A stretch of DNA of 64,000 nt from Bradymonas sediminis (GTDB lineage Bacteria; Myxococcota_A; Bradymonadia; Bradymonadales; Bradymonadaceae). The stretch is from contig NZ_CP030032.1 of the NCBI RefSeq assembly GCF_003258315.1, positions 3,784,501 through 3,848,500 on the forward strand, given 5' to 3'. Positions 1 through 64,000 of the stretch are shown piece by piece. A program made the translations under genes and the position numbers. The notes beneath the pieces were generated by a model. That model did not search any database and was not told the DNA's origin. It saw only the letters and a list, made by a program, of their open reading frames with translations. Position 1 is the first letter of the stretch; each line of letters opens with the position of its first letter.

Positions 1-2
1 AA

Positions 3-257
3 TATAAGAATCCCAAATTTGGTGATTACCTAAAGATCTTCCAAACGCTGATCGAAGATGGTCAGGCGAGCGGAATCTTTCGCCGGGATGTTGACCCGCG
101 ACTGATCAGCCGAGCGTGCTTCGGCGCGCTTGATGAGGTCCTATTGCAGCTCACCCTATCAAAGGCCGACGCCGCCGAGGTCGAGGACAAAGCCTCGCAG
201 GTGGCCTCGGTCCTGGTGGCGGGGCTCTTAGAGCGCCCGGCGAGCAGCGCTGACTGA
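3..257 (+). CDS. TetR/AcrR-type regulator, C-terminal part only
   Basis: The frame is open from the window edge to a TGA at 255-257 and gives the last 84 residues of a protein whose start lies outside the window. The visible part is helical and contains GQASGIFRRDVDPRLIS followed by ACFGALDEVLLQL, a layout typical of the C-terminal ligand and dimer domain of TetR/AcrR repressors, especially the FadR/YsiA kind that respond to acyl-CoA. The DNA-binding half cannot be seen. Position just upstream of etfBA fits a regulator of fatty-acid oxidation, since FadR-type TetR repressors often sit beside etf genes. That role is an inference from context. Confidence 0.6.
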   Translation, partial: YKNPKFGDYLKIFQTLIEDGQASGIFRRDVDPRLISRACFGALDEVLLQLTLSKADAAEVEDKASQVASVLVAGLLERPASSAD

Positions 258-276
258 CAAACCCTTTTTCACTCTG

Positions 277-293
277 CATCTATCAAATAGATG
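277..293. promoter_or_regulatory. Perfect inverted repeat upstream of etfB
   Basis: CATCTAT and ATAGATG form a perfect 7-bp inverted repeat with a 3-base centre, in the 75-base gap between the TetR-type gene and etfB. It could be an operator for the neighbouring repressor or a small RNA hairpin. It does not match a known FadR operator that I can recall, so the assignment is weak. Confidence 0.3.
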
Positions 294-332
294 AACTCAC
301 TCATTGTTTGAACCTACCACAGGAGGATAATC

Positions 333-1082
333 GTGAAGATTCTCGCGACGATCAAGCGGGTTGCAGACCCGGATATGAAGATCAAAATCTCGGAAGACGG
401 AACGTCCTTGGAGACCGCCGGCGCCGAATATACCTATAACCAGATGGACGAGTGGGGCGTCGAAGAAGCTCTGCTGCAAAAAGAGAAGCATGGCGGCGAA
501 GTCGTCGTGGTTTCGGTGGGCTCGCCGGACTCGGTCAACGAGCTTCGCAAAGCCGGCCTGGCCGTGGGCGCCGACCGCGCCATCATCGTCGAGACCGACG
601 CGGACCTCGACAGCGACGCCGTGGCGCGCCTGCTGGCCGAAGTCGTCAAGCGCGAAGAGCCCGACGTCATCATGATGGGCAAGCTGTCGCTGGACACCGA
701 CCGCAACCAGACCGCTCAGCTCTTGGCGACCTACCTCGACTACCCACAGGCCACCGACGCGTTCAACGTCGAGATCGCCGACGGTTGGGCGACGGTTGGC
801 CGCGAGATCGACGGCGGAACCAACACCAAACGCGTGCAGCTTCCGGCCGTCATCACCGCCACCGAGCGCCTCAACGAGCCGCGCTACGCAAGCCTTCCGG
901 GCATCATGAAGGCCAAGCGCAAGCCGGTCGAGACCATCACGCCCGACGAGCTCGGCGTGGACATCGCGGTCAAAGTCAAGACGGTCAAATACGAGCTGCC
1001 GCCCGAGCGCGCCGCCGGTATGATCGTCGCCGACCTCGACGAGCTTCTCGACAAGCTTAAGAACGAAGCGAAGGCATTTTAA
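333..1082 (+). CDS. etfB: Electron transfer flavoprotein, beta subunit
   Basis: Small subunit (249 aa) of the ETF heterodimer, which takes electrons from acyl-CoA and related dehydrogenases and passes them to ETF-quinone oxidoreductase in the membrane. The sequence carries the EtfB signature near residues 180-195 (LNEPRYASLPGIMKAKRKP), the recognition loop that docks onto dehydrogenases, and AMP-binding segments such as GKLSLDTDRNQTA. Length is normal for the family. The start is GTG at 333, preceded by an excellent Shine-Dalgarno sequence (AGGAGG, 321-326). etfA follows 94 bases downstream, so the two are probably co-transcribed. Confidence 0.95.
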   Translation: MKILATIKRVADPDMKIKISEDGTSLETAGAEYTYNQMDEWGVEEALLQKEKHGGEVVVVSVGSPDSVNELRKAGLAVGADRAIIVETDADLDSDAVARLLAEVVKREEPDVIMMGKLSLDTDRNQTAQLLATYLDYPQATDAFNVEIADGWATVGREIDGGTNTKRVQLPAVITATERLNEPRYASLPGIMKAKRKPVETITPDELGVDIAVKVKTVKYELPPERAAGMIVADLDELLDKLKNEAKAF

Positions 1083-1176
1083 TTTTCTGACTTCGAATTA
1101 ATTTCGGACGATTTTATTTCAACGACTTTTTTCGCTCGAATCGAATTCGGGCGAATCCACACATAAGGAGTGTTCC

Positions 1177-2151
1177 ATGGCCAACGTACTCGTTGTCGCC
1201 GAACATCAAGCTGGGGAGCTTCGCAAGGTCACCCTTCCAACGATCACCTTTGGCGCCGAAACCGCCGGACTTCTCGGCGGCGAGCTCTATGTGCTCGTGC
1301 TGGGTGACTCGGCAGACGCTGTCGCCAACGAAGTCGCGCAATACGCCGGCATCGCCAAGGTCATCTACGCCAAATCTGGCGCCCTCGCAGCTTATACGGC
1401 GGAGGGTTTTGCCCCGGTGATCGCCAAGGTCGCCGAGCAGGTCGACGCCGAAGTCATCGCCGGCCCGTCGAGCGCCCAGGGCGCCGACTACCTGCCGCGC
1501 GTCGCCGCTACGCTGGAGGCCGGCATGGTCACCAACGCGATCAAAGTGAGCAACGACGGCGGGCTCAAATTCCAGCGCCCCATGCTCTCGGGTAGCGTCC
1601 TGGAGACCGTCGAGGTCACCACGCCCAAGAAAGTCGTGGGCGTGCGCACCACCGACTTCGACGACGCTCAGACCGGCGCAAGCGCCCCGGTTGAGACCGT
1701 CGAGCTGGGCGAAGCCCGCGCCGACGTCGAGTCGGTCTCCCTTGACCTGGTCAAGAGCGAGCGCCCCGAGCTGACCGACGCCGACGTCGTCATCGCCGGT
1801 GGACGTGGACTCAAATCCGCCGACGCCTTCGAGATGCTCGAAGTTATGGCCGACCTCTTCGGCGGTGCTGTCGGCGCAAGCCGCGCGGCCGTCGACAGCG
1901 GTTACTCGCCCACCGAGACCCAGATCGGTCAGACCGGTAAGGTCGTCGCGCCGAACCTGTACGTCGCCGTGGCCATCAGCGGTGCGATTCAGCATCTCTC
2001 GGGCATGAAGGGCTCCAAGACCATCGTCGCCATCAACACCGACGCGGACGCGCCCATCTTCCAGGTCGCCGATTACGGCCTGGTCGCCGACGCCTTCGAG
2101 GCGGTCCCGGCGCTGACCGAGAAGCTCAAAGCCCTCGGCGTTGGCAGCTGA
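1177..2151 (+). CDS. etfA: Electron transfer flavoprotein, alpha subunit
   Basis: Large subunit (324 aa) of ETF, which binds the FAD cofactor. The C-terminal FAD domain is complete: GGRGLKSADAFEML, GASRAAVDSGY, QIGQTGKVVAP, AISGAIQHLSGMK and the terminal APIFQVADYGLVAD are all recognisable. The N-terminal domain has the usual pattern pairing with EtfB. ATG at 1177 follows AAGGAG at 1165-1170. A strong terminator lies 30 bases after the stop, so the etfBA unit ends here. With the acyl-CoA-type regulator upstream, beta-oxidation is the likely context. Confidence 0.95.
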   Translation: MANVLVVAEHQAGELRKVTLPTITFGAETAGLLGGELYVLVLGDSADAVANEVAQYAGIAKVIYAKSGALAAYTAEGFAPVIAKVAEQVDAEVIAGPSSAQGADYLPRVAATLEAGMVTNAIKVSNDGGLKFQRPMLSGSVLETVEVTTPKKVVGVRTTDFDDAQTGASAPVETVELGEARADVESVSLDLVKSERPELTDADVVIAGGRGLKSADAFEMLEVMADLFGGAVGASRAAVDSGYSPTETQIGQTGKVVAPNLYVAVAISGAIQHLSGMKGSKTIVAINTDADAPIFQVADYGLVADAFEAVPALTEKLKALGVGS

Positions 2152-2180
2152 GCCGCTTGAGTCGTTGAGCATATTTTAAA

Positions 2181-2213
2181 AGCGGGAGCACTTCGGTGCT
2201 CCCGCTTTTTTTG
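2181..2213 (+). terminator. Intrinsic terminator after etfA
   Basis: An 11-bp GC-rich stem (AGCGGGAGCAC with GTGCTCCCGCT) closed by a TTCG tetraloop and followed by a run of seven T. Confidence 0.92.
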
Positions 2214-2220
2214 TGGATCT

Positions 2221-2249
2221 TTGTGGGCATTAGCATTTTTCTATATATC
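2221..2249 (+). promoter_or_regulatory. Candidate promoter for the Ig-like/PKD lipoprotein
   Basis: TTGTGG (2221-2226), 17 bases, then TATATC (2244-2249), in an AT-rich stretch. Transcription from here would give a leader of about 145 bases to the ATG at 2400. Reading by eye only. Confidence 0.35.
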
Positions 2250-2399
2250 TGCTATGAGTTTACCCAATTCGGGCCCCCACCGCGGGCCACCCGACGCAAT
2301 TTTATCGCAAGATTATCGCAGCGGCGCCCCTCGGAGGCCGCGCGAAATAGTCCACGAACGCTTCGGCGGTCATTCGTAAATCAACTGGGAGTGCAGCGT

Positions 2400-5300
2400 A
2401 TGAAGGCATGGCAATTAGGAAAAAGGACCGCGACGATCTGGTGCGCGAGCCTGTTATTGGGACTGGTCTTTACGGGTTGTTCGGCAGAGTTTAACGACCA
2501 AAAATGTGAGACCGAGCAGGATTGCTTCCACGGCGAAGTCTGCTCCTCCGACGGCGTCTGCGTGCCCGACTCGAGCGATCTCGACGCCGGCGACGAGGAT
2601 GTCACCCCGGATGATGTCGGCAACGATATCAGCGAAGACGTCGAAGAAGACACGGTCGACTCCGACACCGACGTCACCCCGCAAATTGCCAGCGTTCAGC
2701 TGAGCCCGGGCGCCGCCGACGTCGCCCCCGGCCGCACGGTCCAATTGACGGTCACCGCGCTGGACAAAGACGGCAACGAGCTGCCCGACGAAGAGTTCAC
2801 CTGGACCTCCTCCGACGCGAGCATCGCCACGGTCGACGCCAACGGCGCCGTCACCGGCGTCGCGCTGGGCGAAGTCGTTGTGCGCGTGACCTCGGACTTC
2901 AACCCGAACCTCAGCGCCACCTCGACCATCACGGTCGTCGAGGCATCGGTCGCCCGCGTCGAGATCGACCCGGTCACCGCCGACGTGCTTGAGGGCGAGA
3001 CGCTGCAATTCAGCGCCACCGCCTACGATGACGAAGACGCCGAGCTCCCCGACGCCACCTTCGTGTGGTCGGTCGACCCGACCAGCGCCGCGAGCATCGA
3101 CGAGAACGGTCTTCTGACCGCCGGCGCCTATGACGTCGCCGCCAATACCGCAACCGTCACGGTCAGCGCCGAGGGCGTCGACGCCACCGCCACCGTCACC
3201 ATTTTGCAGGTCCCGGTCGACTCCATCGTGGTCACGAACCCCGACGGCGACCAGACCTTCTCGGTGGAAGAAGGCGCAACCCTTCAGCTCACCGCGACCC
3301 CGTTTGACGCCGATAGCAATGAATTGCTCGACCGCGACGCGACCTACTCAAGCGACGACGAAACAGTCGCCACCGTCGACGAAGACGGCCTGGTCACCGG
3401 CGTCGCCGCAGGCACCGCCAATATCACCGTCACCATCGGCGGCGTGACCGAGACCATCGAAGTCACGGTCACCGAGCCGGCCGTTGTTCAGCCGCCCGTC
3501 GCCGACGCTGGCGCCGACCGCGTCGTGAACCTCGGCGAGACGGTCACCGTGGACGCAAGCACCAGCAGCGACCCGGACGGCCGCGCGCTCACCTTCACCT
3601 GGGAGCTCACCAGCGTCCCCGGCGGCTCCAGCACGCTGCTCGACAATAGCACCGGTGTGCAGGCGACCTTCGACCCGGATACCGCCGGTGATTATGTCGT
3701 CAAGCTGACCGTCGAGAACGACGGCGGCGAGACCGACACCGCGACCGTGACGATTACGGCCAACGCCGCGCCGGTCGCTCAGGCTGCGAACGTCAGCCAG
3801 ACGTCATTCGGCCAGGCTGGCGTGACCGTCTACCTCGACGGCGCCGGCTCGACCGACCTCGAGGACGACGCTGCGGGCACCCCGCTCAGCTACGCTTGGG
3901 TATTCAGCGCCGACCCGAACGGCGACGCCGCCACTATGCTCGACCCGAGCAGCCCGACGCCGTCCTTCACGCCCTCGGATAGCGGCACCTATATCGTCGA
4001 CCTCACGGTCACCGATAGCAACGGCGCCTTCGACACCGCCTCGGTCACCATCAACGTGCGCCCGGTGAGCGCGAACAACGCGCCCGTCGCCGACGCTGGC
4101 GCCGCGCAGACCGTGGACGTCAACACCGCAGTGACCCTCGACGCCAGCGCGTCGACCGACGAAGAGACCGCCTTTGGCGATCTCGAATTCGCCTGGGCCA
4201 TCACCACGGACCCGAGCGCCGGCGCCGACACCCTCAGCGACGCGAATACGGCGATGCCGACCTTCACCCCGACGGTCGCTGGTGATTATGTCTTCGAAGT
4301 CACCGTCACCGACAGCAACGGCGCGACCGACACGGCGAGCGTCACGGTCACGGTCGAGGCGGGCAACGCTCCGGTCGTCGACGCAGGTGCCGACGCCAGC
4401 ATCACGATGGGCGGCTCACACACCCTGGCTGGCAGCGCCACGGACGTCGAAGACGACGCTTCCAGCACCGCGCTGACCATCGCCTGGACCATCGCCGGTC
4501 CCAACACCGATTCCACGCAGCTCGATGACCCGAGCAGCTTAACCGCGGTCTTCACCCCGGCCCAATCCGGCGTGTATATCCTCACCCTGACCGCCACCGA
4601 CTCCGACAGCAATGTCAGCAGCGACTCGGTGACGATTACGGTCGCGCCGGCGGTCACCAACACCGCACCGACCGCCAACGCGGGCGCCGATGACACCCTT
4701 GAGTTGGGTGGCACCATCACCCTGGCCGGCAGCGGCACGGACCCCGAAGATGACCTCCTCGGCACCGCGCTGACCTATGCCTGGACCATCGAGGCATCCA
4801 GCCCCTCCACCGACATCGCGCAGCTCAGCGACGCCTCGATCGCCGACCCGGTCTTCGAGCCGACGGCCACCGGCGACTACACCCTCACCCTGACCGTCAC
4901 CGACTCCGGCTCGCTCAGCGATAGCGACAGCGTCGTCATCACCGTGACCCCGGCTGCGCCAGCAACGGATTGTCTGATTATTTCGGAGTATGTTGAGGGT
5001 TCGAGCAATAACAAAGCCGTTGAATTCTACAACTGCGGCACCACCCCGGTTGATCTCACGGATTACCACTATTGCCTTGAGCAGAATGAAAAAAGCATCG
5101 CTAATGGCTGTCAGCAGAAATATAACCTCAGCGGAACCCTCGCCGTTAATGATACGCTTGTTCTGTGCAACAACTCCGCGAACGCAGAAATTAAAGCGAG
5201 TTGCGATGTTGAAACCGGAACGATAGCGTTCAATGGTGACGACCGCATCATTCTCTTCAAAGATGGCGGCACTCCGGACGGTGATTATCAGTCCGCCACC

Positions 5301-5492
5301 GACACCATCATTGATGTCTTTGGTGAACTCGGAAATCAGAATAACGCGTATGCGGACAAAACCTTTGACCGCTGCAATTTCACGCCGTGGATGGGTGTAG
5401 GCACGTTCACAGTATCGGATTTCTATAGTCAACTCCCCAACAACACCGCCAGCGGCCTGGGCGTCCCCCCCACCGAAGGCTGCGCACCCTGA
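2400..5492 (+). CDS. Large surface lipoprotein with Ig-like, PKD and lamin-tail domains
   Basis: A 1030-residue exported protein. The start chosen is ATG 2400, preceded by GGGAG; the frame is open further upstream, but that part crosses the etfA terminator. Residues 1-27 are a lipoprotein signal (LLLGLVFTGC, Cys27). Then come a Cys-containing segment (about 28-45), an acidic Asp/Glu linker (45-85), three bacterial Ig-like BIG2 units (about 88-355, each with a VATVD...GLVTGV-type core), five PKD-like units (about 362-856, repeating APVADAGAD...), and a C-terminal lamin-tail-like domain (858-1030, beginning CLIISEYVEGSSNNKAVEFYN). It is probably displayed on the outer membrane for adhesion or matrix contact; function is not known. 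The last domain has clearly lower GC than the rest. Confidence 0.85.
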   Translation: MKAWQLGKRTATIWCASLLLGLVFTGCSAEFNDQKCETEQDCFHGEVCSSDGVCVPDSSDLDAGDEDVTPDDVGNDISEDVEEDTVDSDTDVTPQIASVQLSPGAADVAPGRTVQLTVTALDKDGNELPDEEFTWTSSDASIATVDANGAVTGVALGEVVVRVTSDFNPNLSATSTITVVEASVARVEIDPVTADVLEGETLQFSATAYDDEDAELPDATFVWSVDPTSAASIDENGLLTAGAYDVAANTATVTVSAEGVDATATVTILQVPVDSIVVTNPDGDQTFSVEEGATLQLTATPFDADSNELLDRDATYSSDDETVATVDEDGLVTGVAAGTANITVTIGGVTETIEVTVTEPAVVQPPVADAGADRVVNLGETVTVDASTSSDPDGRALTFTWELTSVPGGSSTLLDNSTGVQATFDPDTAGDYVVKLTVENDGGETDTATVTITANAAPVAQAANVSQTSFGQAGVTVYLDGAGSTDLEDDAAGTPLSYAWVFSADPNGDAATMLDPSSPTPSFTPSDSGTYIVDLTVTDSNGAFDTASVTINVRPVSANNAPVADAGAAQTVDVNTAVTLDASASTDEETAFGDLEFAWAITTDPSAGADTLSDANTAMPTFTPTVAGDYVFEVTVTDSNGATDTASVTVTVEAGNAPVVDAGADASITMGGSHTLAGSATDVEDDASSTALTIAWTIAGPNTDSTQLDDPSSLTAVFTPAQSGVYILTLTATDSDSNVSSDSVTITVAPAVTNTAPTANAGADDTLELGGTITLAGSGTDPEDDLLGTALTYAWTIEASSPSTDIAQLSDASIADPVFEPTATGDYTLTLTVTDSGSLSDSDSVVITVTPAAPATDCLIISEYVEGSSNNKAVEFYNCGTTPVDLTDYHYCLEQNEKSIANGCQQKYNLSGTLAVNDTLVLCNNSANAEIKASCDVETGTIAFNGDDRIILFKDGGTPDGDYQSATDTIIDVFGELGNQNNAYADKTFDRCNFTPWMGVGTFTVSDFYSQLPNNTASGLGVPPTEGCAP

Positions 5493-5540
5493 GCACCTAG
5501 CACCCCGCTCATCCGCACCCGCGGATAAGCACTAAAACAA

Positions 5541-5576
5541 AAGCGCCGCCCGACTCCGTCGGGCGGCGCTTTTTTG
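5541..5576. terminator. Bidirectional terminator between convergent genes
   Basis: A long GC-rich hairpin (AAGCGCCGCCCGA / TCGGGCGGCGCTT, loop CTCCG) with A-rich and T-rich flanks, between the convergent genes ending at 5492 and 5624. Confidence 0.88.
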
Positions 5577-5623
5577 TGTCTTCTCAAACTATCTTCACCG
5601 AGGCGCCTCAGCCCCCTCGGAAC

Positions 5624-7285
5624 TCACTCACCAACGAGCCCCGCATCGGTCTTCTTCGCCTCCCCAGCGTCGGCCTCAACCGCCTCCAAACCCGCGTCAC
5701 CTTCGCTCTTTGCGTCGCCTTCGACACCCGCATCGGACTCGGCCGGCGCCGGCGGCAAGGGCGGCGGCGGCAGCCGGCTCAACACACGTGGGTTCGGCAT
5801 CATCGGCGCGGCGAAGCCGGCCAGGGTGCGTAATTGCTGAGCGGTGAGGACCAGGTTCACGTTCACATACTCGCCCTCCGCGCGGCATTTGACCTTATCG
5901 ATCAGGTTGCCGATCCCCATCGCGCGCGCCGCGACCCCGGCGATGCCGTCCAGGCCGAGCGCCGTCTTCAGGCGCCGCTTGAGGTTCGGACAGGAATTCG
6001 CGAAACGCTCGGCCTCGACCGCGTCTTTGAATTTCAGGTCCGCGTTGGCGGTGGGCGAAGCCGGGCTGGAGACCTTGAGGCTCACGGCCTCAAAGCGCAT
6101 CCGCCCAAGCCCCGGAATCATATCGACCAGGCCCTGGGCGCTCATCAAAACCAGGGTGTCATCGCCGTCGGCCACCCGCTCGATCTGGGCCAGGCCGTCG
6201 AGCATCGAGGCGTTGGCAGGCGCGGCGGACTTATCTTCCTGGGCGCGAAGCGGCGAATCCGCGGCGAGGTTCTGCGTAATCTCATCGAGCCACTTATCCT
6301 TGCCGACCACCGCGAGCCCCGGGCGCGCTAGCAGCACGCGGCGCGGGTCCTGATACCCGCTCTGAGCCGACACCAGCGGGCGCATCGGGGCGCCGCCGGA
6401 TTGTTGCCACGGGATCTGCTCGCGAAAACGCCGGTCCAGCACGCCCTTAATCTGCGACTCGCTCATCGAGTGACGCACCGCCAAAAACGACTCCTGAATA
6501 TATTGGGGGCGCGCCGAGGCCATAAAGAAGCTGTCGAGATCGTCGATCGGGTCCAACCCGGTATGCCCGGCGAGGATCCGAAAATCCGGGACCTTCTTCA
6601 TGATCTGGCGCACGCCGTCTTCGTAGAGCGTGCCGCGCACCCGATCCAGGCGCACAAGCGCGGTGACCGCCGCGTTGCCCGGGCCATAATTGCGCAGGCT
6701 CGGGATATCGCTCGGCCCGCCGCGCTCGACGCCAGGGAGCGGCTTCTTCGGGTCAAAGGTCGAGCCCTTCGACGCGGTCTTTTTGGGGGGCGGATCCTTT
6801 TTGGGTTCTTTTTTCGCGGCGATGGCCTCTTTGGGCGCCTCCTTTTTGGGCTCAACCTTCGGCTTAGGCGCAGGGTCGATCTTCTCGACAACCTCTTCTT
6901 CGGGCTCCGGCGGGGCGTCTTCGACCGCATCGTCGGGCTCGATCGCCTCGGGTTCTTCTGGATCCTCAAGATCCTCGCTCTCTTCGGTCTCGCTGGGCTG
7001 CACCGGCCCCTCTAATTGAGCCCAACGCTCGGCCTCGCGACCGTGGCCGAGGGCGCGCAGCTCATCCATCTTCGCCACCCACTCGACGTCAAATCCCTCG
7101 ACCCTGGGCCCAAAATTGCCGAGGATCACGGGCAAAACGCCGAGCAAATGCAGCACGAAGCTCAGCGCCAGCGCCCACACCAGCCCCGACACGCCCCACC
7201 ACAGCGCGCCCTCCTGGGGCTCCGAGGCGTCAGTATTCTCGGCGTCGACGATCTTCTCGTCATGTGATTCGGGTCGTTCGGACAT
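5624..7285 (-). CDS. TonB-like membrane-anchored protein of unknown function
   Basis: A 553-residue protein that I do not recognise as a named family. A short acidic cytoplasmic tail is followed by one membrane helix near residues 30-55 (LVWALALSFVLHLLGVLPVI). Next comes a long Glu/Asp/Pro then Lys/Pro-rich spacer (about 90-180), as in TonB or TolA proteins, and a C-terminal globular part (about 190-500) that repeats the theme of a VRLDRVRGT strand, a QIMKKVPDFRILAGHTGLDP segment and long helices. The end is rich in Pro, Ala, Asp and Glu. ATG at 7285 is used; a TTG 15 bases upstream is also open. Topology suggests an inner-membrane protein reaching into the periplasm. It is transcribed towards the lipoprotein gene and ends at the shared terminator. 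Confidence 0.7.
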   Translation of the reverse strand: MSERPESHDEKIVDAENTDASEPQEGALWWGVSGLVWALALSFVLHLLGVLPVILGNFGPRVEGFDVEWVAKMDELRALGHGREAERWAQLEGPVQPSETEESEDLEDPEEPEAIEPDDAVEDAPPEPEEEVVEKIDPAPKPKVEPKKEAPKEAIAAKKEPKKDPPPKKTASKGSTFDPKKPLPGVERGGPSDIPSLRNYGPGNAAVTALVRLDRVRGTLYEDGVRQIMKKVPDFRILAGHTGLDPIDDLDSFFMASARPQYIQESFLAVRHSMSESQIKGVLDRRFREQIPWQQSGGAPMRPLVSAQSGYQDPRRVLLARPGLAVVGKDKWLDEITQNLAADSPLRAQEDKSAAPANASMLDGLAQIERVADGDDTLVLMSAQGLVDMIPGLGRMRFEAVSLKVSSPASPTANADLKFKDAVEAERFANSCPNLKRRLKTALGLDGIAGVAARAMGIGNLIDKVKCRAEGEYVNVNLVLTAQQLRTLAGFAAPMMPNPRVLSRLPPPPLPPAPAESDAGVEGDAKSEGDAGLEAVEADAGEAKKTDAGLVGE

Positions 7286-7664
7286 AAAAATTGAGACCAA
7301 TTAAAAAAGTTCGAAAAAATAATCATCGCATCATCTCACGCGCCTATCCACGCGGATCGCGCGCTCTATTAATGTCAACGCAGTCTTAAACTATGCGACC
7401 CGCCCGCGACATTCCAGCAGATATCGAAACCGGGGTCGGCCGAGGACTAAAACTCGACTTGCAATCAATTGACGGGTGTGCAAGATAATGCCGCTTGATG
7501 TCGACTCGGGCTCATCCCTGAGTGGGCACCCATGAATTTTGAATCCATCGATGCTTTTTACGCTTGAGTGCGCGCTCGAATTCAGTTTGACGACCCAACC
7601 AGTTCGTCAGCAGCAATGAGCGCGCCGAATAGACTTTACCCTGGCTTCTGAGAGAACAACGCTT
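7286..7664. other. Gene-free region with divergent promoters
   Basis: About 380 bases between a minus-strand gene and rpsD. I see no credible gene. The 7300-7380 part is AT-rich, as expected for a promoter of the minus-strand gene; a candidate rpsD promoter lies at 7459-7489. Confidence 0.6.
7459..7489 (+). promoter_or_regulatory. Candidate rpsD promoter
   Basis: TTGCAA (7459-7464) and GATAAT (7484-7489) are separated by 19 bases, slightly long. It would give an rpsD leader of about 170 bases, long enough for S4 autoregulation, which is known in other bacteria but is not shown here. Confidence 0.35.
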
Positions 7665-8276
7665 ATGGCACGTTATACCGGCCCTCGCCTTCGTATTATC
7701 CGCCGTCTGGGAACCGACCTCCCGGGCCTGACTCGTAAAATCGCCGACCGTCGTCCGTATCCGCCGGGCGATCACGGCCAAGGCCGTCAGCGCTTCAGCG
7801 AGTTCAAGAAGCAGCTCTACGCCAAGCAGAAGTTGCGCTTCAACTACGGCCTCAATGAGCAGCAGCTGCGTAACCTCTTCGTCGAAGCCCAGGCTTCGCG
7901 TGAGCCCGCTGGCCTGATGCTCCTTCGTCTGCTTGAGCAGCGCCTCGACAATATCGTCTTCCGCGCTGGCCTCGCCTCGACCATCCCGGCCGCACGTCAG
8001 CTCGTCGTCCACGGACACGTCGAAGTTAACGATCGCAAAGTCGACCGTCCCAGCTTCCGCGTGAAGCCTGGCATGAAAGTTTCGCTGCGCGCCAAGAGCC
8101 AGTCGCTCAGCTCGGTCGAAGCATCGGTCGCCAGCCCCTCGCTGCGCCACCCGGCCTACCTTACGGTCGACGAGAACACCAAGACGGCCACCATGGACCA
8201 GGTCCCGGGCCGCGAAGACATCCCCTTCCAGGTCGACGAGTCGCTCGTTGTCGAGTACTACTCGCCGCGTCTGTAA
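7665..8276 (+). CDS. rpsD: 30S ribosomal protein S4
   Basis: Primary 16S rRNA-binding protein (203 aa) that starts assembly of the 30S body. The family signature is complete: ARYTGPRLRIIRRLG at the N-terminus, PPGDHGQGR, then the S4 RNA-binding domain with RLDNIVFRAGLASTIPAARQLVVHGHVEVN. Length is as usual for S4. The gene is alone here, away from the alpha operon (rpsM, rpsK, rpoA) where it sits in many bacteria. Zinc-binding N-terminal cysteines are absent, so this is the zinc-free form. It is followed by two hairpins, the second a clear terminator. Confidence 0.97.
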   Translation: MARYTGPRLRIIRRLGTDLPGLTRKIADRRPYPPGDHGQGRQRFSEFKKQLYAKQKLRFNYGLNEQQLRNLFVEAQASREPAGLMLLRLLEQRLDNIVFRAGLASTIPAARQLVVHGHVEVNDRKVDRPSFRVKPGMKVSLRAKSQSLSSVEASVASPSLRHPAYLTVDENTKTATMDQVPGREDIPFQVDESLVVEYYSPRL

Positions 8277-8297
8277 GAGCTGCGCCTGAAAAAGACG

Positions 8298-8322
8298 CTC
8301 GGGTTGTCAAAGACAACCCGAG
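8298..8322 (+). other. Hairpin downstream of rpsD without a T-run
   Basis: A perfect 11-bp inverted repeat (CTCGGGTTGTC / GACAACCCGAG, loop AAA) directly after the rpsD stop and before the terminator. No T-run follows, so it is not itself a terminator; it may stabilise the 3' end or act as a protein site. Confidence 0.6.
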
Positions 8323-8334
8323 TTGCAAAGATGA

Positions 8335-8372
8335 AAACCGCGGTGAAGCTCAACTTCGCCGCGGTTTTTTTT
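8335..8372 (+). terminator. Intrinsic terminator of rpsD
   Basis: A 13-bp stem (AACCGCGGTGAAG / CTTCGCCGCGGTT, one G-T pair, loop CTCAA) followed by a long T-run. Confidence 0.92.
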
Positions 8373-8429
8373 GTGTTTTTATTTCGACTTTTGATTCGCT
8401 GATATTCGCCTCGGCCCCTAGGATCCCGC

Positions 8430-8822
8430 ATGCTCCAAGCGTCTTCTCGTACCCGTCAAATCTGGGTCGTATTCATCGCCCTCGCCCTGCTCAGCGCCTG
8501 CGCACCAGAGCGGGCGAATCGCGCCGAGGCCGACAAACAAGAGCTTAAGAGCGGCCAACAGGTCGCCGAAGCCGCCGCCAGGGGAACCCACGCGGCCGAT
8601 ATCGACAGCCTGGTCCTCGCCTCTTCGAGCATGGACGGGGACGCGCCCGACGACGATGACGAAGACGATGCTGATGACGAAGCGATGCCGGTCGCCCCGC
8701 CACCTGCGGCGCCCGACGCCGGCCTCACCGACGATCGCGACACCGTCGATGACGCCGATGCGTCCGAAGCCCCAGATACCCAAACCCCCGACGACGCCGA
8801 CCCCAGCGGAGCCGCCCAATGA
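8430..8822 (+). CDS. Small Asp-rich lipoprotein
   Basis: A 130-residue protein with a clear lipoprotein signal (IALALLSAC, Cys24) and a mature part of low complexity, very rich in Asp, Ala and Pro (residues 70-130). No domain is recognisable. The stop overlaps the start of the crotonase gene in an ATGA, so the two are translationally coupled and probably one transcript, although their products would be in different compartments. The upstream sequence AGGA lies about 10 bases before the ATG. Confidence 0.75.
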   Translation: MLQASSRTRQIWVVFIALALLSACAPERANRAEADKQELKSGQQVAEAAARGTHAADIDSLVLASSSMDGDAPDDDDEDDADDEAMPVAPPPAAPDAGLTDDRDTVDDADASEAPDTQTPDDADPSGAAQ

Positions 8823-9601
8823 GCGATATTCTCTATAATGTGGACGCAGCGATCGCCACGATCACCCTGAATCGTCCCGACGCCCGAAACGCCTACTCCG
8901 ACGCGATGGTCACCGGCCTCATCGACGCGCTTGACCGCGCCGAGCACGACCCGCAGGTGCGCGTGGTGCTCCTCACCGGCGCCGGGCCGGCGTTTTGCGC
9001 AGGCGGCGACCTCAAGAAGATGCGCGACCGCGAGGGCATGTTCTCGGGCGACTCGGTGGAGCTGCGCGATAATTATATCCGCGGCCTGCAGAGCATCCCG
9101 CGGCGCTTCAATCATTTCGAAAAACCCGTGATCGCCGCGATCAACGGGCACGCGATCGGCGCGGGACTGGACCTCAGCTTGATGTGCGACATCCGGGTCG
9201 CCAGCCGGCGCGCAAAATTCGGCTCGACCTTTGCCAACGTCGGGCTGATCCCCGGCGACGGCGGCGCGTATCTTTTGCCCCGAGTGGTCGGATTCTCACG
9301 CGCCGTCGAGCTGATCCTCACCGCGCGTATCTTTGACGCCGAGGAGGCCCTGCGCATCGATCTTGTCCACGAGATCTGCGAGCCCGCGGAGGTCATGCAG
9401 CGCGCCCAGGCCAAGGCCGCCCAGATCGCCGCGCTGCCGCCCAAGGCCATCAAGATGGCCAAGGCCGCGCTCTACCGCTGCGTGGACCGCGACCTCGAGA
9501 CCTCCCTGCAGCTCACCGCCGCCCTGCAAGGCTGCGTGCAACGCACCGACGAGCACGACGCCGCCGTCGAGCGCCTGCTCGCCAGCCTCGACAAGGGCTA
9601 G
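8819..9601 (+). CDS. Enoyl-CoA hydratase/isomerase (crotonase) family protein
   Basis: A 260-residue cytoplasmic crotonase-fold enzyme acting on a CoA thioester. The oxyanion-hole segments are present (AFCAGGDL at 58-65 and NGHAIGAGLDL at 109-119), as is the C-terminal helical region. The two catalytic glutamates of typical enoyl-CoA hydratase are not kept: the first position is Asp118 and the second falls on a Phe/Ala stretch (FGSTFANVG). Instead there is IPGDGG (144-149), a form seen in a separate branch of the family. The gene is therefore safest called a family member rather than a true hydratase. It overlaps the preceding lipoprotein gene and ends one base before the convergent regulator gene. 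Confidence 0.88.
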   Translation: MSDILYNVDAAIATITLNRPDARNAYSDAMVTGLIDALDRAEHDPQVRVVLLTGAGPAFCAGGDLKKMRDREGMFSGDSVELRDNYIRGLQSIPRRFNHFEKPVIAAINGHAIGAGLDLSLMCDIRVASRRAKFGSTFANVGLIPGDGGAYLLPRVVGFSRAVELILTARIFDAEEALRIDLVHEICEPAEVMQRAQAKAAQIAALPPKAIKMAKAALYRCVDRDLETSLQLTAALQGCVQRTDEHDAAVERLLASLDKG

Positions 9602-9602
9602 G

Positions 9603-11483
9603 TCACAGGCCCAAGTGCTTCACTTCGATGACATCGCCGTCGGATTGAAGCACCGCCGCCTCGATCACCGACTTCAGCTCACGCACATTGCCCCGCCAGG
9701 CGTGCGCCATAAAGATCGCCTCCACGTCGCTCGAGAAGCGCTGGGCCGCGCGGCCGTAGCGCCGCCGGTAGGTGCTCAAAAAGGTGCGCGCCAGCGGCAG
9801 GATGTCTTCGGGGCGCTCGCGCAAAGACGGCATCGTCAGCGGGAATTTCGACAGCACCATATAGAGGTCGCGGCGGAAATGCCCGGCCTCAACGCGTTTG
9901 CGCAGGTCCCGATGCGTGCTCGCGATCAACCGCACATTCACCGGGCGCGCGGCCGCCTCGCCGGTGCGGCGCACCTCCGACTCGCGCAGCATCCGCAGGA
10001 TCTTTCCCTGCAACAGGAGCGAGAGCCGGTCGATCTCCTCCAAAAACACCGTCCCACCCTCGGCCAACTCGAAGATCCCGGTGCGCGCATCCGTGTCACC
10101 GGTCAACTGGTTATTCGCGCTTCCGAAGAGCTCGAAGTCCAGGTCATCGCCCTTCAGGCTGCGGCAGTTGATCGCGGTGAGCATCGCGTCTTTGCGCGGG
10201 CTCAGGTGATGAATCGCCCGGGCGATCAGCGCCTTGCCGCTGCCCGCCTCGCCGAGCAAGAGCACCGGCTCGTCGTGGCTCACGCATTCATTGACCTTCT
10301 CATAGACCTCACGCGCCGCGTCACTCTCGGCGATAAAATCCTTATAGAAGTGGTGGCGGCGCTGGCGCTCGCGCCAATAGCGGTTCTCTTCCAACACGGC
10401 CTGGCCGCGGCGCACCCGATGATGCGCGTCGAGCACCGCGGCGGCGAGCGGCTCAAGCTGGCCGATCAGGTTGGCCAGGGCGCCCTCAGTCGCCTCGGAA
10501 TCCGGCCCCGTCGGTGAGTCGACAAAATAAAGGCTTAGCACCGCGCCCAACTCTCCGCGCAACGCGCAGGGGATCAACACCTGGTAGCGCGCGGGCTCGG
10601 CGTAGTCGGTGTCATAGGGCTGTGAGTCATAAGGGTCGCTGTCAAACGCCTCGGAGTCGAACGCCTCGGAGTCGTACTCATCCGCCTCAAAGGGGTTGGC
10701 ACCAAAGGGTAAATCGAGCGGCTCGGGCTCCACCTCAGAGAGTTCCAAAATAACAAATGAATCCAAAGACTTAAGCTCGCTTAAGATTTCGGAATTCTGG
10801 GCGCGAAAGATCTCCAGCGACTCGCGCCGCCGCCGGTAGGCCCCCAGCACGGACTCCATGACCGGGGTCACGTCATCACCCGCGTTTTCGGCCAGCGAAA
10901 TCGCGTCGAGGCGGAAGTCTTCAGCGTGCCAGGCCACCGCCTCGATCGGCACGGCGAGGTCCACCCGCTTGGGCAATACCCCGAGGCTTGCGTGAGTGAA
11001 ATAGGCCGCGCTCCTCAGGAAATTCTCGATGCTCGGCGCCTGGGCGAGCGCCCGGCTCACCCGGAAGAACAACCGCCCACCCTCGGCCGAGAGCCCGCGC
11101 TCGGCGCGCGGATTGATGGGATAGCGCGTCCACGCGCGCCCCTGCACCTTGTCCAACCCGAGCACCTCCAGGCGAACCGCCGGCGACTCCCCCAACCAGA
11201 TCGCGTCGCCCGGGCGGATATGAAAGACCTGCTCCTCGACCCCATCGCTCGACTGCGTGCACTCCCCGTCACGCATGACCCGCGTCGCCTCCGAGCTGGC
11301 GCGCGCCCGAAAGACAAGCGCGTCCCCCTCATGAATCTCGAGGTCACCATGCACCTCGGCGATGGCACACCCAGTCAGGGCGACATCATTGAACGGCGCG
11401 CGCCCCACCGAGATCGACTTGCGGTCGAAGGCAAACTCACGGGTCGTGTCGTGGCAAATCGTACGAAATCGAATGGTCATCAT
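9603..11483 (-). CDS. FHA/AAA+ regulator resembling a sigma-54 activator but without HTH
   Basis: A 626-residue protein. Residues 1-115 form an FHA domain (KSISVGRAPFNDVAL), which binds phosphothreonine in known cases. The middle (about 130-380) looks like a GAF-type sensory region and contains an acidic repeat rich in DSEAFDS. Residues about 395-626 are an AAA+ domain like that of bacterial enhancer-binding proteins, with Walker A GEAGSGKA and Walker B GGTVFLEEID. The loop that normally reads GAFTGA and contacts sigma-54 is changed to NQLTGD, and the protein stops at KHLGL with no Fis-type helix-turn-helix. It lies 9 bases after the gene 11493-13037 and is probably in its operon. Kinase-FHA regulation is plausible given the Ser/Thr kinases nearby. 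Confidence 0.82.
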   Translation of the reverse strand: MMTIRFRTICHDTTREFAFDRKSISVGRAPFNDVALTGCAIAEVHGDLEIHEGDALVFRARASSEATRVMRDGECTQSSDGVEEQVFHIRPGDAIWLGESPAVRLEVLGLDKVQGRAWTRYPINPRAERGLSAEGGRLFFRVSRALAQAPSIENFLRSAAYFTHASLGVLPKRVDLAVPIEAVAWHAEDFRLDAISLAENAGDDVTPVMESVLGAYRRRRESLEIFRAQNSEILSELKSLDSFVILELSEVEPEPLDLPFGANPFEADEYDSEAFDSEAFDSDPYDSQPYDTDYAEPARYQVLIPCALRGELGAVLSLYFVDSPTGPDSEATEGALANLIGQLEPLAAAVLDAHHRVRRGQAVLEENRYWRERQRRHHFYKDFIAESDAAREVYEKVNECVSHDEPVLLLGEAGSGKALIARAIHHLSPRKDAMLTAINCRSLKGDDLDFELFGSANNQLTGDTDARTGIFELAEGGTVFLEEIDRLSLLLQGKILRMLRESEVRRTGEAAARPVNVRLIASTHRDLRKRVEAGHFRRDLYMVLSKFPLTMPSLRERPEDILPLARTFLSTYRRRYGRAAQRFSSDVEAIFMAHAWRGNVRELKSVIEAAVLQSDGDVIEVKHLGL

Positions 11484-11492
11484 CGCGCCTTT

Positions 11493-13037
11493 TCACTCAG
11501 GTTCGCTAGAAAGCATCATCATTTCATATTCCGACAGAGACTCAACCGGCCCCACATCGGGCATCGGCGCGTCACGGTCGCTCGACTGGCGAATCTCGGC
11601 CCACGCCTGCAGGCGAAACGCCTTGCGCCGCAGCTTCGGGCTCAACTCACTGACCCGCTTCATGGCGCTGGCACAGGTACGATAGCGCCCGGCGGTACAA
11701 TAGCTATAGCCCTGACGAAACAGTCGCTCGGCGCGCTCCGCGTCGGACATGGTGAAGCGCTTCTCGCGCTCGCGCTGCGCCTGGGCCGCTTGCTCCGCGG
11801 CCGCCTGCTGGCCGGCCTGGCTCACGAGTTCGTGGGCGCGCCCAAGCGCCGGCGCCGGGTCGATCTCGGCAATCGTGGGCACCTCCGGCTCGGTAACCAC
11901 CCGAAAGGCCGCCACACCCGCCCACCCAAGGCCACCAAAGACCAGCGCAGCCAAGACCCAGCAGACCGCCAGATGCTGCAGCGCCCGCTTCAGCGCGCCC
12001 GGCTTCGGCCACGGCGCCCAATACTCGCTGATCTTCTCGCCCTGCTCGCGCGCCTGGCCGACGCTCTCGACCCAGGGCTTGATTAAGATCGCCTTCTTGC
12101 AAATGGAGCCGACGCGCTCCTCCTCACCGTTATAGATCTGGCCCGCCCCCGGGGCGAGCGCGCTGAGCAACGCGGCAAGCGCCGGGATATGCTCGACGCG
12201 ATCATCGAAACCATCGGGCGCATAAGGCGGGGCTTCGTTGCCGCGCAGGGCGTCGCTCATCTGCGTCGCGTCGAAGCCCCGGGCCGCGTTGAGCTTCGGT
12301 TCAGGCGCGCGGAGCACGCCCCATCCGCCAGGGGACGCGGGTGGTTTCGGCGGGGGATCGGCCGGGCGCGGGGTTGACGTAGTGTGCGCGTCTCTAGACA
12401 TGATCTCGGGCGGCGCCGGCTCGGCGCCAAACGCGCCGGGCAGCGCCTCGCTCGAGTCGGCCTCGCTCGAGTCGGACTCAGGCGATACCGGCGCAGAGGA
12501 CGAGGCGCTAGGCGGCTGGAATAACTCGGGAATCTCAAGATCATCCGCCTCGGCGAACACTCGCCCCCATCCGTTCTCATCGTCGCCGTCATCATCGTCA
12601 ACGACGGGAGCGACCGAGGGCGAAGCCTCCGGGGCGCTGAGCGCTAGCGGGCTGCCGGCGACGGTGCTCGAGCGCTTCTTTGGCGCGGGAGGCGCCGGGA
12701 TGGGAAGCTTCGGCTGCGCCGCCGCGGGTTTCTTTCCGGGGAGCCCGAGCGACGTCGATGTGCGCTTCTTTGGGGCCTCGCGCGTGGGAAGCGGCTCGCC
12801 CTCATCACCGGCATTTACGATGCGCGCGGGCACGCCGAGCGCGCGCAGGCGCTCCTGGAGCCGCTCGGCCTCCCCCTGGCTCAGATCCGCCTCGATCGTC
12901 ATCGGACCCCGCGCCAACAGCGGAACAACCTGCGCCGGCGCTCGCCGCGTGACGGGCATCATCTTGCGCGCCAACTCCTCAACCGCCCCATCCCAATCTC
13001 CCGGCATTACTACAACGGACGAAGTTCCCTGTGTCAT
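11493..13037 (-). CDS. Membrane protein with L7/L12-like N-terminal domain
   Basis: A 514-residue protein without a recognised name. Residues 8-75 (VVVMPGDWDGAVEELARKM..., AEADLSQGEAERLQERLRALG) resemble the C-terminal domain of ribosomal L7/L12 in pattern, a module I have seen in other deltaproteobacterial multi-domain proteins. A long disordered Pro/Ser/Asp-rich region (80-270) follows, then LLSALAPGAGQIYNGEEERVG (about 290-310; GAGQIYNG is a TM2/DUF5683-like membrane motif), a membrane helix near 363-385, and a C-terminal helical repeat with Cys residues (FRQGYSYCTAGRYRTC) like a TPR. The next gene in the operon is the FHA/AAA+ regulator. Function unknown. Confidence 0.68.
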   Translation of the reverse strand: MTQGTSSVVVMPGDWDGAVEELARKMMPVTRRAPAQVVPLLARGPMTIEADLSQGEAERLQERLRALGVPARIVNAGDEGEPLPTREAPKKRTSTSLGLPGKKPAAAQPKLPIPAPPAPKKRSSTVAGSPLALSAPEASPSVAPVVDDDDGDDENGWGRVFAEADDLEIPELFQPPSASSSAPVSPESDSSEADSSEALPGAFGAEPAPPEIMSRDAHTTSTPRPADPPPKPPASPGGWGVLRAPEPKLNAARGFDATQMSDALRGNEAPPYAPDGFDDRVEHIPALAALLSALAPGAGQIYNGEEERVGSICKKAILIKPWVESVGQAREQGEKISEYWAPWPKPGALKRALQHLAVCWVLAALVFGGLGWAGVAAFRVVTEPEVPTIAEIDPAPALGRAHELVSQAGQQAAAEQAAQAQREREKRFTMSDAERAERLFRQGYSYCTAGRYRTCASAMKRVSELSPKLRRKAFRLQAWAEIRQSSDRDAPMPDVGPVESLSEYEMMMLSSEPE

Positions 13038-13451
13038 AAACGCCGCGCTTTTTGGAATATTCGCACCACTCGATCTTTGCTCCTGGCCAGGCCCGACGTC
13101 CCGGCGGCACCCTCGAATCGGACGCCGCTGAGACCGCTACCGTCTCTTAAAATGTAGGGGCCTGATGCTCGTATAAAACACACCGGCGAAACTATCAGAT
13201 CCCCAGTGTTCTTCCCAGATCGCATCGGTTTGCCCAGGTGCACTTATATATTTTCACCCCGCACTGGATAAAAAAACGCCGTCCCCTGCCACAGGGCTCG
13301 CTACCAACCAGAATAATTGTATTTTTGGGGGAATACGCCCGTCGCCTCTATTTGATGCGGCGCATATGTTTTGGTATCCTCAGCGCGGTTGCGCAAATTT
13401 GAAGCCCCGATGAATGAATGTTTCATTCTGCCTAATCCCGGCAAGGACACA
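13038..13451. other. Gene-free divergent region
   Basis: About 410 bases between divergently transcribed genes. Besides the promoter at 13352-13380 I see no gene; the minus-strand half contains AT-rich tracts that could serve the operon ending at 9603. Confidence 0.55.
13352..13380 (+). promoter_or_regulatory. Promoter of the pilin-like gene
   Basis: TTGATG (13352-13357), exactly 17 bases, then TATCCT (13375-13380). Transcription would start near 13387, giving a 65-base leader to the ATG at 13452; this also argues against the longer open frame beginning at 13371. Confidence 0.55.
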
Positions 13452-13664
13452 ATGAATATCTCAACGAACACCCACCTCACTTCATTGCGAAAACGGCTTA
13501 AGGCGTTTCACGAAGATACCTATGCCGCGACCTCTACCGAGTATATCATCCTGCTCATCCTGATCGCCTGCTTTGTCATCGCGATCGTCAAAGTTTTCGG
13601 CACGACCGTGAGCCAGAAATACAAAGCGGCCGATGAGAAAGTAACGAAAGACGTTACATTTTAA
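13452..13664 (+). CDS. Flp-like pilin subunit
   Basis: A 70-residue protein: a short polar N-terminus with basic residues (LRKRLKAFHEDTYAATSTEY) followed by one hydrophobic helix (IILLILIACFVIAIVKVFG) and a short charged tail. The STEY just before the helix matches the Glu at position +5 of type IVb Flp/Tad pilins after prepilin peptidase cleavage. ATG 13452 follows AAGGAC. No prepilin peptidase, secretin or Tad ATPase genes lie within this window, so the subunit is an orphan here. It could also be an unrelated single-helix protein. Confidence 0.68.
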   Translation: MNISTNTHLTSLRKRLKAFHEDTYAATSTEYIILLILIACFVIAIVKVFGTTVSQKYKAADEKVTKDVTF

Positions 13665-13746
13665 ATGGGTCGCACGCTTAAATTTTGATTGTTAATTGCA
13701 CCCCGTGGTTTAAACACCGCCCCCCTTTTTTTGAACTGGAGAGAAA

Positions 13747-15633
13747 ATGCGTCTTCGAGATAATTTGATTGCACGAAAAATGTTACTCGCAGCGATGGCG
13801 TCTGGACTCATGTTTGCTGCCAGTTGCGGCGGTGACGAGGGTCCAAATGACACCGATGGTGTTCAACAAGAAGCGACGACCAACACCTACGCGCTCGCGG
13901 ACACCCAATACACCCGAAATATCCGGGTCTATAACAACGTCAAACGCCTCGATGACCGCGCCGCCGCCGTGGCTGTCCTCGAAGAAAAGCGCGTGCTCTT
14001 CCCCCTGGAAGCCGAGCAGCTGGTCGCCCAATATAAGGTCGGCGATATCATGGCGACCGCGGCAGGCGAGGGCCTGATTCGTCGCGTCGAGAGTGTCGAG
14101 CGCACCGGCGACAGCATCGTCGTCACCACGAGCGGCGCCGAGCTTAGCGATGTCTTCGCCGAGGGTGAGATCTTCATCGCCAAGCACGCCGAAGCGAACC
14201 TGCCGGTGCCGGAGAGCTTCCGCACCGACGAAAACGGCATGTCCACCCGCGCGTTTGATTTCGGTGGCATGATCGGCGGCCTGCTCGAAGACCCGGTTGG
14301 TTGGGACGGCAGCCTCTATGATTGGAATAGAGACTTCGCCTCCGACCTCAATAGCCGCATCCCGGGCGATTATCTCATCGTCGAAGAAGCCAGCGTTGAC
14401 TTCGACCTCGGCGGCGAGATTTACGCCCAGCTCGAGATGAGCAGCTCGCCGCTCAAGAGCGTGCGCATCGGCTCCAACGGCACCGCCACCGCGACGCTGC
14501 GCGTGCGCCTGGAGTCGGCCGACGAGTATCACCTCGACGAAACCTACACGCTCTTCTCGACCAACCCGGCCGACGGCGCGCTGATGACCAAGCCCATCAA
14601 ATCCTTCGATGTGGCTGGCCTGGCGCAGATTCAATTCGGCGCCAAATCGACCCTGAAGGTCAAAGCAGATCTCGACGGCACCCTGTCGGCGACCGGCGAG
14701 GTCAAGGCCAACGGTACCTTGAGCGGCGGCGTCGAGAAAAAAGGCCGTCGTTGGAAAGGCTATTGGGGCCACGGCATGTCGGTCCAGGGCTACGGACCGG
14801 ACTTTCAAGGCGAGAAGAACTTCGTCGCTCAGCTTAAGCTCAACACCGAGCTGACCGTCAACCTCTCCAACACCGTTTCGGGCGACTTGAAGGTGGAGCC
14901 GGCCAATATCACCGCCGACTTCTCGCAGAAGATCAACGCGACCACCGGCGCATGCCCCACGTACTTCAACATCAACGCGGCCGGTAAAGCCTCGGGTGCT
15001 GTGACCAGCGCCAACCTGATGGGCTTTAAGATTCCGCTGATGAGTTCGCCGTCGAATTGGAATTTCTACGACAAAGACTGGCTCATTCGTAACGAGCAGC
15101 TCAACCTGCCGGGCATCTGCGACCCTGAGTATGTCGTGCCGTCCTTCGGCACCGGCGCTGGCCATGAAGGCCAGATGTGCGCCGAAGACGACGATTGCAA
15201 AACCGGCACCAGCTGCTACCGCAACACCTGCGTCCACGACGGCCCGACCCGCTTCTCGGTCGCCTGGTTCGACGACACCGATATCGACCTTGAGGTCGTC
15301 TCCCCCGCCGGCGAAGTCGTCGACTGGGAGAACTTCGCCGGAAACGCCTCCGACGACGGCCTGGTCTATGACTTCCCCAATTGCACCACCAAATGCGTGG
15401 GCAACGGCCCGTATGTCGAGAGCATCTTCTCGGACGCCCCGGTTCCCCCCGGCGTCTACACCATCCGCGTCGTGCACCATAAGAGCCGCATCGACGCCGG
15501 CAAAGGTGGCGACTTCGAAGTCGAGATCGAGAGCAACGGCGTGATCACCACCGAAGGTGGCAATATTCACGACGCCGTCGCCAACCCGCCCTTCAAAGGC
15601 AAGGCTGTTGAGTTCGAGTATACCGTCAAATAA
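13747..15633 (+). CDS. Large secreted lipoprotein with C-terminal DUF2135-like domain
   Basis: A 628-residue protein with a lipoprotein signal (ASGLMFAASC, Cys27). Residues 40-150 contain a segment that reads as a beta-rich fold (AAGEGLIRRVESVERTGDSIVV), followed by long beta-rich sequence (to about 480). A Cys-rich stretch (CAEDDDCKTGTSCYRNTC) leads to a C-terminal domain, FSVAWFDDTDIDLEVVSPAG, of the kind seen in DUF2135/YfaP proteins. The N-terminal part resembles regions annotated only as hypothetical in related bacteria. ATG 13747 is preceded by GGAG. A terminator follows. Confidence 0.78.
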   Translation: MRLRDNLIARKMLLAAMASGLMFAASCGGDEGPNDTDGVQQEATTNTYALADTQYTRNIRVYNNVKRLDDRAAAVAVLEEKRVLFPLEAEQLVAQYKVGDIMATAAGEGLIRRVESVERTGDSIVVTTSGAELSDVFAEGEIFIAKHAEANLPVPESFRTDENGMSTRAFDFGGMIGGLLEDPVGWDGSLYDWNRDFASDLNSRIPGDYLIVEEASVDFDLGGEIYAQLEMSSSPLKSVRIGSNGTATATLRVRLESADEYHLDETYTLFSTNPADGALMTKPIKSFDVAGLAQIQFGAKSTLKVKADLDGTLSATGEVKANGTLSGGVEKKGRRWKGYWGHGMSVQGYGPDFQGEKNFVAQLKLNTELTVNLSNTVSGDLKVEPANITADFSQKINATTGACPTYFNINAAGKASGAVTSANLMGFKIPLMSSPSNWNFYDKDWLIRNEQLNLPGICDPEYVVPSFGTGAGHEGQMCAEDDDCKTGTSCYRNTCVHDGPTRFSVAWFDDTDIDLEVVSPAGEVVDWENFAGNASDDGLVYDFPNCTTKCVGNGPYVESIFSDAPVPPGVYTIRVVHHKSRIDAGKGGDFEVEIESNGVITTEGGNIHDAVANPPFKGKAVEFEYTVK

Positions 15634-15658
15634 TTTGGCGCAGTTGACTGAATGAACG

Positions 15659-15700
15659 AGTACGGGCGCTGCAGTAAAATGCTGCGCCCGTACTGTTTTT
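15659..15700 (+). terminator. Intrinsic terminator
   Basis: AGTACGGGCG and CGCCCGTACT form a stem around a partly paired loop, followed by GTTTTT. Confidence 0.85.
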
Positions 15701-15772
15701 AGCATCCATTTTTATCAGCCATAGAAGCGACCTGGGCTTCCATCGCAACTATTTTTATCGAACGAGTGAATT

Positions 15773-16903
15773 ATGCAAATTTCCCGCTATTGCCTGCGAA
15801 ACCGACTGATCCTCAGCCTCCTATTCATCGCCGCCGTCGCGCTGGCGGCCTGCGGAGATAACTCCCAAATCGTTGGCACCAGCAACAACCAGCCGACCAA
15901 CAATAAGAAGGATACCGGCGGCGGCGGCGATAAAGACACCGGCACCCCCGACGCGGGCGACCCGGACACCACTGGCGAGGAGGACGCGGGCGACCCGGAT
16001 ACGACGACCGACCCCTGCCTGCAGACCACTCCGGCCGAGGCAGCCGCCTTCGCCGAGAACTACGCGCAGGCGCTCTGCGAGCGCGTCTTCGAGTGCCAGG
16101 ATAACCCCAAGCTTGCGCTCTACGTGTCCTTCCTCGACTGGACCAGCGTCGACAATTGCAAGGAGAGCATCCTGGCCGGCAGCATCAGCGTCGAGCAAGC
16201 TCGCGCTGCCGCCACCAACGGCACCCTGCGGCTGAACTCCTGCGACGCCGCGACCTGCCTGCCGAGCATCGCCTCGGCCAGCTGTGACGGACTCGATCGC
16301 ATCTTCGACGAAAACTACGTCGATGAGGTCGCCACCTGCTATTCCGCCTGGAGCGGGTCGCTGGCAGAGAACGCCTCCTGCACCATGGACGCTCAATGCG
16401 AAGGTCACCAGATCTGTGAGCGCCAGGACGAGGCTGCGACCTGCACCGGCACCTGCGTCGACGCGGGACTCGCTTCGGCCGGACAATGCGGCGATAAAAC
16501 CTGCCGCGCCGACCAATATTGCAGCGGCTCCAACGACATCTGCATGAGCCGCCCCGATATCGGGGAGCCCTGCGACAACACCAAGGTCTGCCGCGCCAAC
16601 GCGACCTGCCAATCCGGCACCTGCGCGGCGGTCACCTCCGGCCTTCAGGCCGGCCAAGCCTGCAACTTCAGCGATAAGCTGTGCAGCTTCGACCTCATCT
16701 GCCTGGCGGGCACCTGCGCCGAGGCCGCCGGCGTCGGCGAGAGCTGCAATTTCGTCGGCTGCCAGTCCGGCCTCTACTGCTCCGCACAGGGGGAATGCGC
16801 GGAGCTTGGCGGCCCCGGCGCCGCCTGCACCGAAGACGGCATGTGCCGCACCAACCGCTGCGTCAACGGAAGCTGCACCGATGTTGACGCCCTTTGCCCC
16901 TGA
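15773..16903 (+). CDS. Cysteine-rich lipoprotein with repeated Dickkopf-like modules
   Basis: A 376-residue exported protein. The signal ends in a perfect lipobox (VALAAC, Cys27). Residues 28-80 are a disordered Gly/Asp/Thr spacer with a repeated DAGDPDTT. Residues 80-190 have regular Cys residues and hydrophobic helices (AFAENYAQALCERVFEC). The rest (about 195-376) is a string of short modules with paired Cys (ASCTMDAQCEGHQIC, GEPCDNTKVCRANATC, AACTEDGMCRTNRC), like the Dickkopf N-terminal Cys-rich repeat found on deltaproteobacterial surface proteins. Probably extracellular and disulphide-bonded; role unknown. Confidence 0.8.
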   Translation: MQISRYCLRNRLILSLLFIAAVALAACGDNSQIVGTSNNQPTNNKKDTGGGGDKDTGTPDAGDPDTTGEEDAGDPDTTTDPCLQTTPAEAAAFAENYAQALCERVFECQDNPKLALYVSFLDWTSVDNCKESILAGSISVEQARAAATNGTLRLNSCDAATCLPSIASASCDGLDRIFDENYVDEVATCYSAWSGSLAENASCTMDAQCEGHQICERQDEAATCTGTCVDAGLASAGQCGDKTCRADQYCSGSNDICMSRPDIGEPCDNTKVCRANATCQSGTCAAVTSGLQAGQACNFSDKLCSFDLICLAGTCAEAAGVGESCNFVGCQSGLYCSAQGECAELGGPGAACTEDGMCRTNRCVNGSCTDVDALCP

Positions 16904-16978
16904 TTCCCGGGCCGGCTGAACTCAAGATTTTACGCGACTTTTGCGTGGCGTCTTGAACACAGCGAAAGGGAGTGCGAT

Positions 16979-17023
16979 AACGCCCGACGATCCTACCCAT
17001 CGGTAGCGGTCGTCGGGCGTTTC
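16979..17023 (+). terminator. Intrinsic terminator
   Basis: AACGCCCGACGA and TCGTCGGGCGTT form a 12-bp stem around a loop that itself contains a short CTACC/GGTAG hairpin, followed by TTT. It separates the Cys-rich lipoprotein gene from argS. Confidence 0.75.
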
Positions 17024-17095
17024 GCGTTGGCCTTCCCCACCGCTTCGCGCCCCTATCACCCATCATTTCAACGTAAATTTTTGAAGGCATATATT

Positions 17096-19054
17096 ATGCG
17101 CATCCAGGATATCGACGCCAAAATCAACTCCCTAAAATCCCAGGCGTTGCGCGCGCTCGACGTCCCCGAGGAGCTCATCGCAGCGGTCAACCTCGAGACG
17201 CCCCCGCAGCCCGAGATGGGCGACCGCGGCATTCCCTGCTTTAGCCTGGCGCGCCACTTCCGCAAGGCCCCGCCGATGATCGCCGAGGACCTCGTTGAAT
17301 CCCTGCGCACGGTCATCGAGGGCTCGCTCAAAGACACCCCGCTCGGCCAGCTCATCGCCGAAGTCCGCCCGGTCGGCCCCTACGCCAACCTCTTCTTCGA
17401 CCGCGCCGCGCTCGCCGAATTGGTCCTGAGCGAGGCGCTTGATGACCAGAAATTCGGCGCCGACACCACCGCCTCGCCCGAGCATTGGGCCTTCGAATAT
17501 TCGGCGCCAAATACCAATAAGCCCCAGCACCTGGGCCACGTGCGAAACGACCTGCTCGGCTATAGCGTCGCCCAGATCACCCGCTGGGCCGGCCATAAAG
17601 TCACCCGCGTCAACCTGATCAACGACCGCGGCATTCATATCTGCAAGTCGATGCTCGCCTACCAAAAATGGGGCGACGGCGAGACCCCGGAGAGCTCGGG
17701 CATCAAAGGCGACCACCTGGTGGGCAAATATTACGTGCGCTTTAGCCAGGAGCTCGCCAAAGAATACGCGGCCTGGCTTGAGTCACCCGCGTCGGACGCG
17801 CGCTTCGAGACCTGGCAGGCCGAGCACCCCGTCGACCCCAAGGCGAAGACCCAACCCACGCCCGAGGAGCGCCGCGCCCAATTCGCCAGCGCCTATAAGG
17901 ACGCGTATTTTAACCAGGACAGCGCACTCGGCGGCGACGCCCGCGCGATGCTGCTGCGCTGGGAGGCCGGCGACGCCGACACCATGGCGCTGTGGAAGAT
18001 GATGAACGCCTGGGTGTTCAAGGGCTTCGACGAGACCTATGAGCGCCTGGGCATCGAGTTCGACCACACCTATTACGAATCGCAGACCTATAAATTCGGC
18101 AAGGATATCGTCCTCGACGCCCTCAAAGAGGGGCTCTTGGAGCAACTCGAAGACGGCGCGATCGTCGCCGACCTGGAGAAGCTCGGCCTCTCAGGCCAGG
18201 CGCAGGCTAAAAAAGTCCTGCTGCGCAGCGACGGCACCAGCGTCTATATGACCCAGGATATCGGCACCGCGCTCAAGCGCTTCGAGACCTATAACCTCGA
18301 CAATATGGTCTATGTCGTCGGCAACGAGCAGGAATACCATTTCCAGGTCCTCTTCAAGGTCCTCGCCCTGCTCAAACCCGAGCTGGCCGGGCGCCTCTAC
18401 CACCTCTCCTACGGCATGGTTGAGCTGCCCGAGGGCAAGATGAAGAGCCGCGAGGGCAAAGTCGTCGACGCCGACGACCTCATGGACCAGATGGAGGCGC
18501 TGGCCAACGAGGCCGTCCAGGAACGCTGGCCGGAGCTCAGCCCCGAAGACCTCAAGGAGCGCGCGCGCATCATCGGCATGGCCGCGCTGAAGTTCTATAT
18601 CCTGGACTTCAACCCGCGCACGACGGTGAGCTTCGACCCCAAAAAGTCCATCGACTTCCAGGGACGCACCGGCCCGTATTGCCTCTATAGCTACGCGCGC
18701 ATCCAGTCGATCGGGCGCAAGATGGGCGGCTGGCCGGCGCACACCGGCGAGGCGCGCGACGCCTGCCTGCGCGCCCTGCAGACCGACCTGGAGTTCGCGC
18801 TCATCCGTCACCTTCAGGATTGGCCGACGCTCGCCGCCCGCTCGGCGGCCGACCTCGACCCGAGCAAGATCAGCGAATACCTCTTCCGCCTGTGCAAGTC
18901 CTTTAGCACGCTCTATAACGACGACGCCCATAAGATCGTCGATATCGAGGACGCACAGCGCCGCGACGCCCTGCTCTACCTCGCCCAGGCCGTCGCACAG
19001 ACCCTGCAAAAGGGCCTGAATCTGTTGGGCATCGAGACCCTCGAGGAGATGTAA
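17096..19054 (+). CDS. argS: Arginyl-tRNA synthetase
   Basis: Class I aminoacyl-tRNA synthetase (652 aa) charging tRNA-Arg. The N-terminal additional domain is followed by the HIGH-type motif (APNTNKPQHLGHVRNDLLG), the Rossmann core, and the region normally carrying KMSK, here GKMKSREGKVV, the form found in many ArgS. The C-terminal DALR anticodon domain is recognisable (FALIRHLQDWP, ISEYLFRLCKSFSTLYND). ATG 17096 is chosen because upstream codons are in the intergenic stretch just after a terminator. Single gene with its own terminator. Confidence 0.96.
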   Translation: MRIQDIDAKINSLKSQALRALDVPEELIAAVNLETPPQPEMGDRGIPCFSLARHFRKAPPMIAEDLVESLRTVIEGSLKDTPLGQLIAEVRPVGPYANLFFDRAALAELVLSEALDDQKFGADTTASPEHWAFEYSAPNTNKPQHLGHVRNDLLGYSVAQITRWAGHKVTRVNLINDRGIHICKSMLAYQKWGDGETPESSGIKGDHLVGKYYVRFSQELAKEYAAWLESPASDARFETWQAEHPVDPKAKTQPTPEERRAQFASAYKDAYFNQDSALGGDARAMLLRWEAGDADTMALWKMMNAWVFKGFDETYERLGIEFDHTYYESQTYKFGKDIVLDALKEGLLEQLEDGAIVADLEKLGLSGQAQAKKVLLRSDGTSVYMTQDIGTALKRFETYNLDNMVYVVGNEQEYHFQVLFKVLALLKPELAGRLYHLSYGMVELPEGKMKSREGKVVDADDLMDQMEALANEAVQERWPELSPEDLKERARIIGMAALKFYILDFNPRTTVSFDPKKSIDFQGRTGPYCLYSYARIQSIGRKMGGWPAHTGEARDACLRALQTDLEFALIRHLQDWPTLAARSAADLDPSKISEYLFRLCKSFSTLYNDDAHKIVDIEDAQRRDALLYLAQAVAQTLQKGLNLLGIETLEEM

Positions 19055-19078
19055 TCCTCGCCGCAGCCTAAACGAAAA

Positions 19079-19124
19079 AATGCCCGCTATCTGCTCCCTA
19101 TGGAGTCAGATAGCGGGCGTTTTC
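19079..19124 (+). terminator. Intrinsic terminator of argS
   Basis: AATGCCCGCTATCTG pairs with CAGATAGCGGGCGTT (one mismatch near the base) around CTCCCTATGGAGT, followed by TTTT; the opposite strand has an A-run on the other side, so it may also serve the convergent operon. Confidence 0.9.
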
Positions 19125-19156
19125 GATCGTCTGGCGAGGCTTGAATAGGCCCAAAA

Positions 19157-19993
19157 TCACTTCGCGGCCAGCCGCAGGGCCCGGGTGGTCAGAACCTCGT
19201 AGATCTGCGCTAATTGCGGGTCTTCGAGCCCCTGAAGGGCTTCGAGGTGCCGGTCGATGGTCGCCTGATCGCCCCGGGCGGCCGGGCCGCTCAGGGCGTC
19301 GGCGGTGTCCTGGCGCTCAAGGTTCTCGACGCAGGAGCGCGCGAGCGGCAGCATCATCTGGCGCGCCTGGGCACGGCTGATGCCGGCCTGCTCGGCCATC
19401 GCGAAGGCCGCGTCCATCAGCGCCACCAGCAGATTCGCCGTGGTGACGGCCGAGGCATGGTAGAGCAGCTTATTTTCCGAATCGATCTCAACCGGCGTCA
19501 CGCCGATGGCGCCCATCAGCGCGCGCGCGAATTCGAGCGCCGGCGCGTCGCCCTCAAGCGACCAGGCGCATTTACTCAGCATGTTAAGCGCCTGAGCCGG
19601 GTCGGTGATAGCCTGCAGCGGATGCAGCGAGCCCACCGGCCCGGGGATGCCGGCGTCGCGCAAAAGCTGCGAGCTCAGGCTCCCCGCGGTATGCAGGACG
19701 ATCTGGTCGTCGACCAGATAGGGGGCGAGCGCCTCGGCCGCCGCGGCGATTTCGGCGTCGACGACGGTGAGCCAGATAACGTCCGCGTGCGCGACGATCC
19801 GACTGGCAACCTGGCCCAGCGACGCGTGATAGGTGTGCTCCGGGTGGACCAACTCCGATGCGCGGCGCGCGGCCTCGGAGCTTCGGTTCCAAGTCGCATC
19901 CACCGGGATCCCCAGGGAGGTGGCCAGCAGGCCGAGCGTAATCCCGACCCGCCCAGCGCCGACGATCGCCCAGCGTTTCTTCAACGAATTCAT
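19157..19993 (-). CDS. DUF2520 family NAD(P)-binding protein
   Basis: A 278-residue protein with an N-terminal Rossmann fold (WAIVGAGRVGITLG, residues 8-21) and a C-terminal helical domain, the DUF2520/Rossmann-like arrangement. It resembles ketopantoate reductase and pyrroline-5-carboxylate reductase in layout (GSLHPLQAI and LLYHASAVTTANLLVALMDAA are typical of DUF2520). Members are often next to pantothenate genes, but here the neighbours are nadD and a NamZ-type gene. Last gene of a three-gene operon, 17 bases after nadD. Substrate unknown. Confidence 0.85.
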   Translation of the reverse strand: MNSLKKRWAIVGAGRVGITLGLLATSLGIPVDATWNRSSEAARRASELVHPEHTYHASLGQVASRIVAHADVIWLTVVDAEIAAAAEALAPYLVDDQIVLHTAGSLSSQLLRDAGIPGPVGSLHPLQAITDPAQALNMLSKCAWSLEGDAPALEFARALMGAIGVTPVEIDSENKLLYHASAVTTANLLVALMDAAFAMAEQAGISRAQARQMMLPLARSCVENLERQDTADALSGPAARGDQATIDRHLEALQGLEDPQLAQIYEVLTTRALRLAAK

Positions 19994-20010
19994 GGTATTG
20001 CTGTCGTTTA

Positions 20011-20586
20011 TTATGGCTTATAGATTTCGTGCAGGCGCACATACTCGAGGACATCGCGCGAGAGCCAGAAGCGAAGATCATCGTAATTCTCTTCGCGTAG
20101 CTGCTCGCGAACGCGCGTCGAGCTGACGTTGGGCAGCCGAAATTCGGTGCTCTTCGGGTGCGCGTCGCCGGTGTGCCCGGCGCGCCCGATGACGATCAAA
20201 TCGACCAACTCCATCAGGCCATCCCAATTCTTCCAGCGGTCGGCCTCGCCCAAAATATCGCTCCCGACGATCAGCGAATAATCGTGCTTCGGATAGCGCT
20301 CATTCAACGCCTGGACGGTGTCGATGGTGCGGCTCTCGCCGCCCAGGTCACGCTCAATCTGGCAGATGGACACGCCCTCGATATGCCCGAGCGCGAGCTG
20401 GCACATGCGGATGCGATGCTCGAAGGAGGCCAGCGCCTTGTCGAAGGCGTGCTGATAGGTCGGCACCCACCAGACCTCGTCGAGGCGGTGGGTCTGCATC
20501 GCCCAGACCGTCGTCAAGGTGTGGCAAATATGCGGCGGGTTGAAGCTGCCGCCGAAGAGCCCGATTTTTTTGCGTCCAACGTCCAT
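20011..20586 (-). CDS. nadD: Nicotinate-nucleotide adenylyltransferase
   Basis: Transfers AMP from ATP to nicotinate mononucleotide in NAD synthesis (191 aa). The nucleotidyltransferase signature is GLFGGSFNPPHICH, where HICH stands for the usual HxGH; the second motif is SSTRVREQL. An intermediate segment (DYSLIVGSDILGEADRWKNW) matches the family. The replacement of Gly by Cys in HxGH is an oddity but not rare across the superfamily. It is the middle gene of an operon; the DUF1343 gene lies 21 bases upstream. Confidence 0.92.
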   Translation of the reverse strand: MDVGRKKIGLFGGSFNPPHICHTLTTVWAMQTHRLDEVWWVPTYQHAFDKALASFEHRIRMCQLALGHIEGVSICQIERDLGGESRTIDTVQALNERYPKHDYSLIVGSDILGEADRWKNWDGLMELVDLIVIGRAGHTGDAHPKSTEFRLPNVSSTRVREQLREENYDDLRFWLSRDVLEYVRLHEIYKP

Positions 20587-20607
20587 AGATCCAATCCGGT
20601 CGCGGCG

Positions 20608-21792
20608 TTATTTATATAGAAGGCAGCTCTCGCGGCGCGCCAAAAACTCCTCGCGCATCGGATCTTCGGCGTTGGCCACCTCGACCGGATTCTGGCCGGC
20701 CTCAAGCGCCTCGCGCCGCGCCACGTCGCCAATCAGCAGGTCGATGGCCAGGATATCGTCGACAAACTCATAGGCCTTGGTGCGCCACTCCATGACCCCG
20801 GGCTGCTCGAGCAGCGCGCTGATAATCGCGTAGGACATGGCCACGCTCTCGAACACATCGCGGTCGGTGACGTGAATCTGGAGCCCCGCGCAGGTCGCGT
20901 TCGCGTGCTTCTGGAACATCGGGCGAAAGGACGCCAGGCGGTACTCAACGCCGGGCAAATTGAACGCCATCATGCGCTCGCGAAGGCGCACCGCGTCGAG
21001 CCCCGGAGCCCCGAAGAGCTCGAAGGGCCGCGTCGTCCCGCGCGCCTCGCTCAGGGTCGTCCCCTCGAGGATGCACTGGCCGGGATACACAATCGCGGTG
21101 TCGAGCGTCGGCATATTCGGGCTCGGCATCACCCAGGGAAGGCCGGTCTCGTCGAACCACATCTCGCGGCGCCACCCCTTCATCTCGATGACCTCGTACT
21201 CGCACTCCCAGCAGCAATATTTCGCGAAGAAATGCGCCAACTCGCCCAGCGTCATCCCGTGGCGGGTCATCAGCGGCTGCATGCCGACGAAGGAGCGCAT
21301 CTCGTCGCGCACGATATTGCCCTCCATCCCGACGCCGGTGATGGGGTTGGGCCGGTCGAGCACCCAGACCTCGACGCCGGCCTCGCCGCAGGCCTGCATC
21401 ATCAGCCCGATGGTGTAGGCGTAGGTATAATAGCGGGAGCCGATATCTTGGATGTCGGCGATGACGATATCCAGGTCGGCCAGGTCTTCGGCGCTGGGCT
21501 GTAGGCTCTCGAAGGTCGAGCCGTATAGGCTCACCGTGGGGATGCCGCTGATGGGGTCGCGGGTCTCGGAGACGCTCTCCATATCCTGGGCCTCGGCGCG
21601 CACGCCGTGCTCGGGCCCAAAGAGGCGCTTAAGCTCAACCCCGCGGGCGGCGAGCGCGTCGATGGCGTGCTCCAGCGTGTGGTCGACGGTGGTGGGGTTG
21701 GCGAGCAGGCCGACGCGCGCGCCGGCCAGACGGCTGATGCGTGCGCGGTCGGCGAGTAATTGGTCGAGGCCGGTTTCTACGCGAATTTTCAA
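20608..21792 (-). CDS. DUF1343 protein, NamZ-type exo-N-acetylmuramidase relative
   Basis: A 394-residue protein with the DUF1343 pattern: LLANPTTVDH, LFGPEHGVRAEAQ, DIQDIGSRYYTYAYT, LDRPNPITG, LEGTTLSEARGTTRPFELFGAPG. The family founder NamZ removes terminal MurNAc from peptidoglycan fragments. Other members carry an export signal; this one does not, so it may be cytosolic and act on recycled muropeptides. The TTG start at 21792 is supported by GGGAG 8 bases upstream. First gene of the operon with nadD and DUF2520. Confidence 0.87.
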   Translation of the reverse strand: MKIRVETGLDQLLADRARISRLAGARVGLLANPTTVDHTLEHAIDALAARGVELKRLFGPEHGVRAEAQDMESVSETRDPISGIPTVSLYGSTFESLQPSAEDLADLDIVIADIQDIGSRYYTYAYTIGLMMQACGEAGVEVWVLDRPNPITGVGMEGNIVRDEMRSFVGMQPLMTRHGMTLGELAHFFAKYCCWECEYEVIEMKGWRREMWFDETGLPWVMPSPNMPTLDTAIVYPGQCILEGTTLSEARGTTRPFELFGAPGLDAVRLRERMMAFNLPGVEYRLASFRPMFQKHANATCAGLQIHVTDRDVFESVAMSYAIISALLEQPGVMEWRTKAYEFVDDILAIDLLIGDVARREALEAGQNPVEVANAEDPMREEFLARRESCLLYK

Positions 21793-21836
21793 CTTATAGC
21801 TCCCGCTCTAAATGCGACGGATGGACATGAAAATAG

Positions 21837-21871
21837 GCCCCCAAGCGTCGCGTATCGCGTCGGTTGGGGGC
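21837..21871 (-). terminator. Terminator for the sensor gene
   Basis: GCCCCCAA and TTGGGGGC form an 8-bp stem enclosing a CGCG/CGCG hairpin; on the minus strand it is followed by a short T-run (CTATTTTC). Confidence 0.6.
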
Positions 21872-21902
21872 GTCTTTGATATAGCAGATTTAGGCCGGCG
21901 AC

Positions 21903-23354
21903 TCAGCCCTGATCATCGCTGGGCTCTTTGGGCGCATCCGCGCTGCTGGGCTTGGGCGCTCTGCCCATGCCGGGCAACGCGACGCCGGTGACCTTGCCAG
22001 GCGCGGCCTTCGCGCTGCTGGTGTCATTTTCGACCATTAGCTCGCCCCAATCGCCGTGGGCGTTCGGGTCGTCGGGCATGGGCTTACCCTGCAAATACGC
22101 GCTCATCAGGTTGAGGCCCTGGATGATGCTCAGATACGTCTCGTCCTTGCTCTCCGTGGCGAACGCGTAGTCTTTGTTTCCGGCCAGGATTTCGCCCAAC
22201 CCGTTCTCGATATCCGTGAGCGGCTTGCGCGATGCCTGGATGAAGAAGAGTATAAGGATGATGCCAACCACCAGGATTGCCACGGCCAGCGCGAGGAAAT
22301 TCGTGGTCGCCTGAGCGACGGGGGTCTTCGCGTCCGACAGCGGACTCAGCACGATAAATCCAGCCGGCTGCTCGGCCACGCCGAATTGATTGCCGAAGAA
22401 TCGCGCCATCGCCAAATAGGATTTGCCGCCGAATTCCAACGTGCGCACCGCGTCGGGGGAGTCCGACTCGAGCAGATTTTGAGCGGAGAACGCCGCCGCG
22501 CTCAGCTCATCTTCCTCTGCGCTGGCCAGGCTCGACGCGACGATCTTATTGCCGTGAAAGAACGCAAATTCGGGCGCCGAGATAGCGCTCGATTTGGTAT
22601 CCTCACCGCCGGGCGCAGCGAAGCCGGCGAGCAAGCTCTGCGACTCTTTGGCCAACCCGTCATGAATAAGCGTCCCCGCCACCACGACGCCGCGCGCAGA
22701 TTGCGACGCGGTCGGGCGAATCGGCACGATCGCCACGCGGTAAAGCGCGGGCGAATCAGTCTCATTCCACGCCCAGGTCCAGATCTCGGTTTTAATCTGA
22801 TTATCCTGCACCGCCTTCAACACGGTCGGATGAGTCTTGGCGACGTTGGTATCCCACCAGCGCTTTCGGCCACGCCCCAGGGCGGCGACCGATTTTCCGT
22901 TCTGGTCGAGCACCATGAAGATGTCCGGCACGGCAGGGTCACGCGCGTAGAGGTCGCGGTCCTGGTTAAGGGTCGCCGCGGCGGACTTCGCCGCCTCGGT
23001 CATGCGCAGCTCGTCGACCTTGAGCGGCTCGTCATACACCGCCACATGGCGCACACCGTCGGCGGTCTTGGCCTCCGGGTATTTAGCGAAGAGTTGCTCA
23101 TAGAGCAGCTCGTTATTGGTCAGGCGCATCGTGCTATAGAGCTCCTCGCCCTGCGCGGTGAATTGCGCTTTGGCGATCAGCGCGACTTCATCGAGGCGCA
23201 GCGAATGCTGGGCCACCGTGGCCGAGCGGCGCATCGACGCCTCAACATTCTCCTCCAGCGAGGACTGAATCTGGCCATTGAGGATGAAATAAGCGCCACC
23301 GGTCAGAACACAGAGGAGCACGAAATATGTGAGAATAATTTTTGCTCGAAACAT
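21903..23354 (-). CDS. Membrane sensor with CACHE-like domain and no output domain
   Basis: A 483-residue protein with a membrane helix at 7-25, a periplasmic region of about 320 residues and a second helix near 350-370, followed by about 110 cytoplasmic residues. The periplasmic part resembles double-CACHE sensor domains (long N-terminal helix, then DIFMVLDQNGKSVAALG and AFFHGNKIVASSL strands). The cytoplasmic part has a HAMP-like beginning (ASRKPLTDIENGLGEILAGN) and then a disordered tail rich in Pro and Ser. No kinase, cyclase or MCP signalling domain is present. It may work with a partner or through the tail. Confidence 0.72.
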   Translation of the reverse strand: MFRAKIILTYFVLLCVLTGGAYFILNGQIQSSLEENVEASMRRSATVAQHSLRLDEVALIAKAQFTAQGEELYSTMRLTNNELLYEQLFAKYPEAKTADGVRHVAVYDEPLKVDELRMTEAAKSAAATLNQDRDLYARDPAVPDIFMVLDQNGKSVAALGRGRKRWWDTNVAKTHPTVLKAVQDNQIKTEIWTWAWNETDSPALYRVAIVPIRPTASQSARGVVVAGTLIHDGLAKESQSLLAGFAAPGGEDTKSSAISAPEFAFFHGNKIVASSLASAEEDELSAAAFSAQNLLESDSPDAVRTLEFGGKSYLAMARFFGNQFGVAEQPAGFIVLSPLSDAKTPVAQATTNFLALAVAILVVGIILILFFIQASRKPLTDIENGLGEILAGNKDYAFATESKDETYLSIIQGLNLMSAYLQGKPMPDDPNAHGDWGELMVENDTSSAKAAPGKVTGVALPGMGRAPKPSSADAPKEPSDDQG

Positions 23355-23548
23355 CGCTCACCGTCCTAGTGGCAGGGAGTTGCAGGGTTGTACGGCACGG
23401 GTGCACCGTTTTTTCTGCATCCTAAATAAACACTTTATCGACTCAATCACGAAGGGGCATATTATCGGGCGCCCCCGATGCCGTCAATTCACATGCAGGT
23501 CCAGAAAATATGCCCCTCGGGCAAATCCCCCGCTGGCGCATCAAGCGC

Positions 23549-24613
23549 CTACGCGGTCGCCTGGAGTCGCTGCTCCTGCTGCTTGATCACCCAGGTGACC
23601 AGGCGGCGATAGTCGCTGGCGCCGCGGCTCTCCGGGGCGTACTCAAAGATGGTCTTCGACTCGCTGGGCGCTTCTTTAAGGCGGGTGTTGACGCGCACCG
23701 GCGGCAGGACCTTGTCGTGGAAATGCCCCTGCAGGGTCTTGACCGCCTCGTCGCTGATCTTATTGCGCATATCGTAGAAGGTCGGCAAAATGCCCATCAC
23801 GCTGATGGGGTGCAGCAGGACCCGGTTGACGTTGCGCAGGGTCTTCATGACCTGCTTGACGCCCACCAGGCTCAAGAAGTCGCAGGCCACCGGCACGATC
23901 AGGTGGTCGGCGAAGGTCAGCGCGTTCATATTGAGCAACGACAAACTCGGGCCGCAGTCGAGCAGGATGATATCGTAGGCGCCGACATCGAGCAGGCGCT
24001 TCCTGAGCATCTTGTCGCGGTCCTCGTCCAGGCGCGCCAAAAAGATCTCGGCGGAGGCCAGCGTGTCGTCGGCAGGCAATATATCCAGGTTCGGCCGCGC
24101 CGACACCGTGCACTCCTCAAGCGCCGCGCCCTCCACCAACACATGGTAGAGCGTCTTCTTGCCGCTCACCCCCAGGCTCACGCCCACGTGGCCCTGGCTG
24201 TCGACGTCGATGATGAGCACGCGCAGGCCCTGCTTGGCGAGCCCCGCGCCCAGGTTGACCGTGGTCGTGGTCTTACCCGTGCCGCCCTTCTGGTTGAGAA
24301 TCGCGATGCGCATCGGACCCTGCTCGGCCTGAATCGTGCGTCGACGATAATCGTTCACCGCCGGCTTTCGACACTCCATGCTGCAATAGTGGACGGTTTT
24401 GCCCTCCACCGTTGCCTGTTGGAATGCGTATTTCGGCTCGAAATCTCGCCCGCAACCACTGCACGGAACCTGGCCGCGCTCGGCAGTCTGATCCTGCCGG
24501 CATTGGTTGCTGCAATAATATTCGACTCCATCTTTGGTTCGCTCGATCTGATAGCGAAATTTAACCAAAAATTGCTTCTCACAGACCGTGCATTCTTTGA
24601 GCGCCGTAGCCAT
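23549..24613 (-). CDS. Zinc-finger ParA-type ATPase
   Basis: A 354-residue protein in two parts. Residues 1-98 contain two CxxC...CxxxC fingers (Cys8, 11, 34, 38 and Cys51, 54, 77, 81) of treble-clef, MYM/TRASH-like pattern. Residues 101-354 are a full ParA/Soj-type ATPase: deviant Walker A KGGTGKTTT (109-117), LIIDVDSQGHV, and a switch segment YDIILLDCGPSL. The conventional ParA would begin at Met101, so the fingers are an extra N-terminal addition. Neither a parB gene nor parS sites are evident nearby. Possible roles are placement of a cellular structure or plasmid-like cargo. Confidence 0.88.
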   Translation of the reverse strand: MATALKECTVCEKQFLVKFRYQIERTKDGVEYYCSNQCRQDQTAERGQVPCSGCGRDFEPKYAFQQATVEGKTVHYCSMECRKPAVNDYRRRTIQAEQGPMRIAILNQKGGTGKTTTTVNLGAGLAKQGLRVLIIDVDSQGHVGVSLGVSGKKTLYHVLVEGAALEECTVSARPNLDILPADDTLASAEIFLARLDEDRDKMLRKRLLDVGAYDIILLDCGPSLSLLNMNALTFADHLIVPVACDFLSLVGVKQVMKTLRNVNRVLLHPISVMGILPTFYDMRNKISDEAVKTLQGHFHDKVLPPVRVNTRLKEAPSESKTIFEYAPESRGASDYRRLVTWVIKQQEQRLQATA

Positions 24614-24740
24614 CCGGGTATGTCTCCATAATCCTTAAAAAAGCATGACCGTCGACATCGCGACGGCCCGCTGCAAGTTAGTGATACATCGGGGCTTCGG
24701 TCAAGCGCCCCGCGCCAAAAAGCGCCTTGGAAAAGACCGC

Positions 24741-25706
24741 TTAAGTCGAGCTTTCTGCGGGTGTTAGCCCGCCCCCGCCCAGCCTAAACCAGCCCAGCGC
24801 CCCCAGACCGAGCAACACCCCAAACCACAGGGTCGTAAATCGTATCAAATAGGTCGCCGCGGTGGCGCTGCTCTCGTCGCCAAATATCCCCATCAGCATC
24901 AACACCCCAATCATCGAGGCCTCGGCGACGCCCAGGCCGCCGGGTAAAAAACTGATGGCCCCAAGAATCGTGGTCATCGCGAAGATAAACGACGCCGACT
25001 GAAGGGTGGCGTGCTCGGCGCCCAGGGCGTGCAAGATCAGATAAAACGCGAACGCCTCCATCGACCAACCGAGCACGCTCAACACGGTCGTGCCGCTGAG
25101 CAGCCGCCACGACAGCAGCTCGCGCGCGGCCTCGTAGGACTGCTCCAGCGGCCCGCGAAGATGCCCCACGAGAGGCAATTTCTCCCATAGATTCAACAAC
25201 TTGTGGACGATGGACGGGCGATTAAGCACCACGATAAGCAGCCCCACCAACACCAGGGCCGCGCCGAACGCCACCCGCCCGAAGTCGAAGGTCGCGATGC
25301 CCACCCCGGCGATGACGAAGAGCCCCAGCAGGTCAGTGATGCGCTCGGCGAAGACAATCGGCGCGCTGCGCGCCACCGGCAAATCGTAGCGCTCCTTGAG
25401 CAACATGCTCTTGAGCACCTCGCCGATCTTGCCAGGCGTCACCGACATCGCCATGCCGGCGATGAAGATATTGAGGCTCGCCCCCAGCGGGACCGCGAAA
25501 TTTAGTTTTTTGAGATAAAGCTGCCATTTGGCAAATCGCAGCGCGTAGTTGAGCACCGACAGGCCCAGCGCCGCCAGCACGACCGAGACCGGGAAGCTGG
25601 CCAGGCTGGCGAGGAGCCCCTTGGCGTCGGTGAATAGGGCGATGGCGGCGTAGACCAGCGCGCCAAAGATCACGCCCCACAAGATACGTTTTTCGAGTTT
25701 TCCCAC
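24741..25706 (-). CDS. UPF0104/YbhN flippase-like membrane protein
   Basis: A 321-residue integral membrane protein with about eight hydrophobic helices and the characteristic pattern LNIFIAGMAMSVTPGKIGEVLKSMLLKERY and FLPGGLGVAEASMIGVL, which mark the lysylphosphatidylglycerol synthase membrane domain and UPF0104 family (flippase-like domain). The catalytic part of MprF is absent. Probably moves a lipid or lipid-linked molecule across the inner membrane. GTG start at 25706 has no clear Shine-Dalgarno sequence. Confidence 0.82.
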   Translation of the reverse strand: MGKLEKRILWGVIFGALVYAAIALFTDAKGLLASLASFPVSVVLAALGLSVLNYALRFAKWQLYLKKLNFAVPLGASLNIFIAGMAMSVTPGKIGEVLKSMLLKERYDLPVARSAPIVFAERITDLLGLFVIAGVGIATFDFGRVAFGAALVLVGLLIVVLNRPSIVHKLLNLWEKLPLVGHLRGPLEQSYEAARELLSWRLLSGTTVLSVLGWSMEAFAFYLILHALGAEHATLQSASFIFAMTTILGAISFLPGGLGVAEASMIGVLMLMGIFGDESSATAATYLIRFTTLWFGVLLGLGALGWFRLGGGGLTPAESST

Positions 25707-25849
25707 GTCGGCTGCTTCGGGTTCGGGGTGCGTTGTTCGCGTCCATCGTCTTCGTTGGAAGCAGACATAGCATTATTGACGCAAATCCCGCCATCTTCGC
25801 AGCGTATTTTTGGGCGCCGGGCCACCGGACGATGGCCGCCGGCGAGCGC

Positions 25850-26962
25850 TCAGGTCTCGGAGGTCCAATAGCGCTGGAATACGGGCCCACGCGGCCCCGA
25901 GAAGAGCACGCCGGTCTTGCCCCAACGCCCCGCGTAGGCCAGCCAGGCGATGTCTTTGCGCGGGCCGGATGGGTCGGCGATAATCTTGATATTTCCCCAG
26001 GTCTGCCAGGTCTCGCCGCCGTCGGCGGTGCGGTCGGCCGGGAGCATCCCGCGCGATTGAATCCCCGCGCTCGGGTAGGAGGCGTGGCCGTAGCGCGCGC
26101 TATAGACCACCGGATGGCTGCCCTCGACAAATTGCACATCTTCGGCGCTCACCCAGGTGCCTTCGCGGTCGTGCGCGGCAAAAAAGACCTTCTCAACCTT
26201 GTCCAGGCTCGCGTCCAGGCGCACCGTGATATGCTCCCAATCCCCCTCGTGCGCCCCGCCGGCCGGCCCCGCCAGCACCGGGCCGCTATAGGGATAAAAG
26301 AACCAATATTGGATCTCCAGGCCCTCTTCGCCCCCGGCGCGCTCGCGCAGGTGCACATAGGTTTTAGCGGACTCAAGCTCGCCGCCGCGCGACGCCAACT
26401 CTCCCTCGTGGTGCCCCTTATCTATCTTCAAGAAATGCTTACCCAGGGTGCTCTCGCGCAAAAACGCGTCGAGCCGGTCCTCCACGCGGGTCGCGATGGT
26501 CTCGCTCATCAATTTTTGGGAGGGGTCAAAGGTGCTGCCCATCAAGGTCGGCAAATCCCCCAGCGCCCCGTGCTCCTCGGCGTGGACCTCGGTGCGCTCG
26601 AGATACCAGTCGACCGACGACGGAAAATAGCGCTCCTCCGGGTGCAGCCGCACCTCGGGCGCAAAGCGCGCCACCACCTCGGCCACCGCCGGCGACCGCG
26701 CCACGCTCGCCGTCACCCCGCGAGAGTCGGCGCGGATCGGCAACCACAGCAGCATCACCATCACCGGCAGCAGCGCCCCGCAGACAAGTTTTGCCCGGCG
26801 AGTGCCGAGCAGCCGGCGCGGCGCGCGCGGCGTCGGGGGGTCGGCGGCGCTGGGTTCAACCCCTCCCGATTCCACATCTTCATGGTCATGGGCAGAGGCG
26901 CGTCCAAGAAACGCGAGCAGCGAGCGGTCAAGCTCATTTCGAAGGCGACGAAGGTCTGACAT
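25850..26962 (-). CDS. Vps62-related membrane-anchored protein
   Basis: A 370-residue protein with an N-terminal cytoplasmic region, a membrane helix near residues 58-78 (LVCGALLPVMVMLLWLPI) and a large soluble domain. The domain has VVARFAPEVRLHPEERYFPSS, IQYWFFYPYSGP, HEGDWEHITVRLD and ARYGHASYPSAG, the pattern of the Vps62/DUF946 family known from fungi, plants and some bacteria. ATG 26962 is used; a TTG 18 bases upstream is also open. No function is established for bacterial members. Confidence 0.75.
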   Translation of the reverse strand: MSDLRRLRNELDRSLLAFLGRASAHDHEDVESGGVEPSAADPPTPRAPRRLLGTRRAKLVCGALLPVMVMLLWLPIRADSRGVTASVARSPAVAEVVARFAPEVRLHPEERYFPSSVDWYLERTEVHAEEHGALGDLPTLMGSTFDPSQKLMSETIATRVEDRLDAFLRESTLGKHFLKIDKGHHEGELASRGGELESAKTYVHLRERAGGEEGLEIQYWFFYPYSGPVLAGPAGGAHEGDWEHITVRLDASLDKVEKVFFAAHDREGTWVSAEDVQFVEGSHPVVYSARYGHASYPSAGIQSRGMLPADRTADGGETWQTWGNIKIIADPSGPRKDIAWLAYAGRWGKTGVLFSGPRGPVFQRYWTSET

Positions 26963-27155
26963 AATGGGTCGATGGCGCAAAGCGAGTGACAGCGGGCGAA
27001 TCTCTCAAGCGAGCAACCAAACACCGATAACATTATGTTATTATTGAACAATTACACCAATACCTGACTCTCTCACATCCCATTACAAACGCGCAAGGCG
27101 TTTTGTTCCCACTGTATTTTTCCGTTATGGGTGTGCAGGGCTCGGTGGCGCGACG

Positions 27156-27250
27156 CGACGCACCGCAACGCCTCGCAGGTACGCAGCCCCCCTTCTGTCG
27201 CTTCGCGACATCTTCCCCGGAGGGGAAGATCTACTGTTGCGCCTGCGGGG
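27156..27250 (+). repeat. Structured dispersed repeat, copy 1
   Basis: About 95 bases that are nearly identical to 28390-28487. It holds two adjacent perfect hairpins: TGTCGC/GCGACA (27196-27210, loop TTC) and TCTTCCCC/GGGGAAGA (27211-27229, loop GGA). The similarity extends in degraded form to a shared CGCGGCCGCTA near 27310-27320, just beyond the 3' end of the minus-strand gene at 27338. The gene-free stretch 26963-27337 otherwise shows nothing. Confidence 0.75.
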
Positions 27251-27337
27251 AGCTTCGGATGGGCGGTGGTTGGGGCGCTTCGGGTGGGCGGAGTTGGCGG
27301 CGCGCGGCGCGCGGCCGCTAACACAGCATTATCTTGA

Positions 27338-27682
27338 CTATTTACACCTCAGAACAACATCAAAATACAAATTTTCTTCTGGCTCAATATATTTCAAAAT
27401 AAAGAGTTCGGCGGTTTCTCTTGCCTCCTCGACCGCTTCCGACGCTGCTACGGATTCAGATGACGTTATAAAAATGAGGTCCAAATCGGGGCGCGTAGCA
27501 TCGTCATAAATGCGAGCTCCATCCATCCCCAATATGACACACCCCAGCTCCGCCGCACGTTGGACATAAGCACTCAAAACGGATGAGTGTACCCAGAGAG
27601 TATTTCCTCCCATTATACTAACATCACAAAATTCCCTCTGAAGAACCTTCTCGATATCTATCAACTTTTCTCGTTGTCCCAT
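27338..27682 (-). CDS. Small protein, possible immunity-type (Imm40-like pattern)
   Basis: A 114-residue soluble protein from an AT-rich stretch, with a good Shine-Dalgarno (GGAAGG) 4 bases before ATG. The segment SSVLSAYVQRAAELGCVILGMDG followed by DLDLIFIT is an alpha-beta pattern reminiscent of the Imm40 type of toxin-immunity proteins, but I am not sure. It follows the colicin-immunity-like gene by 24 bases on the same strand and probably shares a transcript. Codon and base use is less GC-rich than in the neighbours, suggesting recent acquisition. Confidence 0.5.
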   Translation of the reverse strand: MGQREKLIDIEKVLQREFCDVSIMGGNTLWVHSSVLSAYVQRAAELGCVILGMDGARIYDDATRPDLDLIFITSSESVAASEAVEEARETAELFILKYIEPEENLYFDVVLRCK

Positions 27683-27706
27683 GGCGCCTTCCGATAGGAT
27701 AAATTG

Positions 27707-28027
27707 TCAATTTCGGTGTCCGAGCAACTTCAAGCGACTAAGCGCCAGACATGCTCGATTATAGAGCTCTATTTCGTCGAGGTCGGTTTCATCTCTTATT
27801 GCCGGATATCTGCAGTAGTCCTCAACGGCAAAAAACAACTCACCCAGGATGTCGTATTCTCTATCGTCCAATGGCTGTCGCCCCTGATCGAGAAATGCTC
27901 GAAGATAGGTCCGCTCAAACTCTTCCGGGCTCAGACTCCTTTTGACAAAACTATCGACAATCGCGACAAGCGGCAGTGCGGCCTCTGATAAATGTTCCAC
28001 AAATAGCCCAAAGCTAAATTGATTCAC
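27707..28027 (-). CDS. Colicin D immunity-like protein
   Basis: A 106-residue acidic helical protein. The pattern FVKRSLSPEEFERTYLRAF...ILGELFFAVEDYC...DLDEIELYNRACLAL matches the Colicin_immun family (colicin D immunity protein ImmD: FLASKITVIEFSERI...GEELFMAAERFE). GTG start at 28027 follows GGGA. Immunity proteins bind and block a partner tRNase toxin; no toxin gene is visible nearby, so this is an orphan or a self-protection gene against neighbours. It lies in a lower-GC patch with the Imm40-like gene. Confidence 0.6.
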   Translation of the reverse strand: MNQFSFGLFVEHLSEAALPLVAIVDSFVKRSLSPEEFERTYLRAFLDQGRQPLDDREYDILGELFFAVEDYCRYPAIRDETDLDEIELYNRACLALSRLKLLGHRN

Positions 28028-28389
28028 TAACGATTCCCGCGCCCCTTATGTTGTCGCTGACCGCAACGCGCTACAGAATATTCACCGCGTTGGGGCGGAG
28101 CTCGGCGAGCCCAGCGACGGAGTGATTTTTGTCAAAACTTAAGCCCCCCTTTTAATCATAATCGACCTATATGTCTACTCGCCCGCACGCACCCTCAACC
28201 CAATCTCCCTCACCGCAATCACCTAGCATATGCACATTATAGGTGGTTGCATGGCGCAGGCGCCCGACACACGCAAACCGTAAGGGCACCCCCACTGCAG
28301 GCGTTTAAAGATAGAGAATACTCAGCGTGAGCATATAGGTGGCAATATAATAGGCGATGAGGGCGCGAGCCGGCGGGCGGTTCTGGTAC

Positions 28390-28487
28390 GCAACGCACCG
28401 CAACGCCTCGCTGATACGCAGCCCCCCCTTCTGTCGCTTCGCGACATCTTCCCCAGAGGGGAAGATCTACTGTTGCGCTACCGGGGC
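28390..28487 (+). repeat. Structured dispersed repeat, copy 2
   Basis: Second copy of the element at 27156-27250, with about eight differences. The two hairpin stems are conserved exactly (28432-28446 and 28447-28465) while one loop differs (AGA instead of GGA). It sits immediately beyond the 3' end of the HEAT-repeat gene, as copy 1 does beyond the gene at 27338. The gene-free stretch 28028-28544 holds nothing else I can identify. Confidence 0.75.
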
Positions 28488-28544
28488 GTGTGTGGTGGGC
28501 GTGTGTGGTGGGCGAGTTTGCGGGGCGCGTCGGGCTCGCGGCCG

Positions 28545-30056
28545 CTACCTCAACAGGCGCATATTCTCGACGCGCACCGCGTCCAGGGTGCGGCGCGCCT
28601 CGAATTGGGTGAGCCAGTCGGTGTCGTGCAGGCAGGCCTCAAACTGAGGGGTGAGGGGGCTGGCCATCGGGCCGAGGCGCGCGAAGGCGCGCAGGGCGGC
28701 GCGGCGCACCTCGGGGTGGCCGTCGCGCAGGGCGGCGGCCATAGTGGGCAATTCGCTCAGGCTGGCTTCGCGCATCTGGCCCAGGGCAAACAGCGCGGTG
28801 GCCCGGGTCGAGGGCAGCGGGGCGCGAGCTAACCTGGCGAGCTTCGGGACGGTGGCGGCGGCGGCGCTGCCCATCCAGCCCAGGGCGGCGGCGGCGCCCT
28901 CGCACACCGGCGTCGAGGAGTCGGTGAGCGCGCGCTCCAGGGCGTGCAGCGCCGAATAGTAGCGCTGGTCGCCGGTGGCCAGCAGGCGGCCCAGGCACAG
29001 GGCGGCGGTCTGGCGCACCCGCGGGGAGTCGTCGAAGATCGAGCGCCGCAGCACGCATAGCGTCGGCTCGGCGGGCAATTTGAGCACCACAAACGCGTCG
29101 GCGATGGCGCGGCGCACCGCCTCGTTGCGGTCCCCGAAATTCGCGATCAGCGCGTGCTCGGCGCCGCGGGCGGCGCTACCCAGGTGCACGATCACCCGCG
29201 CGGCGTTGAGGCGGTCGATGCTCTTGCCCTCGCTGAGGTGCGCGCAGATGCTGCCCAGGGCCTGGTGGGCGATATGCTCGAAGAGCGGCATATTCGGCGA
29301 CGGGCGAAGCCAGCCGTTGGTGCCGTTTTGGCGCGGCTCCTCCAGGGAGTCGAGGACCCGGCGAAGCGCGCCCATCGCCGCGGATTTTACGGTCGGGCTG
29401 GGGTCATGAAGCAAGGCGACCACCGCGCCAAGCGCGCGCTCTTTGAGCACATGGGCCGCGGTGTCGATGGCCGCCGCGCGCACCCGAAAATCCAGGTGAT
29501 TGAGCAGTTGCGCGATATTCGCCAGCGCCGGGGTGGCGTCTTCTTCGAGCAGCGACAGGTTCTCCAGCGTGTGCACGATGGTGGCGACGTCGCTGCTCGA
29601 TTGCAGCGTCTGGGTCAGCGTCCACGGGTCGTTGCGCAGCCGGAAGAACACCTGCATCACCCGCGCCCACTCCCGGCGCGTCATCGCCTGGCCCAGGTGG
29701 GCCGAAATGCTGCGAAACGGCCACCAGCTCGGGCGCATCTTATTGCGCCGAATATATTCGATGATCGCGCGCACCAGCCAGCGCGAGTCGGCCGAGCAGC
29801 CCGCGAAACTATCAAGGTCGCGCGGCGCGTTATACACCCCCAGATAGCAGAACCCGCCGCTGCCCAATTGCACCAGGTGCTCGTAGCACACCGGCGCGAC
29901 CTCGTCGGTATAGATCTCGCGCAATTGCGCGGCGCTATAGCCCGAATTCTTCAGCGTATGGGCGATCTTACGCACCCGGGCGTCGTCGAGGCGACCGTCG
30001 CCAAAAAGCGCGGCCAAGGCCTGCCAAACGGGCTCTCTTCGCTCAAGATCGAGCAT
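28545..30056 (-). CDS. HEAT-repeat protein with N-terminal DUF7079-like domain
   Basis: A 503-residue soluble protein. Residues 5-100 (REPVWQALAALFGDGRLDDARVRKIAHTL..., EIYTDEVAPVCYEHL) resemble a small domain that stands alone in other bacteria (DUF7079 as I recall it; not verified). Residues 150-500 are a series of HEAT-like helical repeats (ATPALANIAQLLNHLDFRVRAAAIDTA; DSPRVRQTAALCLGRLLA; HPEVRRAALRAFARLG). HEAT arrays are protein-binding scaffolds, and DUF7079-type domains have been noted beside immunity genes. GGGGAG lies 5 bases before the ATG. It is next to the immunity patch on the same strand. Confidence 0.72.
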   Translation of the reverse strand: MLDLERREPVWQALAALFGDGRLDDARVRKIAHTLKNSGYSAAQLREIYTDEVAPVCYEHLVQLGSGGFCYLGVYNAPRDLDSFAGCSADSRWLVRAIIEYIRRNKMRPSWWPFRSISAHLGQAMTRREWARVMQVFFRLRNDPWTLTQTLQSSSDVATIVHTLENLSLLEEDATPALANIAQLLNHLDFRVRAAAIDTAAHVLKERALGAVVALLHDPSPTVKSAAMGALRRVLDSLEEPRQNGTNGWLRPSPNMPLFEHIAHQALGSICAHLSEGKSIDRLNAARVIVHLGSAARGAEHALIANFGDRNEAVRRAIADAFVVLKLPAEPTLCVLRRSIFDDSPRVRQTAALCLGRLLATGDQRYYSALHALERALTDSSTPVCEGAAAALGWMGSAAAATVPKLARLARAPLPSTRATALFALGQMREASLSELPTMAAALRDGHPEVRRAALRAFARLGPMASPLTPQFEACLHDTDWLTQFEARRTLDAVRVENMRLLR

Positions 30057-30356
30057 CTTCTCCCCTCTATGGTGATGGATTCGGCGGCGGTGCGCGTGGG
30101 TGCATCAAAAATTCCCGTACCCCTAAACCTATCTCCGCCCGCCGTTTCATCAATCCCCTAAATCGCCCGACGCCCCACGCGCGGGCGGCGAGTCGGGGCG
30201 ACGCCCCGATTCAATTGACCTGCCCACAGCGGCGTTGAGCTTTGGGTGAGTGGCGAGCTTTTGGCCTCATTCGCTCCCCGCGCCTTGGCCGGGTGTGGCG
30301 GGCGATTTCTAGTTCCCCCCCAACTCTTCGAGCCCAACTTTTAGAGGGAGTTTCCC
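30057..30356. other. Gene-free divergent region with palindrome
   Basis: 300 bases with no gene. TCGGGGC/GCCCCGA (30193-30209) is a perfect palindrome that could be an operator or hairpin; its neighbourhood TTGACC at about 30215 could be part of a promoter for the downstream YtxH-like gene. Confidence 0.45.
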
Positions 30357-30665
30357 ATGAAAAATCCATCGGTATCGTCATTCAAGCGCGCGATTGGCCG
30401 CATCAACGCCCCCCGGGACTTCGACGCGATTCTGCAGCAGGCGGGGTTGCAGCGGCGCACCAAATACAACACCCAACGCGCCCTGGGGTGGGCCGGCTTC
30501 TTCACCCTGGGGCTGGTGGCCGGCAGCGCGGTGGGCATCTTTTTGGCGCCCAAGCGCGGCAAAGAGATGCGCGAGCAGGTCCGTGACCAGGTGCGCGAGA
30601 AGCTGCCCATCGGCAAGGGTCACTCGATTCTCCACCAGGAACGCAGCTACGACGAACTCAACTAG
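30357..30665 (+). CDS. YtxH-like small membrane protein
   Basis: A 102-residue protein: a basic N-terminus, one membrane helix (LGWAGFFTLGLVAGSAVGIFL, about 44-63) and a charged tail beginning APKRGKEMREQVRDQV, the typical YtxH ending. Family members are small stress-associated membrane proteins of unknown mechanism. ATG 30357 is preceded by GGGAG. A strong terminator follows. Confidence 0.82.
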   Translation: MKNPSVSSFKRAIGRINAPRDFDAILQQAGLQRRTKYNTQRALGWAGFFTLGLVAGSAVGIFLAPKRGKEMREQVRDQVREKLPIGKGHSILHQERSYDELN

Positions 30666-30704
30666 TCCAGACGCCCCTGCATCTGACCGCGATTGCCCCA
30701 TCCA

Positions 30705-30740
30705 AAGAGGGCCGGGGATGATCCCCGGCCCTCTTCTTTT
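30705..30740 (+). terminator. Intrinsic terminator
   Basis: AAGAGGGCCGGGGAT and ATCCCCGGCCCTCTT form a very long, nearly loopless stem followed by CTTTT. Confidence 0.9.
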
Positions 30741-30886
30741 ATACGCGGCGCCGGCCCCCACCGAGCCCGCACCACTTCACAAACCACTGAAATCATTATA
30801 GAATCCCGCAACGCAACGCTTCTACTCTGAAGCAATGCGCACTACCTACCCGATAGAACCCCCGCATTAATCAGGCTGTACCATCT

Positions 30887-31447
30887 ATGCTGAACCGTTA
30901 TTCTTTGTCCTTCCGCTCGCCCCGTCATATCCACTGCTCACTCGCCGCCCTCATCGCGCTGGGGTTAGCCGCGCTCAGCGGCTGCGGCGACGCGGCCAGC
31001 GACGCCCCATTCGACACCGTCTTTAACCCCTGTGAGCCGCTGGCGATCGTCGCGCAAGCCGGCACACGCCCCGAGCAGCTCGAGAGTCTGGACGCCGCCA
31101 TCGCCATGTGGAATCAGGCCGCCGGGCTCAAGCTGGTGCGCGACGGCGCCGACATTGAGGCCCAGATCCCCGTCTATTTCGAAGACGGCGCCCCCTTTAT
31201 GCACGGCTTTTATAGCCAGGACCTGGGCACCGTGACGGTCAATCAGAAGTTGAACGCGCGCGAGCGCACCATCACCGCGGCCCACGAATTAGGCCACGCG
31301 TTTGGCCTGCATCATATCGACGCGGCAGCGCGCCCATCGATCATGAATCACGGGAATTTAAGCCGAGAGATCAGCGCCGAGGACGTCGAAATGCTCCACT
31401 CCTTATGGCCGCAATGCCAACCGAGCGAAGACACACCGAACGCTTAA
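30887..31447 (+). CDS. Matrixin-like zinc metalloprotease lipoprotein
   Basis: A 186-residue protein with a long lipoprotein signal (LGLAALSGC, Cys33). The zinc site HELGHAFGLHH (about residues 132-142) is complete, and a Met-turn (SIMNHG) follows, which is the metzincin hallmark. The short size matches small matrixin or M10-type lipoprotein proteases of deltaproteobacteria. It probably acts in the periplasm or on the cell surface. No prodomain cysteine switch is seen. Confidence 0.82.
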   Translation: MLNRYSLSFRSPRHIHCSLAALIALGLAALSGCGDAASDAPFDTVFNPCEPLAIVAQAGTRPEQLESLDAAIAMWNQAAGLKLVRDGADIEAQIPVYFEDGAPFMHGFYSQDLGTVTVNQKLNARERTITAAHELGHAFGLHHIDAAARPSIMNHGNLSREISAEDVEMLHSLWPQCQPSEDTPNA

Positions 31448-31762
31448 GTCATTGAAATATAAGAACATATATCGAAAACCAATCTCACTCAGCGGCTTGA
31501 CCTTGCCCAATCCAGCTCTACTTTACTCACTGAATTCGTCGCTAGGATCAAGCGATGATATGGCAAGGCCTTCACCTTTTGGGGCGCCGACAAAGACAGT
31601 GTTTTTGTCGGGCGAGAGTTGCTGAAAGAGCCCCCGCGCAGGCCAGCTCGCGACGCGATCTATTTCGCTCGTTCGCCGGTCGTCCACATGCCGGGGGGTC
31701 ATCTCGCTTCAACTGCTAGGCCTCGTGGACGCGATTCACGATAACATCCACAGGAGAGGCTC
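31448..31762. other. Gene-free region with weak promoter
   Basis: 315 bases. TTGACC (31497-31502) and TACTTT (31519-31524) with 16-base spacing form a weak candidate promoter for the barrel gene. Nothing else is recognised. Confidence 0.35.
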
Positions 31763-32536
31763 ATGAAGCAATATAAACTCTTAGGACTCATGGTTGCCAT
31801 CGGCATGCTGCTGGTGGCTGGACCAGTCGCAGCGCAGGACTATGACCCGCCAATCCAGGAAGACCCGAGCATCCAGCAGCCCAACGATCTGATGGAGGAC
31901 GATGAGTTCGACCTGGAGCGCGATTACGCCGATCCAAACGTCGAACCCATGGCGATTGACGACCCCTATATGGAACCCGACCCGCTGGTGACGCCCAATC
32001 AGGACAGCACCCTGACGCCGTTTGGCATGGGCCTGACGGTCGGTGGTGGCGTGGTCGGATTTACCAACTCGAATATGCGCGATAACCTGCATACCGGTGG
32101 TGGCTGGGAGGCGCGAGCGACCTTCGGCACCAAAACTCCGCTGGCCCTCGAGGCAGCCTACGTCGGTACGGCCAACCGCCTCGACACCTTCGGAGTCGAC
32201 GATAACGCCGCGCTGGTCTCAAACGGCGCCGAGGCCAACCTGCGACTCAACCTGACCAACACCGCGATTAAACCCTATCTGGTCGCCGGCGCCGGCTGGA
32301 AGCACTACGCGGTCAGCAACACCGACGTGAACACATCGAGTCTGGAAGACTCGGATAACGTCCTCGAGGTCCCGCTCGGCGTGGGACTTGGCTATAGCTT
32401 CAACGGCTTTATCGCCGACGTTCGAGGCACCTACCGACCCGCGTTCGATGACGATTTGATTCGCTCGGATATCGGGAATGACGACACCGGCCTGGACACC
32501 TGGAAGGTTGGAGCCAATATCGGTTTCGAATTCTAA
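31763..32536 (+). CDS. Outer-membrane beta-barrel protein
   Basis: A 257-residue protein with a standard signal peptide (LMVAIGMLLVAGPVAA). After an acidic linker (28-80) the sequence alternates polar and apolar residues in strands (GMGLTVGGGVVGFTN, WEARATFGTKTPLALEAAYVG) and ends in Phe (NIGFEF), as for OmpA/OmpW-type small barrels inserted by the BAM complex. GGAGAGG lies upstream of ATG 31763. Terminator immediately after. Pore or receptor role unknown. Confidence 0.82.
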   Translation: MKQYKLLGLMVAIGMLLVAGPVAAQDYDPPIQEDPSIQQPNDLMEDDEFDLERDYADPNVEPMAIDDPYMEPDPLVTPNQDSTLTPFGMGLTVGGGVVGFTNSNMRDNLHTGGGWEARATFGTKTPLALEAAYVGTANRLDTFGVDDNAALVSNGAEANLRLNLTNTAIKPYLVAGAGWKHYAVSNTDVNTSSLEDSDNVLEVPLGVGLGYSFNGFIADVRGTYRPAFDDDLIRSDIGNDDTGLDTWKVGANIGFEF

Positions 32537-32560
32537 TCTTAGGCCGCGCCACACACACAC

Positions 32561-32602
32561 AAAAGACCCGTCAGCCACGAAAGGCTGACGGGTCTTTTTT
32601 CG
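32561..32602 (+). terminator. Intrinsic terminator
   Basis: AAAAGACCCGTCAGCC and GGCTGACGGGTCTTTT, loop ACGAAA, then a T-run. It also faces the convergent gene at 32644. Confidence 0.92.
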
Positions 32603-32643
32603 ATCAAAATGAGCGCCTATAAAGAGGAGCCCAGGATGTCGAC

Positions 32644-32877
32644 TTACTCGGCGACGTCAAAGAAGACCGGGAGGTCTTTGACTGCGTCGGTCTCTTCAGC
32701 TTTGATAGCCTGAATCTCTTGACGCGAGGTGTGGAACGCCTTTTTAGCCTGCAGGAACGCTTTGCGAACGCGGGTCGTGGCAGCTTTGTTGGTGCCAGCA
32801 TATGCCGCGGCGATGTCTCCGCTTTCTTCGGCTTCTTTCAGGGCTTTCATTGCTGCAATATACTCTTCGGCTGCCAT
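32644..32877 (-). CDS. Small Hc1/histone H1-like protein
   Basis: A 77-residue helical protein. GTNKAATTRVRKAFLQAKKA followed by HTSRQEIQAIK matches the N-terminal domain of bacterial histone H1-like proteins (Hc1 family; the Bacteroidetes form reads GNKAAGTRVRKG...DIRKEVQ). The lysine-rich DNA-binding tail of chlamydial Hc1 is absent, and the C-terminus is acidic (KDLPVFFDVAE). GGAGG lies 9 bases before the ATG. The protein may bind DNA or protect nucleoid structure; it may also have lost DNA binding. Confidence 0.65.
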   Translation of the reverse strand: MAAEEYIAAMKALKEAEESGDIAAAYAGTNKAATTRVRKAFLQAKKAFHTSRQEIQAIKAEETDAVKDLPVFFDVAE

Positions 32878-33066
32878 GGTGATACCTCCATTTTTGGCGT
32901 AAATAAATGATTACTACATTTCGAAGTAAGGTGAACTTCCTGCGTGTCATGCCACGGTTCAGGTGATTTCTCAAGCAAGAATCCAAAAGGAACGCTGTCC
33001 GAATCACTTCCCGGGGCGCATGGCGAGCGGTTTTGAGCCAGGCGCTCGCCGCTGACAACAGGCGGC

Positions 33067-33891
33067 TTACAACTTTTTCTTCATTTCCTGCAAGCGCGCC
33101 GTCCCCAGATTATCCGGGGTGTTGCCCATTTTACGGATAATCGCGCGGGCCTGGTCGATGCGGCTCTTGGGCAGGGGGTGACTCGAGAGCATCTCGATGC
33201 CGCCGCCGCCTCGGGCCTCTAACTTCTTGAAAAACGTCACGAATCCGTTCGGGTCATACCCGGCGCGCACCATATAATTGAGCCCGTCGCGGTCCGCCTC
33301 AGACTCCTGGTCTCGCCCGTATTTCAGCAAATACCCCTGGGCGCCCAGCGTCGCGCCCAGCTGGGTCAGGGTGCCCGCGTTCTGCCCCAGCGCCATGTCC
33401 AACACGGTCTGCAGGCCGTAGCTGGCGACCAACTTCTCGGCGATATGGCGGTTAGTCACGTGCGCGACCTCGTGGGCGATGACGCCGATGAGCTCCGCCT
33501 CGTTCTCGGCCGCCTTGATCAAACCGGTGTAGATATAGATATCGCCGCCGGGCGTGGTGAATGCGTTGATTTCGTTGCCGTCGATGACATCAAAGGTATA
33601 GGAGATGCCGCGGGGTTGATTGCCCGAGGCGCGCACAATCTTGGCGCCCAGCTCCCTGATATAGCCCTGGATTTCGGGGTTATCCAAAATCGTGAACTCC
33701 GCGCGCACCTGGCCGCGCATCTGGTCGCCCAGCTTCTCTTCTTCGGCCGCCGGCAGCAGCACATTGGCCGCGGTGTTGGTGGCCTTCCCGCCCACGCCGG
33801 TCGCGCAACCGGAGGCAAAGCCGAGCATCGCGAGGCTCAGAATCACAAGTTGCAGGCGGGTCACAAGCGTTTTCGACATCAATACATTCAT
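33067..33891 (-). CDS. M48 family zinc metalloprotease, lipoprotein
   Basis: A 274-residue protein with lipoprotein signal (LAMLGFASGC, Cys29) and an M48 peptidase domain: zinc site HEVAH (about residue 142), a third ligand in ESEADRDGLNYM, and a C-terminal SSHPLPKSRID, typical of the YfgC/BepA and LoiP type that degrade misfolded outer-membrane proteins in the periplasm. ATG 33891 is chosen; a TTG two codons upstream is also in frame. Confidence 0.9.
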   Translation of the reverse strand: MNVLMSKTLVTRLQLVILSLAMLGFASGCATGVGGKATNTAANVLLPAAEEEKLGDQMRGQVRAEFTILDNPEIQGYIRELGAKIVRASGNQPRGISYTFDVIDGNEINAFTTPGGDIYIYTGLIKAAENEAELIGVIAHEVAHVTNRHIAEKLVASYGLQTVLDMALGQNAGTLTQLGATLGAQGYLLKYGRDQESEADRDGLNYMVRAGYDPNGFVTFFKKLEARGGGGIEMLSSHPLPKSRIDQARAIIRKMGNTPDNLGTARLQEMKKKL

Positions 33892-34224
33892 ATTCAAGAC
33901 CTATTTAGTGGAAGTTCGAACTGCGCCAGCTCATTGGCCAGGGGCCCCTACCTTTTATCGCAAAAACCCGGTCAGCGCACACAACCCGATAACACGCGCG
34001 CGGCGAGAACAATTTCAACCGGCCGCTTTGGAGCGCGGGGTTTGGCGCGCCGCCAAGTATCAAAAACTTTGGTTGAAATGTCACGCCCTGTGCCGAAGCT
34101 ATTGGGTATCCATCAGCGCTCCCGGAGCGCGCCGACAAATAATAGGCGCGCCGACTAGATTTGCGACGGGGCTCATCACGATTTTTCCAGGGACCCCGGG
34201 CGACCGCGCGGGGAATAGAGGGCA
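33892..34224. other. Gene-free divergent region
   Basis: 333 bases with no gene and no convincing promoter; they hold short palindromes such as GGGGCCCC near 33940. Confidence 0.45.
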
Positions 34225-35109
34225 ATGAGCATGAATCCACGAAAGTCCGCCGTGCAGGCCATCGATGAGATCTTTGAGCGCATCGGCTCGCGGGAGGTCG
34301 CGCTCTTTGTCGACTATGACGGCACGCTCACGCCAATCGCCCCGAAGCCGCATCTGGCCGAACTGGGCGACGCGATGCGCCAGCGCCTGCGCGCCCTGGC
34401 CGGGGTCTGCGACGTGGCGGTGGTCAGCGGTCGCGCCCTGGCCGACGTCCGCGCGCGCGTCGGGCTCGACACCGTCGCCTACGCGGGCAGCCACGGCCTC
34501 GAAATCACAGGGGCATCCCGCGCCCCCAGCGGCGCGCACAGACCCGCCGCCTTTGAGGGGCTCTCGCTCGAAAAGGGGCGCGACTTCATGCCCACTATTG
34601 CGCGCGTCGAGTCTGAATTGCGCCTGCGCACCGGGCGCATTGAGGGCGCATTGGTCGAGCGAAAGCCCTTCGGCGTCGGCCTGCATTTTCGCCAGGTCGC
34701 CGACCAGGACCTGCCGACCATCAGCAAACACCTGGACTGGGTGCTTCGGGAATTCCCCGGGTTCCGGGTCACCGCCGGCAAAAAGATCTACGACATCCGC
34801 CCGGATATCGACTGGGATAAGGGCTCGGCGGTGCGATGGATACTCACCTACGGTCCCAATTCACGCGGCCAAGACCCGCTCGCCATTTATATCGGCGACG
34901 ACACCACCGACGAAGATGCCTTCCGCGCGCTGCGCCCCGACGGCGTCACGATCGTGGTGCAGGCCACGCCGAGCCCCAGCGCCGCCGAATATTGCCTGCG
35001 AGACACCGGCCAGGTGCAAGACTTCCTCGACGCCCTCTTCGTGAAGTTATCCCCGAGCGTCCCGCTCCCCGACCATTCGTCCCGCCCCTCTCCGAGCGCA
35101 TCGCTCTAA
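34225..35109 (+). CDS. otsB: Trehalose-6-phosphate phosphatase
   Basis: HAD-superfamily phosphatase (294 aa) releasing trehalose from trehalose-6-phosphate. Catalytic motif DYDGTLTP (Asp30 nucleophile, Asp32), motif II SGRAL, a cap region with GSHGLEI, and C-terminal GDDTTDEDAF are all present, and GKKIYDIRPDIDWDKGSA is the family-specific loop. GAGGG precedes ATG 34225. No otsA synthase lies in the window. Confidence 0.93.
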   Translation: MSMNPRKSAVQAIDEIFERIGSREVALFVDYDGTLTPIAPKPHLAELGDAMRQRLRALAGVCDVAVVSGRALADVRARVGLDTVAYAGSHGLEITGASRAPSGAHRPAAFEGLSLEKGRDFMPTIARVESELRLRTGRIEGALVERKPFGVGLHFRQVADQDLPTISKHLDWVLREFPGFRVTAGKKIYDIRPDIDWDKGSAVRWILTYGPNSRGQDPLAIYIGDDTTDEDAFRALRPDGVTIVVQATPSPSAAEYCLRDTGQVQDFLDALFVKLSPSVPLPDHSSRPSPSASL

Positions 35110-35113
35110 ACAC

Positions 35114-35149
35114 AAAAACCCTCGACGCCCGGGGCGTCGAGGGTTTTTG
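35114..35149 (+). terminator. Intrinsic terminator of otsB
   Basis: AAAAACCCTCGACGCCC and GGGCGTCGAGGGTTTTT form a 17-bp stem with almost no loop. Confidence 0.9.
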
Positions 35150-35183
35150 GCGCATCCGGTCGGATGCCTTTTATGGGCGCGGA

Positions 35184-35984
35184 TTAGAAACCATCGCCGA
35201 ACGGGTCGGTCCCGCTCAGGTCAAGCTTCAGACCGGGTTTCTTCTTCGCCTTGGTGGTCTTCTTCGCGGGTGCTGCGCGACGTCTTGAGGTGCTGCGACG
35301 CGCGGGCGCCTTCTTCTCAGGCTCCGGCTCGACCTTTTCCTCAACCTTGGGAATCGGCGTAAAGCCCATGGTGACCAGCCGAACTTCCTGCTCCTGGGGC
35401 TGAAAGACCACCTTGGGATACGGCGTCTTATCGACCTCATAGGCGCCCTGGGTCATGGCGAAAATCGCGCCACCCAGACCCAGCACCAGCAGCACCGCCA
35501 CGCCGAGCACGATGCCCAGCGTCTTGGATTTCTGGGGCTGCGGCGCAGCCTGGGCCTGCGCGGCCTGGGCAACCGCCTGCTGCTCGGGCGTCGGCGCCTG
35601 CGCGGCGAGCTTCGCCTGACGCGCTTGCTCTTCCTGCCTCCTGAGCGCGGCTTCGGCCTCGGCCGCCTTCGCAGCCTCGGCCGCCTCATCGACCCACTCG
35701 CCCTTGGCTTTGAGGTCCTCGACCCGAAGCGCCTCCATGCGCAGGGTACGCCTCTGCTCAAGGTCGCCCTGTCGGTCCATCTCGGCGGTGATGCGCGCCT
35801 CGGCCTCCGCGCGCCGACGCGCCGCTTCTTCCTCTTTAGCGAGCCGCTCGGCCTCTTCTCGGGCCTTTAACTCCGCGTCAAGACGTCGTTGTTCTATGGC
35901 CGCTTCTTCGGCGGTCTCATCGAAAATGCCGGCGAGCAAGTCATTGGCATCGTCGTCACTAGCCCAACTTTCATTATTTGACAC
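35184..35984 (-). CDS. TolA-like coiled-coil membrane protein
   Basis: A 266-residue protein: acidic start, a highly charged Ala/Glu/Arg coiled coil (25-130), a Gln/Ala/Pro linker, one membrane helix (LGIVLGVAVLLVLGLGGAIFAM, about 154-175), a short domain with YPKVVFQPQEQEVRLVTMG, and a basic Arg/Lys/Ser tail ending LSGTDPFGDGF. The N-terminal side faces the cytoplasm by the positive-inside rule only weakly, so topology is unsure. No family recognised. It lies downstream of the phosphofructokinase gene on the same strand. Confidence 0.65.
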   Translation of the reverse strand: MSNNESWASDDDANDLLAGIFDETAEEAAIEQRRLDAELKAREEAERLAKEEEAARRRAEAEARITAEMDRQGDLEQRRTLRMEALRVEDLKAKGEWVDEAAEAAKAAEAEAALRRQEEQARQAKLAAQAPTPEQQAVAQAAQAQAAPQPQKSKTLGIVLGVAVLLVLGLGGAIFAMTQGAYEVDKTPYPKVVFQPQEQEVRLVTMGFTPIPKVEEKVEPEPEKKAPARRSTSRRRAAPAKKTTKAKKKPGLKLDLSGTDPFGDGF

Positions 35985-36113
35985 GATAATCTCCGTTGCG
36001 TTTTGTTTTGCGCGTTACCGACGCGCCATCCCAAGCTTCTTAACTATAGAATGCGCGGCGTCTTTGGACAACCGTTCATCCAGGGGTGCAAACGCCCTGG
36101 GACGCGTTTGGAT

Positions 36114-37469
36114 CTAATTTAATTTTAGCTCACGCTTCTCGCCCGGCCCGTCGAAGTCCATGGGCTCCCCGCACACCAGCCGCTCGAACTCGGACTTAAA
36201 TGCCTCGGGCGTGGTATTTGCGGCCGCCGCGAGCCGCGCGAGCTGCTGCGGGTCGGCGAAATCTCGCCGCCCCAGCCGCTGCATATAGCGGCGCGCGACG
36301 TGGTAATTCTCCGAGTTAATATCGACGTTGCGCACCCGCGGCCGTCCGGTCTTTGGGTCGCGCATATGCTCAAATGGAACATATGTACGCTTCTTATGGT
36401 CGACCACGACGATGGCGTTGGTGCCCCCGTCGGCCAAAAAGCGCACCGCCCCGTAGCCGAGGTCGCGGGTATATTCGATGTCGAAGGGCACCGGGTCGGC
36501 GCAGCGAAGTTCATAGCCGAGCTTAATTTCGCGCATCGCCACGTCGATGCCGCGCTCGGCGAGGCGCCGGGTCACCTGGTCACATAAGATGGTGCCCAAC
36601 GCGACGTTGGCCAGGCGGATATTGCCGAAGCTGTCGCGCCCGGCGTCCGGGAGTTTCTCCAACTCCGAGGCCTTCAGGGCCCCGACTAACCCCTCGCCGA
36701 TGACCGCCAGGCCCCAATGGCGCCCCTCGGCGCGCCCCTTAATCACGGCGCCTTCGATGATCGAGACGAATTTATCAACCGTCGCCCCGTCGATGCCGAA
36801 CTCCTCGGGGATAAGCGTCAGGTGCGCCCCGGAGGCCTTGCCAATCCCGATGGCCAGGTGCCCGGCCTGGCGGCCCATCGTCGTCACCAGGTGCCAGCGG
36901 CGGGTCGTCTGCGCGTCGATGATAAGATTCTGCACCATCCCTACGCCCACATGGCACGCGGTGGTATAGCCAAAACTCGGCACCCCCTCGGGCAGCGGCA
37001 GGTCGTTATCAATGGTCTTTGGCACATGCGCGCAGCGCAACACACCGCCGGTCTCAGCGGCGATAAAGCTCGCCCCAAACGCCGTGCCGTCGCCGCCGAT
37101 GGTCACCAGGAAGTCGATGCCGCGGCGTTTGATCGTCGCGACAATTTTCTCAAGATTATCGCCCTGCACCGGGCTGGTGCGCGACATCCCGAGCACCGCC
37201 CCGCCGCGAAAATGGATCCAATCGACATCTTCGCGCGACAGCTGCTTCATATCGTCGTCGACCAGCCCTCGGTAGCCATCTTTGACGCCGAGCACTTCCC
37301 AGCCGCGGTTAATCGCCTCGATAGTCACCGCGCTGATGACCGAGTTAATCCCGGGCGCCGGCCCCCCGCTGGCCAAGACCGCCAGCCGCTTCGGGCGCGA
37401 CTGTGACTTATTCGTTTCGGGCTTCTTCACACCGGCGTTTTCCACATCGAAGCTCTTCTCGTTCGGCAC
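36114..37469 (-). CDS. 6-phosphofructokinase
   Basis: Phosphorylates fructose 6-phosphate in glycolysis (451 aa). Motifs: ASGGPAPGINS near the N-terminus (nucleotide-binding GG), GGDGT, PKTIDND (catalytic Asp pair) and MGRQAGHLA. In ATP enzymes the two key positions are Gly/Gly and in pyrophosphate enzymes Asp/Lys; here they are Gly (in GGDGT) and Lys (in PKTID), the mixed pattern known from trypanosome ATP-dependent enzymes, so ATP is the likelier donor but not certain. The GTG start at 37469 has GGAGG 6 bases upstream; a TTG before it lies within the Shine-Dalgarno itself. Confidence 0.9.
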   Translation of the reverse strand: MPNEKSFDVENAGVKKPETNKSQSRPKRLAVLASGGPAPGINSVISAVTIEAINRGWEVLGVKDGYRGLVDDDMKQLSREDVDWIHFRGGAVLGMSRTSPVQGDNLEKIVATIKRRGIDFLVTIGGDGTAFGASFIAAETGGVLRCAHVPKTIDNDLPLPEGVPSFGYTTACHVGVGMVQNLIIDAQTTRRWHLVTTMGRQAGHLAIGIGKASGAHLTLIPEEFGIDGATVDKFVSIIEGAVIKGRAEGRHWGLAVIGEGLVGALKASELEKLPDAGRDSFGNIRLANVALGTILCDQVTRRLAERGIDVAMREIKLGYELRCADPVPFDIEYTRDLGYGAVRFLADGGTNAIVVVDHKKRTYVPFEHMRDPKTGRPRVRNVDINSENYHVARRYMQRLGRRDFADPQQLARLAAAANTTPEAFKSEFERLVCGEPMDFDGPGEKRELKLN

Positions 37470-37520
37470 AAAAACCTCCAAATCCTCAAAAACTACACTG
37501 CGAGGCGACTGATTAAAAAG

Positions 37521-38747
37521 TCAGCGCGTAAAGCGAAACTTCCATCGGTCGGATAATTCAAAATAATCCCCCGCTTCCAGCGCGGCGCGCTGCACCGGCT
37601 CCCCGTTGAGCGTGGTCCGGCCGCCGCTGAGCAGATCGACCAGCAGAATCTCACCGCTCTCCAGGGGCAAGACCAGCACATGCTCCTCGGCGACCTCGTC
37701 GTCGGGAACGATCAAATCGCAGCGCGACGCGTTTCGCCCGATCTTCAGGCCCGCGCGGCGCAGGATAATTTGCCCCGGCGCCAGGCTCCCCGACAGGTCC
37801 TGCACCGACCCGAAGGAGCGCGGCTCCGGCAGCGGGCGCGGCTCGGATGGCTCGTAAAACCAGCTCTTCTCGCGCCGCTTTTGCCCCGGCGCCGGCGGCT
37901 TGGCCTCGGCGTCGCCCAGGGTCAGGATGCGCCGGCAGCGCCGCAGCGCGGCGTCCAACTCTCCGGCCGAAAAATACCGATCACCCGGGTCCTTTTGCAG
38001 GGTCGTCATCACCACCTCCGCCAGGTCCGGGTGCAACCCCGGCGCAAAGCGGCGCGGGTCTTTGGGCATCTCCATCTCGATGCGCTTCATCAGCGGATAC
38101 CCCTCATCGCCGTCGAGCGGCACCTCCCCGGTGAGCATCTCATAGAGGGTGACGCCGACCCCGTAGAGGTCCGCGCGGTGGTCGACGGTGCGCGGGCTGG
38201 TGAGCTGCTCGGGCGCCATATAAACCATGGTCCCCACCAGGTCGCGCGAGTCGGTGATGCGCGCGTTGCGCCGCCCAATCTCCGCCCGCGCCACCCCGAA
38301 GTCGGTCAGCTTCACCGTCCCCTGCGGGGTCAGCAGGATATTCTCGCTCTTCACATCCCGGTGCACAATCCCCTGGGCGTGCGCGTGGGCGAGCGCGGCG
38401 AGGACGCCCAGGATCACATCGATCGCGGCGACCGCCTCGAAGGGGCCCTCGTCGTCGATGACGTCCATCACCGAGCGCCCCGGCACAAACTCGAGCACCA
38501 TCGCCGGGCGGCCCTCGACCTCGATCTCCTCATAACAGGTGACGATGCCCGGGTGCTGGCGCCCCAGCACATTCTGAATCCGCGCCTCCTGGTGCATCCG
38601 GTGCACCAACACCTCATCCGCCGCGCTCTCTTCGCTGAGCACCTTGATGGCCACGGGCATCCCCGTGGGGCGATAGACCCCCCGATACACTGTGGCCATG
38701 CCTCCGTGGGCCAATACGCGCCCGATACGGTAACTTCCGACAATCAC
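37521..38747 (-). CDS. Ser/Thr protein kinase with C-terminal FHA domain
   Basis: A 408-residue soluble Hanks-type kinase. Glycine loop (LAHGGMATV), catalytic Lys35, IVHRDVKSEN, DFGVA and GTMVYMAPEQ are intact, so activity is expected. A linker leads to an FHA domain (about 315-405, LKIGRNASRCDLIVPD), which would bind phosphothreonine. There is no membrane helix. GTG at 38747 follows AAGGA at the right distance; longer frames upstream lack a ribosome site. Confidence 0.9.
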   Translation of the reverse strand: MIVGSYRIGRVLAHGGMATVYRGVYRPTGMPVAIKVLSEESAADEVLVHRMHQEARIQNVLGRQHPGIVTCYEEIEVEGRPAMVLEFVPGRSVMDVIDDEGPFEAVAAIDVILGVLAALAHAHAQGIVHRDVKSENILLTPQGTVKLTDFGVARAEIGRRNARITDSRDLVGTMVYMAPEQLTSPRTVDHRADLYGVGVTLYEMLTGEVPLDGDEGYPLMKRIEMEMPKDPRRFAPGLHPDLAEVVMTTLQKDPGDRYFSAGELDAALRRCRRILTLGDAEAKPPAPGQKRREKSWFYEPSEPRPLPEPRSFGSVQDLSGSLAPGQIILRRAGLKIGRNASRCDLIVPDDEVAEEHVLVLPLESGEILLVDLLSGGRTTLNGEPVQRAALEAGDYFELSDRWKFRFTR

Positions 38748-38859
38748 GGTGAAATCCTTATGGCCATAGTCTAAATTACTGCACACGGTTCGCGCCAAAG
38801 CGCCCCGCCGATTCGCCACCGGCCGGCGCTTCGCACACACTAGTTAGCCCGGGCCCTTC

Positions 38860-38886
38860 TTGACAACCTCCCCGACCCATTATAAT
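38860..38886 (+). promoter_or_regulatory. Upstream promoter of the repeat lipoprotein
   Basis: TTGACA (38860-38865) and TATAAT (38881-38886), both exact consensus, with a rather short 15-base spacer. Confidence 0.55.
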
Positions 38887-38966
38887 TCGCGCCCCGGACA
38901 TCAGGACACAAATGTGGCTTGGGTTGTTTGAATGAAAGGTTGGTTCAACTTTGTGAAACCAATTTC

Positions 38967-38994
38967 TTGACAATGTCACCTCCCCGCGTCTAAC
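38967..38994 (+). promoter_or_regulatory. Proximal promoter of the repeat lipoprotein
   Basis: TTGACA (38967-38972), 16 bases, TCTAAC (38989-38994). Start would be near 39001, about 60 bases before the ATG. Confidence 0.5.
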
Positions 38995-39062
38995 TACATG
39001 GCTCACACAGAACCATGAAGATGTGTGGAAGGATCAAGACACTACACCACGAAAGGAAAGTC

Positions 39063-39359
39063 ATGCGTAAACTTATTGCTATCATGTTGGTTGGCTTCTT
39101 CGCCGCTGGAACCGTCGCTTGCGACAAAGCTGAAGATGCCAACACCGAAGCCGCCGCCGAGAACACCGAAGCCGCCGCCGAAAAGGCCGAAGAGAAAGTC
39201 GAAGAAGGCGCTGAAGCTGTCAAAGAAGGCGCTGAAGAAGTCAAAGAAGGCGCTGAAGAGAAAGCCGAAGAAGGCGCTGAAGCTGTCGAAGAAGGCGCTG
39301 AAGAAGTCAAAGAAGGTGCTGAAGAAGGCGCCGAAAAGGTCGAAGAAGCCGCTGAGTAA
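39063..39359 (+). CDS. Small repeat lipoprotein (Glu/Ala/Lys-rich)
   Basis: A 98-residue protein with a likely lipoprotein signal (AAGTVAC, Cys20). The mature part is a low-complexity helix made of seven-residue repeats such as EGAEAVK and EGAEEVK, highly acidic. This looks like a charged amphipathic helix as in stress-type small lipoproteins. ATG 39063 follows AAAGGA. Two tandem strong promoters and a good terminator suggest high expression. Function unknown. Confidence 0.8.
   Translation: MRKLIAIMLVGFFAAGTVACDKAEDANTEAAAENTEAAAEKAEEKVEEGAEAVKEGAEEVKEGAEEKAEEGAEAVEEGAEEVKEGAEEGAEKVEEAAE
39201..39350 (+). repeat. 21-base tandem repeat inside the lipoprotein gene
   Basis: About six imperfect copies of a seven-codon unit around GAAGGCGCTGAAGAAGTC. 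The repeats are in frame and change length by whole codons, so the number of units could vary between strains. Confidence 0.7.
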
Positions 39360-39420
39360 GCCGTTGACGCTTGCTTAAGCTGCCTGGCTCTGCCGATACT
39401 TGGTGAGCCGCGCAAATATA

Positions 39421-39456
39421 GAAACCGGCGCGACATTTCTCGCGCCGGTTTCTTTA
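39421..39456 (+). terminator. Intrinsic terminator
   Basis: GAAACCGGCGCGA and TCGCGCCGGTTTC, loop CATTTC, then TTT. Confidence 0.9.
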
Positions 39457-39624
39457 TGCCCGCGATAATATCGACCCCGGCCCCAAGATACGCGGTTGTT
39501 CTCCTCACCGCTCTGCACTACAGTTGCCGGGCCAGCGCGCTCAAAATATCAGCGCGCCACCCAAAACGCATATCAACAAGGCAGTCCGCGCGCCTTATCT
39601 CTCAGTCTTCAGGACGAGGACACG

Positions 39625-40125
39625 ATGGCCAGCCCGAACGACACACATTCAGGTCACACCCCCGAGGAACTCAAAGCCGCGATGGAGGCATTCCATCAGC
39701 GCCTGCGAGACGCCGGTCTCAAGTCGACCCGGCAGCGAGACGTCATCGTCGAGCTCTTTTTTACCCTCGACAAACACATCACCGCCGACGAGCTGCTCGA
39801 TGAGGTGCGCGAAATCCAGCCGCGCATCGGCTACGCCACGGTCTACCGCACGCTCAAGCTGCTGGTCGAGCAGGACCTCGCGCTGCCCAAAGACTTCGGT
39901 GACGGCCAAACCCGCTACGACCCGATCTTCGACCAGGACCCCGGCCACGACCATATTATCTGCGTCAATTGCCGCAAGATCGCCGAGTTTAGCGACGACA
40001 TCATCAACACCCGCATCCAGGAAATCGCCGAGGAGATCGGTTTTACGCTGCGGCGCAAAAAACTCGAACTCTACGCCGAATGCCATAATCCTGAGTGCGT
40101 CGCCGCCCAAAAAGACAAAAAATAA
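39625..40125 (+). CDS. Fur family transcriptional regulator
   Basis: A 166-residue metal-sensing repressor. Winged-helix region LRDAGLKSTRQRDVIVELFF (about 26-45) and YATVYRTLKLL, then the metal-binding region GHDHIICVNC and C-terminal CHNPEC with the paired cysteines of a structural zinc. Could be Fur, Zur or PerR; the sequence alone does not decide. ATG 39625 follows GAGGA. It is 144 bases upstream of the Mrp-type gene. Confidence 0.9.
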   Translation: MASPNDTHSGHTPEELKAAMEAFHQRLRDAGLKSTRQRDVIVELFFTLDKHITADELLDEVREIQPRIGYATVYRTLKLLVEQDLALPKDFGDGQTRYDPIFDQDPGHDHIICVNCRKIAEFSDDIINTRIQEIAEEIGFTLRRKKLELYAECHNPECVAAQKDKK

Positions 40126-40269
40126 ACCCATTACGTGCAATTTTTGCCGCTTCAATTGGGGCCCGCCATATCGCTTGCCAATCTGCGCTCGTTTGCAGTA
40201 AGGCCATAGCGATCCGGGGGGTCACTACCAACGAATTCGCGGCATTTTGCCTCGTAGGAGCCAAAATAT

Positions 40270-41436
40270 ATGAAAGACGATTTCTCGATTAAAGGTGAAG
40301 TTATCGCGGTCCTCGAGGCCATCGAAGACCCCACGCAGGGCAAAAACCTGCTCGACGCGCATATGATCGAACAGGTCGACGTGCAAAGCGGCGTGGTCGA
40401 CATCACGGTCCTGGTCGAATTGGGCCGAACCCGCGAAGAGCGCTTCAGCCTGGAAGACTCGATCTATAATAAGGTCGAAGAGATCGCCGGGGTCAACGAG
40501 GTCAAGGTCAAGCTGACCACGCCTAAAGCCGTGGCTCAACAGAAAAACGCCGACCCGCTCCCCGAGCCCAAACAACCCGCCGCCGCCAAGCCCAAAGCCG
40601 CCGCCATCCCGCAAGCCGAGCCGATCCAGGGCGTGGGCAAAGTCATCGCCGTGGCCTCGGGAAAAGGCGGCGTCGGCAAATCGACGGTCGCCGTGAACCT
40701 CGCGCTGGGACTGCGCGACCTCGGCTACCGCGTCGGCGTGCTCGACATCGACATCTACGGCCCCAGCCTGCCGACCCTGCTCGGGTTGATGAGCCGCCCG
40801 AGCGTCTCCGAGCGCCAGATCGTGCCGCTGCAGACCCAGGGACTGCGCATCATGAGCCTGGGCTTCTTGATGGAAGACGACACCCCGGTTATCTGGCGAG
40901 GACCGATCGTCACCGGGATTATCCGTCAGTTCTTGCGCGACGTGGACTGGAGCGGGCTTGACTACCTCATCATCGATATGCCCCCGGGAACCGGTGACGC
41001 CCAGCTCGCCCTGGCCCAGACCGTCCCGGTCGACGGCGCGGTCATCGTCACCACGCCCTCCAAGCTCGCCCTGATCGACGCGGCGCGCGGCCTCGAGATG
41101 TTCCGCACCCTTAATATCGACGTGCTCGGCATCGTCGAGAATATGTCCGAGTTCGTTACCCCCACCGGCGAAGTCTTCAAGATCTTCGGCGACGGCGGCG
41201 TCGAGGAAGAGGCCAAACGCCTGGACACCACCGTGCTCGCCTCGATCCCGCTGGACCCGGCGGTGCGCTCCGGCGGCGACGAGGGCAGCCCGGTCGTGGC
41301 CTCCGCTCCCGACAGCCCGGCCGCCAAGAGCTTCCTCGCCCTGGCCGAAAACGTCGCCAAGCAGCGGCCCATTCAGCCCGGCGAAGAATCCGCCGACGGC
41401 AAGAAGAAGGGACTCTTCTCCTTCCTCAAGAGCTAA
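40270..41436 (+). CDS. Mrp/NBP35-type ATPase with N-terminal MIP18 domain
   Basis: A 388-residue ATPase of the iron-sulphur carrier group. Residues 1-85 are a MIP18/DUF59-like domain, followed by a Pro/Ala linker and the P-loop domain: GKGGVGKST (about 131), LDIDIYGPSLP, IIDMPPGTGDAQL, and ENMSEFVTPTGE. In typical Mrp the last segment carries CPxC, which binds a shared Fe-S cluster; here it reads TPTG, so cluster bridging is doubtful. TAGGAG precedes ATG 40270. A role in Fe-S carriage or another Mrp-type function is possible. Confidence 0.9.
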   Translation: MKDDFSIKGEVIAVLEAIEDPTQGKNLLDAHMIEQVDVQSGVVDITVLVELGRTREERFSLEDSIYNKVEEIAGVNEVKVKLTTPKAVAQQKNADPLPEPKQPAAAKPKAAAIPQAEPIQGVGKVIAVASGKGGVGKSTVAVNLALGLRDLGYRVGVLDIDIYGPSLPTLLGLMSRPSVSERQIVPLQTQGLRIMSLGFLMEDDTPVIWRGPIVTGIIRQFLRDVDWSGLDYLIIDMPPGTGDAQLALAQTVPVDGAVIVTTPSKLALIDAARGLEMFRTLNIDVLGIVENMSEFVTPTGEVFKIFGDGGVEEEAKRLDTTVLASIPLDPAVRSGGDEGSPVVASAPDSPAAKSFLALAENVAKQRPIQPGEESADGKKKGLFSFLKS

Positions 41437-41538
41437 ACCACGCCGTCTTCAATGGTTCGCCGCGGCGTATTACCTGTGTTATAATCCGGGGTCCCCGGGG
41501 GACTCCCGGGTTTAACCCCCTCCTGTCACGAGCCAAGA

Positions 41539-43008
41539 TTGAGCCGTTTCGGCCGACATTTTGTCCGCATCCGCGAACTAAAAGCCTTCGAGCGCCGCTT
41601 TATCTCGCTGGTGGTCGACCATCCCCGCGTATTCCACGCGCGGGATGAGGCGCTGTTTCGCTATGCGCTCAACCTCGCCCAGGTCAACCTCTTCCGCACC
41701 CCCGAAGGCCAGGACATCAGCCTGAAGGAAGAGGTCAACGGCCTGCGCCGCTGGATGATCGAGTCCCTGGTGCCGCTGCTACCCGAGGACGCCGAGCCCG
41801 AAGTAGGCTCGCTTCGCGAGCTCGCCCCGGTGCTCTCCCTGCGCGTCGAGCGCACCCGCGAGAAACTCCTCGCCCGCCACGTCTCCGACTTTGGCCCCGA
41901 ACACCTGGACGCCGAGCTTCGCCAGAAGAAGTTGGTCATGGTGCTCGGCGGCGGCGGCGGCGCGGGGCTGTCGCACCTGGGCGTCTTCTCGCTCTTTAAG
42001 GAATTGGGCGTCGCCCCTGAGCTCATCGTCGGCAGCTCCATGGGCGCCATCATGGGCCTATTGCGCGCCATCGATAAGACCTACGACCCGGTCGCGGCCG
42101 CCCTCGCCCTGCCTAAGTCACTCAATTATAACGAGATCTTTCGCCCCTTCACCGGGCATTCGCGCTACGGCTTCCCCGGCGCCTTCCATATGAACCTGAT
42201 GCGCATCGGCCGCCAGATCTTCCAGGACCTGCTGGGCAAGCCGGTGATCTCTTTCTCGGAGTTGCCGATCAAATTTGAGATCGTGGTCTGCGGCATCGCC
42301 CGCGGCTATGAGATCGACGAGGACGAGTACCGCCAGGACGAAGGCATCGTGCGCCCCAACGGGATGTCCCCGCTGGAGACCACCCGGAAGCTGAAATTAT
42401 TTTTCAAAGCGCTGCGCCAACTCAGCAAGAATCCGCGCTTCCTCAACGAGATCGTCTTCGGCCGCGACGCGCTCACCCGCGATTTTCCGGTGGTCGAGGC
42501 GCTCGGGTTCTCCTGCGCGGTGCCGGGCCTGCTGCATTACGATATTTTTCACGACGATCCCGCCACCATCAATCCGCTCAACGACCTCTTCGAGCGCGAT
42601 AATCTGCTGCGCCTATGCGACGGCGGCGTCATCAATAACGTCCCCTCCCAGGTCGCCTGGGAGTCGGTCCAATCCGGCAGCATCGGCACACGAAACGCGC
42701 TCATCGCCGCCTTCGACCCCTTCGCCCCGGTCGCCCGCGGGCGAAACCTGCTGTGGATCCCGATCCAGCAGATCGCGCGCCTGGGCGTCATCACCAACCA
42801 GCCCTACGCCGACTTCCACACGACCTTCCGCACCCCGCCAAACCCCCTGCATATCCTGGTCAATAGCTATTCGCGCCTCAAGGGCATCATCGCCTCGGCG
42901 CGCAATGAGCTCGAGGCCGACTCGCGATATATGGCGCGCGCCCTCGAGGAACTTCCGCCCTACGGCTCCTGGAAAATTCACCAGCCCCTGGCCCGCGAAG
43001 AGTCCTAA
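41539..43008 (+). CDS. Patatin-like phospholipase
   Basis: A 489-residue lipid acyl hydrolase of patatin type. GGGGGAGLSHLG (137-148) supplies the oxyanion hole, GSSMG (Ser167) the nucleophile and DGG (about 359) the Asp of the dyad. The N-terminal 130 residues are an additional helical region without recognised domain. There is no signal peptide, so it is cytoplasmic or secreted by other means. TTG at 41539 is the only start near the domain and is uncertain. Confidence 0.87.
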   Translation: MSRFGRHFVRIRELKAFERRFISLVVDHPRVFHARDEALFRYALNLAQVNLFRTPEGQDISLKEEVNGLRRWMIESLVPLLPEDAEPEVGSLRELAPVLSLRVERTREKLLARHVSDFGPEHLDAELRQKKLVMVLGGGGGAGLSHLGVFSLFKELGVAPELIVGSSMGAIMGLLRAIDKTYDPVAAALALPKSLNYNEIFRPFTGHSRYGFPGAFHMNLMRIGRQIFQDLLGKPVISFSELPIKFEIVVCGIARGYEIDEDEYRQDEGIVRPNGMSPLETTRKLKLFFKALRQLSKNPRFLNEIVFGRDALTRDFPVVEALGFSCAVPGLLHYDIFHDDPATINPLNDLFERDNLLRLCDGGVINNVPSQVAWESVQSGSIGTRNALIAAFDPFAPVARGRNLLWIPIQQIARLGVITNQPYADFHTTFRTPPNPLHILVNSYSRLKGIIASARNELEADSRYMARALEELPPYGSWKIHQPLAREES

Positions 43009-43384
43009 TGCGCCCCGCGTAACCTCCCAGCCGTGTTTGGCCGAAGTTGCTCAACCTTTTTACCCCTATTGCATTCCCTTTCGGAAGCTGATATTGCTAA
43101 ACTCATTGGTGAGATGAATCTCATCATGAAATCTCGAAGAACGGTTGAAGCATCTCGGAGTTTGATTTTTATTTATGCATTTGTTTGGAAGTTTTTGGAG
43201 TGCAATACCTTCTCACCTTCCCGTATTCATTTGCCAAATAAATACCCTCTCTTTTGAGACGCTGAGTCTGAACTAAGAGATTGACGTTCGTAAGGGCGGA
43301 CGTCTTTTTCATGGGTTGTGCGACGTTCATTAGAACGCCAGCAGGATCAATCACGTATAATTAGTTTGAGCACAAGAGGACAGA
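43009..43384 (+). other. Long, AT-rich cspA-type leader region
   Basis: 376 bases without a gene and much richer in AT than its surroundings. GACGTTCG/CGGACGTC (43283-43304, loop TAAGGG) followed by TTTTT is terminator-like and sits 80 bases before the cold-shock ATG; TATAAT occurs at 43356-43361 but has no good -35. A long structured leader is usual for cold-shock genes, so regulation at the RNA level is plausible. Confidence 0.5.
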
Positions 43385-43597
43385 ATGTCGCAGAAAATTC
43401 AAGGTCGAGTGAAGTGGTTTAACGAAGACAAAGGTTACGGTTTTATCGAGCGCGATGACGGCGGCGAAGACGTATTCCTTCACTTCAGTGCGTTGTCGCA
43501 AAGCGGCTTCAAGACGATCGCAGAAGATGCGGCCGTCGAATTCGAAGTCGAGCCGGGACCGAAAGGACCGAAGGCTGCCAACGTCATTCAGCTTTAA
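43385..43597 (+). CDS. Cold-shock protein (CspA family)
   Basis: A 70-residue single-domain OB-fold protein binding single-stranded RNA and DNA. RNP1 KGYGFI and RNP2 VFLHF are exact. AGAGGA lies 7 bases before the ATG. Standard length. Family paralogues are usually several per genome, so no cspA-to-cspE symbol is given. Confidence 0.95.
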
Positions 43598-43677
43598 TTT
43601 AAAGCTGTTGACAGGCATATAGCCTGGACGCATTGCACGCTTCTTCGGCGTCTTGATTTCGTCAAATAAGTGTGTTG

Positions 43678-43711
43678 AAAAAACCGATTGCCTCTGGCGG
43701 TCGGTTTTTTT
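43678..43711 (+). terminator. Intrinsic terminator of the cold-shock gene
   Basis: AAAAAACCGATTGCC pairs with GGCGGTCGGTTTTTT (two G-T pairs), loop TCT. Confidence 0.88.
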
Positions 43712-43739
43712 ATTGCTTTTACCCGCTCAAGATCTGCTT

Positions 43740-44669
43740 ATGGCCATTCAGCATATCACCGCGCCGCAATATGCCCCGCCCGAGGTCCTCACCGAGGACA
43801 GCACGGCCGAGGCGATGGCCTTCTTGAGCGTCGACATTCCGCTGAACCTCTTCCAGTTGAGCTGGCTGGAGAATTACGGCATCGACTCCCCCCGAAAAGC
43901 CGACGCCTTCGTCTTTTTGGGCGTGCGCACCACCCGGGGAAGGCTGGCCGGCGTGGCGCTGCTGGTGGGGCGAAGCCTGCTGCTGGTTCATAGCCCAGAA
44001 GCCGGCGCGGCCGAGGCGCTCGGGCGCTGGGTGCGCGGCCAAGAGGTCCACCTGGACCACCTGGTCTCGGACACCCCGAGCGTCGATGCGTTCTGGCGAG
44101 GCTACGCCCACGCCGACGCACACCTCGAGGACCCACCGGCCCCGCTCCAGGCCCAAACCCACCGCGCTCAGATGCTCTACACCCTCGAGCGCCACCGCTG
44201 GAACTATTGCAACACCCTGCCCGAGCGCGCCGCCGCCGGCGTGCACCCGCGCCTCGCCCGACTCGACGAGATCGACGCCGTCTTCCTCGCCAGCGTGCGC
44301 ATGCACCGCGAGGAGACAAATATCGACCCGCTCGAAGACGATCCCGACGCCTTTCGCCGCCACGTCGCCCATCGCATCAGCAACGGGCGCTGCTACGTGC
44401 ACTTCGACGCGCACCGCCGCCTGCTGTTTAAGGCAGAGCTGTCGGCCCACTCGCGCTTCGGCGCGCAGGTCTCGGGCGTGTATACCGACCCGATTTGCCG
44501 GCAAAAAGGCATCGCGACCGCCGCGTTATTTGACATCTGCAAGCAGTTATTCGAGGGTGGGGCCCGAAGAGTCACGCTCTATGTGAACGACGACAACGAA
44601 GCTGCTCACCGCGTATATCGCAAGGTGGGCTTTGTGCCCCACGCGCCCTACCAAACCATCTTTGTCTAA
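43740..44669 (+). CDS. GNAT family N-acetyltransferase
   Basis: A 309-residue protein with an N-terminal half of unclear fold (about 1-160) and a C-terminal GNAT domain: YTDPICRQKGIATAALFDIC is the acetyl-CoA motif and TLYVNDDNEAAHRVYRKVGF the typical ending. Such two-part acetyltransferases occur in actinobacteria and deltaproteobacteria. ATG 43740 is used, as the open frame upstream crosses the preceding terminator. The substrate is unknown. It overlaps the GtrA gene. Confidence 0.83.
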   Translation: MAIQHITAPQYAPPEVLTEDSTAEAMAFLSVDIPLNLFQLSWLENYGIDSPRKADAFVFLGVRTTRGRLAGVALLVGRSLLLVHSPEAGAAEALGRWVRGQEVHLDHLVSDTPSVDAFWRGYAHADAHLEDPPAPLQAQTHRAQMLYTLERHRWNYCNTLPERAAAGVHPRLARLDEIDAVFLASVRMHREETNIDPLEDDPDAFRRHVAHRISNGRCYVHFDAHRRLLFKAELSAHSRFGAQVSGVYTDPICRQKGIATAALFDICKQLFEGGARRVTLYVNDDNEAAHRVYRKVGFVPHAPYQTIFV

Positions 44670-45225
44670 TCTGCGATCCGAAAACAGAGTCGATTACCCC
44701 GGCAACGAGCCGCTTGTGGCGGATCGCGCCCTTTTGGGCATCACCTTTTTGACCGTCGCGCGGGTCAAGCGCCTGGTCAAATTTGGGCTCGTCGGGGTCA
44801 GCGGCGTCTTCGTCAACCTGGTGGTCTTCGAGGCGCTATTTCGCCTGGGCGCCTTCCCTTTTTCGCTCGCCAATGCCGCCGGTATCGCGCTGAGCATCTT
44901 CACTAATTTCCTCCTAAATGACGCCTGGACCTGGGGCGACCGCAAAAAAGGCGCGCGTCGCCGCGACTGGTTCGCGCGTGTGGGAAAATATTATATCAGC
45001 GCCGCCGCCGCCGCCGGGGTTCAATTGGCCGTGGCCTGGGCGATGAACCACTATCTGCTGGGCCCAATCCAGCTCGACCTGCCGGCGGCGCTGGGCGGCG
45101 CCGGTCAAAGCGTAGATATCTCCCCGACCCTCGCGGTCCTCAGCGGCATCATCGTTGGGATGGGGATCAACTTTCTCGCAGGCCACCTCTGGGCCTTTCG
45201 CGATATCGAGGACGCCGCAGAATGA
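44662..45225 (+). CDS. GtrA family membrane protein
   Basis: About 187 residues with four hydrophobic helices. The family core LVKFGLVGVSGVFVNLVVFEAL and IFTNFLLNDAWTW, and the last GMGINFLAGHLWAFRD, are diagnostic for GtrA, which flips or supports transfer of polyprenyl-linked sugars in O-antigen glycosylation. The start is uncertain: TTG 44662 overlaps the GNAT gene, GTG 44716 would be more typical in length. The stop overlaps the next start in ATGA. Confidence 0.85.
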   Translation: MSNLRSENRVDYPGNEPLVADRALLGITFLTVARVKRLVKFGLVGVSGVFVNLVVFEALFRLGAFPFSLANAAGIALSIFTNFLLNDAWTWGDRKKGARRRDWFARVGKYYISAAAAAGVQLAVAWAMNHYLLGPIQLDLPAALGGAGQSVDISPTLAVLSGIIVGMGINFLAGHLWAFRDIEDAAE

Positions 45226-46037
45226 AGCCCAGTTCCGCCGACATCGACATCACGCCGCATCACACCAGCGCCCACGCGAGCCAGCGGGTTCGGCCCTGGC
45301 TGGTCGCCCTGAGCTGCCTGCTCTGCCTCGCGTATCTTGCGGGCTGCGGCACAACCGCCCAACAAACCCAGAGAGAACCCGAGCGCATCGTCGGCGCCCC
45401 GCCCTCGGCCGAAGAAGATCCCTTCTTCGTGCGCGGCACACCCGCCGAAGCCGAGCGCGTCGAGGCCCAGGGCGTCATCGAGCCCGACCAGCCCACCGAC
45501 CCCGCCATTGCCGAAGAATTACCCGAGCAGCCGGCGGCCCAGGACACACCGGCCCTGGCCATCGACAAGCCAGCGCCAGTGGCGCCAACGGCGCCAACCG
45601 AAACCGCCAAGCCCGAAATTCGCGCCGAAGAACCGCCGCGCCCCGAAGCCCCTCCGACGCCGGCGGCCAAGGTTATACCGCCGATGGTCAAACCCGAAAA
45701 AGCCCCGGCGATCACGCCCCCCGACGAGCCGAAGGTCGAGGTTGCCCCGCGCGGCGAATTGGCGGCTGTCGTGAAGCCCACGCCGCCGAAAACCCGGCCC
45801 GCGCCGCCCAAATCCCCCGAGGCGCCCCAATGCTTCTCCTGCGTCAAGATCTGCCCTCTTTCGGGCGATTGCGCCGCGGGCGATGAAGACATTATCTGCG
45901 GCTGGGGCACCCAGAAACAGGCCTCCGTGGCCAAAAAGCTCGCCCAGGCCCAGTGCGACGCGACCCTGGACATGGCGCGCCAGATGCCCGTCTGGAGCCG
46001 CATCGACGGCCAATGCCCGCCGGCGACCTGTCGCTAA
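45222..46037 (+). CDS. Proline-rich lipoprotein with Cys-rich C-terminal
   Basis: A 271-residue protein; signal LLCLAYLAGC (Cys42). A disordered Pro/Ala/Glu spacer (50-205) crosses or spans the periplasm, ending in a small Cys-rich domain (CFSCVKICPLSGDC...ICGWG...QCDATLDMARQMP...CPPATC). Overlaps gtrA by four bases, so coupled. No known family; the spacing suggests a periplasmic-spanning or surface role. Confidence 0.72.
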   Translation: MKPSSADIDITPHHTSAHASQRVRPWLVALSCLLCLAYLAGCGTTAQQTQREPERIVGAPPSAEEDPFFVRGTPAEAERVEAQGVIEPDQPTDPAIAEELPEQPAAQDTPALAIDKPAPVAPTAPTETAKPEIRAEEPPRPEAPPTPAAKVIPPMVKPEKAPAITPPDEPKVEVAPRGELAAVVKPTPPKTRPAPPKSPEAPQCFSCVKICPLSGDCAAGDEDIICGWGTQKQASVAKKLAQAQCDATLDMARQMPVWSRIDGQCPPATCR

Positions 46038-46070
46038 TATCGACCGAATTTCCCGGAAGAATCGACATTA

Positions 46071-46110
46071 AAAAAAGGCCGGTGAGTTTTGACACTCACC
46101 GGCCTTTTTT
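46071..46110. terminator. Bidirectional terminator
   Basis: AAAAAAGGCCGGTGAGT and ACTCACCGGCCTTTTTT form a 17-bp stem with loop TTTGAC, between the convergent lipoprotein and pdh units. Confidence 0.93.
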
Positions 46111-46163
46111 GATGCCGTGCACCCGACGGCCGAAGCCGCCGGGTGCTATTCAGAAGGAGCGGG

Positions 46164-47450
46164 TCATACCATCAGCAGCAACGGCGTCTCGAGCAAACGC
46201 TTGACGTGGGTGAGGAATTCAGCGCCCGTGGCGCCGTCCACCGCGCGGTGGTCACACGACAGCGTGACCTTCATGCGCGTGCCCACCTCAAGCTCGCCGT
46301 CGTCGTTGACCACCGGCGTCTTCTTGACCGCACCACACGCCAGAATACCGGCCTGGGGCGGGTTGATGATCGCCATGAAATGGTCGATGCCGAACATGCC
46401 GAGGTTGCTCACCGTGAAGGTGCCGCCGGTATATTCTTCGGGCTTAAGCTTCTTATCCTGCGCGCGCCCGGCGAGCTCACGGACCTCTTCGGAGATCTTG
46501 CGCAGACCCTTCTCATTGGCGAAGCGGATAGTCGGCGTAATCAGGCCCTCTTCGATAGCCACGGCCACGCCGACATGCACCTCGTCAAATTGCAGCAGAT
46601 GGTCGTCTTGGTACGAGACGTTCATCGCCGGGTACTCCTGCAGCGCGACCGCGCACGCCTTGACGATCATATCGTTGACCGAGACCTTGGCGTTGATATT
46701 GGCGGCCTTGAGCCCGGCGTTGATTTCTTTTCGCTTGGCCATCGCCGCCGCCATGTCGATATCCATGGTCAGCGTGAAATGCGGCGTCGATTGCCACACG
46801 CTTTGAAGGCGCTTGGCGATCGTCTTGCGCATCTGCGACAGCGGGACCTGCGTCCCGGCGGCCAGGCCGTCGGCCGAGGCGGCAGCGCTCGCAGCCTTGG
46901 GCGCCGGCGCAGCCTTCTTGGCGCCCTGGCTCTCCATGGCCGCCTCGACGTCGCGCTTAATCACGCGACCCGACGGCCCGCTGCCTTCAATCTCGCTGAG
47001 CTCAATGCCGGCGTCTTCGGCCATGCGCCGCGCCAACGGGCTCGACTTCACACGCCCATCAGACGCGCCGCCTTTGGCGGGCTTCGCCGCCGCTGCGCCA
47101 TCGTCGGCGGCATCTTCAGCGGGCAACTCTTCAGCGGGCGCCTCGTCAGCCTGCGCCGGCGCCGCCGCGCCACCACCCTCAAGCTCCTTGAGCAGCGCCG
47201 AGATATCCTCGCCTGCCTCGCCAACGATCGCCATCGCGTCGCCCACGGGCACCGCGTCACCGGCGGCCACCAATAATTTAAGCAGCGTCCCCTCGAAGAA
47301 GGATTCCATCTCCATGGTCGCCTTGTCGGTCTCGACCTCGGCGATCACCTGGCCTTCTTCGACGACGTCGCCCTCTTTGATCGTCCACTCGGCCAGGGTC
47401 CCCTCATCCATGGTGGGGCTCAACGCAAGCATCGTGATAACTTCGGCCAT
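46164..47450 (-). CDS. pdhC: Pyruvate dehydrogenase E2, dihydrolipoamide acetyltransferase
   Basis: Core component (428 aa) of the PDH complex. One lipoyl domain (1-80) with the lipoylated Lys43 in ETDKATME, an Ala/Pro linker, a peripheral-subunit-binding domain (about 133-170, SSPLARRMAEDAGIEL...GPSGRVIKRDV), and the catalytic domain ending in SCDHRAVDGATGAEFL with the active His and Asp. The lipoyl start (LALSPTMDEGTLAEW) is of PDH type. Last gene of pdhABC; E3 (lpd) is not in the window. Confidence 0.95.
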   Translation of the reverse strand: MAEVITMLALSPTMDEGTLAEWTIKEGDVVEEGQVIAEVETDKATMEMESFFEGTLLKLLVAAGDAVPVGDAMAIVGEAGEDISALLKELEGGGAAAPAQADEAPAEELPAEDAADDGAAAAKPAKGGASDGRVKSSPLARRMAEDAGIELSEIEGSGPSGRVIKRDVEAAMESQGAKKAAPAPKAASAAASADGLAAGTQVPLSQMRKTIAKRLQSVWQSTPHFTLTMDIDMAAAMAKRKEINAGLKAANINAKVSVNDMIVKACAVALQEYPAMNVSYQDDHLLQFDEVHVGVAVAIEEGLITPTIRFANEKGLRKISEEVRELAGRAQDKKLKPEEYTGGTFTVSNLGMFGIDHFMAIINPPQAGILACGAVKKTPVVNDDGELEVGTRMKVTLSCDHRAVDGATGAEFLTHVKRLLETPLLLMV

Positions 47451-47525
47451 AATATTCTCTCGCAGCGATATGTTCGCAAATAATCGTCTATTTATTTAGC
47501 TCAATCCAGTCATTCCCGCACGAAC

Positions 47526-48509
47526 TTAACTCTTCGTGTAGGTCGCCTTCTTGACCGCGGCAATCACGTCTTCGACCTTGGGAAGCGTCGCCGCCTCCAG
47601 GTTATAGGCGTAGGGCATCGGCACGTCGCGCTGGTGGATGCGGCCCACCGGGGCGTCGAGATAATCGAACAGCTCGCGCGCGATCCAATCGCTGACCGCG
47701 CCGCCCACCGACGCCATCGGCCAACCTTCTTCGACGATCACCGCGCGGTTGGTCTTCTTAACCGACTCGGCGATCATCTCGCGGTCGAAGGGACGAATCG
47801 TGCGAAGGTCGATGACCTCGGCGTCGATCCCCTCTTTGGCCAGCTCCTCTGCGGCGTCCAGGCACAGGTGGACCATGCGGCTCCAGGCGATCAGCGTGAC
47901 GTCTTTGCCGCCGCGCTTGATATCACCCTTGCCCATCGGGATCAGATACTCTTCCTCGGGCACCTCGCCCTCGGTACCGTAGAGAATCTCACCCTCGATA
48001 AAGATGACCGGGTCCGGGTCGCGGATGGCGGTCTTGAGCATACCCTTGGCGTCATAGGGCGTGGCGGGCATCATGACTTTGAGCCCCGGAATATGCGCGT
48101 ATTGCGCCTCCAACGACTGCGAGTGCTGCGCGCCGAGCGCGCCACCGGCGCCGCCGGCGCCCCGGATCACGATCGGGCAGCTCAAGGCGCCGCCCGACAT
48201 ATAACGCATCTTCGCCGCGGTGTTCACGACCTGGTCCAGGGCGAGGATGGCGAAGTTAAAGGTCATCATCTCGACGATGGGCTTGAGGCCGACCATCGCC
48301 GCGCCAATGCCCAGACCGGCAAAGCCAAGCTCGGCGATCGGCGTGTCGATGACGCGTTTTGCGCCAAATTGATCGAGCATCCCCTGGCTGACTTTATAGG
48401 CGCCGTTATATTCGGCGACCTCTTCACCCATGAGGAAGACGCTATCATCGCGCTCCATCTCCTCGACCATCGCTTCTCTAAGCGCTTCTCTAAATAAGAT
48501 TTTCCGCAT
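47526..48509 (-). CDS. pdhB: Pyruvate dehydrogenase E1, beta subunit
   Basis: Beta chain (327 aa) of the alpha2-beta2 E1. N-terminal FREALREAMVEEMERDDSVFLMGEEVAEYNGAYKVSQG pattern, ELGFAGLGIGAAMVGLKPIVE and PIGRVTGRD-type C-terminal (DAPVGRIHQRDVPMPYAYNLE). Helps bind thiamine diphosphate with the alpha chain. AAGGA precedes the ATG. Middle gene of the operon, 120 bases after pdhA. Confidence 0.95.
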   Translation of the reverse strand: MRKILFREALREAMVEEMERDDSVFLMGEEVAEYNGAYKVSQGMLDQFGAKRVIDTPIAELGFAGLGIGAAMVGLKPIVEMMTFNFAILALDQVVNTAAKMRYMSGGALSCPIVIRGAGGAGGALGAQHSQSLEAQYAHIPGLKVMMPATPYDAKGMLKTAIRDPDPVIFIEGEILYGTEGEVPEEEYLIPMGKGDIKRGGKDVTLIAWSRMVHLCLDAAEELAKEGIDAEVIDLRTIRPFDREMIAESVKKTNRAVIVEEGWPMASVGGAVSDWIARELFDYLDAPVGRIHQRDVPMPYAYNLEAATLPKVEDVIAAVKKATYTKS

Positions 48510-48629
48510 CGCGTTTCCTTAAATATGAACTCGCGGTGAACCGCGTTCAAAAAAATTTTCGCGCGCTCATTATGTGCGCGTCACACCTAATACTAAATCA
48601 CTGCACCGATGGCAGCCCCAGGGCATGGG

Positions 48630-49709
48630 TCAGTCAAACGCCCAGGGCCACTCCACGTAGACATCTTCGGTGAGCGCATCGAGGCTCGGGAAGTCTTCGC
48701 CGTCGGCGTGTTTGGCCGCGGCCTTCGCCTTGGCCTTGGCCTGGGCGTCGATCTCCTTGAGCTCGTCTTCGGTGCGAATTTTATTTTCGACCAACCACTG
48801 GGTGAAGCGCTGAATCGGGTCGCGCTGCTGCTCGCGGGTGACCTCATCTTTGGTGCGATAGGTCGCCGGGTCACTCATGGAGTGGCCGCGGTAGCGGTAG
48901 GTGTCGAGCTGAACCAGGGTCGGGCGGTTTTCTTTGCGCGCGTACTCCACGGCCTCCGAGATGGTCTCGTAGACCTTGAAGACGTCCTGAGCGTCCTCGA
49001 CCCGCACACCCTTCATATTGAAGCTGGCGGCCTTGGTCGACATATCTTCGACCGCGCTGATGCGATTCACCGCGGTGCCCATGCCGTAGCCGTTATTCTC
49101 GATGATATAAACCACCGGGAGATCCCAGATGGAGGCGAGGTTTAACGACTCGTGGAACGCGCCCTGGGGGACGGTGCCGTCGCCCATATAGACGATGCAG
49201 ACCGCGTCTTCTTCGCGGTATTTGGCCGCAAAGGCGACGCCGGTCGCGGTGGGAATCTGGCCGCCCACGATGCCCCAGCCGCCGTAGAACTTCTTGTCCA
49301 CGTCGAATAGGTGCATCGAGCCGCCTTTGCCCTTGGAGACGCCGCTGGCCTTGCCGTATAGCTCGGCCATGATGTCGTTCTCCTCCATGCCGCGCGCCAT
49401 CGCCTGGGCGTGCTCGCGGTAGCCGGCGACGACGTAGTCGCGGTCTTTAAGCGCGCCGATCGACCCGGCGGCCACGGCTTCCTGGCCGATATAGAGATGA
49501 CAAAAACCCTTGATCTTGCCCATCTGATAGGAACGCCCCGCCTGCTCCTCGAAGCGGCGCATGCGCACCATCAGATCGTACATCTCAACAAGCCGGTCGT
49601 CGCCGAGTTCTTTGCGCAAGCGCTTGCCGATCTTGGCGTCAAGCTTCGGCATCTCGCCCGTCTTCTTCTCGCCGGACTCGGTTGGTTTTTTAGACCCTTT
49701 TTTAGCCAT
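48630..49709 (-). CDS. pdhA: Pyruvate dehydrogenase E1, alpha subunit
   Basis: Alpha chain (359 aa). GFCHLYIGQEAVAAG near residue 75, the thiamine-binding motif GDGTVPQGAFHESLN...VVYIIENN, and the loop YRYRGHSMSDPATYR all match. The first 30 residues are a Lys-rich extension. The start is ATG 49709 with AGGGTGAG upstream; a longer frame to 49811 runs into the promoter region. First gene of pdhABC, which decarboxylates pyruvate to acetyl-CoA. Confidence 0.95.
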   Translation of the reverse strand: MAKKGSKKPTESGEKKTGEMPKLDAKIGKRLRKELGDDRLVEMYDLMVRMRRFEEQAGRSYQMGKIKGFCHLYIGQEAVAAGSIGALKDRDYVVAGYREHAQAMARGMEENDIMAELYGKASGVSKGKGGSMHLFDVDKKFYGGWGIVGGQIPTATGVAFAAKYREEDAVCIVYMGDGTVPQGAFHESLNLASIWDLPVVYIIENNGYGMGTAVNRISAVEDMSTKAASFNMKGVRVEDAQDVFKVYETISEAVEYARKENRPTLVQLDTYRYRGHSMSDPATYRTKDEVTREQQRDPIQRFTQWLVENKIRTEDELKEIDAQAKAKAKAAAKHADGEDFPSLDALTEDVYVEWPWAFD

Positions 49710-49736
49710 TCTGCTCACCCTATGACTGTCGTGTAT

Positions 49737-49742
49737 TTTATA
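49737..49742 (-). promoter_or_regulatory. Candidate -10 element for pdhA
   Basis: TATAAA on the minus strand, 28 bases before the pdhA start. The -35 is not clear, so this is a weak suggestion. Confidence 0.3.
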
Positions 49743-50005
49743 GCGAAGCGAATTGGAGTTACATATTCCGATACATATTATGGCAATAGTTCCCTCTAGC
49801 AGGCGCGTCAAGATATAAACCCGGGCAACCCGCCGCCCCGCGCGTAGAGCGGCTGAGGCGCTCCAGACATTCCCGCGCGAGCGATTCGGCGCGCAACCTA
49901 TGATTTCGCGCCAAGAGTCTATATTTAGTGGGAGTCGTCACAAGATTGTTCCGGGGCTGCGACGCGTTCAGCGCCGCGCCCGCCCATCGATTCCGAGCTT
50001 TTTGT

Positions 50006-50551
50006 ATGTCCGAGAATCACCCCGAATCAAGCCAGCCCGAACCGAGAGACGCCGACGCAGCCGAGTGGGACCTCGACGCCGAATGGGAGGCCGCGCGCGC
50101 GGCGACCGAGCGAGACCAGGCCAGCCCCCCCGGGGCCCAGGCTTGCGCGCATCGCGAGCCCCCGGCCGAAATCTCGGCCTACGCCTTATTATATACCGGC
50201 TTCTTGCTCGGCCCCCCGGCCACGCTGCTCGGCGTGCTCATCCTGATGGGCCGCCGCTTCCGCCTGCGCCCGCTCATCTTCGCGCTGGGCATCTGCGGGG
50301 CGACCTGGCTTGTATCCCAGGGCGCAACGCTCGGGCTGCGCGCGGACTGGACGCCGGCGAGCCTCCAGATCATGCGCACCGCGCTGAACTTCATCGCGGG
50401 CGTGGTCTTGCTCGGATTCGTCACGGCGAAGACCGATATTCAACTGGCCCACACCCCGAAGGTCTGGCTGAACACCGGCGTATTCTTTCTCATTTTGCTC
50501 CTCATTTCATCCTCACTCTCACCGACGGCTTTATTTTGGTTGGGACGCTAA
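50006..50551 (+). CDS. Four-helix membrane protein of unknown function
   Basis: A 181-residue protein with an acidic N-terminal region (1-65) and four hydrophobic segments (ISAYALLYTGFLLGPPATLLGVLI; LIFALGICGATWLVSQG; IMRTALNFIAGVVLLGFV; VWLNTGVFFLILLLISS). No family recognised. ATG 50006 has no good Shine-Dalgarno; a longer frame from 49928 is open. It is divergent from pdhA. Confidence 0.55.
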   Translation: MSENHPESSQPEPRDADAAEWDLDAEWEAARAATERDQASPPGAQACAHREPPAEISAYALLYTGFLLGPPATLLGVLILMGRRFRLRPLIFALGICGATWLVSQGATLGLRADWTPASLQIMRTALNFIAGVVLLGFVTAKTDIQLAHTPKVWLNTGVFFLILLLISSSLSPTALFWLGR

Positions 50552-50960
50552 TCGCGCCGCCGATTCCGTCCCTCGCGAACAGCGAGGCCCCGAATCTCTA
50601 CCAAGGAGGAAACCACCGATATCGACCGCTTTATCCCCCGACGCCGATACCCTTGGACCCGGTGGTTGGCGGTATTTGAAATTTTTCTGGTTGTCGGCAG
50701 CGCGATTTGTCTTGTAACCAAGATTAACACCCGTAAAACGAGTAAAACAGGTGTTTTATTGCGCCGCCAACTTCGCTACACTGGCGATCGAACGGATAGG
50801 GAGAGGCCAGAATCTCCCGCGCCACATGTCGGAATTGCTCAGTTATTCGCGTAGTGCTAGGCTCGCCTGCATGCGGTAACTCGGATAAAAGCATATCGAC
50901 GACCGGCCATACCGACATCTTACCAGCGAAGTTCTTATGAATATTAATTTGGAGTCGCAA
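50552..50960 (+). other. Gene-free region with an orphan ribosome site
   Basis: 409 bases. AAGGAGG at 50603-50609 is a perfect Shine-Dalgarno without an ATG, GTG or TTG at the right distance. The frame from ATC 50621 to TAG 50854 would give a 77-residue protein with one membrane helix (WLAVFEIFLVVGSAICLVTK). A hairpin ACACC/GGTGT near 50730-50755 encloses a repeated GTAAAAC. Either a non-standard start or a decayed gene. Confidence 0.35.
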
Positions 50961-52781
50961 ATGAAACGCAAGATAACAACCCTTCTTGCCGGACTTTTCG
51001 TCGCGTCCGCGATGGCGTGTACCGGTGACACGGTGAGCGATACGCACTCAACCAGCAACAACTGCCCTAGCGGGCAGCACCGCAACCCGGTCAGCGGGGC
51101 CTGCACTCCGAATAACTCGGGAGACACCGACGCCGGCGGCATCACCGACGGGTCGGGCGGCGATGGGGACACCAACCCCAACGTCAACAATAACCCCGAC
51201 CCCTCGACGCTCGAGGACTGGGAGGATGAGGACGGCGACGGCGTCGTAAACCGCCTGGATAACTGCCCCTTCCACAGCAACCCCGACCAGCTCGACAGCG
51301 ACGGCGACGGCGTGGGTGACGCCTGCGACAACTGCGTCAGCGTGGCCAACGCCGACCAGGCCGACAGCAACGGCGACGGCGTGGGCGACGCCTGCTCGGA
51401 CTCTGACCAACTCTACGACGCGAGCAAAGACCACGACGGCGACGGCGTGCCGACCGTCGACGATAATTGCCCTGACGTGGCCAACCCCGACCAGCTCGAC
51501 AGCGACGGCGACGGCCTGGGCGACGCCTGCGATAACTGCCCCTTCGTGGCCAACTACGACCAGACCGACACCAGCGGCAACGGCACCGGCGACGCCTGCG
51601 AGATCGCTCCCGCCGGCCCCATCTGCGCCACCCAGGAGAGCGAGTTCGTCCAGGTCAACCCCAATATCTATATCGTATTGGACCGCTCCGGCTCGATGAA
51701 TAGCACCCGCATGAACGCCGCCAAATCGGCGCTCAACACCATGGCCGACGAATTGGCGTCCACCGTTAACTTCGGCATCCTGGCCTATCCCGGCGGCAAC
51801 AACGCATGCAGCAGCTCGGGACAGGAGCTCCTGGATATGGGCTCGCACACCGCCAGCTCCGTCAAATCATCCTATTCCTCGGTCTACGGCAACGACGGCA
51901 CCCCGACCGGTGGCGCGCTCTATCAGATCCGCAATAATAGTCTCTATGACATCCCTGGCGACAGCCTCAATGACCTTCGCCCGAAGGTCGTCGTGCTCAT
52001 CACCGACGGTGACCCCAACGGCGGCTCCTGCGGCAACGGCAGCGCCCAGGGACACGCGGTCGCCGGCGCCCAGGCGCTGTATAACGACAATATTCCGGTG
52101 CACGTCATCGGCTACCAGGACGGTAACCCGACCTACCTCAACCAGATCGCCCAGGCCGGCGGGACCAACAGCTTTGTGCGCGCGGGCAACGCCACCCAAC
52201 TGGTCAACGAGCTTCGCCTGATCTCGGAGAACGTCATCTCCTGCTCCTACACCCTCAACGAGACCCCGCAGGACCCCAACAAGATCTGGGTCGAGATCAA
52301 CGGCACCCCGGTCCCCGAGGGCGGCGCCAACGGCTTCGACTACGACGCCGGCAGCAACTCGCTGTCCCTCTTTGGCACGGCCTGCGACACCCTCAAGAAT
52401 ACGCCGGCCAGCGCGCCGACCCCGCTTAAGATTTCGCTGGGTTGCGCGAGCACCTGCGAGGATATCAGCGAGGAGGTCTGCGACTATACCGACAATAACT
52501 GCAACGGTATTATCGACGAGGGCTGCGGCTCCTGCTCGCCGGAGATCTGCGACGGCATCGACAACAACTGCGACGGCGTCGTCGACGAAGGTTGCCCCGA
52601 GTGCTCGTTCTTCGGCGAGACCTGCGCGAGCTCCGCGGAGTGCTGCGACGGCACCTGTACCGACAACGTCTGCACCCCGCCGTGTCGCCCCACCGGCGTC
52701 ACCTGCGAGTCCAACAGCGACTGCTGCGCCGGCTCCTGCGCGGCTGACCGCGAAGGCAATAAGGTCTGCATCCTGGGCTAA
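50961..52781 (+). CDS. Lipoprotein with thrombospondin type-3, VWA and MopE-type modules
   Basis: A 606-residue surface protein; signal ends at Cys20 (FVASAMAC). About 85-215: thrombospondin type-3 repeats ([20 protein letters not shown]), which bind calcium. About 235-425: VWA domain with [13 protein letters not shown] and a conserved GTPTGGAL. About 497-545: two putative metal-binding MopE repeats ([30 protein letters not shown]). The end is Cys-rich, with two CxxxxECC/DCC units. GGAG is upstream of ATG 50961. Probably a calcium-dependent adhesin on the outer membrane. Confidence 0.85.
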
Positions 52782-52837
52782 GACGACCCGCGCGGGCGCC
52801 GCTTCGGCGGTGTCCGCGCGAACCCAGAAAGCACCCA

Positions 52838-52866
52838 AACCACCCGGCTCTCGGGTGGTTTTTTTA
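52838..52866 (+). terminator. Intrinsic terminator
   Basis: AAACCACCCG and CGGGTGGTTT with loop GCTCT and T-run. Confidence 0.88.
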
Positions 52867-52998
52867 TGCCTAATGCCCCCTATTCCCGACGAGAAACGCC
52901 CCGCGCGAGTCGGACTACCCACGGCGTCGCCCGCGCTCTAAACCCGAAGGAAGCCCCTCCTTGCTCGCCCTGCGGGCATCCTCAATCTCAAGATACAA

Positions 52999-53038
52999 AA
53001 AAGAGCGGCCACTTCCCGAAGGAAGTGGCCGCTCTTTT
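52999..53038 (-). terminator. Terminator of rpsU (bidirectional form)
   Basis: AAAAGAGCGGCCACTTCC and GGAAGTGGCCGCTCTTTT form an 18-bp stem, loop CGAA; on the minus strand an extended T-run follows. Confidence 0.92.
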
Positions 53039-53058
53039 AACTGCTCGCTTGGCGAGGC

Positions 53059-53292
53059 TTAGCCGCGACGGTTGTCACGACGACGCTCACGGCGCTCTTC
53101 TTTGCGACGACGACGCTCAGCTTCACGCTGCTTGCGACGCTTGGCGACGCTGGGCTTCTCGTGGAAACGACGACGCTTCAGCTCGCGGCTGACGCCTTCG
53201 CGGCCGATCTCTCGTTTGAGACGGTTGAGCGCGCGGTTGATATTGTTATCCCGAACTTCAACCTCAATGGGTCCTAATTCATCTCTGGACAT
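53059..53292 (-). CDS. rpsU: 30S ribosomal protein S21
   Basis: A 77-residue basic protein of the S21 family: VEVRDNNINRALNRLKREIGREG, ELKRRRFHEKPSVAKRRK, then an Arg-rich tail. It binds near the anti-Shine-Dalgarno region of 16S rRNA. TAGGAGC lies 6 bases before the ATG. It stands alone rather than in the usual rpsU-dnaG-rpoD unit, with hairpins in its leader. Confidence 0.95.
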   Translation of the reverse strand: MSRDELGPIEVEVRDNNINRALNRLKREIGREGVSRELKRRRFHEKPSVAKRRKQREAERRRRKEERRERRRDNRRG

Positions 53293-53340
53293 TCAAGCTC
53301 CTAGGTTGCCTTTTAATAGGCATCTTTTTTTAACAGGCCA

Positions 53341-53364
53341 GCGACGCCTCCGAGGAGGCGCCGC
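53341..53364 (-). promoter_or_regulatory. Hairpin in the rpsU leader
   Basis: GCGACGCCTCC and GGAGGCGCCGC pair on the minus strand with one G-U, loop of two bases; a second smaller hairpin (TGCCT/AGGCA) follows just before the rpsU ribosome site. No T-run, so more likely regulatory or stabilising than a terminator. Confidence 0.45.
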
Positions 53365-53384
53365 CGACATGACTTAATTTAATT

Positions 53385-54065
53385 TCAGTGCAACAGGCGA
53401 CGCACGATCGGGTCGACGCCCGATTTGGCCGAGATAGCAGCGGCGCTGAACGCGATCCAAAAATATTTGAACGCGTCGGCATCGCCCGACTCAAGCGCGG
53501 CGATCAGGTCGACCTCATAGAAGGTCGCCATCAGGCCCGAGGTGTCGCGGTGGAACAGACGCCAGGTGCGACCGTTGGTCAACATGCCCCACTCCAATCC
53601 GGTTGCGCGGATATAGCGGTCGATGTCGATGGCCGGGTTCATCGGGCCGGCTTCTTCTTCCATCTCGTCGAGGGACGCGTCCCACGCCAAGCAGCGCACG
53701 ATCGCCAGACCGTTGGCGAAGAACTCACGCTCGCCGCGGTATTGCACAGCGGTATTGAAGGCTTGCGCCGTCTCAAAGAGCGTGAAGTCGGGGCGTTGCT
53801 CGTCGGCTTCGATGGCGTCAGGCACCATTTCTGCGACGCTATAGACGTAGCCAAGCGCGCGAAGCACGTAGCTTACCCAGAAATACCGGGTTTCCATCTC
53901 GTTCAAGCCCTCTTCGATCTGCTGCTCGCGCTTCTCAAGAAGCTCCTCGAGCGAGCGACGAACGGCTTCGATCGACTCAGATTTCCATTCGGGATATTCG
54001 TTCACCTGGCTGAATCGCTCACTCTCGAACAACTCGCCGACGTTACGGTAGACTTCGTCTGCCAT
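53385..54065 (-). CDS. Stand-alone restriction-type N-terminal domain, active site lost
   Basis: A 226-residue protein resembling the N-terminal PD-(D/E)XK region of type IIG/ISP restriction-modification enzymes. The shared features are RPDFTLFETA (92-100), AIVRCLAWDASLD (121-133) and TGLEWGMLTNGRTWRLF (155-171) followed by FYEVDL. In active enzymes the middle segment reads VEAKxWxxxLD, with Glu and Lys catalytic; here it reads VRCLAWDASLD, so the catalytic Glu and Lys are missing. No methyltransferase or target-recognition domain follows. GGAGAG precedes the ATG. It lies upstream of rpsU on the same strand. Confidence 0.7.
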   Translation of the reverse strand: MADEVYRNVGELFESERFSQVNEYPEWKSESIEAVRRSLEELLEKREQQIEEGLNEMETRYFWVSYVLRALGYVYSVAEMVPDAIEADEQRPDFTLFETAQAFNTAVQYRGEREFFANGLAIVRCLAWDASLDEMEEEAGPMNPAIDIDRYIRATGLEWGMLTNGRTWRLFHRDTSGLMATFYEVDLIAALESGDADAFKYFWIAFSAAAISAKSGVDPIVRRLLH

Positions 54066-54279
54066 TTTCTCTCCGGTGTGACCCAGCCTTATAAGCTTAG
54101 TCGTCTATTAAATGTATATGCGATCTGGAATGCGGCTTATTAACAAATCAAATCGGCGCGTCAATATAAGGAAACCCCCCGTGCTGTCAAGGCGATGACA
54201 TTATACTTCTTGCGCTGCACGCGCGCCGAGACTCGCCGGCAGACGGCGCCTAAGCGCCGCCTGCCGCTGAAACCCCCAA

Positions 54280-56187
54280 TTATTGGGCGCTAAACTGGTA
54301 CACGGTCTGCGAGGAAGCGTTGCCCTCGGTCAGCGTCAACGCGATCTTATATTGCCCCGCGGTGTCCGGGAAGATCGTGGCGTCCGGGCCGATCTTATCA
54401 ATGAAGGTCTGGCTGCCCGCCGGGCGCTCAAGCAAGGTCCACTGCGCGCGGTTGATCGTGGTGTCCGCGAACCCGGTGCTCAACAGCGCGTTGAAGCGCG
54501 CTTCGGTATTCACCGGCACCGCGTCGTCGCCAAAGGACGGCGTCACCACGGCCTCGGCCGTCGAGGCAGCGCCCGACAGCGCGATGAGCGAAATGAACAT
54601 CTCTTCACCGGCGGTGTTGGTGCCGAAATAAAGCGCCGCGCGGTCGTCGCTCTCGTCATCCCCCTGATAGGTCACGGTGAAGGTCTGCATATCCCCCGGC
54701 GCGATCGTCGTGCCGTTGGTCATGCTGGTGCTAAAGGTCGCCGCCGAATTCGGAATGACGTCCGTAATCGCGACGCCCGACGCCACCAGCGGCTGGGTGC
54801 CGACGTTACGCATGACGAAGCTGCGGGTCACGTTCTCACCGGCCGCCGCGCGGAAGGTGAAGACGTCCGGCGATATCTGGCCGATCGGCGCGTCACCGAC
54901 GTCGCCCAGCAGCTCGATCTGAGCCATATCGTTTTGGGATTGCTCGTTGACGAAATAATTATAGAGCACCTCGAGCGTCCCGATGCCGCCGGGGTCGCTG
55001 CCGGGCGCGAAAGTGATCTCATAGTCCTGCGTCTCACCGGCGCCGAGCACCTTGGTGTACTGACCGACAATCTCGTTGCCGTTCTCTTTAATCGTATACA
55101 TCGCCTGGGTGGTCGACGGGAGAACCGCGAACCCACGCAGCGTCAGGCTCGCCGCGCCTTCGTTGCTGATGGTGAAGGTCTGGGTGGCCTGGCCATCGAA
55201 GCGCAGCAGCTCCGGGGTGAGCTTGATCGCCGGGCGGCTCGCCTCTGAGGTGACCTGCACCGGAATCTGCTTGACCGGGTCGTTATGCGCCGACGATTTG
55301 ATCTCAAGGTTGGTGCCAAAGCTGGTGCCATCCCAATCCGACGACGGCGTGAAGCCCAGCGTCCAGGTCTCCGAGGCGCCCGGGGCGAGCTGGATGGGCA
55401 GCGAGGGCGCGGCCGAAACCGTGAAACGCTCCACGAATTCGCGCGGGCGAATCGAGCTGATGGTCAGCGGTTGGTCGCTATGAGTATTCGTGATCTTGAT
55501 ATCACGGCTGTCACTGCTGCCGACGTTCACCCCGGCGAAGCTCACGCTCTGCGGGGAAACCTCGATCGTTCCGCTGCCTTCCACATGCGTGAAGAAGACG
55601 CGAATATCGCCGTCGACGATGGTCGGCGCGTTCGTATTCTGCGCGTTGGTCTTAATCTTCAACTCGCCGCAATAATTCGCAGGCGCATCCGCGTCGCCCA
55701 CTGGCGCCGCCGGGCAATTCATGCCGCCGGTGCCCGGGACAATGATCGTCTCAATCGAACTCGACGCTCCGGGCGCGATCTCGAAGGGAACCTCCGGCAT
55801 GCCGACCTTTCGGCACAGGCCATTGAACGACCAGCACACCGTGCTCTCGGGGCACGCGCCGCTGGAGTCAAAGGTCGGCGCCGCGTCCGCGTCAAAGGAA
55901 CACGTCGTGTCCAAATACTCGCCGGCGACGAGCAGGCGCTCGGGCTTGGAGCTAAAGTCGATCTCCGAGACCTTCAGGTCCGCCTTGCCGTCATTGGAGA
56001 ACGCGATCGTCGTTTGGGCCTGCATACGGCGGTCCGTGGCCGGCATTTGCAACGCCAACGGCGAGGCCGTCTCAAGCTTCACCGACGCCAACTTTCCCTC
56101 GCCAAAACTATCGTCGTCGCCGCAAGCCGAAACCCCGGCCACGCCGAGCACGAGGCTCGCAATCAATACTTGAATCTTAAATCTCAT
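54280..56187 (-). CDS. Lipoprotein with ASH/choice-of-anchor-D type domains
   Basis: A 635-residue protein; signal LGVAGVSAC (Cys22). Several immunoglobulin-like units of the ASPM-SPD2-Hydin or choice-of-anchor-D kind: VSPQSVSFAGVNVGSSDSRD, LTPELLRFDGQATQTFTISNEG, ISPDVFTFRAAAGENVTRSF. Early Cys residues (about 75-175) form disulphide pairs. The last part (about 545-635) is PKD-like (VPVNTEARFNALLSTGF...PDTAGQYKIALTL). TAGGAGC precedes ATG. Probably an outer-membrane-attached surface protein. Confidence 0.8.
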   Translation of the reverse strand: MRFKIQVLIASLVLGVAGVSACGDDDSFGEGKLASVKLETASPLALQMPATDRRMQAQTTIAFSNDGKADLKVSEIDFSSKPERLLVAGEYLDTTCSFDADAAPTFDSSGACPESTVCWSFNGLCRKVGMPEVPFEIAPGASSSIETIIVPGTGGMNCPAAPVGDADAPANYCGELKIKTNAQNTNAPTIVDGDIRVFFTHVEGSGTIEVSPQSVSFAGVNVGSSDSRDIKITNTHSDQPLTISSIRPREFVERFTVSAAPSLPIQLAPGASETWTLGFTPSSDWDGTSFGTNLEIKSSAHNDPVKQIPVQVTSEASRPAIKLTPELLRFDGQATQTFTISNEGAASLTLRGFAVLPSTTQAMYTIKENGNEIVGQYTKVLGAGETQDYEITFAPGSDPGGIGTLEVLYNYFVNEQSQNDMAQIELLGDVGDAPIGQISPDVFTFRAAAGENVTRSFVMRNVGTQPLVASGVAITDVIPNSAATFSTSMTNGTTIAPGDMQTFTVTYQGDDESDDRAALYFGTNTAGEEMFISLIALSGAASTAEAVVTPSFGDDAVPVNTEARFNALLSTGFADTTINRAQWTLLERPAGSQTFIDKIGPDATIFPDTAGQYKIALTLTEGNASSQTVYQFSAQ

Positions 56188-56321
56188 AACCGGGCTCCTA
56201 ATAAATCTGGATTTGCTTCTTTTTTAATGAAAATTCCCACCGATTTCGCCCACAAGCTACCGATTTGCCCGCACCAATGCAACGCGGACAACGCGCAAGC
56301 TTTACCCGTGGTCTAAACCGA

Positions 56322-57119
56322 TTATTTGATATGGTATTGCTTCTGCGAGAAGATCGCCGCGCCCAGCCCAACCGCCAGCGCGCAAAACGCGCCGAGCACC
56401 ACGAACCCGACCCACCACGCGATATCCAACGGCTCGTCGAAGATCATGCGGTCAAGCAGGCCCAGCCGCTGGGCCGCGTTAAACCCGGCGGCGGTGCGCA
56501 TATGAAATCGCACGCTCAATAGCTCGAGGATCGGAAACAGCGGGAAGAGCATCTCGGCGATGACAAAATAGATGATCCCCGGGAATTGGCTCTTGGCCGC
56601 CAACGCCCCCAGGCAGGCAAAGATCGCGGTATAACAGGCCGTCCCCAGGACCGTGGCCCCCAGCACCTGGGCGATGCCGCCCGGTGACATCCCGCCCATG
56701 CCCCCGGCGGCGATCATCACCAACCCCAGCAGCACCACCATCGGCAGCAGGACCAGCCCGACCGCGACGGTCGTGCTCGCCAACCACTTGCCCAAATACA
56801 GGGCGGGCTTGGCGATCGGGCGCAACAATAGATACGTCAGCGTGCGCCCCTCCATCTCGTCGACCAGCGCCGGCCCGCCGAAGAAGACCGCCGCCAGCGG
56901 CGCCAAGAAGGGGAACACAACCCCCTGGACCGTCTCGGTGAACAGCGACAGCCCGTCGACCTCATCATAGAAGATATAGACAATCGCAAAGAGCACCGGC
57001 AGAAACTGCACGATCAGCAGGATCAGAGTCTTCTTCGCCCGCACCAGCCGCATCAGGTCGGTGCTATAGACGGTCGTGAGCTGCGAGGCAGCGCTTATTG
57101 TACGCGTGGTTGCCATCAT
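56322..57119 (-). CDS. ABC-2 type transporter permease
   Basis: A 265-residue permease with six membrane helices. FLAPLAAVFFGGPALVDEMEGRTLTYLLLRPIAKPALYLGKWLA is the ABC-2/NosY-like pattern, where E-x-R-T-L-x-x-L-L-x-R-P is diagnostic. Two ATG codons at 57119 and 57116 can serve. Last gene of the five-gene operon; it starts 4 bases after the ATPase gene 57124-58131. Confidence 0.9.
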   Translation of the reverse strand: MMATTRTISAASQLTTVYSTDLMRLVRAKKTLILLIVQFLPVLFAIVYIFYDEVDGLSLFTETVQGVVFPFLAPLAAVFFGGPALVDEMEGRTLTYLLLRPIAKPALYLGKWLASTTVAVGLVLLPMVVLLGLVMIAAGGMGGMSPGGIAQVLGATVLGTACYTAIFACLGALAAKSQFPGIIYFVIAEMLFPLFPILELLSVRFHMRTAAGFNAAQRLGLLDRMIFDEPLDIAWWVGFVVLGAFCALAVGLGAAIFSQKQYHIK

Positions 57120-57123
57120 GGGA

Positions 57124-58131
57124 TCACTTCACCAAATACTCAAAAAGAGCCATCAAATTATTATCGGGCGACATAAACCCGCGCAGCTCGATGCCGTGCT
57201 CGCGCGCTAATTTCGGGATGCGCATATAACACGCGTCCGGGTCGCGCGTGGCGATATTAAAGCGCGCCGCGTCCGGGGCGAACTCGATGCTCACCACGTC
57301 CTCATAGGTCGCAAGAATCGCCGCGAATTGGCGCGGCTTATCACAGTCCACCCGGATCGTGTGTGGGTGCTTATCGATCATCTCGCGGATGGCGTAGATA
57401 TTGCCGTCGGCCAGCACCCGGCCCTTGTTGATCAGCAGGATATCCTGGGTCATCTGCTCAACTTCGTGGAGCACATGGCTGGAGACGACCACCGTCTTTC
57501 CCTGCTCCCCGAGGAGCTGCACCAGCTCAATCATCTTGTGGCGCCCCACCGGGTCGGTGCCGGTAAGTGGCTCGTCTAAAAAGAGAATATCCGGCGAATG
57601 CGCGATCGCCTGGGCCAACTTCACCCGCTGGCGCATGCCCTTAGAATACTCGTCGATGCGCCGGTTTTTATTCTTCGACATCCCCACCAGGTCGAGGGTT
57701 TCGTCGGCCAACCGGCGCGCCTCGCCCATCGAAAACCCCTGCAGACGCGTCAGATAGATGACGAAATCACGCCCGGTCATCTCCTCATAAAACGCGTCCT
57801 GCTCGGGCACCAGACCCACCCGCTGAAAGATCTTCGAGTTATTCCAGATCGGCTCGCCAAAAATCGTCGCCTGGCCGGTGGAGGCGCGCAATTGGCCGCT
57901 CAAAATCTTGAGCAAGGTCGACTTGCCCGCCCCGTTGGGGCCGAGCAATCCGGTCACGCCGGGGCCGATATCAAGAGAGATATCATTGACCCCGATCACC
58001 TGGCCGTACCAGAGCGACACATTGCGCGTCGAGATAACCACCGGCTCACCGCCCACCCGGGCGACCGGGTGCGCGGAGGGTTTCGAAGGTTTGGGCGTCT
58101 TCGCCGAATCAACTGCCTGCGCTGCACTCAT
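57124..58131 (-). CDS. ABC transporter ATP-binding protein
   Basis: A 335-residue ATPase: Walker A GPNGAGKST, Q-loop PEQDAFYEEMTG, signature YSKGMRQR, Walker B ILFLDEPLTGTDP. An N-terminal extension of about 30 residues and a C-terminal region (from 230) are typical of ABC-2 exporters. GAGGGGA precedes ATG, and the start overlaps the stop of the upstream permease by four bases. Confidence 0.93.
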   Translation of the reverse strand: MSAAQAVDSAKTPKPSKPSAHPVARVGGEPVVISTRNVSLWYGQVIGVNDISLDIGPGVTGLLGPNGAGKSTLLKILSGQLRASTGQATIFGEPIWNNSKIFQRVGLVPEQDAFYEEMTGRDFVIYLTRLQGFSMGEARRLADETLDLVGMSKNKNRRIDEYSKGMRQRVKLAQAIAHSPDILFLDEPLTGTDPVGRHKMIELVQLLGEQGKTVVVSSHVLHEVEQMTQDILLINKGRVLADGNIYAIREMIDKHPHTIRVDCDKPRQFAAILATYEDVVSIEFAPDAARFNIATRDPDACYMRIPKLAREHGIELRGFMSPDNNLMALFEYLVK

Positions 58132-58988
58132 GCGATCCCCTCTAATTTATTCACTCGCCAGAACATCGCGTAGAGCCCCAGGCCGGCGGTGGCCGCCAGG
58201 ATGGCGAACGGCGCGACCAGCGGCACCTCGGGCGCCGTCTCGGCCAGAAGAAGCTGCGTCGCCAACCACAGGTTGCCCGGCAGGCTCCACAATTGGGCCA
58301 GCTCGCCGCTGTCCGCGCTGAGCGCGACGATGATCGACAGAATCTGTGGCACCAATATCACGCCCACAAACGCCAGCACCGCGTAGCCGGTGCGCCGGGT
58401 CAGGCTGCTCAAACCCAGCACGATGCTGCACACCAACACGGTGATCCCCACCGACATCCCCAGCCCCACCGCCGACTGCGTAAACGCCTCGGTGGCCAAC
58501 TCGCTGCGCGCGAAATACGACGCCCGAAGCCCGCCCAGCAGCAGCGCCGGCAGCACCGTCACCAGCGAGCAGAGCCCGAAGAGCCCCAGGAATTTCCCCA
58601 GCAGATACTCCCAGCGCTCAACCGGGCGCGAGAAATACAGCTGAAAGGTCTGGTAGCGCAGGTCTTCGGCGATCGCCCCGCAGCCCACCACCATCATGAG
58701 CAGCGCGGCCGAGAAGAACTGCATCTGCAGCACCATGCTCACCCCGGCGGTCCCCATGCCCGAGGCACCGAGCATATCCTTGACCTCGGGCAATTTCTCG
58801 TGAGCCCCGTACTCGGCAAAAACCAGCAGCAGCGTGATCAGAACCGGGAACCAGAGCAGCACCAGCATCGCCCAGGTGCGCTTCAGGCGCATCGCCATGC
58901 CAAAGGTCATGCGCGCAAAGGTCAACCACGCGCTCCCTAATTTTAGCGGGCCGTCGTAGCTAATATATTTTTGTTCGTGGATTGCCAT
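58128..58988 (-). CDS. ABC-2 type transporter permease
   Basis: A 286-residue membrane protein, about six helices; GAIAEDLRYQTFQLYFSRPVERWEYLLGKFLGLF is the ABC-2 family pattern. Overlaps the next gene by four bases (ATGA) and follows the second ATPase gene by 39 bases. It probably partners one of the two ATPases. Confidence 0.9.
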   Translation of the reverse strand: MAIHEQKYISYDGPLKLGSAWLTFARMTFGMAMRLKRTWAMLVLLWFPVLITLLLVFAEYGAHEKLPEVKDMLGASGMGTAGVSMVLQMQFFSAALLMMVVGCGAIAEDLRYQTFQLYFSRPVERWEYLLGKFLGLFGLCSLVTVLPALLLGGLRASYFARSELATEAFTQSAVGLGMSVGITVLVCSIVLGLSSLTRRTGYAVLAFVGVILVPQILSIIVALSADSGELAQLWSLPGNLWLATQLLLAETAPEVPLVAPFAILAATAGLGLYAMFWRVNKLEGIA

Positions 58989-59027
58989 TATATATCGTCT
59001 TTAATGCTCAGAAATTCGCATCGAAAA

Positions 59028-59957
59028 TTAAGCCGCGGGCGCCTTATGCGCATGCTCATCGAGCAGGCTTAGGAAGGCTTTCTCGAGGGTCAGCTCGGCC
59101 GGCATAAAGCGGCGCACCTGGATATCCTCCTCGATGGCCGCATCCAGCAGACCCTGCACGGTCTGCGGGGCGACCAGGCGCACCTGCAGCCGCAACCCCT
59201 GCTGCTGCACGCTAAACCCGCGCGCCTTGAGGATCTCGGCGAATTGCTCATTCTGCTCTTTGGTCTCGATCTCGACGATCGACTTCTGCCTGTCTGCCTT
59301 GAGCGCGGCGATGGTGCCGAAGTGGATCAGCTCCCCCTGGTCGAGCATGATCATCGACTCACAGACCTTCTCGACGTCGTAGAGAATGTGGCTGGAGAGC
59401 ACCACGCTGATGCCCCGGCTTTTCACGTCCCCGATCAGGTCGAGCATCTCGTCTCGCCCCTGCGGGTCCAGCCCGTTGGTCGGCTCGTCCAAGAACACCA
59501 ATCTCGGCCCGTGCACCAGCGCCTGGGCGAGCTTGACGCGCTGCTTCATGCCGGTCGAGAAGCCGCCGAGTTTGCGGTAGCGCGCCTCGCCAAGCCCCAC
59601 ATAATGCAGCGTTTCGTGCGCCCGGCTGAGCGCCTGTGAGCGCGGCATCCCGGTCAACCCGCCCATCAGCGCCACATAACTCACCGCCGTCATCGACGGC
59701 AAATAACAGTCATTCTCCGGCATATAACCGATGGACTGACGGATCTTATGGGTGTCCTCGGGCAGCCGAAACCCCAACACCGACGCGCTGCCACCGCTGA
59801 GCTCCAAAAGCCCGAGCAGCGACTTAATCAGCGTCGACTTGCCGGCCCCGTTGGGGCCCAGAAGCCCCACGCTCCCCTCTTGAATTTTAAGCGTGATGCC
59901 CTTCAGCGCCTGGTAATTGCCGTAGGATTTCTGAACATTCTCAAGATCAAATAACAT
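59028..59957 (-). CDS. ABC transporter ATP-binding protein
   Basis: A 309-residue ATPase: Walker A GPNGAGKST, PENDCYLPSMTAV Q-loop region, signature FSTGMKQR, Walker B LVFLDEPTNGLDP. C-terminal 80 residues form a small extra domain. It starts 4 bases after the kinase gene, so the two are translationally close. The two ATPases differ in sequence, suggesting two transporters rather than duplication. Confidence 0.93.
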   Translation of the reverse strand: MLFDLENVQKSYGNYQALKGITLKIQEGSVGLLGPNGAGKSTLIKSLLGLLELSGGSASVLGFRLPEDTHKIRQSIGYMPENDCYLPSMTAVSYVALMGGLTGMPRSQALSRAHETLHYVGLGEARYRKLGGFSTGMKQRVKLAQALVHGPRLVFLDEPTNGLDPQGRDEMLDLIGDVKSRGISVVLSSHILYDVEKVCESMIMLDQGELIHFGTIAALKADRQKSIVEIETKEQNEQFAEILKARGFSVQQQGLRLQVRLVAPQTVQGLLDAAIEEDIQVRRFMPAELTLEKAFLSLLDEHAHKAPAA

Positions 59958-59961
59958 CGAA

Positions 59962-61359
59962 TTAACTGCCCAAGATAGAAAAGAGGATCACCCCAATCAT
60001 GATCACAAGAATCACGCCGAGCACCGCGATGGCGATGAGCATCACCTTCTGATTATCCTTGGCCGGCGCGGGTGCCGCCGGCGCGTGCACCGGCGGGTTC
60101 GCGTGCGTGACGGTCGGCTGCGGGCTCACGGCCTGGGCCGCCTTGGCCGCCTCCAAATACTCGTGGAGTTTCCCAACCTGGTGCATCCCGGTCAGCTCGC
60201 TGCCCGGGAAATAGGTGTCTTTGGACGACAAATTCCGCTCGGCCATGATCTCGCGCTCGCGCCCGACCAACGCCTGGAACATATCCATCGCGTCCTCGAA
60301 GCGGTCGTTCGGGTCCTTGGCCAACGCCTTGAGGATCAGCGCCTCCATGCTCGGTGCCACCGGGGTGGCCGAGACCTCGCTCGGGCGAGGCGGCGGCTCG
60401 AACACATGCTTGGTCAAAATGCCGACGGGATTTTTATCCCGAAACGGCGTCTTCCCGGTCAAAAGCTCAAAGAGGATGCAACCAAGGCTATAGATGTCGG
60501 TGCGGTGGTCCAACTCTTTGGCCTGCGCCTGCTCCGGCGACACATATTGCGGCGTCCCGTACACAATGCCCGCCTGGGTCAATTGCTGCTGGGGCGCCCC
60601 GCCCGGGTCCTTTAGCTTGGCGATGCCGAAGTCCAAAATCTTGACGAAATTCTCCTCGCCGCGGAACTCGGTCAGCAGAATATTATCGGGCTTGAGGTCG
60701 CGGTGAATGATGCCGAGGTCATGCGCCTCGGCCAACGCGCTACACGCCTGCTTCATGATCTTGATGGCCGCCAACTCGTCGAGCGCGCCCTCTTCGTCCA
60801 GCCGGTCGCGCAGCTCGCGGCCTTTTACGAATTCCATGACCAAATACAGCAGGTTATCTTCGCTTCGCCCGAAGATGAAAACCCGCACAATATTCGGGTG
60901 GCTCACCATACTGATGACCTTCGCCTCGCGATAAAAGCGCTGGACGATCTCATCGGACTCCGCCGCGTTGGGGTGCAATACCTTGAGCGCAACGGTCTGG
61001 TCGATGATATTCTGGCGCGCCAGATACACCGCGCCCATCCCACCCTCACCGAGCTTTTTGACGATGGTATATTCGCCAAAAAACGTGCGCCCCATCAGGT
61101 CGGCATTGACCGCGGGAGCCGGCGCCGGCGTATGCGCCGGCTGACGCTGCGCCGAGCGACTCGGCCCACGCGGCGCCGACCCGCGCTGCCCTGGCGCCGG
61201 CCGCTGACTGGCGCCCGCGCCTCGCGCCGCCTGCTGATTTGCAGCCGCCGCCTGAGCCAAAGGCGCACGCGCGCGCGCTACCTGCAACGGCGTGCCATCG
61301 TGCGGACACACCGCCGCATCGTCACCGAAGCGACTTCCACATTTGGGGCAAACTTTCAT
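59962..61359 (-). CDS. Ser/Thr protein kinase with zinc ribbon and C-terminal membrane anchor
   Basis: A 465-residue protein: zinc ribbon (CPKCGSRFGDDAAVCPHDG, residues 4-22), a long Ala/Pro/Arg linker (25-88), a full Hanks kinase (LGEGGMGAVY, Lys126, IIHRDLKPDN, DFGIAKL, GTPQYVSPEQ), a second linker and a C-terminal membrane helix (VMLIAIAVLGVILVIMIGVILFSIL). So the kinase is held to the membrane by its tail. GGAG precedes the ATG. It heads an operon of two ABC transporters, which suggests it regulates them or senses the same condition. Confidence 0.93.
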   Translation of the reverse strand: MKVCPKCGSRFGDDAAVCPHDGTPLQVARARAPLAQAAAANQQAARGAGASQRPAPGQRGSAPRGPSRSAQRQPAHTPAPAPAVNADLMGRTFFGEYTIVKKLGEGGMGAVYLARQNIIDQTVALKVLHPNAAESDEIVQRFYREAKVISMVSHPNIVRVFIFGRSEDNLLYLVMEFVKGRELRDRLDEEGALDELAAIKIMKQACSALAEAHDLGIIHRDLKPDNILLTEFRGEENFVKILDFGIAKLKDPGGAPQQQLTQAGIVYGTPQYVSPEQAQAKELDHRTDIYSLGCILFELLTGKTPFRDKNPVGILTKHVFEPPPRPSEVSATPVAPSMEALILKALAKDPNDRFEDAMDMFQALVGREREIMAERNLSSKDTYFPGSELTGMHQVGKLHEYLEAAKAAQAVSPQPTVTHANPPVHAPAAPAPAKDNQKVMLIAIAVLGVILVIMIGVILFSILGS

Positions 61360-61518
61360 CTTGGGTCACTCCGGAACACGATGGACAAAGTACGGCGTCG
61401 ATTTCAAAACACGCAAAAAAACATTCACAAATGCGCAATATCGGCAATTATTAGCATGCGTGCGGCCGGGGTGCAAAGAAATTGGGTACGAGGGCTCTTG
61501 GGCCACGCCGCCTCACCG

Positions 61519-61542
61519 ATGGACCGCGGACGGCTCGTCCGC
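61519..61542 (+). repeat. REP-like element A
   Basis: ATGGA head, then GCGGACG/CGTCCGC stem (61526-61542) with loop GCT. Located just after the RAYT stop codon. Confidence 0.7.
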
Positions 61543-61549
61543 CTTGGTC

Positions 61550-62188
61550 TTAGAAGCTTCGCCAGAAACGCTCCCGACAATCCTGCCACCAGCGCATAAT
61601 CGACGGGCGAAGCAACTCATGCTTGTGAATACTCGAGTAGGGCCAATCAAACGGGTCATCCACGAGGCCCGCGCGAACCGGATTCAAAAAAATATAGCAT
61701 TGCATATTGAAGAGATGACGCTCATCTCGGGCATAGCGGTCAAAATAGTCCGTCTGCCACAGCGCATGGCCATCGTTGGAGGTCCCAAGCTTCGCTTTGA
61801 TCTCATGGGAGCTATAGGACTTCCATGCTTGAACGATCTTCGGCATCGACCGGGTCGGGCGGTCATAGACGACATGAACGTGATTCGGCATCACGACCCA
61901 ATCCTGAAGTCGATAGTGCCTTCCATCATAAAACTTCCAATTATCGATAATGATTTGGGCAAAATCATGCTTTTTTAATAGGCATGAGCCGTATCCATTG
62001 TCGAGAAACTCCTCCAAACGCGCTCGTCTAACTTCGTCGTTCTCGTCGAGATTGCGCAGCAGCCCTTCGACCACCTTCTTTGGCAGCGAGTCCGCCAGTC
62101 GGTACGTGATCATTTGAGGATATTGGTCCGTGTCGAAATGCGGCAGATATCCTCGGCTATACCAGCCCTTGAATGTTTCGGCGGCCAT
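61550..62188 (-). CDS. REP-associated tyrosine transposase (RAYT)
   Basis: A 212-residue Y1 HUH transposase-like protein. HUH motif in VMPNHVHVV, catalytic Tyr region YFDRYARDERH, and ending CYIFLNPVRAGLV, with GYLPHFDT near the N-terminus, which is typical of RAYTs. RAYTs process single-stranded DNA at REP palindromes and are usually single-copy, not mobile as a simple IS. GGAGAG precedes ATG. Four REP-like elements surround it. Confidence 0.9.
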   Translation of the reverse strand: MAAETFKGWYSRGYLPHFDTDQYPQMITYRLADSLPKKVVEGLLRNLDENDEVRRARLEEFLDNGYGSCLLKKHDFAQIIIDNWKFYDGRHYRLQDWVVMPNHVHVVYDRPTRSMPKIVQAWKSYSSHEIKAKLGTSNDGHALWQTDYFDRYARDERHLFNMQCYIFLNPVRAGLVDDPFDWPYSSIHKHELLRPSIMRWWQDCRERFWRSF

Positions 62189-62281
62189 CGTTTTCTCTCC
62201 ATTAGCGGTATAATTTTGGAAAAACTACAACGCGAGGCATCAAAACGACGGCACGTGGTACAAGTAATCAAATTATAATAT

Positions 62282-62309
62282 GCGGGCGAGCCGCCCGCGC
62301 GCCTTCCAT
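62282..62309 (-). repeat. REP-like element B
   Basis: In minus orientation: TATGGA head, then GCGGGCG/CGCCCGC stem with loop GCT (62282-62298). The stem pairs G-C where elements A and D have A-T, a compensated change. Confidence 0.7.
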
Positions 62310-62314
62310 ACTAT

Positions 62315-62338
62315 GCGAGCGAGCCGCCCGCGCTCCAT
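62315..62338 (-). repeat. REP-like element C
   Basis: Minus orientation: ATGGA head, GCGGGCG/CGCTCGC stem with one G-U pair, loop GCT. It faces element D. Confidence 0.68.
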
Positions 62339-62348
62339 CACCTCTTTT

Positions 62349-62372
62349 ATGGACCGCGGACGGCCCGTCCGC
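62349..62372 (+). repeat. REP-like element D
   Basis: ATGGA head and GCGGACG/CGTCCGC stem (62356-62372), loop GCC. Elements C and D are head to head, like bacterial interspersed mosaic elements. Confidence 0.7.
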
Positions 62373-62383
62373 CCGCACTCCCA

Positions 62384-64000
62384 TCACTCCGGCGCAAAAC
62401 CCCGCCGCATCGTATTCTCGGTCATCGAGCGCGGCTCCATAAATTGCACCAGATAATCCGGCCCGCCGGCCTTCGCACCCACCCCCGACATCTTGAACCC
62501 ACCAAACGGCTGGCGATACACCAGCGCCCCTGTACACTTCTGGTTGATATACAGATTGCCGACCCGAAACTCGCGGCGCGCCCGGTCGATATTGAGCGGG
62601 CTTCGGCTATAAACGCCGCCGGTGAGCGCGAAGCGGGTGCCGTTGGCGACGTCGAGCGCCTGGCCAAAATCATCAACCTTGATGAGCGCCAGCACCGGGC
62701 CGAAGATCTCTTCTTGCATCAAGCGGCTGGCGGGGTCGCGGACCTCGAAAATCGTGGGCCCCACGAAATAGCCGTCGGCCGGGGTTTCGCGCTCGATGAG
62801 CAGGGTCTCCTCGGCTTTGGCGTAGTCGATATAGCCGCGGATTTTATCGCGCGCGGCGGCGTCGACCACCGGGCCGATGGCGTGGGCCGGGTCGTCGGCG
62901 GCGCCCAAAATAAGCGAGCGCGTCGCCTCGACCAGGCGCGTTTTGAACTCCTCATAACAAGCGGCGTGGACGATAGCGCGGCTACACGCCGAGCATTTTT
63001 GCCCCTGGAACCCGAACGCCGCCTGCAACACGCCCTGCACGGCCTCGTCGAGGTCGGCGTCGGCGTCGACGATGATGGCGTTTTTGCCGCCCATCTCGCA
63101 CACCACTTTTTTAACATGCTGCTGGGCGCGCGGGTCGGTGTGGGCGGCTTTGCGCAGAATCTCCAAGCCCACGTCCATGCTGCCGGTAAACGCGATCAGA
63201 TGCGTCTTCGGACTCTGCACCAGGTGCTCGCCGACCTCTTCGCCAAGACCCGGCAGATAATTGATAACCCCGGGCGGGAACGCCGCCTCGCGCGTGAGCG
63301 CCATGAGCTTGGCCGCGATCACCGAGGATTGCTCAGCGGGCTTCATAATCACCGTATTGCCCGTGACCGCCGCGGCGACCGTCATGCCGCAGAGGATGGC
63401 CAGCGGGAAATTCCACGGCGCGATCACCGCCGCGACCCCGCGCGGCTGGTAGAACATCAGGTTGAGCTCACCGGGCAGACTCCCCAGGCGCTGCGGGGTG
63501 TCCAGGCGCAGCATCTCGCGGGCATAATACTCGCAAAAGTCGATGGCCTCGCACACATCGCCGTCGGCCTCGCGCCAATTTTTACCGACCTCAAAGACCA
63601 TCCAGCCGGCCAGGTGGTCGCGCCATTTGCGCATCTGCTCGGCCAAAGCAAAGAGATATTTTGCGCGCTCCGACGCCGGCAATTTTGCCCACCCCGGCCC
63701 GGCCGCCTCCGCCGCCCGCAGCGCCGCCTCGGCATCTTCCGCCGTCGCCCGCGCCACCACGCCCACCACCTCGTCGGGCCGGCTCGGGTTCACGCTCACG
63801 ATCGTCTCTTGGGTCTCAATCTCCTCGCCGCCAATCACCAGCGGATATCGCATGCCCAGGCGCGAGCGCACCGTGGCGATGGCCTCGCGAAAATGCGCGC
63901 GAACCGGCGCCTGGCTAAAATCGCGCATCGGCTCATTTCGAAAGCCCTCTTTATTGAGCGGGGCGCGCGCGGCCGGGCGCTCAGAAGACGCCGAAGCAGC
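62384..64000 (-). CDS. L-glutamate gamma-semialdehyde (P5C) dehydrogenase, N-terminus outside window
   Basis: The frame runs past the window edge; 538 residues are visible. The P5CDH domain is complete: IAPWNFPLAILCG, FTGSMDVGLEIL, CEMGGKNAIIVD with the general-base Glu, and the catalytic Cys in GFQGQKCSACSR; C-terminal FGGFKMSGVGAKAGG also matches. It oxidises glutamate semialdehyde from proline to glutamate with NAD. The visible N-terminal piece GFRNEPMRDFSQ is typical of this enzyme, preceded by an Ala/Arg-rich linker, which suggests fusion to a proline dehydrogenase domain outside the window (PutA-like). Confidence 0.92.
   Translation of the reverse strand, partial: AASASSERPAARAPLNKEGFRNEPMRDFSQAPVRAHFREAIATVRSRLGMRYPLVIGGEEIETQETIVSVNPSRPDEVVGVVARATAEDAEAALRAAEAAGPGWAKLPASERAKYLFALAEQMRKWRDHLAGWMVFEVGKNWREADGDVCEAIDFCEYYAREMLRLDTPQRLGSLPGELNLMFYQPRGVAAVIAPWNFPLAILCGMTVAAAVTGNTVIMKPAEQSSVIAAKLMALTREAAFPPGVINYLPGLGEEVGEHLVQSPKTHLIAFTGSMDVGLEILRKAAHTDPRAQQHVKKVVCEMGGKNAIIVDADADLDEAVQGVLQAAFGFQGQKCSACSRAIVHAACYEEFKTRLVEATRSLILGAADDPAHAIGPVVDAAARDKIRGYIDYAKAEETLLIERETPADGYFVGPTIFEVRDPASRLMQEEIFGPVLALIKVDDFGQALDVANGTRFALTGGVYSRSPLNIDRARREFRVGNLYINQKCTGALVYRQPFGGFKMSGVGAKAGGPDYLVQFMEPRSMTENTMRRGFAPE

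Follow-up and report, generated by a model that had tools for sequence, protein, structure and literature searches.

The nearest described case to the gene analysed here is HVO_A0006 of Haloferax volcanii, a 219-aa solitary type IIG N-terminus that lies among transposases and has an intact PD-EAK site (PMC4389544). Catalytically dead members of the same fold are also on record—the N-terminal domain of RPB5 has the PD-(D/E)XK fold without the catalytic residues (PMC551604)—and mL37 and mL65 of the animal mitoribosome have been described as repurposed endonucleases (reviewed in PMC8998825). We analysed a 64,000-nucleotide stretch of the Bradymonas sediminis genome (the window), which encodes a solitary pseudo-nuclease directly upstream of rpsU. 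No description of this solitary family was found in the open-licence papers searched, and the papers and family libraries searched held no well-conserved bacterial family derived from a type IIG nuclease domain.

The pseudo-nuclease gene (53385–54065, minus strand) is a complete open reading frame of 226 aa with an ATG start and, as read from the sequence here and in homologues, a GGAG ribosome-binding site (54071–54074, minus strand), in line with a preliminary description of an intact gene with a good ribosome site. The single-contig 5.05-Mb genome holds one copy. The protein is acidic (pI 4.5, net charge about −20; pI 4.2–5.8 across the solitary family), has lysines at positions 28, 45, 200 and 214 only (none from 46 to 199) and lacks a methyltransferase or target-recognition domain. 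Residues 55–214 matched positions 58–213 of the PADLOC REase_MTase_IIG profile (E = 2e-12), and the PADLOC DrmMI profile also matched (E = 2e-7), through the N-terminus alone. No family in Pfam, NCBIfam or PHROGs passed its cut-off or had a convincing E-value (Pfam HSDR_N_2, PF13588, reached 13.2 bits, below its gathering cut-off of 25), and searching solved structures by sequence, whether with the single protein or with profile A2, returned chance matches only. Alignment with the N-termini of fused type IIG enzymes runs end to end and includes the PD motif, the TNG..WRL strands and the PAxx helix. The fold-defining parts that had earlier been described as kept correspond to PDF at residues 92–94 and to TGLEWGMLTNGRTWRLF at residues 155–171 (53553–53603, minus strand), a strand pair common to the fused type IIG relatives and placed by both alignment and model. 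Judged by sequence, the window protein is a homologue of the N-terminal nuclease domain of type IIG/DrmMI enzymes.

Structure prediction was consistent with this assignment. The AlphaFold2 model, built from a five-row alignment of the window protein and certain loci that left out the solitary homologues, had a mean pLDDT of 67.6 (medium confidence) and a pTM of 0.69. Its order of helices and strands is that of the PD-(D/E)XK core (helix 56–70, strands 75–77, 94–97 and 120–124, helix 144–155 and strand 159–163), with the PDF and VRCL segments on or beside strands 94–97 and 120–124. Foldseek searches with the five-sequence model gave weak E-values (best 0.17, BpuSI), and a second structural comparison ranked BpuSI (Z 8.8), an HsdR fragment (8.7) and DrdV (8.3 and 8.0) at the top, all of them restriction nucleases. 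The preliminary description had proposed structure prediction against PD-(D/E)XK domains as a check; at the medium confidence of the model, the core order was seen and restriction nucleases came first. The next match was a mitoribosome chain (chain s, which we take to be mL65) with a Z of 6.9, within the range of chance matches, and in this model it is no evidence when taken alone.

The active site has been lost in a specific way. Its former 'PD' half, R91-P92-D93-F94 (53784–53795, minus strand), keeps the first acidic position (D93), as do 26 of the 27 solitary homologues (D in 19, E in 7, S in 1). At the place of the catalytic (D/E)xK, V123-R124-C125-L126 (53688–53699, minus strand) shows Glu replaced by Arg and Lys by Leu: the window protein reads IVRCL where VVEAK is expected, and its VRCLAW aligns with CEAKRW, AEAKYW, ESKRW and DAKRW of fused homologues, the Trp being invariant. 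The QxxxY motif has lost its Gln, to which D147 (53625–53627, minus strand) corresponds. The aligned solitary homologues share this pattern—the Glu position is Arg or Lys in 25 of 27 proteins (one of the other two has Cys, one Ala), the Lys has given way to a non-polar residue (L, A, V, I, F or M) in all 27, and the Gln position is Asp or Glu in 26. Ten fused relatives (drawn from genomes G003, G109 and G118, haloarchaeal plasmids, Sinorhizobium and a viral contig) have PD in 10/10, E/D in 10/10, K in 8/10 and Q in 9/10. The preliminary description was therefore right in reading VRCL where VEAK is expected, now assigned to residues 123–126 against fused homologues; its claim of a replaced catalytic motif stands for Glu and Lys and extends to the QxxxY Gln, with the correction that the Asp of PDF is retained. 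The homologue alignment that it had suggested shows the Glu and Lys loss to be common to 27 proteins that all stand alone, while the fused enzymes mostly keep the site. A shifted alignment that restores the Lys was considered and excluded, because a shift cannot rebuild the site in a protein with no Lys from 46 to 199.

One solitary protein (L017) is the sole member to keep the Gln and is also one of the two without a basic residue at position 124, a single case that may point to a salt bridge joining residues 124 and 147. Two haloarchaeal fused enzymes (L094:4294-5043 and L099:4228-4977) have D-x-E for D-x-K, so that Lys loss occurs in fused copies too. Solitary homologues of family f4 (L042:9133-9879 and L030:1141-1932) have an insertion close to the former active site; rich in Pro and Glu and varying in length, it separates the conserved Trp from the PxxEL helix.

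Several other polar residues are conserved in the solitary proteins: E79, R110 and T181 in 27/27, D149 and H172 in 26/27 and R153 in 25/27. Such conservation would suit a protein that is still an enzyme with a migrated or new site (D93, E79, D149 and R110/R153), for example a Mg2+-free RNA-processing nuclease, and EndA, of the same fold, does carry a different RNase active site (PMC551604). However, the window protein has no core Lys and has a basic residue at a former metal ligand, and the conserved residues could equally stabilise a metal-free fold or form a binding site; we regard a surviving activity as rather unlikely.

A solitary gene of about 225 aa was found in 33 of the 57 genomes searched of the class, taken to be Bradymonadia, nearly always as one copy per genome. 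With profile A1, built from the solitary homologues, it was detected in 18/21 genomes of the window's family (f1), 6/6 of f4, 8/8 of f5 and 1/1 of f6, and in none of f2, f3 and f7, where the sole signal was a weak match within a long f3 frame. No rpsU match was obtained either in the three f1 genomes that lack the gene; every other f1 genome has one, and the missing locus is for this reason likely to be an assembly gap. Further profile matches in the wider phylum fell in longer frames, mostly >1000 aa, that is, mainly fused enzymes. A scan of GTDB contigs with the single protein returned one relative, a fused and degenerate one (L031), matches examined in plasmid records were fused enzymes, phage records gave no matches, and scans of viral contigs yielded two clear fused relatives (L105/L112 and L101) and none in further scans. 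The GTDB relative (L031:5521-7878, bacterium UASB270) is type IIG-like, its nuclease domain is degenerate, and the gene directly 3' of it is transposase-like.

In a maximum-likelihood tree a branch supported at 100/100 sets all 27 solitary proteins apart; f1, f4 and f5 are each a group of their own, and f6 is placed beside f5. This single clade and the shared loss of the site suggest one inactivation, probably an ancient event. Pairwise dN/dS (NG86) was 0.03–0.22 in near pairs (0.22 for the window against G010, 0.06–0.09 in one f1 genus and 0.03–0.12 in f5), and by this measure the solitary gene is under purifying selection and kept for its protein. The earlier suggestion that a nuclease domain was kept after its catalytic loss thus gains from a loss shared by 27/27 proteins, all solitary and in one clade, at a dN/dS of 0.03–0.22.

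Descent from a defence enzyme leaves room for a role in immunity, in which the dead copy would poison incoming type IIG or DISARM enzymes or sense phage factors that target such enzymes. One genome (G003) does encode, besides the dead solitary protein, a fused type IIG enzyme that looks intact (L045:1649-5923, with AEAKYW). Against such a decoy stand the vertical inheritance of the gene, the plasmid records with their fused enzymes only and the phage records with nothing, the lack of defence genes beside it and a promoter of house-keeping type (both below), and we consider it highly unlikely. The fused enzyme of G003 lies about 2.5 kb upstream of a parB-like gene.

The neighbourhood of the gene points in another direction. 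As stated in the preliminary description, it adjoins rpsU (53059–53292, minus strand; bS21, 77 aa, pI 11.7, net charge +14.6), which is the next gene on the same strand and begins 92 nt after the pseudo-nuclease stop. An intrinsic-terminator-like hairpin of 18 pairs lies 3' of rpsU (52999–53038, minus strand) and is the probable end of a two-gene transcript, and from this arrangement the two genes are predicted to form a co-transcribed unit. Using tblastn, we found the solitary gene followed by rpsU on the same strand in 16/18 genomes of f1, with gaps of 9–195 nt where measured; the exceptions, G009 and G006, have rpsU on another contig. Two genomes of this family (G004 and G005) have a second rpsU elsewhere, and one copy stays beside the pseudo-nuclease. 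In f4, f5 and f6 the solitary gene is present and rpsU was not found adjoining it, the neighbours being a GNAT acetyltransferase and a PLP enzyme in f4, and a Ser/Thr kinase, a beta-lactamase-fold protein and RuvX in f5. Since these families, G009 and G006 keep the gene without rpsU beside it, rpsU is not an obligate neighbour; and since f2, f3 and f7 have rpsU without the solitary gene, bS21 does not need the pseudo-nuclease in general. The other neighbours in the window include an Ig-like (HYDIN/ASH) protein and ABC transporters. Ten neighbours were scanned and no methyltransferase, defence or Drm gene was found among them, only generic ABC ATPase matches, which agrees with the earlier remark that no methyltransferase lies nearby. 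The HYDIN/ASH protein, which also carries PKD (54280–56187, minus strand), is upstream in most f1 genomes and evolves fast (mostly 24–43% identity) despite its conserved position.

About 100 nt upstream of the ATG lies a sigma-70-type promoter-like site, TTGACA-16-TATATT followed by GACGCGCC (54163–54190, minus strand). A perfect TTGACA with a fitting second hexamer was the best upstream match in 27/28 solitary homologues, including those without rpsU, and in 12 of 337 control ORFs of the same loci (p about 1e-30), a contrast that is inflated because spurious and operon-internal ORFs are among the controls and the homologues are not independent samples. In the whole window genome there are six occurrences of TTGACA-16..18-TATNNT-2..8-GCC, against none in a reversed control. 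These six sites precede the pseudo-nuclease gene, rpsL–rpsG, rpsA, a tRNA-His/Arg/Leu cluster and two other places, and in these bacteria the promoter type may be the signature of a translation regulon tied to growth; from its upstream sequence, the pseudo-nuclease looks to be expressed like the translation genes. The sites before rpsL–rpsG, the tRNA cluster and rpsA lie in loci L144, L147 and L148, and a trigger-factor-like gene follows the tRNA cluster.

A promoter-like site and rpsU in most f1 genomes could also mean that the gene is a passenger, conserved only for the rpsU promoter upstream of it, with a product of no important role. We give almost no credence to this explanation, as the protein itself is under purifying selection and f4–f6 keep the gene and its promoter-like site with rpsU elsewhere.

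The solitary domain might instead act in trans, pairing with the methyltransferase of a type I or IIG system encoded elsewhere and altering or blocking its activity, a mode of action that has been proposed for HVO_A0006. Deletion of HVO_A0006 altered m6A methylation (PMC4389544). Methyltransferases of the N6_Mtase and Eco57I families do occur elsewhere in the window genome, and the TNG..WRL parts shared with fused enzymes are kept. Nevertheless, no methyltransferase-fused enzyme with a matching N-terminus was found in that genome, and HVO_A0006 keeps PD-EAK and sits among transposases, whereas the solitary family analysed here is dead, old and chromosomal, beside rpsU. Restriction–modification systems turn over fast, so that dependence on them would be improbable for a single-copy gene kept this widely; the promoter type of the gene is that found before translation genes. 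We thus judge pairing in trans to be quite unlikely.

The explanation that we prefer is exaptation of the nuclease domain, which is well supported. The sequences strongly indicate that the N-terminal PD-(D/E)XK domain of a type IIG/DrmMI-like enzyme parted from its methyltransferase, lost its active site in an ancestor within the class and was from then on inherited vertically as a single-copy house-keeping gene. In the window's family this gene mostly stands first in a pair with rpsU, and the promoter-like site upstream of it belongs to the type found before ribosomal-protein and tRNA genes of the window genome. The mode of action is most likely binding rather than cutting. In the former Mg2+/DNA cleft, the swapped charges (R/K124 and D/E147, with D93) may form salt bridges that replace the metal. 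A general DNA-binding role was marked down on account of the acidic charge (pI 4.2–5.8), and rRNA binding is likewise disfavoured: strong acidic charge lowers the odds of a nucleic-acid ligand and raises those of a basic partner. With a net charge of about −20, the protein would probably bind a basic or translation-linked partner, and the simplest would be bS21 (net charge about +15), to which it might act as a chaperone or assembly factor, or else the ribosome. Taken as a whole, the genomic context favours a role tied to translation over one in defence. For the complete explanation—a pseudo-nuclease from a type IIG/DrmMI-like domain that is now a translation-linked binding protein—we see about an even chance. 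A domain inactivated once, in a common ancestor of several families of the class, with its charges reversed, that is now a dedicated translation factor, such as an acidic bS21 chaperone or assembly factor paralleling the repurposed endonucleases of the mitoribosome, is a more tentative proposal, and bS21 or the ribosome as the partner, our preferred hypothesis, is similarly doubtful because the pairing with rpsU does not extend beyond f1.

Dead PD-(D/E)XK proteins are known, and the solitary family adds a clear before (fused and active-looking) and after (solitary, with the site reversed). It makes the conversion of a defence enzyme into a house-keeping protein open to direct testing, in a context that points to translation and not to defence, and its near-universal presence in several families of marine predatory bacteria, together with its usual pairing with a ribosomal-protein gene in the window's family, suggests a weapon turned into a house-keeping binding protein. 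It is also a warning, as a defence-finding profile matches (E = 2e-12) a protein without the residues and domains of a restriction enzyme.

The solitary family shares the PD motif, the TNG..WRL strands, the PAxx helix and the fold with the N-terminal domain of type IIG/DrmMI enzymes (haloarchaeal L096 and L098, BpuSI and DrdV), from which it differs in having no methyltransferase or specificity domain and in a (D/E)xK and Gln that are lost and charge-reversed. In contrast to DISARM, in which DrmMI takes part, the window protein has the N-terminal match only, with no Drm genes among the ten neighbours scanned. mL37 and mL65 have been described as repurposed endonucleases in a translation context, and the model has a weak structural match to a chain taken to be mL65; they are, however, constituents of a eukaryotic ribosome that touch rRNA, whereas the window protein is acidic and a mere candidate for ribosome binding. 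The N-terminal domain of RPB5 differs in belonging to an RNA polymerase subunit and in not being derived from a type IIG enzyme. HVO_A0006 is, like the window protein, a solitary type IIG N-terminus, yet it is rare, keeps an intact site, has transposase flanks and is tied to adenine methylation, whereas the solitary family has lost its site, occurs widely in its class and is syntenic beside rpsU in one family.
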